Of a stretch of DNA of 35,641 bases, positions 1-35,641 are shown in pieces. Every line of letters starts with the position of its first letter. Positions within the stretch are counted from its first letter, which is position 1. The position numbers were made by a program, and so were the translations under genes. This DNA is from an uncultured Bacteroidota bacterium (lineage in GTDB: Bacteria; Bacteroidota; Bacteroidia; Flavobacteriales_D; Sanyastnellaceae): NCBI GenBank assembly GCA_903932685.1, contig CAIZGX010000027.1:1-35641 (forward strand). Direction: 5' to 3'. Below the pieces are notes generated by a model, which worked only from the letters and a program-made list of their open reading frames with translations, did not search any database and was not told the origin of the DNA.

Positions 1-36
1 AAAAGAGAGAGCAAAAAAGAATAAAAGTTTTTTCAT
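1..36 (-). CDS. N-terminal fragment of an exported protein, cut by the left edge
   Basis: On the minus strand an ATG (first base at 36) opens a reading frame that runs off the left edge. It reads MKKLLFFFALSF: two lysines followed by a hydrophobic run, the start of a signal peptide. The mature protein lies outside the window, so its function cannot be named. It is divergent from the lipoprotein gene at 415 and shares a 13-base leader element with it. Only 12 codons are visible, so the call rests on the signal-peptide look and the shared leader. Confidence 0.6.
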   Translation of the reverse strand, partial: MKKLLFFFALSF

Positions 37-46
37 GGTTTAAATC

Positions 47-403
47 TGTTTCAGTTAAGTGCTGAAGTTTTTTTTCGTCCAATAATTAATTCATTAAAAG
101 TAATCCTTTCAACAACCACTGCTTCACCAGATTCGATCAATTTTATCGACTCCAAAAAACTGCGCAGTTTTTTCAGCCCTCATTTTTACTTTTTTCCTTA
201 TTTGACAATGGTTTTAAGAGTTTTGCGGTTTAGAAAAATCCGCCTTTCACCCTAGAGAAAATCGTGCACCACGAATTCTCCAATCGTTTAAATTTCAGAG
301 GATTAAATTTTAAAGGGGTTTAGAAAGGAAATTAATGGAATTTCATGGATGGATTTCGAGGGGGTATTTGTGCTAATTTCGATACTAACGCTTAACTGAA
401 ACA
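47..403. repeat. 13-bp inverted repeat, one copy in each divergent leader
   Basis: TGTTTCAGTTAAG at 47-59 is the exact reverse complement of CTTAACTGAAACA at 391-403. Read in the direction of transcription, both divergent genes carry CTTAACTGAAACA ending 10-11 bases before their start codons. The placement suggests a shared leader or operator element. This is inference; the repeat itself is seen directly. Confidence 0.7.
374..381 (+). promoter_or_regulatory. Possible -7 box for the 415 lipoprotein gene
   Basis: TAATTTCG resembles the Bacteroidota -7 consensus TAnnTTTG. A transcript starting about 7 bases downstream would begin just before the CTTAACTGAAACA element. No good -33 TTG was found at the usual spacing, so the call is weak. 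Confidence 0.3.
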
Positions 404-414
404 AAACACGCTAC

Positions 415-1095
415 GTGAAAATTAATAGAATCGCTTTCTTATTCATTCTTGTTTCCTTCGCTGGATTGGTTTCGTGCAAGAAGCCCAGACAATTCCTAGG
501 AGGGGGTAATTACCATGGTTTAATTAAACTCTTAAACATGAAGGATTATGGCGATCGGAGTGAAGAAACAGTAAATGATTTTCTAAAGAAAAGACACTAT
601 CACTACGACTACAGTTTTTTAGCAATAGATTCTTTGTACGACTTACACAAAGAGCCGAAATACAACAACCTAATTATCCCTGAAAACATTTCGCTCGATA
701 GCATTAACTGGTCTTTGATTCAGGTTCGCGTATTCAATTCAGATGGCAGTTATCACAATTCCCTCGCACAGTGCTCAGGCGACTTCGAAGATGATAAATT
801 CACCTTCGATTTCCCTATAAACAAAAATGAATGCTCGTTCAAAAACGAAAAGTTAGAACTGAAAAACGAATTCGATTTAATGCACATCGATTCAAATAAA
901 TCGAATGAAATTCTGAGCGAAGCCAAAAAATTCAAATACGTGTTGGTCGTGTATTGGAACATTCAAACCAACTACTTTTCAGAACGTATTTTACGCAGTG
1001 TTTCAAAATTGAAAAGGAAACACCCAAACGAAGTCATGGTTATCTTGGTGAATCACGATAGCGGAGAACGGAAATCGAATTTCTATGACATGTAA
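415..1095 (+). CDS. Putative lipoprotein of unknown function
   Basis: The protein has 226 residues and starts at GTG. It opens with a lipoprotein signal peptide: a charged MKINR start, a hydrophobic stretch, and the lipobox LVSC followed by Lys-Lys, so Cys22 is the likely lipidated residue. The remainder is charged and presumably periplasmic or on an outer-membrane face. The C-terminal part (about residues 170-215) alternates strand- and helix-like segments around a VVYWN sequence, loosely like a thioredoxin-fold strand, but no CxxC is present and I do not assign that fold. The membrane protein, kinase and regulator genes follow closely on the same strand, so it may be co-transcribed with a signalling unit. 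I do not recognise the family. Confidence 0.7.
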   Translation: MKINRIAFLFILVSFAGLVSCKKPRQFLGGGNYHGLIKLLNMKDYGDRSEETVNDFLKKRHYHYDYSFLAIDSLYDLHKEPKYNNLIIPENISLDSINWSLIQVRVFNSDGSYHNSLAQCSGDFEDDKFTFDFPINKNECSFKNEKLELKNEFDLMHIDSNKSNEILSEAKKFKYVLVVYWNIQTNYFSERILRSVSKLKRKHPNEVMVILVNHDSGERKSNFYDM

Positions 1096-1120
1096 TAAAA
1101 ATTAATACCCGCATTCTAAC

Positions 1121-1774
1121 ATGACCTACCTACAATACGCCAACTACATTGGCTCAGGAATAGAGTTCTTGGCTATTGCAGCTGGACTTCTTTTTAAATC
1201 GTACAGAACCAAATTCGGTTTAATTATTTTTCTAATGCCGCTAAGCTCGTGCATTGCCGATTCACTTTATTTGTATTCCAACATTCCCAAATACATTCCA
1301 TTCGGAATGTTTTACGGCATCTTCGATCTTTTTAACACGTTGGCTTTCTTCATAATCATTGACGTGTTTACAAAGAATGAAATCAAAGTTATTTTCCTCA
1401 TAAAAAGTCTTATCGCAATAATTATTACTTCCACCATTGTAGAAATTTTGCAAACGAAAACTGGTTATCACGATATAGCTAGCGGAATTTCAAACCTATT
1501 CGACGGATTCCTTGGGTTAATTGCTGCATTCCGTTTATTACAACGAACCGCGAAAGAGAAAAAAGATTTCTCACATTTCTTTTATGCCAACATAAGCGTA
1601 ACCATCCTGAGCCTTATCATGTTCTCGCCTCAAATTGGACTGCATTTGCTTCAACATCATCATGTAGATTTCGACTTCTGTAAAATAATTGTCATCTGGA
1701 TAGTCGTTGGAAACACTCTGAGAAATCTATTGCTCACCTACCTCTTTTATCTGAGAAGAAATGTCACCGCATGA
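1121..1774 (+). CDS. Multi-pass membrane protein upstream of a histidine kinase
   Basis: This 217-residue protein is mostly hydrophobic, with about six or seven predicted membrane segments, and ends in the basic stretch LRRNVTA. Its last codons overlap the kinase start by four bases (ATGA), which implies translational coupling. It resembles the protein at 4365-5033 in size, early membrane segments and C-terminal pattern (GNxxR, then a hydrophobic helix ending in FYLRRN or LLYRNN), so the two are probably paralogues. The kinase next door has only one short membrane segment, so this protein could act as its sensor partner. That role is inferred only from context. Confidence 0.75.
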   Translation: MTYLQYANYIGSGIEFLAIAAGLLFKSYRTKFGLIIFLMPLSSCIADSLYLYSNIPKYIPFGMFYGIFDLFNTLAFFIIIDVFTKNEIKVIFLIKSLIAIIITSTIVEILQTKTGYHDIASGISNLFDGFLGLIAAFRLLQRTAKEKKDFSHFFYANISVTILSLIMFSPQIGLHLLQHHHVDFDFCKIIVIWIVVGNTLRNLLLTYLFYLRRNVTA

Positions 1775-2553
1775 ATACCGTTGACTTCACCATACTTGCA
1801 GGAATAGTTATTGCTGCGCTTGCGCTGCTGGTGGCGGGTATTCTCATTTTCGCCATGCGAAAGGTGATTCAAAATGCCAAACAAGAAGAGTCGCACAAAA
1901 CCGAATTGCAAAAAGCCATTATTGCTACACAAGAATCGGAACGCGAAGAAATGGCGAACAACCTGCACGACGATATTGGACCGCAATTGAACATACTCGC
2001 GCACAAATTAGTGGAACAAGACTCTGCCCTTTATCGCACTTCGTTTGAACGTGAAGAGATGAATGACATACAAGAGATTGTTGAAACGCTTACCCTTGAT
2101 CTGCGCAGATACACCACCTCTATCTTTCCGCACGTGGTGCGCACACAAGGATTAATAGCAGCGCTGCGCATTACCCTTCAACACTTCCAACCGCAGTGGG
2201 AAATAACCTTTCAATCCGCGGTGTCTGAAAGCATGGTATTTCCCGACACATTTGCGCTGCCTGTCTTCCGCATCTACAACGAACTGCTGAACAATCTGGC
2301 CAAACACGCCAAACCTCAGCAAGTAGACGTTGAACTGTACTACAACTACAACGAGTTTATTATTCACATAGACCACAACGGTGACGGACTTACGCAAAAC
2401 GAATTCATGCACTTCGCCAAGCAAGGGAAAGGACGCGGTTGTTCTTCCATTCTAAACAGAATAGATCAACTGCGCGGCAACATTCATCTTTGGAACAACA
2501 TAGAGATTTCAAAAATAACCATTGACATTCCTTATGAGCAACCAAAAAATTAA
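1771..2553 (+). CDS. Sensor histidine kinase, NarL/DesK partner type (HisKA_3)
   Basis: This 260-residue kinase has one N-terminal membrane helix (about residues 7-29) and no large sensor domain. The dimerisation and phosphoacceptor segment contains ESEREEMANNLHDDIG, with His66 the expected phosphorylated residue. The ATPase domain follows, with an N-box around NELLNNLAKHA (170-180), a G1-like DHNGDG (201-206) and a G2-like GKGRGCSSILNRI. This is the HPK7 / HisKA_3 arrangement. The start overlaps the upstream membrane protein gene and the end overlaps the response regulator, so the three form a coupled unit. The signal sensed cannot be read from the sequence. Confidence 0.9.
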   Translation: MNTVDFTILAGIVIAALALLVAGILIFAMRKVIQNAKQEESHKTELQKAIIATQESEREEMANNLHDDIGPQLNILAHKLVEQDSALYRTSFEREEMNDIQEIVETLTLDLRRYTTSIFPHVVRTQGLIAALRITLQHFQPQWEITFQSAVSESMVFPDTFALPVFRIYNELLNNLAKHAKPQQVDVELYYNYNEFIIHIDHNGDGLTQNEFMHFAKQGKGRGCSSILNRIDQLRGNIHLWNNIEISKITIDIPYEQPKN

Positions 2554-3181
2554 AGTCGCTTTGGTCGACGACCACACCATTTTGCGCAATGGAATTAAAA
2601 GTATTTTGTCGAAAGACTACAAGAAGCGATTCGACATTGTTGCTGAATTTTCCAACGGAAAAGAATTCTTAAATGAGCTCAACAACCTCGAACTCGACGT
2701 TGTGCTGCTCGATCTAAACATGCCTGTGAAAGGTGGCGCCAATACGCTGGAAATTCTTCAGCTCTCGCACCCTTCCGTGCGGTGCATTGTGCTAACGCAA
2801 TTAAGCATGGACTACATGGTTGAATCGTGCATGAAATTGGGCGCACGCGCCTTCCTTCCCAAAGAAGTAAAACCGCTCGAACTGAAACGCGCCATTGAAA
2901 CGGTGCACGCCGAAGGCTATTATTACAATCAGCTCTTCACTGAAGAATCGCTTCAAAACCCAACTTCACGAAAAAAGAAAAGCGAGCAACTCACGCTTCA
3001 AGAAAAACGTGTATTGCGCTACATTGTCACCGGCTCTAAGACCCACGAAATAGCTGAGACATTGGGCCTAAGCGAAAGCACCATTAAATCGCACCGCGAG
3101 AATATTCATCGAAAACTAAATACTTCTAATCCGTTTGAACTAACAACTTATTGCATTCGAAATGGGATTGTTTTGGAATGA
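2534..3181 (+). CDS. LuxR/NarL-family response regulator
   Basis: The ATG at 2534 is preferred over an upstream in-frame TTG because the receiver domain starts directly (KIKVALVDDH). The protein has 215 residues. In the receiver, Asp12-Asp13 form the acidic pocket, Asp60 in LLDLNMP is the phosphoacceptor, Thr88 and Lys110 are the switch and conserved lysine. A LuxR-type helix-turn-helix occupies about residues 145-210, with LTLQEKRVLRYI and LSESTIKSHRENIHRKL. It overlaps the kinase gene by 20 bases, so the kinase is almost certainly its partner. A microhairpin array begins five bases after the stop. Confidence 0.93.
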   Translation: MSNQKIKVALVDDHTILRNGIKSILSKDYKKRFDIVAEFSNGKEFLNELNNLELDVVLLDLNMPVKGGANTLEILQLSHPSVRCIVLTQLSMDYMVESCMKLGARAFLPKEVKPLELKRAIETVHAEGYYYNQLFTEESLQNPTSRKKKSEQLTLQEKRVLRYIVTGSKTHEIAETLGLSESTIKSHRENIHRKLNTSNPFELTTYCIRNGIVLE

Positions 3182-3185
3182 CCAT

Positions 3186-3257
3186 TTGCAAAGCAAGAAT
3201 GCCCGAAGGGCGAATGTGCAAGCACGAATGCCCGAAGGGCGAATGTCTGCGACGATT
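3186..3257. repeat. Microhairpin array, GAAT-separator family (5 hairpins)
   Basis: Five hairpins are separated by the constant tetranucleotide GAAT: TTGC-aaa-GCAA, GCCC-gaa-GGGC, GTGC-aa-GCAC, GCCC-gaa-GGGC, GTC-tgc-GAC, then GATT. The arms differ between units but stay complementary within each unit. The array starts right after the response-regulator stop. There is no T-tract, so it is not an ordinary terminator. GAAT is the reverse complement of the ATTC separator used near 33-35 kb. Confidence 0.9.
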
Positions 3258-3277
3258 TTATTTACGGAGTAGTAACT

Positions 3278-3292
3278 ATCACCTTTGGTGAT
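3278..3292. repeat. Single hairpin of the CA-separator family
   Basis: ATCACC-ttt-GGTGAT is a perfect 6-bp stem with a 3-nt loop. It matches the third hairpin of the array at 4243 except for one loop base. It is followed after two bases by a degenerate unit ATGCTGCGG, as in the 4243 array. It lies in the same gap as the GAAT-family array, so two families sit side by side here. Confidence 0.75.
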
Positions 3293-3366
3293 TAATGCTG
3301 CGGGGGAGTGGAGAAATAAATTTTGAAAAACTAAAAGAAATAAACAGAACAACTTAAATCACAATT

Positions 3367-4236
3367 ATGAAACAACTCCTCTTTTCAATTTTGTTTGTAT
3401 TTGGAATAACAGCAATTACATTCAGCCAATCTTGGGCGCCCATTGGGGCTACATGGACATATCAAGTCGAAAATGCAGTGAATGGTGGAATTGGATTTCG
3501 CGAATGGACATCGATTAGTGACACTCTAATTGATGGGCATGATTGCAAAATCATTTTGCGAAGCGGCGACCCAGTAAATAGTGACCTATCGGACAGCTTG
3601 ATCACCTACGAAGAAAACGGTGTTGTTTATTGGTATTTATACAATCAGTTCACCACACTCTACGATTTCAACAAACTTGCCGGAGAATCTTGGACAGTAA
3701 TGCGGGACACTTGCGGTATAGTAATTACAGTTGATTCCACTTCATTTGAAACCATAAATGGTATCGAATTAAAAACACTTTACGTTTCTTCCGAGGATTA
3801 TGCCTTCTCTGGGAAAATAATTGAGAACATTGGAAATACTTCAATGCCTAGTCCCTACTTTTTATATCATTGCGATGGTATTTTTAAGGACACCTATTTC
3901 TATACAGGCCTGCGTTGTTATGAAGATAGCATCATGGGTTACCACAGTTTCAACATTTCGCCGAGCTGTGATTACGTGACAGATGTTTCTGAACAGAATG
4001 AAAAGAATGATCTATTACTCTACCCCAACCCTACTTCCGAATCTATTCAAGTCAAAATAAATCCCGCCCTTTCGAATCATTACAAAATATTTAACAACAC
4101 TGGACAACTTGTTCAGCAAGGAAATCTTAACACCTCGTCCGCTAACATTTCCGTTTCCACATTACGTCCAGGTATTTATTTCTTCGAGATTCAAACAGAT
4201 AAGAATATTACACAGCAGCGGTTTGTTATTCAATGA
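3367..4236 (+). CDS. Secreted protein with T9SS type A sorting domain
   Basis: This 289-residue protein has a signal peptide (MKQLLFSILFVFGITAITFSQS) and a central region of about 190 residues that I do not recognise, rich in aromatic and acidic residues. The last 75 residues form a type A T9SS C-terminal domain: LLLYPNPTSESIQV, then a GQLVQQG strand, LRPGIYFFEI and a final RFVIQ. By family knowledge such domains direct export across the outer membrane by the Por system and are then cleaved. The substrate or role of the passenger is unknown. The gene is bracketed by microhairpin arrays on both sides. Confidence 0.88.
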   Translation: MKQLLFSILFVFGITAITFSQSWAPIGATWTYQVENAVNGGIGFREWTSISDTLIDGHDCKIILRSGDPVNSDLSDSLITYEENGVVYWYLYNQFTTLYDFNKLAGESWTVMRDTCGIVITVDSTSFETINGIELKTLYVSSEDYAFSGKIIENIGNTSMPSPYFLYHCDGIFKDTYFYTGLRCYEDSIMGYHSFNISPSCDYVTDVSEQNEKNDLLLYPNPTSESIQVKINPALSNHYKIFNNTGQLVQQGNLNTSSANISVSTLRPGIYFFEIQTDKNITQQRFVIQ

Positions 4237-4242
4237 TGATCA

Positions 4243-4328
4243 ATTGCGAAGCAATCAATCCTTCGGATCAATCACCTTCGGTGATCAATCGCTTTGCGAT
4301 CAGTCACTGCGTGATCAATGCTGCGGAT
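4243..4328. repeat. Microhairpin array, CA-separator family (6 hairpins)
   Basis: Six hairpins are separated by exactly two bases, CA: ATTGC-gaa-GCAAT, ATCC-ttc-GGAT, ATCACC-ttc-GGTGAT, ATCGC-ttt-GCGAT, GTCAC-tgc-GTGAT (one G-T wobble), ATGC-tgc-GGAT (one mismatch). Arm length varies from 4 to 6 while separator and loop length stay constant. The array begins seven bases after the stop codon of the T9SS cargo gene and has no T-tract. Confidence 0.92.
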
Positions 4329-4364
4329 GAATTGAAAATCTATAATTAATCAAGAACTAATTAC

Positions 4365-5033
4365 ATGGCATTTCTATTTCTCATTGTTTGCTTCATAATT
4401 CGAATAATAGCGATTGGCTTGTTGCTTCGAAATAGAAAAACATTCGGGATTCAAATTTGGCCTTTGGTCATTTTCAATAGCGCTTCCTTGGTGTCAGATG
4501 TCCTTGGTTCTATTTTTTGTTTTCTTGAAATAAACAATTCACTGATCATTAATATCTACACCGTTTTCGAACTTTTATTCGTCACTTTTTATTCTTTACG
4601 ATTGGTTCAACTGAATCGCTACATCACACTATTCTCGAAGATTCTTTCAATTTCAATTTCAATTATCCTCTGCATAGAAATAATCTTCTACAAGACGAAT
4701 ATTCTAACCGAAGCTATTTCGGGATATGCAATTATTCTTCAAAGCACTATTATTTTGATCTGCTGCCTTTCAATGATTGCTCAATTAAAACCAAACAACT
4801 CCTCAATGCCGCCTGAATTGATTGTCTTGTTTGGCCTTTTTATTTATTCCTGTTTGTGCATCTTACCTACCCTTGCATACATACTGTACTTCGATTGTAA
4901 CAACAATTATACTTTCTCACTATTCACATATACCTCTATTGGAATTGGAAATATCATTCGAGACTTTTGCTTCGGATTGTTCGGAGTTCTCTTGTATCGG
5001 AATAATCGCAAAGCGATTGATTCAAAGAATTGA
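4365..5033 (+). CDS. Multi-pass membrane protein, paralogue of the 1121 gene product
   Basis: This 222-residue hydrophobic protein has about seven membrane segments and no soluble domain. It shares size and hydropathy with the 1121-1774 product, and its C-terminal segment (GIGNIIRDFCFGLFGVLLYR) matches the same position there (GNTLRNLLLTYLFYLRR). No kinase gene follows it. The last nine or so codons (NRKAIDSKN) and the stop codon lie inside a microhairpin array, so the natural C-terminus was probably replaced or extended by repeat insertion. Function unknown. Confidence 0.75.
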   Translation: MAFLFLIVCFIIRIIAIGLLLRNRKTFGIQIWPLVIFNSASLVSDVLGSIFCFLEINNSLIINIYTVFELLFVTFYSLRLVQLNRYITLFSKILSISISIILCIEIIFYKTNILTEAISGYAIILQSTIILICCLSMIAQLKPNNSSMPPELIVLFGLFIYSCLCILPTLAYILYFDCNNNYTFSLFTYTSIGIGNIIRDFCFGLFGVLLYRNNRKAIDSKN

Positions 5034-5058
5034 TCACGCAGTGATTGATCCGCAGGAT
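5005..5058. repeat. Microhairpin array, TG-separator orientation (4 hairpins), overlapping a CDS end
   Basis: ATCGC-aaa-GCGAT, ATTC-aaa-GAAT, ATCAC-gca-GTGAT and ATCC-gca-GGAT are separated by TG, the reverse complement of the CA separator at 4243. The TGA stop of the upstream gene (5031-5033) is formed by a TG separator plus the next base. The arrays at 4243 and 5005 therefore flank the membrane-protein gene in opposite orientation. Confidence 0.92.
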
Positions 5059-5095
5059 TTCAGATTTTTCAATGGGTAAGAAAAGGCAATTGATT

Positions 5096-5728
5096 CTAAA
5101 AATCTGCCGTGAGATAAAAGACCGTATCAATGAAATAGTAAATACCATTGTTTACCAGAACATTTTCGTCGTGGAGATCTTCTAATATAATTCCAAGGTT
5201 TGGGTTAAAGTAATCGTGATTTCTGATGTTCAGGAATCCGTTTGCTTCCAGAAATTGTTTTACAACACTCAAATTGGTGGGTTCTGTAATTTGTATGTAA
5301 TTCTGTTTAACAACAGAATAAAGAGTTTTATTCAATGAGGTAAATCCAATTAATTCGTATGATGTATCTGGAAAGAAAAAATTATGCAGCAACAGATTGT
5401 GCAAATAGTCTAACCAATTGGTGAAATAAATGGAATCGTTTAACTTGAATACTTGATAAGAATTCATCAAGTAAACTTTTTGCTCAGCGCCTTCGCTTAT
5501 GTAATTGGATGCATCGAATTTTGAAAACCAAAGATTATTCTTTTTGGCGAAATCAATTAAGCGCGCTGCTTCTTGACTTTTGACTTGCTGTTCGCTTTGA
5601 GGAATTCGATTTGATTCTTGGCTTGATCTAAGGTAACAGGCAATTGTTTGGATAGGTTCTCCATTCCTAACTTGGCTCTTTCCTGAAAGGACATCACGGA
5701 TGTGCTGTTTTGTTGCATTGTAACTCAT
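5096..5728 (-). CDS. Putative polyvalent protein kinase-like protein
   Basis: This 210-residue protein has a kinase-like core. ISEGAEQKVYL (78-87) resembles a degenerate nucleotide-binding loop, Lys95 in YQVFK is the candidate ATP lysine, and EDLHDENVLV (183-192) resembles the catalytic loop with Asp184 and Asn189. IDTVF (200-204) takes the place of the metal-binding DFG strand. This pattern matches what I recall of the Kinase-PolyVal family, found in phage and mobile-element polyvalent proteins. Here it stands alone, outside any visible prophage. It has arrays on both sides. The substrate is unknown and the family assignment comes from motif memory, not a search. Confidence 0.65.
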   Translation of the reverse strand: MSYNATKQHIRDVLSGKSQVRNGEPIQTIACYLRSSQESNRIPQSEQQVKSQEAARLIDFAKKNNLWFSKFDASNYISEGAEQKVYLMNSYQVFKLNDSIYFTNWLDYLHNLLLHNFFFPDTSYELIGFTSLNKTLYSVVKQNYIQITEPTNLSVVKQFLEANGFLNIRNHDYFNPNLGIILEDLHDENVLVNNGIYYFIDTVFYLTADF

Positions 5729-5850
5729 ACGAAATTACAAAACAATTCTCAAAAAAAAGAGACTTGTAAAAATGGTTATGTGATTTTCATATACACATCT
5801 AGTAACTCATTGAACAAGAGATTTTAATAACGGGTAGAAAGGGGTAAGTA

Positions 5851-5889
5851 ATCCGCAGGATTGATTGCGTAGCAATTGATTCGAAGAAT
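5851..5889. repeat. Microhairpin array, TG-separator orientation (3 hairpins)
   Basis: ATCC-gca-GGAT, ATTGC-gta-GCAAT and ATTC-gaa-GAAT are separated by TG. Unlike most other arrays, it lies between two divergent gene starts, directly before the likely promoter of the methyltransferase gene at 5922. Confidence 0.88.
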
Positions 5890-5904
5890 TAATTCGTACT
5901 TTCG
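5876..5904 (+). promoter_or_regulatory. Probable promoter of the 5922 gene, -33 TTG inside the array
   Basis: TTG at 5876-5878 and TACTTTCG at 5897-5904 are spaced by 18 bases, close to the Bacteroidota TTTG/TAnnTTTG layout. The -33 element is formed by the end of a hairpin arm and a TG separator. The predicted start is about 10 bases before the ATG. Confidence 0.4.
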
Positions 5905-5921
5905 CGACACAAAATTCTATT

Positions 5922-6686
5922 ATGGCGCTTATTGAAGAGATGAACAAAAGTGGGAACTGGCTATTTCGTTGGCGCAGCTTTCTTCCTTTGTTATTGTATG
6001 TTTTAGCCGCTTCGGTTATTTGGTTTGAATTGGATACAGACAATCCGTTGTTCGATAAAACGTGGGCTTGGACGTGCCTAGGCATTTCATTTTTAGGGCA
6101 ATTGATTCGTGTTGTAACAATAGGCTATACGCCAAAAGGAACCTCTGGAAGAAACACCAAAGAAGGTCAGGTTGCTGAAGTGTTAAATCACACAGGCATC
6201 TACAGCATTGTTCGTCACCCACTGTACTTAGGGAACTTCTTCATGTGGCTAGGTATTATCATGTACGTTGGTAACTGGTGGTTCACACTTACTTCATGCC
6301 TACTGTTCTGGTTGTACTACGAACGCATCATGTTCGCGGAAGAATTCTTCCTTCGAAATAAATTCGGAGACGTTTACATAAAATGGACCGAAAGAACTCC
6401 GCCTTTCTTCCCGCGTTTCTCTTCATGGAAATCTGCACCCGTAGAATTCTCATTGCGTAACGTATTGAAACGCGAATACAACGGATTCTTCGCAGTATTC
6501 ATTTCCTTCGCTTTGCTAGACGCACTGAAGAACTACGTGCACTTCGGATATTTCGGTTGGAAGGAAATCCTTACTCCGTTTTGGCACACCGCTTTGTTCA
6601 GCGGATTCATCATTTTCATTGTCCTTCGTAGCTTGAAGAAATACACGAAAGTGCTAAACGTAAAAGGAAGAGAGTACAACGTATGA
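5922..6686 (+). CDS. Membrane methyltransferase of the isoprenylcysteine/phospholipid methyltransferase type
   Basis: This 254-residue membrane protein shows the signature of the ICMT/PEMT superfamily: NHTGIYSIVRHPLYLGNF, then hydrophobic segments, then ERIMFAEEFFLRNKFGDVY and WTERTPPFFP. The Arg-His-Pro and Glu-Glu motifs bind S-adenosylmethionine in this family. The substrate cannot be deduced; bacterial members act on lipids or are uncharacterised. It begins a coupled run with the small membrane protein and SixA genes, whose starts overlap the preceding stops by four bases. Confidence 0.8.
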   Translation: MALIEEMNKSGNWLFRWRSFLPLLLYVLAASVIWFELDTDNPLFDKTWAWTCLGISFLGQLIRVVTIGYTPKGTSGRNTKEGQVAEVLNHTGIYSIVRHPLYLGNFFMWLGIIMYVGNWWFTLTSCLLFWLYYERIMFAEEFFLRNKFGDVYIKWTERTPPFFPRFSSWKSAPVEFSLRNVLKREYNGFFAVFISFALLDALKNYVHFGYFGWKEILTPFWHTALFSGFIIFIVLRSLKKYTKVLNVKGREYNV

Positions 6687-7036
6687 TGCGACAATTCGAG
6701 AAAAAATCGAGGCCTGTCATTTCAAACACAGCTTTTTTAAAACGTCAGCTTTACTATTTTTTTCTTAGCATTCTTCTTATTGCTTTTTCCTTACTCATTG
6801 GCGTAGTTGGATACCACTACACCGGTCACATGGGATGGCTAGACGCCTTCTACAACAGCTCCATGATCCTTACAGGAATGGGACCTGTTAACGTTATCAC
6901 CAATGATAGCGGAAAGTGGTTCGCTTCGTTTTACGCTCTCTACAGCGGCGTTGCTTTTCTAACCACTGCCGGAGTCATGCTTTCGCCTTTAGTTCACCGC
7001 ATCTTACACATACTTCACGTTCAGGAAGAGGAATGA
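6683..7036 (+). CDS. Small two-helix membrane protein resembling an ion-channel pore module
   Basis: This protein has 117 residues. A basic N-terminus is followed by a membrane helix (about 25-45), a pore-loop-like segment FYNSSMILTGMGPV, and a second helix ending in SPLVHRILHILH. The order helix, pore loop, helix is that of two-helix potassium channels, but the filter is TGMGP rather than T-x-GYG. I therefore call it channel-like only. The ATG overlaps the methyltransferase stop, with a second ATG directly after. The stop overlaps the SixA start. Confidence 0.6.
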   Translation: MMRQFEKKSRPVISNTAFLKRQLYYFFLSILLIAFSLLIGVVGYHYTGHMGWLDAFYNSSMILTGMGPVNVITNDSGKWFASFYALYSGVAFLTTAGVMLSPLVHRILHILHVQEEE

Positions 7037-7497
7037 AAACAATTTACATTATTCGTCACGCTGAAGCGGAAGACCTTTACGGACAGCCCGACAGCTTCAG
7101 ACCGCTGACCGAACGCGGAAACCTTCAGGCGTTAGCGCTGGGAAATCACTTGGGACAACTTCCAACAAACTGGATCGTTAGTCCTGCCGTGCGCACCTAC
7201 TCTACAGCGCATACGCTGAGCACTACGCAAAGCCACAAGCCTGTTCTTCATTTAGAAAAAAGAATTTACAACGCTGAACTTTCAGACTTGTTAGAAGTCA
7301 TTGAACTTCTTCCAAACGATTGGAATGACGTGGTTCTCATAGGACACAATCCGGGTGTCTCTAATCTTTCGCAATACCTCACCGGCATGCAACATCCGTT
7401 TAAGAAATCGGCTGTTGTTAAAATGCAACTCGAGGTTGAAGCGTGGAGCCAATTGATTCAGGGCTGCGGAAAAGAAGACTTTTATTGGTTTCCATAA
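7033..7497 (+). CDS. sixA: SixA-type phosphohistidine phosphatase
   Basis: The start is placed at the ATG at 7033, which overlaps the previous stop (ATGA) and begins directly with MKTIYIIRHAEAE; the longer frame upstream is antisense-like to nothing and reads the previous gene out of frame. The 154-residue protein is a short histidine phosphatase: Arg8-His9 form the catalytic RH motif, Arg54 lies in SPAVRTYSTA, and His105 lies in LIGHNPGVSNL. SixA removes phosphate from histidine phosphotransfer proteins in known members. The target here is unknown. Confidence 0.88.
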   Translation: MKTIYIIRHAEAEDLYGQPDSFRPLTERGNLQALALGNHLGQLPTNWIVSPAVRTYSTAHTLSTTQSHKPVLHLEKRIYNAELSDLLEVIELLPNDWNDVVLIGHNPGVSNLSQYLTGMQHPFKKSAVVKMQLEVEAWSQLIQGCGKEDFYWFP

Positions 7498-11513
<4,016 letters not shown>

Positions 11514-11686
11514 GAATGCTCGAACGAATTTCTGGTTGTAGTATTGCCCTCTTTCTATAAAAGAGCATGCTTGCCAAAAATACGCAGAGAATGACCGAAA
11601 CTCTTGAAATGAATACCGAAAAATAAGACTCTGCCCTTTCATTGAAAAAGAATTAGAACTTGTAGTCAACCTTAAATCGAAAAGCC

Positions 11687-13165
11687 ATGGCCAATGTAGC
11701 ATCAGACGCACTCTTCGTATTGATCAAGAGTTTGAGCAAATCAGAGAAACGCTATTTCCGTCTGCAGCCCATGGCAGAAGATGGACAGCACCGTATTCTT
11801 TTTGATGCCATGGAAAAACTCTCTTGTTACGACGAAGAGAAATTGTTGAAGCATTTAAAAGGTTCTCCTATAACCGACGCTATATCCATAGCTAAGAACA
11901 GACTCTACCACACGTTATTAAAGTCGCTGGCTGCCTATCATCACAAGGCCACAGCCCGCGCTGAAGTGATGCGTCTGCTTCAAAGTATTGAAGTGTTGTT
12001 CATGCGCAACCTTTTTGAACAGGCAGACAAGCTTGTGAATTCCGCATTGAAAATTGCTCGGAAAAACGAACTCTCGGCTCTTCAATTGGAACTGAATGAA
12101 TGGAAAGAGCGCTTACTTGAATGCATGAACACCCCCGCAGCAGAGCGTTACGAATTGCTGAACGCTAACTATTCAGAAATGAAATCGGTTCTTTCTTCCA
12201 TTCAAAATGAAAAAGAAATTGCATTCATGAAGTGGTCTTGGTTCGCGGGGTACTACACCAATGGTCAGCCCAGACAAAACGAAGAGCACTCCCATAACGA
12301 GCAACTTCTGTCCGAAATAGAAGCGCTTGCGCCCATTTCCCTCGAAGCTCAAATAAAATCGCTTCAACTCAAAGGAGCCATTCTATTGAGTTTAGGCAAG
12401 ACTTCAGAAAGCCTGAACTGCATCAGCGAGCTGCTTCTTTTATTGAAAAACTGCGAGTTAAATGGTAACGAGAACAAGAGCATTCTTCGCAATGCCTTGG
12501 CCAATGCAGCCGTTATTTCCGCTCAACTTAAAAACGTCAAGGAGGCCGCTAACTTTCTTTCTCAACTTGAATTACGCTTCGAGGAAAACGAAAACAACGC
12601 ATTGGTTCATAGCACTGCGCTGACCATTTTCTTGCTCGAGAAAAACAAAGAAGGCGCCTACGCTTATGTTCTTAAACACAAAGAAAATATTTCTTCAACT
12701 ACTATAGAATTCGATATCCGTTCAGCGCATGTCTGGTTCCAATGCGCCGTGGTGTGTTTCATTCAGCAAGAATTCAAAGAGTCTGAACGCTTCATTCAAC
12801 GCTTTCTGCAAAGCGCACCCACCAACGAATTGCTGCACTTGCAATGCATTGCGCAAGTCTTCAATTTAATTATTCAAATTGAATTGAATAATGAACGGTA
12901 TATTCCTTACGCCCTTCGAAATGTTCAACGATTTTTAATCACGCGCAACAAAGCCTTCGAAGGCGAAAAGAAAATTTTTCAATTCATAAATGAAACACTC
13001 AAGAAGCGCAAAAGCATTGAAGACAAAGAACTTTGGGGCTGGTTAGAAAATGAATTGCTTGCCATAAAGAAGACCGATCCGCTATTCTTTACCTACTTCG
13101 ACTTTCATAAATGGGCGAAAGCACGTGCAAGTAAAACGAGTTTCGCATCTGTTGTGTTCGAATAA
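11687..13165 (+). CDS. Conserved helical-repeat protein of unknown function
   Basis: This 492-residue protein has no signal peptide or membrane segment. It begins with a pattern I recognise as recurrent in Bacteroidota hypothetical proteins, LIKSLSKSEKRYFRL. The rest is almost entirely amphipathic helices of TPR-like length, for example SIEVLFMRNLFEQADKLVN and LQLKGAILLSLGKTSESLNC. It is probably a cytoplasmic scaffold. It is divergent from porZ, with a 173-base gap between the starts. No catalytic motif is visible and I do not assign a function. Confidence 0.75.
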   Translation: MANVASDALFVLIKSLSKSEKRYFRLQPMAEDGQHRILFDAMEKLSCYDEEKLLKHLKGSPITDAISIAKNRLYHTLLKSLAAYHHKATARAEVMRLLQSIEVLFMRNLFEQADKLVNSALKIARKNELSALQLELNEWKERLLECMNTPAAERYELLNANYSEMKSVLSSIQNEKEIAFMKWSWFAGYYTNGQPRQNEEHSHNEQLLSEIEALAPISLEAQIKSLQLKGAILLSLGKTSESLNCISELLLLLKNCELNGNENKSILRNALANAAVISAQLKNVKEAANFLSQLELRFEENENNALVHSTALTIFLLEKNKEGAYAYVLKHKENISSTTIEFDIRSAHVWFQCAVVCFIQQEFKESERFIQRFLQSAPTNELLHLQCIAQVFNLIIQIELNNERYIPYALRNVQRFLITRNKAFEGEKKIFQFINETLKKRKSIEDKELWGWLENELLAIKKTDPLFFTYFDFHKWAKARASKTSFASVVFE

Positions 13166-13180
13166 ATACAACTACATTTG
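13152..13180 (+). promoter_or_regulatory. Probable promoter of the ZIP transporter gene
   Basis: TTG at 13152-13154 and TACATTTG at 13173-13180 are separated by 18 bases, and the second is an exact TAnnTTTG match. The ATG at 13186 is five bases beyond the box, so the mRNA is predicted to start at or next to the start codon. The promoter overlaps the end of the preceding gene. Confidence 0.45.
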
Positions 13181-13185
13181 TTTTC

Positions 13186-14028
13186 ATGAACAGCATTACC
13201 TCTTTCTTTCAAAATTTGGTGGAAACAGGCGGTCCTTACGGATACGTTTATGCAGCTCTTATTGCTACCACCTTTACTTGGTTTGTCACAGCCTTAGGCG
13301 CATCGCTTGTATTTGTAGTGAAAGATTTAAACCGTCGCGCTCTCGACGGGATGCTTGGATTTACGGGCGGTGTAATGATTGCTGCAAGCTTCTGGTCGCT
13401 GCTAGCTCCGGCCATTGAAATGAGTCCGGGTGAAGGATTCACCAAAGCTTTTCCTGCAGCTATTGGATTTGCTATGGGAGCGCTTTTTTTATTCGGCTTA
13501 GATAAATTCCTTCCGCACCTCCACTTGAATTTTCCGCAAGAAAAAACCGAAGGTGTTCAAACCAAATTGAATAAAACCATGTTGTTGGTTTTGGCTATTA
13601 CCCTTCACAATATTCCGGAAGGATTGGCTGTGGGAGTGTTGTTCGGCGGTGTAGCAGCGGGACTTCCAGAAGCGAGTATAGGTGGAGCAGTTGCACTCGC
13701 CATTGGAATTGGATTGCAAAATTTTCCCGAAGGAATTGCAGTTTCATTTCCACTTCGAAGAATGGGACTTACGCGTAAAAAGAGTTTTTGGTACGGACAA
13801 CTTTCAGCGATTGTTGAACCCATTGCTGGTGTCATTGGAGCGTTAGCCGTTATTCAAATGCACGCTGTACTGCCCTACGCATTGGCCTTCGCGGCAGGAG
13901 CTATGATATACGTTGTTGTTGAAGAAGTTATTCCCGAAACGCAACAAGACAAATACACCGATGTCGCCACACTGGGGCTCATTGGCGGATTCATTGTCAT
14001 GATGCTTCTCGATGTTGGGTTAACCTAA
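13186..14028 (+). CDS. ZIP family divalent metal transporter (GufA/ZupT-like)
   Basis: This 280-residue inner-membrane protein has about eight membrane segments. The metal-site motifs of the ZIP family are present: HNIPEG (His141, Asn142, Glu145) and NFPEG (Asn179, Glu182), followed by a conserved GQLSAIVEPIAGVIGA helix. A histidine-containing loop (PHLHLN, 110-115) precedes the core. The family imports zinc or other divalent metals; the actual metal cannot be read here. Its end is two bases from the end of the convergent mpl gene. Confidence 0.92.
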   Translation: MNSITSFFQNLVETGGPYGYVYAALIATTFTWFVTALGASLVFVVKDLNRRALDGMLGFTGGVMIAASFWSLLAPAIEMSPGEGFTKAFPAAIGFAMGALFLFGLDKFLPHLHLNFPQEKTEGVQTKLNKTMLLVLAITLHNIPEGLAVGVLFGGVAAGLPEASIGGAVALAIGIGLQNFPEGIAVSFPLRRMGLTRKKSFWYGQLSAIVEPIAGVIGALAVIQMHAVLPYALAFAAGAMIYVVVEEVIPETQQDKYTDVATLGLIGGFIVMMLLDVGLT

Positions 14029-14030
14029 CA

Positions 14031-15401
14031 TCACGCGTGCATTTGATTCCAAATATCTTGGTAATCTAAGCCATCGAAATTTCCAGAAGACATCAGCAAT
14101 AAATTGGCGTTTTCCCAATCCATTTCCAACAAAATATTCAGCAGTTCTTTTGAATCGTTTATGACCTTTACGTTCTTCGAAGCGAAGGCTTGTTCTACTT
14201 CTTCCGTAGAAATCGGCGGAAGTTTCTTGTGTTCGAGTGTATGTGTGTTGAAATACACAAACGCTTCATCGGCCGCAGCCATGGCGCCTTCGTACTGACT
14301 TAAGAAGTTCTTATTCAAGCTGGAAAAGGTATGCAGTTCCATGCACGCGATTAATTTTCTACTTGGAAATTGTTCCTTCAATGCATTTGTTGTTGCCTTC
14401 AATTTGGAAGGAGAATGCGCGAAGTCTTTGTAGCACGCCGAATGTGCATTTCTTCCTACCAACTCCAACCGTTTCGCAGCGCCGGTGAACGAGGCAATAG
14501 CGCGAAGAAATTCACCCGCGTTCACACCTAAGCTTTCGCAAACTAAAAAGGCAGCGTTCAAATTTTGAAGGTTGTGATTCCCGAAAATTTCAATGGCTGT
14601 TTCTGTTCCGTTGTGACGAATAAACGTAACGCCGTTGCGCACTTCGTGCTCGAAGGTGCCATAAGGCTTAAGTGTAATATCTTGTCTAGCGTTTTCACAC
14701 ACCGCCTTCACTTCCTCGTCTAAATCGCAATAGATCAGGGTTCCATTGGGAACGATTTTTTCGGCGAAAATTTCGAACTGCTTCACGTAATTCTCGAATG
14801 TTGGAAATACGTTAATGTGATCCCAAGCAATACCGCTCATAACCGCAATGGTTGGATGGTACAAGTGAAACTTCGGACGCAAATCGGTTGGTGAAGAAAG
14901 GTACTCGTCTCCTTCAATAATCGCAATCTCGGCCTCTTCGGTAAATTTCACCATACAATCGAAACCTGCGAGCTGCGCGCCAACCATGTAGTCGACGTTT
15001 TTTCCCAAGGCGTTCAAGACGTGAAGAATCATACTCGTGATGCTCGTCTTCCCGTGACTTCCACCAATAACCACCCGAATTTTCTCTTTGGACTGTTCGT
15101 AGATATATTCGGGATACGAATAAATTTTCAATCCCAATTCCTGCGCACGAATGAGCTCTGGATTGTCGATGCGCGCGTGCATTCCAACAATGACTGCTTC
15201 AATTCCTTCATGAATGCGATCTGCCTTCCACCCCATCTCTTCAGGCAGCAATCCTAAGTTATTCAATCGCGTTTTGCTTGGCTCGAAGATCTCGTCGTCG
15301 CTTCCTGTAACTAAATATCCTTTTCTATGAAGCGCAATAGCCATGTTGTGCATGGCGCTTCCGCCAATAGCAATGAGATGAACGTGTTTTAAATTTTCCA
15401 T
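14031..15401 (-). CDS. mpl: Mpl-type murein tripeptide ligase
   Basis: This 456-residue Mur ligase starts directly with MENLKHVHLIAIGGSAMHN. The ATP loop is GGSHGKTS (113-120), followed by DYMVGAQLAGFD and EGDEYLSSPTDLRPKF, a motif characteristic of Mpl rather than MurC. The central domain holds SGIAWDHINVFPTFE and the C-terminal domain KDFAHSPSKLKATT. Mpl joins the recovered tripeptide L-Ala-gamma-D-Glu-mDAP to UDP-MurNAc in peptidoglycan recycling. murQ at 29.7 kb belongs to the same recycling area of metabolism. MurC is the main alternative and is less likely on these motifs. Confidence 0.88.
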   Translation of the reverse strand: MENLKHVHLIAIGGSAMHNMAIALHRKGYLVTGSDDEIFEPSKTRLNNLGLLPEEMGWKADRIHEGIEAVIVGMHARIDNPELIRAQELGLKIYSYPEYIYEQSKEKIRVVIGGSHGKTSITSMILHVLNALGKNVDYMVGAQLAGFDCMVKFTEEAEIAIIEGDEYLSSPTDLRPKFHLYHPTIAVMSGIAWDHINVFPTFENYVKQFEIFAEKIVPNGTLIYCDLDEEVKAVCENARQDITLKPYGTFEHEVRNGVTFIRHNGTETAIEIFGNHNLQNLNAAFLVCESLGVNAGEFLRAIASFTGAAKRLELVGRNAHSACYKDFAHSPSKLKATTNALKEQFPSRKLIACMELHTFSSLNKNFLSQYEGAMAAADEAFVYFNTHTLEHKKLPPISTEEVEQAFASKNVKVINDSKELLNILLEMDWENANLLLMSSGNFDGLDYQDIWNQMHA

Positions 15402-15495
15402 TGATACGAAGATGACTTGAATCTTGGCTCAAGAAAGTATCGAATTCAAAATTTATTCAGATTGAAATGTTGAGTGTATCTTCACAAGAAAAAAC

Positions 15496-16527
15496 ATGAC
15501 CATTTCTAAGGCAGGCATGGATCCTGGAAGTCTCGTATACATTGGCGAACCAAAGACAGGAAAAGTTCAAATTGACTTTCTTCATTATACCGCTGAGCAT
15601 CTTCAAGAAACTTCTGACATTTCATTAGGTGAAATTCAACCTTCACTTAAAAGAGAAGGAGTGAATTGGATTTGCGTTTCAGGTGTGCACGATGTGGATA
15701 TTGTTCGTGAAATTGGCAATCAATTCGACATTCATCCGCTGCTGCTCGAAGACATCATGAACACCAACGGTAGGCCAAAATTCGAGTTGGAAAACAATTG
15801 CGTTTTTATATGCGGAAAGATGATGGAGCCCGATGAAAAACGAGGAGCACTGCCGGAACAATTCAGCATCATTATTACGGGAAACACCTTAATCCTTTTT
15901 CAACAAGACAGAGGCGACACCTTCGATCAACTGCGCGAGCGCATTCGCTTGGGACGCGGTAAAATTCGCTTGAAGGGTCCCGAGTATTTGTGTTATTTAA
16001 TCTTAGATAACATTGTAGACCATTTCATTAGTTACAGTCACATTTTGCTGCATGAAATAGAAGGGCTGGAACTCGATGTATTGAATCGTCCGAGACCCGT
16101 AGTGCTGAATCACATTGTTCGCATGAAAAAACGCATCATGAATTTCAAGCGAAGCATAGACCCACTGAAAGAGGCCATTGGTCGAATGCCCAATGACATG
16201 AACGAAGAGAACAAAAAGTACTACCGCGATTTGTACGACCACATTGTTCTAGAGTCTGAAAACATTGCCATGTACCGAGAAACACTCATTAATTTACTTT
16301 CGTTGTACCACAGCCAGTTGGGTCAAAAAACCAACGACACCATGCGCACACTGACAGTGATTAGCAGCATATTCGTTCCGCTTACTTTCATTGCGGGTGT
16401 CTACGGTATGAACTTCAAGAACATGCCTGAATTGGAATGGCACAACGGATATTTCTACGTCTTGGGACTCATGGGTGTTGTGGGGATTGGAATGTTTATT
16501 TTCTCTATTCGAAAGAAATGGTTGTAA
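15496..16527 (+). CDS. corA: CorA-type magnesium/cobalt transporter
   Basis: This 343-residue protein has a large cytoplasmic N-terminal domain and two C-terminal membrane helices. The diagnostic Gly-Met-Asn motif is at 304-306 in GVYGMNFKNMPE at the end of the first helix. The last residues are basic (IRKKWL). The RMKKRIMNFKRSIDPLKEAI segment matches the long stalk helix of CorA. It should import magnesium as a pentamer. It is divergent from mpl with a 94-base gap that shows no strong promoter match. Confidence 0.93.
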   Translation: MTISKAGMDPGSLVYIGEPKTGKVQIDFLHYTAEHLQETSDISLGEIQPSLKREGVNWICVSGVHDVDIVREIGNQFDIHPLLLEDIMNTNGRPKFELENNCVFICGKMMEPDEKRGALPEQFSIIITGNTLILFQQDRGDTFDQLRERIRLGRGKIRLKGPEYLCYLILDNIVDHFISYSHILLHEIEGLELDVLNRPRPVVLNHIVRMKKRIMNFKRSIDPLKEAIGRMPNDMNEENKKYYRDLYDHIVLESENIAMYRETLINLLSLYHSQLGQKTNDTMRTLTVISSIFVPLTFIAGVYGMNFKNMPELEWHNGYFYVLGLMGVVGIGMFIFSIRKKWL

Positions 16528-16590
16528 AATGGCTTTGCGTAAGCATTTACACACTAAAATTGCAAAAAATATTAAGCGCGGTATCGACTA

Positions 16591-17991
16591 ATGAACACGA
16601 AGTACAAAGATTTAATTGACCAGACATTTGAATGGCCTCAGGAAGAGTTTCAAATGGAAAATGATGAATTGGTTTTTCACGGAATTCCTATGATGGAGTT
16701 GGTGAAGAAATTCGGTTCTCCACTGAAGTTCACTTACCTCCCGAAAATTACCGAGAACATAAACCGTGCGAAAGAGTGGTTCGACAAGGGGAAACAAGAG
16801 GTCGGTTACGAAGGCGAATACCATTATTGCTATTGCACGAAGAGTTCGCATTTCAGATATGTGCTCGAAGAAGTGCTGAAGAACAAAGTTCATTTGGAAA
16901 CGTCTTCGGCATACGACATTGATTTGATCAAGCGTCTATACACCTTGAAGAAAATCACTAAAGATCAAACAATAGTGTGTAACGGATTCAAGAAGGAAGA
17001 ATACGTGCAGCGCATTTTAGATTTGAAGGAAAACGGATTCGAGAATATTATTCCAGTTATAGACAATGCCTATGAATTGAATGTGTTTAAAGAAAGAGCT
17101 ACATCGCCTTTAAACATAGGGATTCGTATTGCAAGTGAAGAAGAACCGAAGTTCGAGTTTTACACTTCGCGTTTAGGTATCGGATACAAAAACATCACGA
17201 AGTTTTATAAGAAAGTCATTCATGACGATCCGAATTTGAAATTGAAAATGCTTCACTTCTTCATCAATAGCGGTATCAAAGACACCGCCTATTATTGGAA
17301 CGAATTAGTGAAGTGCTTGAAGGTGTATTGCGAGTTGCGTGAGATTTGTCCAACATTAGACAGCTTGAACATCGGAGGCGGGTTTCCAATTAAAACATCC
17401 ATTGCATTTAGCTTCGATTACCAATATATGGTTACCGAAATTCTTCGCCAGATCAAAGCTGCTTGCGAAGATGCTGGAGTTCCTGTTCCAAATATCTTTA
17501 CTGAATTCGGCTCATTCACCGTTGGAGAAAGCGGCGGAGCGATTTATAAAATTCTTTATCAGAAAGAACAAAACGATCGCGAGAAGTGGAACATGATAGA
17601 TTCTTCTTTCATGACCACCTTGCCGGATACCTGGGCGATTAATAAAAAATTCATCATGCTTCCGCTCAACAATTGGGACGAAGTATATGAACGTGTGTTC
17701 CTGGGCGGATTGACGTGCGATTCAGACGACTATTACAATTCGGAACAGCACACGAATGCTATCTACTTGCCGAGATTTTATCCTGACCAAGACCAGTACA
17801 TTGGATTTTTCAATACAGGTGCTTATCAAGACACACTTGGTGGTTTTGGTGGAATTCATCACTGCCTTGTTCCTCAACCAAGACATATACTTATCGATCG
17901 CGATGCGAAAGGGAAAATCAAATACAAAGAGTTTGCTCCCGAACAAAAACCAAAAGACATTTTAGAAATTTTAGGATATTACAATGATTAA
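16591..17991 (+). CDS. speA: Arginine decarboxylase-like fold III PLP enzyme
   Basis: This 466-residue enzyme shows the alanine-racemase-type barrel. Lys84 in YCYCTKSSHF is the likely PLP lysine, LHFFINSGIKD and SLNIGGGFPIK are barrel phosphate-binding motifs, and Cys376-Asp377 in LTCDSDDYY matches the catalytic Cys-Asp of this family. It is shorter than the 600-plus residue proteobacterial SpeA but agrees with Bacteroidota versions. The product would be agmatine. It overlaps the MscS-like gene by eight bases, and a deoxyhypusine-synthase-like gene follows, a polyamine context. Diaminopimelate or carboxynorspermidine decarboxylase are less likely alternatives. Confidence 0.8.
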   Translation: MNTKYKDLIDQTFEWPQEEFQMENDELVFHGIPMMELVKKFGSPLKFTYLPKITENINRAKEWFDKGKQEVGYEGEYHYCYCTKSSHFRYVLEEVLKNKVHLETSSAYDIDLIKRLYTLKKITKDQTIVCNGFKKEEYVQRILDLKENGFENIIPVIDNAYELNVFKERATSPLNIGIRIASEEEPKFEFYTSRLGIGYKNITKFYKKVIHDDPNLKLKMLHFFINSGIKDTAYYWNELVKCLKVYCELREICPTLDSLNIGGGFPIKTSIAFSFDYQYMVTEILRQIKAACEDAGVPVPNIFTEFGSFTVGESGGAIYKILYQKEQNDREKWNMIDSSFMTTLPDTWAINKKFIMLPLNNWDEVYERVFLGGLTCDSDDYYNSEQHTNAIYLPRFYPDQDQYIGFFNTGAYQDTLGGFGGIHHCLVPQPRHILIDRDAKGKIKYKEFAPEQKPKDILEILGYYND

Positions 17992-18847
17992 AAGAAACTC
18001 AAGTATTCATCTTGTTGTTGTTCTGATATTAATAATATCAGCGTTTTCCTATAAGAGTGGCATTCTTGATTTCGTGAAGCAATTTCCCTATGTTGCTTAC
18101 ATGGCCGAGTCTGTCTTCCGAATTGTTATTACGGTTTTAATCACAGATATCATTCATCAGATTGTTGTTCTTTTTTACCGCTCTGAATTGGTTGGAAAAC
18201 GAGATAATTTTCTTTACGGGATTGGGCATATTAAGAAAGTACTTTTCGCGCTTTACGCTGGGCTTCTGCTTCTTGCCGTGTTAAACATTTCCTTGGAAAA
18301 AGCACTAACAACCTTGTCACTTTTAGCAGCGGCGATTGTCTTGATAGCGAAAGACTACATTTCGAATTTCATCAATGGCATGTATATGACCTTCGCCCGT
18401 GTGGTGAACATCGGCGATGAAGTATCCATTGGTCTTCACAAAGGAAAGATTCAGGACATTACCCTTTCAAGTGTTCATATCATTAACGAAGATGACGACC
18501 TAATTTACATTCCGAACAGTGTTGTATTCAGTTCAGATATTGTGAACTACACGCGCAGAGAAATAAAGAAAACCAGTCTTGATTTCGAGATTGATATTCT
18601 AGCTATTAATGACGTTGTTGCATTCGAAAGCGAAATTGTTGAAGGGATGAAAGAATTTCAATCGAACATTCAACTTGGATCATACAACTTAAAAGTCTTT
18701 GCGGTAACCAGTGAACTTGTGAAATTCAAATTTCAATACCTCGTCAACGAAGGAACCGACAAGGATTTGGAACGAATCATCAAGCGTCGCACCATTCGTC
18801 ACATTGTGAAATTGGTGAATGAACGCACCGAAAAGGCCATCGCATAA
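17984..18847 (+). CDS. MscS-like small-conductance mechanosensitive channel
   Basis: This 287-residue protein has about four membrane segments. The last is alanine-rich and pore-like (TTLSLLAAAIVLIAKDYISNF), and is followed by an MscS beta domain with FARVVNIGDEVSIGLHKGKI and LIYIPNSVVFSSDIVNYTRRE. The C-terminal alpha-beta part is basic at the end. MscS channels release solutes on hypo-osmotic shock. The coupling to the decarboxylase (8-base overlap) is unusual for an osmotic channel and may link it to polyamine or agmatine handling. That link is inference. Confidence 0.85.
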   Translation: MIKRNSSIHLVVVLILIISAFSYKSGILDFVKQFPYVAYMAESVFRIVITVLITDIIHQIVVLFYRSELVGKRDNFLYGIGHIKKVLFALYAGLLLLAVLNISLEKALTTLSLLAAAIVLIAKDYISNFINGMYMTFARVVNIGDEVSIGLHKGKIQDITLSSVHIINEDDDLIYIPNSVVFSSDIVNYTRREIKKTSLDFEIDILAINDVVAFESEIVEGMKEFQSNIQLGSYNLKVFAVTSELVKFKFQYLVNEGTDKDLERIIKRRTIRHIVKLVNERTEKAIA

Positions 18848-18909
18848 AAAGTCTATTTTCTTTCAACATTTTAGGCCTAAAAAAAAATCATAAACTTTTT
18901 TATTGAAAA

Positions 18910-18929
18910 TTCGAATTGATGTTCGAATT
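18910..18929 (+). promoter_or_regulatory. Tandem TTCGAATT direct repeat before the deoxyhypusine-synthase-like gene
   Basis: TTCGAATT occurs at 18910-18917 and again at 18922-18929, a 12-base period, just before the ATG at 18941. Each copy contains the palindrome TTCGAA. It could be an operator or part of the promoter; no exact -7 box is visible. Confidence 0.35.
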
Positions 18930-18940
18930 TCGCAAACACT

Positions 18941-19918
18941 ATGGGAAAATATTCTACAATGCGTGAGTTCATGGAGAGCAATTATTTGCACTTCAACTCT
19001 GCGGCTTTGGTTGACGCAGCCAAAGGTTACGAAGCACACTTAACAGAAGGTGGCAAAATGATGATCACGCTTGCTGGAGCTATGTCTACGGCAGAGCTTG
19101 GAATTTCATTGGCTGAAATGATTCGCGCTGGAAAGGTGGATATCATCTCTTGCACAGGTGCGAACCTTGAAGAAGACCTTATGAATTTGGTTGCTCACGA
19201 TCACTACGAACGTGTTCCGAACTACCGCGATTTAACTCCGCAAGAAGAATGGGGTTTGTTAGAGCGTGGCTTGAATCGCGTTACTGACACGTGCATCCCG
19301 GAAGAAGAAGCGTTCAGAAGATTGCAAAAACACATTCATGCACTTTGGGCAGATGCGCAAGCAAAAGGCGAGCGCTATTTCCCGCATGAGTTCATGTACA
19401 AAATGATATTGAGCGGTGTGTTGGAGCAATACTACCAAATTGACCCTAAGAACTCTTGGATGATTGCTGCTGCAGAGCGTAACCTTCCAATCATTTGTCC
19501 AGGATGGGAAGATAGCACCATGGGAAATATTTTCGCGAGCTATTGCATCAAAGGCGAAATTCAACCGACCACTATGAAAAGCGGTATTGAATACATGATG
19601 TGGTTAGCAGATTGGTACACAAAAAATTCAGGTGGAAAAGGCGTTGGATTCTTCCAGATTGGAGGAGGTATTGCGGGTGACTTCCCTATTTGCGTGGTGC
19701 CTATGCTTTATCAAGATATGGAAATGCACGACATTCCATTCTGGGGATACTTCTGTCAGATTTCAGACAGCACAACCAGCTACGGCTCTTACAGCGGAGC
19801 GGTTCCAAACGAAAAAATTACATGGGGTAAACTAGATATTCACACTCCTAAATTTATTATTGAAAGTGACGCAACCATTGTTGCTCCTCTTATTTTTGCA
19901 TGGCTATTAAATCACTAA
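18941..19918 (+). CDS. Deoxyhypusine synthase-family protein
   Basis: This 325-residue protein carries the deoxyhypusine synthase fold signatures: MMITLAGAMSTAELGISLAEMIRAGKVD, CTGANLEEDLMNLVAHDHY, and a final EKITWGKLD in which Lys297 matches the catalytic lysine that forms the enzyme-aminobutyl intermediate. FIIESDATIVAPLIFAWLL closes the protein. Bacteria lack eIF5A, and bacterial members have been linked to polyamine synthesis instead. The neighbouring arginine decarboxylase fits that. No agmatinase gene is present between them. Confidence 0.88.
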   Translation: MGKYSTMREFMESNYLHFNSAALVDAAKGYEAHLTEGGKMMITLAGAMSTAELGISLAEMIRAGKVDIISCTGANLEEDLMNLVAHDHYERVPNYRDLTPQEEWGLLERGLNRVTDTCIPEEEAFRRLQKHIHALWADAQAKGERYFPHEFMYKMILSGVLEQYYQIDPKNSWMIAAAERNLPIICPGWEDSTMGNIFASYCIKGEIQPTTMKSGIEYMMWLADWYTKNSGGKGVGFFQIGGGIAGDFPICVVPMLYQDMEMHDIPFWGYFCQISDSTTSYGSYSGAVPNEKITWGKLDIHTPKFIIESDATIVAPLIFAWLLNH

Positions 19919-19934
19919 GAGTATTTTTTGAATT

Positions 19935-20282
19935 ATGAAACGCGTTATTAAAGATTACAACAACATCACAGATGAACATGCAGCTTTAATTCAAGCTGCT
20001 TATCCGAATGGTTTTGAAAATGAACATCTCGTATCGTTCACAACACCAAAAGGTGCTTTTATTAAAGCGCTTGAGATTCGGACCGAAGACACTATTTACT
20101 TGTTCAAAATTGACAAGAACATGAAGGTCGTTGAAGAGGACGTTCACGATGACGGTTTGAATTTGAACGATCTTGATGGATTCAAGTCAGACGACAATTC
20201 CTCAGAAGATGACGAAGAGGATGACAGTGACACCTCAGACGATTCTGAAGATCCGAATGAATCTGATGAAGACGAAGACTAA
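19935..20282 (+). CDS. Small acidic protein of a conserved Bacteroidota family
   Basis: This 115-residue protein has an ordered N-terminal part of about 75 residues (MKRVIKDYNNITDEHAALIQ, then FTTPKGAFIKALEIRTEDTIYLFKI) and a C-terminal tail almost entirely of Asp, Glu and Ser. I recall similar proteins in other Bacteroidota, sometimes labelled DNA primase without good reason. It starts 16 bases after the deoxyhypusine-synthase-like gene and ends directly before a terminator, so it closes that transcription unit. The acidic tail suggests binding to a basic partner. Function unknown. Confidence 0.75.
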   Translation: MKRVIKDYNNITDEHAALIQAAYPNGFENEHLVSFTTPKGAFIKALEIRTEDTIYLFKIDKNMKVVEEDVHDDGLNLNDLDGFKSDDNSSEDDEEDDSDTSDDSEDPNESDEDED

Positions 20283-20287
20283 TACTA

Positions 20288-20307
20288 AAAAGCCCGAAAG
20301 GGCTTTT
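20288..20307 (+). terminator. Rho-independent terminator
   Basis: AAAAGCCC (20288-20295), loop GAAA, GGGCTTTT (20300-20307) and a following ATTTTT give an 8-bp stem with a T-tract. It ends the polyamine-type cluster. It is a useful contrast to the microhairpin arrays, which have no T-tract. Confidence 0.85.
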
Positions 20308-20355
20308 ATTTTTCATGCCAAACAACCTTTTCGCGCAAACACTTCTCTAAACAAT

Positions 20356-21507
20356 ATGAAACACATTCTCGCCTTCCTCTTTATCCTTGGATCTCTTGTA
20401 AGTTCTGCTCAATGCATTGATGCCACACTCATTAACCTAAACGTGATGTGCCCTGCAATCTGGGCCCCCGTATGCGGATGTGATGGTAACACCTATAGCA
20501 ACACCTGCGAGGCAACGAATTATGGAGGGGTCACTTCTTGGACCGACGGAGAGTGCACCGGACTGACTTGCCTTCCAATTCCAACTGGAGTTGATTTTGG
20601 AATGTGCGACATGGCTTTGGGAATTGCTATGACCGATAGTGGTTGTGTTTCTCTTAGCGGTTGCGGATACATCGGTTCAGATGGAATCGATTACTCGCTC
20701 GGATTCTTCACTTCATCTTATGCATGTAACGCTTCTTGTTTGGAAGACACAACTGTCTTTATTGAATGTATCGACTCGACTCTTATTGATTTGAATGCAA
20801 TTTGCCCGACCGTATTTTTACCTGTTTGCGGATGTAACAACATCACTTATGTCAATGCTTGTGAAGCTGTAAATTACGGTGGAGTTCTAACATACACAGA
20901 TGGCGCGTGCATTGAACAAGCCCCACTTTGTAGCAATGTCAGTGGGCTAGACTTCGGCCTTTGTCAGATGTTTCTTGGCTTCGCCTCGAATGGCACTTCT
21001 TGCTCAGGTTACAGCGGATGTGGATACATTGCCGGCAACATCGACTACTCCACTTCCTTTTACACAACGCTCGAAGAATGCCTAAGCAATTGTGCGTCTG
21101 CTTCAAACTGCGTCGACTCTACCCTAATTAACAATGCAATTGATTGTATTGCGATTTACGATCCGGTTTGTGGTTGTGATGGAATCACTTATGGAAATTC
21201 TTGTGTTGCGATCTATTACCACGGAATAATGAACTACACCTCGGGTGAATGCGGAGTTGGTGTGAATGAATTAATGGAACAAATTGAAATCTTCCCGAAT
21301 CCAACAAACGGTTTTATTCAAATCAATGCAGATTTAGGTGGAAGAAAAGAGCTGACTGTGATGACAATTTCAGGGCAAACCGTTTTGAAAGATTCCTTCC
21401 TTAATAAAAAGAAAACACTTGATTTATCAAGCCTTCCACCAGGAATGTACTTGGTTAAAATAACAAGCAAAGACGGAAACGTAACGCAAAGAATTATAAA
21501 AGAGTAA
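20356..21507 (+). CDS. Secreted triple Kazal protein with two other Cys-rich domains and a T9SS sorting domain
   Basis: The ATG at 20356 gives a signal peptide (MKHILAFLFILGSLVSSAQ) and 383 residues. Three Kazal-type inhibitor domains lie at about 20-67, 138-185 and 252-299, each with PVCGC-(D/N)-x-x-TY and a closing DG(E/A)C or SGEC. Between them are two copies of another six-cysteine domain (72-128 and 192-246), with cysteine spacings 11,12,5,20,3 and 10,12,5,19,3, a DFGxC start and an SGCGY core, loosely Kunitz-like. Residues 306-383 are a type A sorting domain (EIFPNPTNGFIQI, LPPGMYLVKI). It is probably a surface or released protease inhibitor. Confidence 0.88.
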   Translation: MKHILAFLFILGSLVSSAQCIDATLINLNVMCPAIWAPVCGCDGNTYSNTCEATNYGGVTSWTDGECTGLTCLPIPTGVDFGMCDMALGIAMTDSGCVSLSGCGYIGSDGIDYSLGFFTSSYACNASCLEDTTVFIECIDSTLIDLNAICPTVFLPVCGCNNITYVNACEAVNYGGVLTYTDGACIEQAPLCSNVSGLDFGLCQMFLGFASNGTSCSGYSGCGYIAGNIDYSTSFYTTLEECLSNCASASNCVDSTLINNAIDCIAIYDPVCGCDGITYGNSCVAIYYHGIMNYTSGECGVGVNELMEQIEIFPNPTNGFIQINADLGGRKELTVMTISGQTVLKDSFLNKKKTLDLSSLPPGMYLVKITSKDGNVTQRIIKE

Positions 21508-22129
21508 TCTTGTTTCTTCCCATTTGAATTTTTCCTTTTCGCTCCATTTGCTTCAGCAAGCGAGAGATAACTTCGCGAGAAGAATTCAATTGATTGGCTA
21601 ATTCTTGGTGGGTTGTTTTCAATTCACTTCCTTCCTTCTCTGACTTCTGCTTCAGCAAATGCGACAAGCGATCGTCAAGATTGTGAAAGGCAATGCTATC
21701 AATGGTATTAAGCAATTCTTCGAATCTCTTTTGATAGGTTTTCAGAATAAACGATTTGAAGGACGGATACTTGGTTGTCCATTCGTCAATAATCTGAATG
21801 GGCAAAAGCAGCAGTTCCGAATCCTCTTCCGCTACAGCACGAACATTGCTCACTGCATTTCCGCTGCAACAGGTAAGCGACATGGCACAGGTCTCGCCTG
21901 GACGAATGTAATAGAGCAACAACTCATGCCCTTCTTCATCTTCACGAAGAATACGTAATTGTCCTTTCAACAATAATGGCATGTACACAATGGGATCTCC
22001 AATGTCTACCATCCAATCATCGGCGCGCAGTTTTTTCAACTTACCTATTTCCAAAATTGCTTCTACAGTTTCACGTTCATAGATATCGGGAAACACTTGT
22101 TGGAACTCGGCTACAGAAAGATTCGACAT
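21494..22129 (-). CDS. Crp/Fnr-family transcription regulator
   Basis: This 211-residue regulator has an N-terminal cyclic-nucleotide-binding-like beta roll (about 30-125) and a C-terminal winged helix (THQELANQLNSSREVISRLLKQMERKGKI). It lacks the full cAMP-binding signature. Cys81, Cys87 and Cys88 sit in ETCAMSLTCCSG, exactly in the loop where effectors are usually bound, so redox or metal sensing is possible. Its end overlaps the Kazal gene end by 14 bases (convergent). It is divergent from paaB, and an inverted repeat lies over its own -7 box. Confidence 0.9.
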   Translation of the reverse strand: MSNLSVAEFQQVFPDIYERETVEAILEIGKLKKLRADDWMVDIGDPIVYMPLLLKGQLRILREDEEGHELLLYYIRPGETCAMSLTCCSGNAVSNVRAVAEEDSELLLLPIQIIDEWTTKYPSFKSFILKTYQKRFEELLNTIDSIAFHNLDDRLSHLLKQKSEKEGSELKTTHQELANQLNSSREVISRLLKQMERKGKIQMGRNKITLL

Positions 22130-22152
22130 AGGATTGTTGTAATGATTTTCCT

Positions 22153-22173
22153 CACAAATATAGAATTATTGTG
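22153..22173. promoter_or_regulatory. Inverted repeat operator candidate over the crp-like promoter
   Basis: CACAA at 22153-22157 and TTGTG at 22169-22173 are inverted with 11 bases between. On the minus strand TATATTTG (22155-22162), an exact TAnnTTTG -7 box for the regulator gene, lies inside it. The overlap would fit autorepression and possibly control of paaB on the other side. No matching -33 was found for this box. Confidence 0.4.
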
Positions 22174-22229
22174 GAAACTGATTTTTGTACACGCGAATCG
22201 GATTAAATTCGTGACAAGATTTAGAAATT

Positions 22230-22517
22230 ATGAGTACGTCGAACTGGCCCCTTTGGGAAATATTCATCCGCAGCAAAAGTGGATTGTCGCATAAACACGT
22301 TGGAAGTTTGCATGCTACCGATGCTAAAATGGCTATTGAAAATGCAAGAGACGTATATACTCGTCGCATGGAAGGTGTGAGCATCTGGGTGGTTCCAAGC
22401 ACTGCCATTACGGCCTCTGCTCCGGCAGACAAAGACGCTCTTTTCGATCCTGCGAACGACAAGGTTTATCGTCATCCAACATTTTACGACATTCCTGACG
22501 AAATCGGACACATGTAA
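22230..22517 (+). CDS. paaB: PaaB, phenylacetyl-CoA epoxidase subunit
   Basis: This 95-residue protein matches the small PaaB family in length and sequence: WPLWEIFIRSKSGLSHKHVGSLHA near the start, then MAIENARDVYTRR and EGVSIWVVPS, ending with HPTFYDIPDEIGHM. In the known complex PaaB bridges the PaaA-PaaC heterodimers of the multicomponent monooxygenase that epoxidises phenylacetyl-CoA. paaC begins two bases after its stop. The normal catalytic partner PaaA is not upstream; that side is the divergent regulator gene. Confidence 0.93.
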   Translation: MSTSNWPLWEIFIRSKSGLSHKHVGSLHATDAKMAIENARDVYTRRMEGVSIWVVPSTAITASAPADKDALFDPANDKVYRHPTFYDIPDEIGHM

Positions 22518-22519
22518 TC

Positions 22520-23269
22520 ATGAAGAAAGAAGAAGCATTAGCGCTGCATTTAGCAGACAACAATCTTATACTCGGACAACGCCTAGCTGAATGGTGCGGA
22601 CACGGACCTGTGTTGGAGGAAGACATTGCGTTAAGCAACATGGCGCTGGATTACATTGGACAAGCTACCCTCCTATTCAAGCACGTTGCTGAAACCAGCG
22701 GCGATGCGAAGACAGAAGACGATTGGGCATTCCTTCGCGATGCTTGGGATTACAAAAATTTCTTGGCGTTGGAACTTCCAAACGGAGACTACGCCCTTAC
22801 CATTGCCCGTCAGTATTTGTATTCGGAATGGTACAACTTGTATTTGACTGAACTTTCAAAATCGAGCAACACCTTCCTTCAAGAATTCGCATTGAAGTCT
22901 GTAAAAGAAGTTCGTTACCACTTGCAACACGGCCGCGACTGGGTTTTGCGCATGGGCGACGGAACGGAAGAAAGTCATGCCCGCATTCAAAAAGCGGTAA
23001 ACGACATTTGGAGTTACACCGGCGAATGGTTTATTCCAAATACAAACGACACCGATCTTTCTGCAACGGGCATTTGTCCCAACGTGGAAAGCCTTCATCA
23101 AACCTGGATGGAAAATGTTCAAGCGACTTTGAATGAAGCTACTCTGCAAATGCCTGTTTCGGGTTGGATGCACAAAGGCGGTCGCGAAGGAAAGCACACC
23201 GAACATCTAGGACATCTTTTGAGCGAAATGCAATTTCTTCAAAGAACTTACCCGAATTCAAAGTGGTAA
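22520..23269 (+). CDS. paaC: PaaC, structural subunit of phenylacetyl-CoA epoxidase
   Basis: This 249-residue helical protein has the PaaC features LADNNLILGQRLAEWCGHGP, DIALSNMALDYIGQA and KEVRYHLQHGRDWVLRMGDGTEES. PaaC has a ferritin-like fold that lacks the di-iron site and supports catalytic PaaA. It is closely packed between paaB and paaD, a single operon. The length agrees with the family. Confidence 0.93.
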   Translation: MKKEEALALHLADNNLILGQRLAEWCGHGPVLEEDIALSNMALDYIGQATLLFKHVAETSGDAKTEDDWAFLRDAWDYKNFLALELPNGDYALTIARQYLYSEWYNLYLTELSKSSNTFLQEFALKSVKEVRYHLQHGRDWVLRMGDGTEESHARIQKAVNDIWSYTGEWFIPNTNDTDLSATGICPNVESLHQTWMENVQATLNEATLQMPVSGWMHKGGREGKHTEHLGHLLSEMQFLQRTYPNSKW

Positions 23270-23270
23270 G

Positions 23271-23759
23271 ATGAATTACACGATTCAAGAAATTTGGGAA
23301 TTCCTGAAAGAAGTTGAAGACCCAGAGATTCCCGTCTTGAATGTGGTTGAAATGGGCATTGTTCGCGATGTTCAGCTTGAAGACAACAAAGTTATTGTGT
23401 TTATTACACCAACCTATTCGGGTTGTCCTGCCATGCATGCCATAGAGCAAGACGTTCGTGAAATGTTGGTGGAAATGCATGTTGCAGATTTCGATGTGAA
23501 GACGATTCTTTCTCCGGCGTGGACCACTGATTGGATGACGGAAGAAGCTCGTGTTAAGTTGGAAGAGTATGGCATTGCGCCACCGCAAAAGGGCAGCGCA
23601 GATAAAAATCTTCTTATGGGTAAACTGCGCGACGTGCGCTGCCCGCGTTGCAAGTCTTCGAACACTTCCTTGGTCTCTCAATTCGGAAGCACCGCATGCA
23701 AATCGCTCTACAAATGCGAAGACTGCAAAGAGCCATTTGATTATTTTAAATGCATCTGA
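23271..23759 (+). CDS. paaD: PaaD, epoxidase assembly protein
   Basis: This 162-residue protein has an N-terminal MIP18/SufT-like domain (DPEIPVLNVVEMGIVRDV, then TPTYSGCPAM with Cys52) and a C-terminal zinc-ribbon-like region with Cys124-x2-Cys127, Cys143 and Cys149-x2-Cys152. PaaD is thought to help assemble or maturate metal sites of the Paa complex. It starts one base after the paaC stop. A microhairpin array begins three bases after its own stop. Confidence 0.93.
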   Translation: MNYTIQEIWEFLKEVEDPEIPVLNVVEMGIVRDVQLEDNKVIVFITPTYSGCPAMHAIEQDVREMLVEMHVADFDVKTILSPAWTTDWMTEEARVKLEEYGIAPPQKGSADKNLLMGKLRDVRCPRCKSSNTSLVSQFGSTACKSLYKCEDCKEPFDYFKCI

Positions 23760-23761
23760 TC

Positions 23762-23880
23762 GACGAAGTCGAAGATTCTGACGAAAGGTGCTATGCAAGG
23801 TCCTTCGGAAGGTCCGCCGCGCGGTAGGTGTTATGCAAGATCCTTCGGAAAGTCCGCTGCGCGGAAGGTACTTCGCAAGT
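23762..23880. repeat. Microhairpin array, AAGGT-separator family, with a 40-bp tandem duplication
   Basis: After a lone GAC-gaa-GTC (23762-23770), seven hairpins follow with five-base separators AAGGT or near variants: GC-tat-GC, CC-ttc-GG, CCGC-cgc-GCGG, GT-tat-GC (wobble), CC-ttc-GG, CCGC-tgc-GCGG, AC-ttc-GC (degenerate). The block 23790-23829 is repeated at 23830-23869 with about five base changes. It lies between the 3' ends of convergent paaD and the symporter gene and codes the symporter C-terminus. Confidence 0.88.
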
Positions 23881-25324
23881 AAAGTAAGCCGAACGTTATA
23901 GCACCATTCACAATAAGATTCTCCGCTCCCATTTCGTAGCCGAAGAACCACGCCTTACTATTCAAGGCAAGCAAATAAGTCAGCACCGGAGAGAGCAAAC
24001 AAATTACCACCACATTCCATTTGCTGCCTATCAATACGCGTTGCGTAAGTATGCCGAAAGCGAACAAGCCAAGCAAGGGTCCGTAGGTGTATCCGGCTAA
24101 ATCCATGAGCAAATCAACAATCGTCTTTTCATTCAACCAACGGAAATACAAGACAATGAAAAAGAACAAAACCGTAAACGCCAAATGCACGCGCTTGCGA
24201 ATCTTCGCTTTCTCTTCTTCACTTTTATCCATCTTCGAAAAGCGAAGCAAGTCAATGCAGAACGAAGACGTTAATGCCGTAATAGCCCCGTCGGCCGATG
24301 GAAACAGTGCACTCACCAATCCCACAATAAACAACAGCCCCATAATCGGAGGCATGTGCTGCATGACCATGTTAGGAAAAATAAAATCGCCCACGTATGC
24401 TTTTTCCAACTGAAACTGCTGCATGTAAACGAAGAGCAACGCACCTAAAAACAAGAACATTCCAACTACAATTACCATAACCGCACTGAACGAAATCATG
24501 TTGCGCTGCGAGTCTTTTAAATTCGAAACACTGATGTTCTTCTGCATCATTTCCTGATCCAATCCGGTCATGGCAATCGTAATGAATGCCCCGCCCAAAA
24601 ACTGTTTCAAGAAATACTTCTTATGCAAAACGTCGCCGTTAAACACATAGGCCAAATCTAATCCGCTTGTCGCCTTCGTGCTAGAAATGGCTTGCCACGC
24701 GGCATCCCATCCACCGAGCTGATTCAAAATATAAATCACACAACCCACCAAGGCCGACAACATAAAAAATGTTTGAAGGGTGTCTGTCCAGACAATCGTC
24801 TTCACCCCACCGTTGTAGGTATAAGCCAAAATCATGAGCAGTGTAATTCCGGCAGTCACCGCGAAAGGAATTCCCAGCGCATCCATAATTAAAAACTGTA
24901 TGACGTTCACCACCAAGAACAAGCGCAGCGAGGCGCCTACGGTTCTTGATAAAATAAAAAACAAGGCGCCGAGCTCATAGGCCGGAGATCCAAAGCGTTG
25001 CTCCAAATACGAGTAGATGGAAGTTAAGTTCAATTTGTAATAGAGCGGCAGCAGAACAAATGCCACAACAAAAAAACCAGCAAAAAAACCGAGTGCCATC
25101 ATGAAATACTGCATACCCACCACGCTCACCGTTCCTGGCACTGAAACAAATGTCACTCCTGAAAGAGATGTGCCAATCATTCCGAACGCAACCAATATCC
25201 AAGAAGCACTTTTATTTGCCTTGAAAAACGAGGCGTTATCTGCTTTTTTAGATGTCACTACAGCCACCGCAAAAAGAGCAATGAAGTACACAATAAGAAC
25301 ACAAGCTATTACAAGAGGAGACAT
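23831..25324 (-). CDS. Sodium:solute symporter family transporter
   Basis: The ATG at 25324 is preferred over an upstream TTG and gives 497 residues with about 13 membrane segments. Family features include FGMIGTSLSGVTFVSVPG near the start, YLEQRFGSPAYELGALFFILSRT, and TYNGGVKTIVWTDTLQTFFM, the SSS signature region. The substrate is unknown. The last 15 or so residues (RSTFRAADFPKDLA) and the stop lie in the AAGGT microhairpin array, so the C-terminal end is probably not ancestral. Its start is 90 bases from the divergent recR start. Confidence 0.88.
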   Translation of the reverse strand: MSPLVIACVLIVYFIALFAVAVVTSKKADNASFFKANKSASWILVAFGMIGTSLSGVTFVSVPGTVSVVGMQYFMMALGFFAGFFVVAFVLLPLYYKLNLTSIYSYLEQRFGSPAYELGALFFILSRTVGASLRLFLVVNVIQFLIMDALGIPFAVTAGITLLMILAYTYNGGVKTIVWTDTLQTFFMLSALVGCVIYILNQLGGWDAAWQAISSTKATSGLDLAYVFNGDVLHKKYFLKQFLGGAFITIAMTGLDQEMMQKNISVSNLKDSQRNMISFSAVMVIVVGMFLFLGALLFVYMQQFQLEKAYVGDFIFPNMVMQHMPPIMGLLFIVGLVSALFPSADGAITALTSSFCIDLLRFSKMDKSEEEKAKIRKRVHLAFTVLFFFIVLYFRWLNEKTIVDLLMDLAGYTYGPLLGLFAFGILTQRVLIGSKWNVVVICLLSPVLTYLLALNSKAWFFGYEMGAENLIVNGAITFGLLYLRSTFRAADFPKDLA

Positions 25325-25401
25325 GCGCGTTTTTCTTTGCAATTAATCGATTTTTTTGAAAAGTCTTTTTGTTTATTGAAAAGGTTTCGAACAACAGCAT
25401 G

Positions 25402-25409
25402 TAATTTCG
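25402..25409 (+). promoter_or_regulatory. Possible -7 box of recR
   Basis: TAATTTCG lies five bases before the recR ATG; a TTG at 25376-25378 is 23 bases upstream, slightly far. If used, the transcript would be leaderless. Confidence 0.35.
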
Positions 25410-25414
25410 CTGCC

Positions 25415-26029
25415 ATGAGTTCAAGTTCGAAGTGGATAGAAACTGCCGTTGACCAAATGTCTTCTTTGCCTGGCATTGGACGTAAGACCGCGCTTCGTCT
25501 TGTGCTAGATCTTCTGCGCCGTTCGAACGATGAAGTGGAGCGTTTCTCTTCTTCCTTTCAACTCATGAAACAACATGTGCAATTCTGTTCGAATTGCCAC
25601 AACCTTTCAGACGATAAGCTCTGCGGAATTTGTTCCAACGACAGAAGAGACAAACAAACCGTTTGCGTGGTTGCCGACATTCGCGATGTGATGGCGGTGG
25701 AAGGCACTTCGCAGTTTCACGGATTGTATCATGTGCTCGGCGGATTAATCTCTCCTATGGACGGCATTGGTCCTTCGGATTTAACCGTGCAAAGCTTGAT
25801 TGAACGCTGCGAGCGTGAAAGTGTTACTGAAATCATCTTCGCGTTCAACGCAACCATGGAAGGAGAAACCACGGCGTTTTATATTTCTAAAAAACTACAA
25901 GCACTTCCGGTTACCATCACCTCCATTGCACGCGGAATAGCCGTTGGCGCAGAGTTGGAATACACCGATGAGATTACGCTCGGGCGCAGTTTACAGCAAC
26001 GCGTACCCTACGGAAAAGCAAACTCTTGA
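25415..26029 (+). CDS. recR: Recombination protein RecR
   Basis: The ATG at 25415 gives 204 residues, the normal RecR length; the longer frame begins inside the intergenic region. The N-terminal helix-hairpin-helix includes LPGIGRKTALRLVLDLL. The zinc finger has Cys58, Cys61, Cys70 and Cys73. The Toprim domain begins VCVVADIRDVMAVEGTSQF and continues YHVLGGLISPMDGIGP. RecR works with RecO and RecF to load RecA at gaps. The glycosyltransferase gene follows after 17 bases. Confidence 0.97.
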   Translation: MSSSSKWIETAVDQMSSLPGIGRKTALRLVLDLLRRSNDEVERFSSSFQLMKQHVQFCSNCHNLSDDKLCGICSNDRRDKQTVCVVADIRDVMAVEGTSQFHGLYHVLGGLISPMDGIGPSDLTVQSLIERCERESVTEIIFAFNATMEGETTAFYISKKLQALPVTITSIARGIAVGAELEYTDEITLGRSLQQRVPYGKANS

Positions 26030-26046
26030 TATTGTATCTTAGCCAA

Positions 26047-27963
26047 ATGCGTTTAACCGTCATCATTGTCAACTACAACGTCAAGTATTTCCTTGAACAA
26101 TGCCTCGCTTCTGTTCACGCTGCTATGCGTGGAATTGAAGTTGAAGTGATTGTAGTTGACAACAACAGTGTTGACGGTTCGAATGAAATGGTGGAAGAGA
26201 AATTCCCTTGGGTGAATCTCATTGCCAACAAAGACAACACGGGATTTTCGAAAGCCAACAACCAAGGCATGCGCATTGCCAAAGGCGAATACATTTTGTT
26301 GTTGAATCCAGATACCGTTGTGAAGGAAGATACTTTTTCGAAAGTACTGCACTTCATGGATGCACATCCAGAAGCAGGTGGACTGGGCGTTCCCATGGTC
26401 GATGGAAAAGGAATTTTACTTCCGGAATCTAAACGCGGACTTCCCACTCCGGAAACAAGTTTTTATAAGATTTTTGGAATCTCGAAAATATTTCCAAAAA
26501 GCAAAAAATTCAACCGGTATTATTTAGGACATCTCAGCTACGATGAAACATGCGAGATTGAAATTCTCGCTGGAGCGTTTATGTTCATGCGGAAAAAAGC
26601 ACTCGATCAAGTGGGTTTGTTAGACGAAGCGTTCTTCATGTACGGAGAAGACATTGATTTGAGCTGGCGCATTATTCAAGGCGGATGGAACAATTACTAT
26701 TTTCCTGAAACCAGTATTATTCACTACAAAGGAGAGAGCACGAAGAAAGGCAGTTTAAACTACGTCTATGTTTTCTACAACGCCATGATCATTTTTGCGC
26801 GCAAACATTTTTCGGCGTCGCATGCAAAATGGTTTTCATTCTTCATTCAAGTAGCCGTGTGGATGCGTGCTTCTGTTTCCATTGTGTCGCGTGTTGTTAC
26901 GGCAAGCCTGTTGCCACTGGCAGATGCAGCAGTGCTCAGTTTAGGCATTTACACTTTCGCCGATCACTACTCGCAATGGCAATCGAAGAATTTCGACGGC
27001 TCACTCATGTTAATCTCAGCAAGCGTCATAACAGCTTTCACCTTAATTGGAAACTGGTTGAACGGCGCCTACGACAGACCGGTGTTTCCGCAACGTACGC
27101 TAAAGGCTGTTCTTTTGGTTTCAATAATTACGCTTCTTATTTACTCGCTTCTTCCTGAGACCATTCGTTTCTCGCGAATTGTAATTCTTTTAAGTTCTCT
27201 TTTCGCCATTGTTTCGCTTCCCCTTGTGCACGCAGTGTTCAGCAAAATCATTTCTGGAAAATGGAATTGGCAAGGAAATCCGAAGAAGAGAATTTTGCTC
27301 ATTGGTTCGGAGGAAGAAGGAATGCGTGTTCAAACCTTTTTACATCAAATAGACTATCCCATTGCTTCCTTTGAGCAAATGAATTCGGAAAAATCAAGAA
27401 GCCTTTCGCTATTCGAATATGTTCGCATTCACAAAATTCAAGAAGTCATTTTCTGCGCGAAAGATTTAAGCAGCAGTGAAATTATTTCAGAAATGGGCGC
27501 GCTTTCTTCTCTTCAACTTGAATTCAAGATTGCCCCGCCCGAGAGTTTATTCATCATTGGAAGTCAGCATATACAGAGCGCTACAGAAGGTTTCTTTGTA
27601 ACCGTAAACTCCATTTCCAACACGCTTAACAAACGCCAAAAGCGCGCCTTCGATTTAATTAGCTCCTTCTTCACACTCGTTCTTTTTCCATCTATTCTCT
27701 TCACTTCAAAACCGTTAACTGCATTCACAAATGGACTAAAGGTTTTTGTTGGAAAAAAATCGTGGGTGGGTTACGGGAAAGTCAGTGCTGAATTCGCTAG
27801 TCAACTTCCAAAAATAAAATCAGGGATTTTAACTCCGAATAAAAACGCAATGGTTCTAAACGAAGATGGCATCCAACAAATGAACGCCATCTACGCAAAA
27901 GATTATTCTTGGTGGAAGGATTTCAAATCCTTCACTTCACAATTCAAACAGATTGGAAATTAA
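26047..27963 (+). CDS. GT2 glycosyltransferase fused to membrane and degenerate sugar-transferase-like regions
   Basis: The ATG at 26047 starts the GT2 fold directly (MRLTVIIVNYNVKYFLEQ) and gives 638 residues. The GT2 part (about 1-245) has VVDNNSVDGS, NTGFSKANNQG, LLLNPDTV with Asp89, and FMYGEDIDLSWR. Several membrane helices follow (about 255-375). A Rossmann-like region starts RILLIGSEEEGMRVQ. The end, KRQKRAFDLISSFFTLVLFPS then GKKSWVGY and LPKIKSGILTP, resembles the membrane anchor and rim of polyprenyl-phosphate sugar-1-phosphate transferases, without their catalytic Asp-Glu core. It probably acts in surface-polysaccharide synthesis. The end overlaps the convergent gene by four bases. 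Confidence 0.82.
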   Translation: MRLTVIIVNYNVKYFLEQCLASVHAAMRGIEVEVIVVDNNSVDGSNEMVEEKFPWVNLIANKDNTGFSKANNQGMRIAKGEYILLLNPDTVVKEDTFSKVLHFMDAHPEAGGLGVPMVDGKGILLPESKRGLPTPETSFYKIFGISKIFPKSKKFNRYYLGHLSYDETCEIEILAGAFMFMRKKALDQVGLLDEAFFMYGEDIDLSWRIIQGGWNNYYFPETSIIHYKGESTKKGSLNYVYVFYNAMIIFARKHFSASHAKWFSFFIQVAVWMRASVSIVSRVVTASLLPLADAAVLSLGIYTFADHYSQWQSKNFDGSLMLISASVITAFTLIGNWLNGAYDRPVFPQRTLKAVLLVSIITLLIYSLLPETIRFSRIVILLSSLFAIVSLPLVHAVFSKIISGKWNWQGNPKKRILLIGSEEEGMRVQTFLHQIDYPIASFEQMNSEKSRSLSLFEYVRIHKIQEVIFCAKDLSSSEIISEMGALSSLQLEFKIAPPESLFIIGSQHIQSATEGFFVTVNSISNTLNKRQKRAFDLISSFFTLVLFPSILFTSKPLTAFTNGLKVFVGKKSWVGYGKVSAEFASQLPKIKSGILTPNKNAMVLNEDGIQQMNAIYAKDYSWWKDFKSFTSQFKQIGN

Positions 27964-29579
27964 AGTCTGATTTCCCATTTGCGAATGGTCTCACCGCTGC
28001 TCTTCATTTCAATCGTTACTTCTTCAGAGAATTTCTTCCCATCTTTTTCAGCAGTTACTTTATACGTTTTTCCACCTTGAACATTTACACGGCAATAACC
28101 CGCCTTGTCGGTTTCACCGTCCATTCTCTCACCCGTATCCAAATCCTCTACTTGAATACTTACCCCCTTAAAGGCCTTGCCGTTTGCGTCAAGAACAATA
28201 GCAATCAATTGCGCATACACACTCTTTTCGTAACCCTCACTCATAACAGGATAGCGTGAAATGTCTACCTTATAAATATCACGATCCCCATATGAATCGG
28301 CATATTCTGCAGCAATGTACATGGTCTTGTTATCGGAAGTCAAAGAGAAGGTCGACTCTTCATTCACTGTGTTAATAGGGTAACCCAAATTGATTGGCTT
28401 CGACCAAACACCGTTTACCAATTCCGTCTTGAAAATATCATAGCTACCCATTCCCAAATGTCCCGCTGAAGCGAAGAACAGGGTCTTTCCATTTGGATGA
28501 ATAAATACGAATTTCTCGTCATGAGAAGTGTTAATCACCGGACCCATGTTCTTAGGTTTTCCCCAAGAAGAACCACTCTTCTCCGAAACGTAAATATCAC
28601 CGCGACCCATACCGTCCATGCGCTCGCTGATGAAATACAATTTCTTTCCATCAGCAGTCTGAGAAACACTCCCCTCAAAAAACGTCGTGTTGATAGATTT
28701 TGGCAAACGCTCTGCCTCGCGCCATTTCGTTTCTCCCTTTTTCGAGAAGAAAATATCACCCGCGTTGTCGCCGTCATTCTTGTAAACATAGATCATAGAT
28801 CCATCAGGAACAACACTCAAAACCGCATCATGATAAACCGTGTTCACGGAACCTGGCAGTTTCTCGCAGTCGCTCCACTCTCCGGTTATAGAATCGATTA
28901 CAGTATAATAAATATCCTCGTAAAATTTAAAATCTCCTTTTTCATCAATATTTTTTCCCATACGCTCGGGCGGGGAAGTGGTGTTGTCACGACGCGAAGT
29001 GAACACCAACGTTTTTCCATCTGCAGTAATGCTCGGTGCGTATTCTTCCAAACGTGTATTGATAGCACCGCCCAAATTCGAAATGGTCACATCAACAGGC
29101 TTCTCTATTTTTCGCTTTGCGAATTCACATTCACGAATGAATTTGTTCGCTTCATCTGCCTCGTAGGTCTTTGGTTTCTCCAATTTCAAATAGGCTTTGT
29201 ATTCGGCAATTGCGCGATCTAAATCGCCTGTGCGATGGTAACACTTCGCATAGAACAACGTAAGTTCTTTGGTTGGAACACCCTTCTTAATTTTAGAAGC
29301 TTTGTCTAGCGATTTGAATGCATCTGGATATTTCTTCAAGTTGTAATAACACTCTGCTTCGCCCAACTGCGCTTTGTAGTTCGCGGGGTCATTCGCTAAC
29401 ACTTCACGATAAGTCGTAAGAGCTCCACGCATATTGCCCTTGATGTATTCGTGCTCTGCATTTAGCATTTTCGCTGCATTTGCTGCCACATCTACATCGC
29501 CAATTATAGTCGAATCTGTTTGCGTGAAGGCCGTCACAGAAGTGAAAAGCACCAACATTAACCCAAGAATTTTCTTCAT
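27960..29579 (-). CDS. PorE-like TPR/beta-propeller protein lacking an OmpA domain
   Basis: This 539-residue protein has a signal peptide (MKKILGLMLVLFTSVTAFTQ). TPR-like helices (about 40-155) include ALTTYREVLANDPANYKAQL. PD40/WD40-type blades (about 180-430) repeat patterns such as GKTLVFTSRRD, GKKLYFISERMDG and NKTMYIAAEYADS. A carboxypeptidase-regulatory-like domain (about 455-539) ends the protein. T9SS PorE and related proteins share this order but add a peptidoglycan-binding OmpA domain, absent here, so I use PorE-like only. It is probably periplasmic. It is divergent from murQ. Confidence 0.78.
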   Translation of the reverse strand: MKKILGLMLVLFTSVTAFTQTDSTIIGDVDVAANAAKMLNAEHEYIKGNMRGALTTYREVLANDPANYKAQLGEAECYYNLKKYPDAFKSLDKASKIKKGVPTKELTLFYAKCYHRTGDLDRAIAEYKAYLKLEKPKTYEADEANKFIRECEFAKRKIEKPVDVTISNLGGAINTRLEEYAPSITADGKTLVFTSRRDNTTSPPERMGKNIDEKGDFKFYEDIYYTVIDSITGEWSDCEKLPGSVNTVYHDAVLSVVPDGSMIYVYKNDGDNAGDIFFSKKGETKWREAERLPKSINTTFFEGSVSQTADGKKLYFISERMDGMGRGDIYVSEKSGSSWGKPKNMGPVINTSHDEKFVFIHPNGKTLFFASAGHLGMGSYDIFKTELVNGVWSKPINLGYPINTVNEESTFSLTSDNKTMYIAAEYADSYGDRDIYKVDISRYPVMSEGYEKSVYAQLIAIVLDANGKAFKGVSIQVEDLDTGERMDGETDKAGYCRVNVQGGKTYKVTAEKDGKKFSEEVTIEMKSSGETIRKWEIRL

Positions 29580-29600
29580 ATCATTTGCATTTTACATTTT

Positions 29601-29608
29601 CGAAAATA
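29601..29608 (-). promoter_or_regulatory. Possible -7 box of the PorE-like gene
   Basis: On the minus strand TATTTTCG fits the TAnnTTTG-type pattern 21 bases before the ATG. No -33 was confirmed. Confidence 0.3.
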
Positions 29609-29688
29609 GACCATCACTTCCTAAGATTTCATCTAAATGAAACGGGTTGTGAACACCTTTCTTACCTTCGTTGTGAAAAACATTTACC

Positions 29689-30492
29689 ATGTCAACAACC
29701 GAATCTGCGAGCCATCACAATAATCTAGAAAACAAAAGCATCTCTGAATTATTGTTCGGAATGAACCTAGAGGACCGCTCTGTTCCTGAGGCCGTGGCTG
29801 CTTCGCTTCCACAAATTGAAAATTTGATTGCTGAAATTGTTTCGAAAATGAAACAAGGCGGAAGACTTTTTTACATGGGCGCAGGCACCAGCGGAAGGCT
29901 CGGTATTGTTGACGCATCTGAATGTCCGCCCACTTTCGGAGTAGACTTCGGACGTGTAATAGGAATTATTGCCGGAGGCGACGGCGCCATTCGCAAAGCC
30001 GTTGAATTCGCTGAAGACGATGAAGAACAAGGCTGGAAAGACCTTCAGACTTTCAATATAAACAAGAATGATGTGGTAGTTGGAATTGCTGCGTCGGGAA
30101 GAACGCCTTACGTCATTGGCGCATTGAAGAAATGCAACGAAGAAGGCATTTCAACCGGATGCGTAGTCTGCAACGCAGAATCTGCTGTTGCGGCTGTTTC
30201 GAAATTCCCTGTTGAAGTGGTTGCAGGACCTGAGTTTGTAACTGGAAGTACGCGTTTGAAAAGTGGAACCGCGCAGAAATTAGTGTTGAATATGTTGACC
30301 ACGTGCACCTTCATTCAACTTGGACATGTGAAAGGAAACAAGATGGTAGACATGCAGCTTTCCAACTACAAATTGGTCGATCGCGGAACGCGCATGGTAA
30401 TGGAAGAAACAGGGTTGAATGCAGAAGAAGCGAAAGCACTTTTGTTGAAAGAAGGAAGCGTTAGATTAGCCGTTGATTCGTTGAAAAAATAA
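29689..30492 (+). CDS. murQ: N-acetylmuramic acid 6-phosphate etherase
   Basis: This 267-residue SIS-domain enzyme has the MurQ motifs LFYMGAGTSGRLGIVDASECPPTFG, with the catalytic glutamate in ASECPP, then VGIAASGRTPYVIGAL and GSTRLKSGTAQKLVLNM. It is slightly shorter than the near-300-residue proteobacterial enzyme. It cleaves the lactyl ether of MurNAc-6-phosphate in cytoplasmic murein recycling. Together with mpl it indicates that this organism recycles cell-wall fragments. The next gene starts one base after its stop. Confidence 0.95.
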   Translation: MSTTESASHHNNLENKSISELLFGMNLEDRSVPEAVAASLPQIENLIAEIVSKMKQGGRLFYMGAGTSGRLGIVDASECPPTFGVDFGRVIGIIAGGDGAIRKAVEFAEDDEEQGWKDLQTFNINKNDVVVGIAASGRTPYVIGALKKCNEEGISTGCVVCNAESAVAAVSKFPVEVVAGPEFVTGSTRLKSGTAQKLVLNMLTTCTFIQLGHVKGNKMVDMQLSNYKLVDRGTRMVMEETGLNAEEAKALLLKEGSVRLAVDSLKK

Positions 30493-30493
30493 C

Positions 30494-31066
30494 ATGCACA
30501 CGTTAGAGCCTTATTATAATTGGAGGGGATTGTATTGCGCTGAGGAAGATGAGCTTTCTCCGTTTTACAATCAGGAGTATTCTGAATTCGAATTCAGCAA
30601 CAAGATTTACGATTTTTATATTCATCCGCAGTGGGACAACATTGGCAGTCAGACGCTGTTCGTGAAACTCCTCTTCGCCCACTACGGCGAGGGTTATGCC
30701 ATTGTTGAATTGATTGGTGAATGGAACGATTTGCTGTACAACGACATTATGTTTTTAAAACGCGAATTCGCCGATCATTTAATAAACGAAGGAATAACGA
30801 AGTTCATTTTCATTGGAGAAAATGTGTTGAACTTCCACACGAGCGACGACTGTTATTACGAAGAGTGGTTTGAAGATGTGAACGATGACGACGGTTGGAT
30901 TGCCTTGGTGAATTTTAGAGATCACGTGTTGGAAGATTTTTCAAAGGCTTACATTGATCAATATTTTGTTTCAGGTGGAAATTTGAACGAAGTGAACTGG
31001 CGCACGCAACATCCGCATCAGTTCTATGAAAAAATAAGTGCAAGTGTTGTTAAACGCATTGGATAA
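30494..31066 (+). CDS. Conserved hypothetical protein after murQ
   Basis: This 190-residue soluble protein is acidic and rich in Trp and Tyr. It begins MHTLEPYYNWRGLYCAEEDE and contains YDFYIHPQWDNIGSQTLFVK and a very acidic DDCYYEEWFEDVNDDD stretch. I do not recognise a named domain; I recall similar proteins next to murQ in Bacteroidota, but that is memory. It starts one base after murQ, and its stop shares a base with the next start, so the three genes are likely one transcription unit. Confidence 0.7.
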   Translation: MHTLEPYYNWRGLYCAEEDELSPFYNQEYSEFEFSNKIYDFYIHPQWDNIGSQTLFVKLLFAHYGEGYAIVELIGEWNDLLYNDIMFLKREFADHLINEGITKFIFIGENVLNFHTSDDCYYEEWFEDVNDDDGWIALVNFRDHVLEDFSKAYIDQYFVSGGNLNEVNWRTQHPHQFYEKISASVVKRIG

Positions 31067-31866
31067 TGGAACAGAGCGAATTGTTTGAAATGAATAGAAC
31101 TTCATGGAACAAGCGTGTTGCTGTTCACATGAAATCTGATTTTTATTTTTTGGAAGAATTCCTGAATGGAAAAACTTCATTGAATGAAATTGAATTGAAT
31201 TTGCTCGGCGACATTCGCGGTAAATCTATTTTGCATTTGCAATGTCACTTCGGACAAGACTCGCTCTCGCTAGCGCGAATGGGCGCTGAAGTAACGGGAG
31301 TGGATCTTTCAGACACGGCCATTGAAAAAGCGAGAGAGCTGAATACACAAATGAATTTGAATGCAGAATTCGTTTGTTGCAATGTGTATGATTTGAAGGA
31401 TTACCTCGACAAAAAATTCGACATCGTTTTCACCAGTTACGGAACCATTGGATGGCTGCCCGATTTAAATCGTTGGGCGGAAGTTGTTTCTCATTTCTTG
31501 AAGCCTTCGGGCAAATTTATTTTCGTTGAATTTCATCCGGTCATGTGGATGTTCGACAATGACTTTCAAACGCTGGGATACAATTACTTCAATGCCGGAC
31601 CGGACATCGAAACCAGCACAGGCACTTACGCCGACCCCACTTCCGACATTGAAATCACGTGTGCCTTTTGGAATCACTCTACCAGCGAAGTCCTTACATC
31701 GCTTCTAGGACAAGGCCTTCAGCTGACTCAATTCCAAGAATTCGATTATTCTCCGTATGCCTGTTTCAAACACGCCGAAGAATTCGAACCTGGCAAATTC
31801 CGCGTCAAACATTTCGGAAATAAAATGCCGTTGGTGTTTGCTTTGGAGGGGGTTGCGCGCTCCTAG
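31066..31866 (+). CDS. Class I SAM-dependent methyltransferase
   Basis: This 266-residue protein shows the class I methyltransferase core: SILHLQCHFGQDSLSLARMGAEVTGVDLS (motif I and II, unusually HLQCHFGQD in place of DxGxGxG) and KFDIVFTSYGTIGWLPDLNRWA, then FLKPSGKFIFVEFHPV. The N-terminus SELFEMNRTSWNKRVAVH is typical of this subgroup. The substrate is unknown. The ATG overlaps the preceding stop by one base. A GC-rich hairpin (GGACCA at 31866-31871 with TGGTCC at 31880-31885) follows directly, without a T-tract. Confidence 0.88.
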   Translation: MEQSELFEMNRTSWNKRVAVHMKSDFYFLEEFLNGKTSLNEIELNLLGDIRGKSILHLQCHFGQDSLSLARMGAEVTGVDLSDTAIEKARELNTQMNLNAEFVCCNVYDLKDYLDKKFDIVFTSYGTIGWLPDLNRWAEVVSHFLKPSGKFIFVEFHPVMWMFDNDFQTLGYNYFNAGPDIETSTGTYADPTSDIEITCAFWNHSTSEVLTSLLGQGLQLTQFQEFDYSPYACFKHAEEFEPGKFRVKHFGNKMPLVFALEGVARS

Positions 31867-31921
31867 GACCATATTCCATTGGTCCGTCCAAAATGTTGGC
31901 CATCTGAATTTGTGTTAAACT

Positions 31922-32926
31922 TTATTGAGAATCGTGATACCATTTTGTTAGTCGTGATTTCTCAATTTTAGGCACATAGCCAAGTTGTTTATTGCACAAG
32001 TCTTTTAAATGATTTGCAACGGTTTCAAAGTTGTCTTTAAATTGATAACCTAAAATAATTTTTTCAATTTTCGGAATGGGGATTTTTGCTTCGTCCGAAA
32101 TAGATTTAAACTTTGAGTGATAAATTGGAAGTTCTAAATACTTTATTGTGTGCGTCCTATTTGAAGACTTGGAAATGTCCGTTCGAATAATTGGTGATGT
32201 AACCTCGTTTTTAAATGAGTAAGTAGTCGGTCCAACCGTTTTAATTTTTCTATGATCAAAGAGTAACCGTACTTCTTGTTCAAGTTTAAATAGCCGAGAT
32301 TTATGAAAGCAAACTATTTGACCTAAGTCAACAGAAACTTGGGGCTTAGAATTTTCAAGTTGTGATTGAAGTTTGTTTAACCCTTTAAGATTTGTCTTTG
32401 ATGAAGCGCCATAAAGAACTTTGGAGAGAAAATAATCATTCCAATTCACAGGCTGACTTTCGTCAAAACTTAATTCAATGGCTACCCCCTCTCCATTATT
32501 TCCATAAAGCCGCCACATGTTAAATTCAATCTCTTTTGTGTCTTTGCTCGTCAATAAAGATTTTTCACACATTGATAACAAGTAAAAATTATCTTTTGCA
32601 TCCTTTCGCCTGTCAGCATCTGTAGTGATCAAGTCCCCTGTAAAAGAATATTCTCTTGGATCATTTAGGTTACGAAGGTTGTAAAGTCGAAGGTTACGAT
32701 CTGTGATTATGGACTGAATAGCAATCAAGTTTGTAAAATGAATGAAGCGCAAACGACCTTTATAAAAATATTCACTGTGTTCTAAATTTTTATTGTCAGT
32801 TGGAATGAAAAAATGAGCTTGATTAACCTCATTAACATTACCTTTTCTTGTAGAATTAATCGTCACACTTGGAACTAGCTGATTAATTTCCTTAATGATT
32901 CTTTTCTCTTTTACTGTCTGTTTCAT
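31922..32926 (-). CDS. DUF2971-type protein
   Basis: This 334-residue soluble protein matches what I recall of DUF2971: RLRFIHFTNLIAIQSIITDRNLRL and NLNDPREYSF early, MWRLYGNNGEGVAIEL in the middle, and SRLFKLEQEVRLLFDH later. Its function is unknown; members are often found in accessory regions and near defence genes. The DNA is clearly more AT-rich than the neighbouring housekeeping genes, suggesting acquisition. It is followed upstream by duplicated non-coding modules. Confidence 0.78.
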   Translation of the reverse strand: MKQTVKEKRIIKEINQLVPSVTINSTRKGNVNEVNQAHFFIPTDNKNLEHSEYFYKGRLRFIHFTNLIAIQSIITDRNLRLYNLRNLNDPREYSFTGDLITTDADRRKDAKDNFYLLSMCEKSLLTSKDTKEIEFNMWRLYGNNGEGVAIELSFDESQPVNWNDYFLSKVLYGASSKTNLKGLNKLQSQLENSKPQVSVDLGQIVCFHKSRLFKLEQEVRLLFDHRKIKTVGPTTYSFKNEVTSPIIRTDISKSSNRTHTIKYLELPIYHSKFKSISDEAKIPIPKIEKIILGYQFKDNFETVANHLKDLCNKQLGYVPKIEKSRLTKWYHDSQ

Positions 32927-32961
32927 TCTTTTGTTTTATGTGGTAGCTAACGCTACAAACC

Positions 32962-33067
32962 TACCCAATGCATGCCAACAAAGCGAGATAAGCGAAAGTC
33001 TGTTGCGATTAAATAAAAGTAATTAAAAGAAAAGCTGAGAAATTAATTGTTCAAAACAATTCTTCCA
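32962..33067. repeat. 106-bp intergenic module, copy 1
   Basis: This block aligns without gaps to 34754-34859, with 85 of 106 positions identical by hand count. Both copies begin TACCCAAT and end TCAAAACAATTCTTCCA. Both are followed on the plus strand by microhairpin arrays and preceded by a small perfect hairpin. Confidence 0.85.
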
Positions 33068-33074
33068 TACCCCT

Positions 33075-33103
33075 AATGTCTTTGACGAATGCCCTCGGCG
33101 ATA
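33075..33103. repeat. Microhairpin array, GAAT orientation (2 hairpins)
   Basis: AAT is followed by GTC-ttt-GAC, separator GAAT, then GCC-ctc-GGC and GATA. It is a short or decayed array, opposite in orientation to the one at 33173. Confidence 0.7.
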
Positions 33104-33172
33104 TTAATTACTCAGACGAAAAACAAAGCAAAAAAGAATGAGAAACACAAGGAGAATGAGAATGATAATTTC

Positions 33173-33226
33173 GTCAAAGACATTCGCGAAGCATTCGCCC
33201 GAAGGGCATTCGTCTGAAAGACATTC
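33173..33226. repeat. Microhairpin array, ATTC orientation (4 hairpins), left flank of ORF6N gene
   Basis: GTC-aaa-GAC, GC-gaa-GC, GCCC-gaa-GGGC and GTCT-gaa-AGAC are separated by ATTC and followed by ATTC. The 54-bp block is repeated at 33953-34006 with only two changes, both in loops. Confidence 0.92.
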
Positions 33227-33302
33227 TTCCCCCGAATAAACAGCATATAAACTGCATATAAAGGTTAGTGCGTTTTCCAAATCCCAGAAATATGTTTGTC
33301 TT

Positions 33303-34028
33303 ATGAAACAAAAGCTTATTAAATCGCGAATATTCATCATTCGTGGAAAGCAAGTTATGTTTGACAGAGACTTAGCTCGGTTGTATAACGTTCAAACGAG
33401 AGTTCTAAATCAAACTGTAAAGCGCAACGCCAAAAGATTTCCTGAACAATTTATGTTTCAGCTAACCTCTGAGGAATTCGATAATTGGAAGTCACAAATT
33501 GTGACATCCAATTCTGAAAAAATGGGATTAAGAAAACTACCGTATGTATTAACAGAGTATGGAGTGGCAATGTTATCAGGTGTTTTAAATAGTGAAATCG
33601 CGTTAAATATTAACATTGAAATTATCCAAACGTTTATCGATTCACGTGCCAGCACGAAACATTCACCATCATTGCAAAGACGAGTTAGTGAAATTGAATC
33701 GAGACTTATTAATCAAGAAAACAAATTCAACGAAATTTTTAATTTCATATCTGAAAATAAGTTTCCTCAATCGGGTATTTTCTTCCAAAATCAAATCTTC
33801 GATGCGTACGTCTTTTCAGATGATAAAGAACTCTATCATCTTGGCGCGTCATTGAAGGATTTAGGAAAACGATGGTTTGCATTTTCAATCCCGATAGCTA
33901 TCAGGAGGATGGACTCGTGTCTCAAATACTCTCCCATCTTCATTATTAGGAAGTCGAAGACATTCGCAAAGCATTCGCCCGAAGGGCATTCGTCTGAAAG
34001 ACATTCTAGAGGGGTTTCACCCATCTAA
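33303..34028 (+). CDS. ORF6N-domain protein, apparently internally deleted with a repeat-encoded tail
   Basis: Of the 241 residues, the first 115 or so form an ORF6N domain (phage antirepressor/DNA-binding type): IIRGKQVMFDRDLARLYNVQT, VLNQTVKRNAKRFPEQFMFQL and LPYVLTEYGVAMLSGVLNS. A coiled-coil-like link follows. Then FFQNQIFDAYVFSDDKELYH and LGASLKDLGKRWFAFS appear joined, whereas in full-length relatives I recall a region of some 60-70 residues between them. After FAFS the frame continues into unrelated sequence and a microhairpin array (KTFAKHSPEGHSSERH). It is probably a decayed gene. Confidence 0.75.
   Translation: MKQKLIKSRIFIIRGKQVMFDRDLARLYNVQTRVLNQTVKRNAKRFPEQFMFQLTSEEFDNWKSQIVTSNSEKMGLRKLPYVLTEYGVAMLSGVLNSEIALNINIEIIQTFIDSRASTKHSPSLQRRVSEIESRLINQENKFNEIFNFISENKFPQSGIFFQNQIFDAYVFSDDKELYHLGASLKDLGKRWFAFSIPIAIRRMDSCLKYSPIFIIRKSKTFAKHSPEGHSSERHSRGVSPI
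33953..34006. repeat. Microhairpin array, ATTC orientation (4 hairpins), inside the ORF6N gene end
   Basis: GTC-gaa-GAC, GC-aaa-GC, GCCC-gaa-GGGC and GTCT-gaa-AGAC are separated by ATTC. It is a direct repeat of 33173-33226. It codes the C-terminal tail of the ORF6N protein. Confidence 0.92.
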
Positions 34029-34103
34029 GCATCTCTCTCTTCCCCATCGGACCCCGCCAATCGTTCAACAACAAACCCCGCCCGCCATTGCTATGGTTTA
34101 AGA

Positions 34104-34661
34104 TTATTGCACTTCTACGTCGGTGGTGGCCACAGCCACTATTTCGCTGTTTATGATTACAGGAACGGCGCGTGTTCTCATCCACACCTCGCCACCTCCG
34201 GCATCAAAATAAGGCTCGGTCCAAATGGCATAACCACTGTCGATAGGCTGGCGCAGCCAAGTTTGTTCGTCTATTTGATAGACCGAGTCTGCCAAGTTTT
34301 TCAAAGCCAAGTTATTATTCAAGCGATACCAATAAGGGCTGTAGTAAACCTTTCCAGTGCTGTCTAATAGCGCCACGGTGGCACCGAAGAAACTCCCCGA
34401 TTGGGCCGCCAAATAATCCTGTACCCGGGCGGAAAGGCTAGCAGAATCGAGTGGTTGAGACTGCAAATCCGCCACAAAGGCGTCCAGTGCTACTTCGTAA
34501 ACCAACAAGGGATTTGGGTCAACTTGGTCATTCTCTTTTTTGCATGACGACACTACCAGCAACAGCCCTAAGGCATAAGTCATGGCACGTAGTAAGGCTT
34601 TTGTTCGGTAGATGGAGTTTGGGGCGCTTACTCCGCTCTCAGTCGATTTCTGTTTTGCCAT
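34104..34661 (-). CDS. Lipoprotein with a Cache-like sensor domain
   Basis: The protein has 185 residues from the ATG at 34661; an internal ATG at 34583 (residue 27) would give a tighter lipoprotein signal (MTYALGLLLVVSSC then Lys-Lys), so the start is uncertain. The C-terminal part, YAIWTEPYFDAGGGEVWMRT, then AVPVIINSEIVAVATTDVEV, matches the strand pattern of dCache domains that bind small ligands in bacterial chemoreceptors and kinases. No signalling domain follows, so it may be a free-standing binding protein or a remnant. The base composition looks GC-richer than its neighbours. Confidence 0.65.
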   Translation of the reverse strand: MAKQKSTESGVSAPNSIYRTKALLRAMTYALGLLLVVSSCKKENDQVDPNPLLVYEVALDAFVADLQSQPLDSASLSARVQDYLAAQSGSFFGATVALLDSTGKVYYSPYWYRLNNNLALKNLADSVYQIDEQTWLRQPIDSGYAIWTEPYFDAGGGEVWMRTRAVPVIINSEIVAVATTDVEVQ

Positions 34662-34753
34662 TTTTTTTAAATTAAATTGCTATTAACATTTTGAAACTAC
34701 AAGAAGTTGGCGATAACGCCTACCCATAACTCGCTTAAGCGCGCTATAAAACA

Positions 34754-34859
34754 TACCCAATATATGTCATTATCTCGAGATAGGCGAAGGTTTGTTCCGG
34801 TTAGCTAAAGGTAATTAAAAGGAAAGAGCAGAAATTAATTATTCAAAACAATTCTTCCA
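34754..34859. repeat. 106-bp intergenic module, copy 2
   Basis: This block is the ungapped partner of 32962-33067 in the same orientation, 1,792 bases apart. The ORF6N and Cache-like genes lie between the copies, so the segment has the form of a unit flanked by direct repeats. Confidence 0.85.
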
Positions 34860-34957
34860 CTCTCTTAACCTCTCTTACCTTTTCTTACCTAAGGTCGAAA
34901 GATATTTCGACCCGATTAATCTTACCTTTTCTTAACTTCTCTTAACTCTTCATAAAC

Positions 34958-34996
34958 GTCGCAGACATTCGCGAAGCATTCGTATGAAAGACATTC
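34958..34996. repeat. Microhairpin array, ATTC orientation (3 hairpins)
   Basis: GTC-gca-GAC, GC-gaa-GC and the degenerate GTAT-gaa-AGAC are separated by ATTC. Compared with 33173 it lacks the GCCC-gaa-GGGC unit. Confidence 0.82.
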
Positions 34997-35101
34997 TTCC
35001 CACCTCTTCCCTTTTCTTCCCTTCTCATAACTTCTCTCAAGCGTGACTTCAGACACCAAAACACAAAAACAGATTCACCATCTTCGCGAAAACAATCGGA
35101 T

Positions 35102-35641
35102 ATGAATGCTGAATTTTGGAATGCACGATACAGTGAAGAGGGGTTTGCATACGGACAAACACCCAACGAATTTTTCAAAGAACAAATCGATAAACTTTCA
35201 GTTGGAAAAATTCTATTTCCTTGCGAAGGGGAAGGTCGCAACGCCGCGTATGCTGCAGCATTGGGATGGGAGGTTGAGGCCTTCGATTTAAGTGAAGTTG
35301 GAAAACAGAAGGCTATTGATCTAGCAGGTTCCTTCAACGCGAAAATCAATTATGAGATATGTAACGTTGCCGACGCAAACTTTGAAGACAACACCTTCGA
35401 TGCCGTTGTACTCATCTATTCGCATCTTCCCGAAACACTTCGAATTGATTTACACGGGAAAATTAAAAACTGGCTAAAACCCGGCGGTGTCGTTATTCTA
35501 GAAGCATACAATCCCCTTCAACTCAACAACAGCTCTGGCGGACCAAAAGAAATTCAAATGCTCTATTCCATTGAAACACTCATGAGCGATTTTCATGGAA
35601 TGCACTTTGAAATTTTAGAAGAAAAACAAGTCGAACTCAAC
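35102..35641 (+). CDS. SAM-dependent methyltransferase, cut by the right edge
   Basis: From the ATG at 35102 an open frame of 180 codons runs to the window end without a stop. It begins MNAEFWNARYSEEGFAYGQT, followed by KILFPCEGEGRNAAYAAALG (motif I, with CEGEGRNA) and EVEAFDLSEVGKQKA, then FDAVVLIYSHLP and LKPGGVVILEAYNP. This is a class I methyltransferase of the TehB/Methyltransf_25 type with unknown substrate. It is not closely related in motif I to the methyltransferase at 31066. The C-terminal part is outside the window. Confidence 0.85.
   Translation, partial: MNAEFWNARYSEEGFAYGQTPNEFFKEQIDKLSVGKILFPCEGEGRNAAYAAALGWEVEAFDLSEVGKQKAIDLAGSFNAKINYEICNVADANFEDNTFDAVVLIYSHLPETLRIDLHGKIKNWLKPGGVVILEAYNPLQLNNSSGGPKEIQMLYSIETLMSDFHGMHFEILEEKQVELN

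Follow-up and report, generated by a model that had tools for sequence, protein, structure and literature searches.

Single genes lie between related, folded, and locally co-oriented attC sites in the gene-cassette arrays of integrons. REPs consist of one palindrome, with a stem of 5–13 or 8–9 bp, and an unpaired GTAG or CGTC tag (excerpts of PMC3733652). The oligonucleotide d(GCGAAGC) is known as an extraordinarily stable DNA mini-hairpin, and a Tm of 76.5 °C is tabulated for a 2-bp hairpin (excerpts of PMC10527192). LIMP, in Lobosphaera mtDNA, consists of a single long stem, built of repeated pentamers, with a 7-nt loop (excerpts of PMC4524435). We analyzed a stretch of 35,641 nt (the window) from a 96% complete draft genome (G000) and compared it with other genomes of the genus (G001–G008). 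On balance, we favor reading two 54-bp repeats near its right end as lineage-specific arrays of mini-hairpins, and co-oriented arrays of this kind as recombination joints between single-gene modules.

The array pair at the right end of the window

Array 1 (33173..33226, + strand) reads GTC-aaa-GAC, GC-gaa-GC, GCCC-gaa-GGGC, GTCT-gaa-AGAC with ATTC spacers, and array 2 (33953..34006, + strand) reads GTC-gaa-GAC, GC-aaa-GC, GCCC-gaa-GGGC, GTCT-gaa-AGAC. A preliminary description had presented the two as direct repeats 780 nt apart with two differences in 54 nt, both in loops (GTC-aaa-GAC/GTC-gaa-GAC and GC-gaa-GC/GC-aaa-GC) and with all stems identical, and this is what we find. It had also taken the pair for repeats flanking a 780-base unit with one phage-type gene. 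An ORF6N gene resembling phage anti-repressors, with paralogs in its own genome, is indeed present between arrays 1 and 2 (33303..34028, +), but it is decayed and its ORF runs through array 2, which lies inside its frame. Nor is the pair a private flanking repeat, as it belongs to a genome-wide family of at least 54 parsed arrays.

Left of array 1 is a DUF2971 gene (31922..32926, −), which is the left neighbor in the window and in G007 and is not beside ORF6N in G004 or G006. Upstream of array 1 we found the first copy of a 130-nt element (D1; 32957..33086, +) and the remnant of an inverted array (33078..33099, −; GTC-ttt-GAC GAAT GCCctcGGC); longer inverted arrays stand head-to-head with a forward array in G002, G004, and G006. 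Arrays 2 and 3 enclose a single-gene unit, a PDC sensor domain gene (34104..34661, −); it adjoins ORF6N in G006 and is not at the corresponding place in G004 or G002. Array 3 (34958..34996, +) is shorter, with an imperfect third unit (GTATGAAAGAC), and lies downstream of the second copy of the 130-nt element (34749..34878, +; 77% to copy 1) and amid degenerate pyrimidine repeats (TCTTaCCTTT-like, family D3; 34853..35044, +). It precedes a unit with a methyltransferase-like gene (MT; 35102..35641, +), which is truncated by the contig end and of which no close relative was found in G007. A further array of the family (3186..3253, −) begins a few bases past an ORF ending at 3181.

Folding arrays 1, 2, and 3 one by one as RNA gave no unusual stability relative to shuffled sequences (z = −0.87, −0.60, and −0.92, respectively); the stretch 33060–33209, which takes in the inverted remnant, is unusually stable (z = −2.40). 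The evidence for hairpins is comparative, not thermodynamic. A tRNA scan found no tRNA.

Grammar and distribution of the array family

A 101-nt query gave 49 BLAST hits in its own genome (E up to 10, the query itself counted), and the pattern GACATTCG-N4-14-CATTCG gave 47 matches in G000, where one array may yield more than one match, against 0 for the reversed control pattern (2 matches over the nine genus genomes). We parsed 54 arrays of at least three units in 261 kb of own sequence, chosen mostly for repeat hits. The hairpins have a stem of 2–6 bp and mostly a 3-nt loop, and a constant 4-nt spacer, usually ATTC, links one to the next (parsed arrays: ATTC 638, CCTC 97, ATTA 64, ATGA 61, CTTC 22, ATCA 18, CCTA 5; the parser admits only these seven spacers and at least three units, and misses other variants). 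The 194 arrays, counted as distinct by sequence with orthologs in several genomes counted apart, contain 905 units, 57 stems, and 210 distinct hairpins in 184 different unit orders. On the ATTC strand, the first unit (the leader) is GTC-gaa-GAC in 96/194 arrays and GTC-gca-GAC in 23/194. The ATTC strand is also the C-rich strand of the locus in 129/194 arrays, a count confounded with gene direction; C excess on this strand may mark the replication strand.

At own loci, 138 of 590 ATTC-to-ATTC segments were perfect hairpins, whereas letter shuffles predict 8; the corresponding figures for relatives are 359 of 1612 and 24. Chains of at least four hairpins at own loci numbered 71 at a constant 4-nt spacing against 5 in one shuffle, and 77 at a 5-nt spacing against 3; one array may enter both counts. 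A generic hairpin-chain detector found 125 chains at own loci against 23 in one shuffle, 9 against 7 in the window alone, 30 against 15 in 239 kb from other genera (14 genomes, a single stretch from each), and 12 against 9 and 11 against 8 in G001 and G003, respectively (60 kb each). The top three chains from other genera are all TAGTCACTA-type repeats on contig L271 (G038, of another genus of the family), which carries such repeats at both ends, near 206 and at 19519–19800.

Units of the form AACtNcGTT or TACtNcGTA with spacers of about 5 nt constitute another class, present within 60 nt upstream of 68/191 arrays. A class with 2-nt spacers consists of ATTGCgaaGCAAT-like units (ATCCttcGGAT) and occupies 4243–4314, 5005–5058, and 5851–5889 of the window. 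Contigs C3, C5, C11, C20, C21, and C27 of G000 are tiny or end close to arrays; array repeats may break assembly, in which case the true array number would be higher.

Among the genomes searched, the array family is confined to one genus. The pattern GAAGACATTCGC..GCATTCG occurs in 7/9 genus genomes and in 0/105 genomes of 20 other genera in the family; the AACtNcGTT class occurs in 8/9 and 0/105, respectively. G001 (95% complete) contains neither, and G003 contains the AACtNcGTT class only. A scan of 84,980 species with the leader pattern returned 81 matching stretches, 78 of them in MAGs of this freshwater Flavobacteriales group (seven assemblies, six of which are among the genus genomes compared). 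The three matches in other taxa (L154, L156, and L196) were rejected as single matches without an array, as was the one match in viral contigs (L286), also single and without an array.

Conservation of arrays and breaks in gene order

We compared arrays between species in alignments with at least 80 nt of flank on each side (47 comparisons), setting aside 29 with indels (some replaced arrays, some poor alignments) and using the 18 ungapped ones. Loops were substituted at 24/202 sites (11.9%), which is the rate of the flanks (1786/16595, 10.8%, all 47 comparisons), and change was slower in stems (11/460, 2.4%) and spacers (3/272, 1.1%); the stem and spacer rates are underestimated, perhaps twofold, because the reference array had to be perfect to parse, and would stay below those of loops and flanks even after a twofold correction. 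Among 230 stem pairs, 224 were unchanged, 5 showed a substitution in both partners (one such change is counted twice, for two genome pairs), and 1 was broken. A count of array pairs made on parsed arrays only is biased toward pairing and was excluded from the rates. At one site with both flanks conserved, ATTC-class hairpins stand in G007 and G004 and CCTC-class hairpins in G008, an array rewritten in place. Arrays are thus both conserved and replaced as units.

At own loci, 40 of 146 intergenic junctions contain an array. With one flank anchored in a relative that had enough sequence beyond, we scored whether the other flank follows. Gene adjacency was kept in 23/62 tests at arrays and in 94/150 controls (Fisher P = 0.0008; the tests are not independent, most of the relatives' loci were chosen for holding arrays, and gene calls were crude). 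Counted by junction, some break was seen at 24/33 array junctions against 26/57 control junctions. Adjacency was kept in 18/54 array tests against 35/61 controls at gaps of at least 120 nt, in 9/33 against 52/91 at co-directional junctions, and in 2/5 against 32/39 at divergent junctions, with no contrast at convergent junctions (12/24 against 10/20). Arrays may simply gather in variable regions. The window and G004 cease to be colinear at two points: 5851, where a 2-nt-spacer array has its edge, and 31870, a point with no visible array in the window and with an array-bearing insert of ∼590 bp in G007. At 26022–26047 of the window, G007 carries ∼1.4 kb of extra, coding-looking sequence in which no array was seen.

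The ORF6N gene lies between two arrays in G000, G004, G006, and G007 and is broken in three of them. Its reading frame is intact in G007 (289 aa) and disrupted in G004 and G006; the window copy (241 aa) lacks 225 bp relative to the G007 copy and contains a 19-nt palindromic stretch (33890–33908) that shifts the frame. This stretch (CCCGATAGCTATCAGGAGG) is common to G006 (there CCCGATAGCTATCGGGAGG) and absent from G007, and the palindrome recurs elsewhere in the genome and beside arrays; this suggests that hairpins can be inserted into genes. The unit order GTC, GC, GCCC, GTCT in both ORF6N arrays is common to G000, G006, and G007; G004 departs from it, with a decayed array 1 and, in array 2, GTTC-aaa-GAAC replacing the GC unit. 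The GC loop difference between arrays 1 and 2 is inherited, because GC-aaa-GC stands in array 2 of both G000 and G006. The GTC loop is gca in G006 and G007, unlike in the G000 arrays.

The neighbors of this module change between genomes. With A denoting one array or a head-to-head pair, the gene order is DUF2971-A-ORF6N-A-PDC-A-MT in the window, DUF2971-A-ORF6N-A-other in G007, fam1-A(decayed)-ORF6N-A-MT-A-fam4 in G004, fam1-A-ORF6N-A-PDC-A-DUF4145-A-MT paralog (53%)-A-nucleotidyltransferase pair-A-fam4 in G006, and A-MT-A-fam4 in G002, where neither ORF6N nor PDC stands beside MT. In G004, the joint lies inside an array: the body of the array right of ORF6N is fused to the array tail found in front of MT in the window, and the PDC unit is absent. 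The left flank of the window's ORF6N array is the one found before MT in G002, and that of the window's MT array is the one found before ORF6N in G006 and G007; these seemingly swapped flanks are themselves repeated elements, and the swap need not be one exchange. The main caveat is that all genomes are drafts (those named in the species scan are MAGs); some joints could be artifacts of misassembly at repeats.

A nucleotidyltransferase and a substrate-binding protein form a paired module between arrays in G006 (contig C24; L120, 8063–8856). Toxin-antitoxin genes sit likewise as modules in large integrons.

The preliminary description had offered recombination or insertion at an array and stem conservation as alternative explanations. 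The slow change of stems and spacers supports the latter. Recombination is supported by an array-ORF6N-array module with differing outer neighbors in four genomes and by joints inside some arrays; the corresponding empty site, DUF2971-array-PDC without just the 780-bp unit, was not among the relatives' loci compared, and the clean joint with a single array, in G004, also lacks the neighboring PDC unit. Both explanations are supported, and they are not mutually exclusive.

Mechanism, alternatives, and known systems

Should co-oriented arrays serve as recombination joints, the single-gene module that they enclose could be deleted, taken in, or rejoined elsewhere, and a chimeric array would be left. 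The hairpins would fold on single-stranded DNA; selection for folding, intrastrand template switching, or both would maintain their stem pairing, and exchange between arrays would swap whole hairpins. The ORF6N gene, broken in three of the four genomes compared, would be a passenger. RecA-type recombination has a threshold of ∼20–30 bases; the 38 exact bases that arrays 1 and 2 have in common should suffice for ordinary recombination of this type. Across the 54 own arrays, the longest exact match to array 1 is 54 (itself), 38, 24, 24, 23, and so on, with a median of 11. Because most arrays share so little exact sequence with array 1, slippage or hairpin-assisted exchange may be needed, and our confidence in arrays as recombination joints is lowered. 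Recombination between co-oriented arrays, by a presumed enzyme, is the simplest account of the joints.

Loop usage bears on the strand state. On the ATTC strand, with the leader included, 2-bp stems have a GNA loop in 59/69 cases (gaa in 51/69) and TNC in none, and 3-bp stems have GNA in 216/342 against TNC in 25; when the leader is excluded, loops on 2-bp stems have G at position 1 in 55/58 cases and A at position 3 in 56/58. GNA loops on short stems, as in the stable d(GCGAAGC), point to single-stranded DNA. This pointer is countered by the reverse bias of 5-bp stems (TNC 68/210, GNA 21), by GAA ↔ AAA exchange (5/19 changed loops), and by fold energies that favor neither strand (mean DNA z = −1.75 and −1.67 for the two strands, 70/194 arrays). 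Loop position 1 changes most (11/64), although a GNA loop should hold it constant, and our DNA energy model predicts no structure for GCGAAGC.

Alternatively, the arrays may function in RNA as 3′-end elements (terminators, attenuators, or stabilizers of mRNA ends, like REP/BIME), so that stem conservation would be selection on RNA and shuffling a side effect following from many similar 3′ ends; we consider this a serious rival, possible though somewhat doubtful. Among the 137 arrays that have called genes on both sides at a distance of up to 600 nt, the left-hand gene is parallel in 79 and the right-hand gene antiparallel in 98, with its stop a median of 17 nt off (≤20 nt in 55); hence, the right array end is often at a stop codon. 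ORF calls overlap 17/194 arrays. REPs, too, are reported mainly downstream of coding regions (excerpts of PMC3733652). At least four T follow the leader hairpin within 12 nt in the gene direction in 39/191 arrays, against 12/191 slightly further on (at least five T: 12 against 5 at the control position, 191 arrays), and this modest excess raised our estimate for an RNA function; the T-run is, however, missing from 152/191 arrays. Stems of 2 bp with a gaa loop (51 units) should be weak as RNA. RNA folding of a sample of 70/194 arrays also gives modest mean z values, −1.09 for the gene-sense strand and −1.45 for its complement, and the window has no Rfam match at the gathering score.

A purely mutational history, with arrays growing by slippage, stems corrected by template switching, no selected function, and synteny breaking passively in variable regions, seems unlikely to us. 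Template switching can create and repair stems (excerpts of PMC8794818), the 194 arrays show as many as 184 unit orders, and several arrays lie near contig ends. Template switching could keep stems perfect but leaves the conserved spacers unexplained, as these change least (3/272) and are beyond the reach of switching within a stem; moreover, some joints lie inside arrays, not merely near them.

We regard as improbable a mobile palindromic element spread by a transposase, such as the IS200/REP-type Y1 protein of the genus, with arrays as its target or product. A Y1 transposase is encoded in G000, G002, G004, and G007, i.e., in 4/9 genus genomes (4/7 with arrays and 0/2 without), one gene lies ∼300 nt from an array (G007, contig C10), and hairpins with a constant 4-nt 5′ neighbor recall the guide-plus-hairpin layout of REPs. 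Against this, no Y1 was detected in three array-bearing drafts (G005, G006, and G008; 71, 96, and 85% complete, respectively), the G000 protein scores above the cut-off of the IS200 model (73.7 bits against 55) and below that of the REP-associated model (21.7 against 80), and the palindromes flanking Y1 genes differ from the arrays. These palindromes, G+C-rich and flanking IS200-like Y1 genes at L238, L239, and L065 (4200–5300), include GCCCCTCGGGGC and GGCATGAGTGTCAGCTCATGCC and are possibly a separate repeat family. The link of the arrays to RAYT, the transposase of the REP/REPIN system, is weak.

It is equally hard to credit, though conceivable, that an unrecognised active system recognizes strings of mini-hairpins on single-stranded DNA, rewrites units in place (even their spacer class), and excises and rejoins single-gene modules. 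Such a system would shuffle genes in an integron-like way with no integron integrase, and its agent might be an enzyme or a replication process. PF00589 has two matches over the cut-off in G000 and one weak fragment of 56 aa. The first tyrosine recombinase scores 334.6 bits as XerD (cut-off 329.6) and 138.7 as integron integrase TIGR02249 (cut-off 265); the second, whose gene is cut by a contig end, scores 246.8 bits as XerC (cut-off 335.15) and 117.8 as TIGR02249. No integron integrase above the TIGR02249 cut-off was found in G000 (96% complete draft). A degenerate chromosomal integron with the arrays as attachment sites is highly improbable: the single-gene modules come in runs, the sites are locally co-oriented and next to stop codons, and the contents are cassette-like (nucleotidyltransferase and partner, DUF4145, DUF2971), but the two tyrosine recombinases of G000 score best as XerD and XerC and lie far below the integron-integrase cut-off, and the layout of the hairpin arrays is one that we take to be unlike that of attC.

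If co-oriented arrays are indeed recombination joints, one genus would have evolved dense, hairpin-built joints between genes that let single genes come and go, with stems that remain paired though replaced as units. The perfection of the palindromes, whether from selection or from template switching, would then be directly testable with many natural replicates.

The GC-gaa-GC unit, among the commonest in the arrays, is like d(GCGAAGC), which is a synthetic or biophysical motif in the excerpts of PMC10527192, whereas the arrays are genomic; the literature searched contained no genomic array of d(GCGAAGC) among the matches listed. LIMP shares with the arrays internally repetitive palindromes, an intergenic position, and a link to rearrangement, but is not a string of small hairpins (excerpts of PMC4524435). 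A description of such hairpin arrays was likewise not among the matches listed from the literature searched, which had subscription papers outside its scope. CRISPR has identical repeats and unique spacers, and the arrays are the opposite, with near-constant spacers and variable hairpins. Like REP/BIME and CGTC-tagged repeats in the excerpts of PMC3733652, the arrays are short, numerous, intergenic, hairpin-forming, lineage-specific, and mostly downstream of genes. Unlike REPs, they contain 3–12 different mini-hairpins with 2–6 bp stems, a constant spacer, and varied stem sequences, and in place of an unpaired GTAG or CGTC beside one 5–13 bp stem, they have, in some cases, a CGTC that runs into the first hairpin. 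Like integron cassettes, they show runs of single genes, locally co-oriented folded sites, and gene gain and loss; unlike them, they have strings of hairpins as sites, genes in either orientation, and no integrase passing the cut-off in G000. The nearest kinds are REP/BIME clusters and integron cassette arrays, for each of which one defining feature was looked for and not found, and we class the arrays as interspersed palindromic repeats with integron-like consequences.
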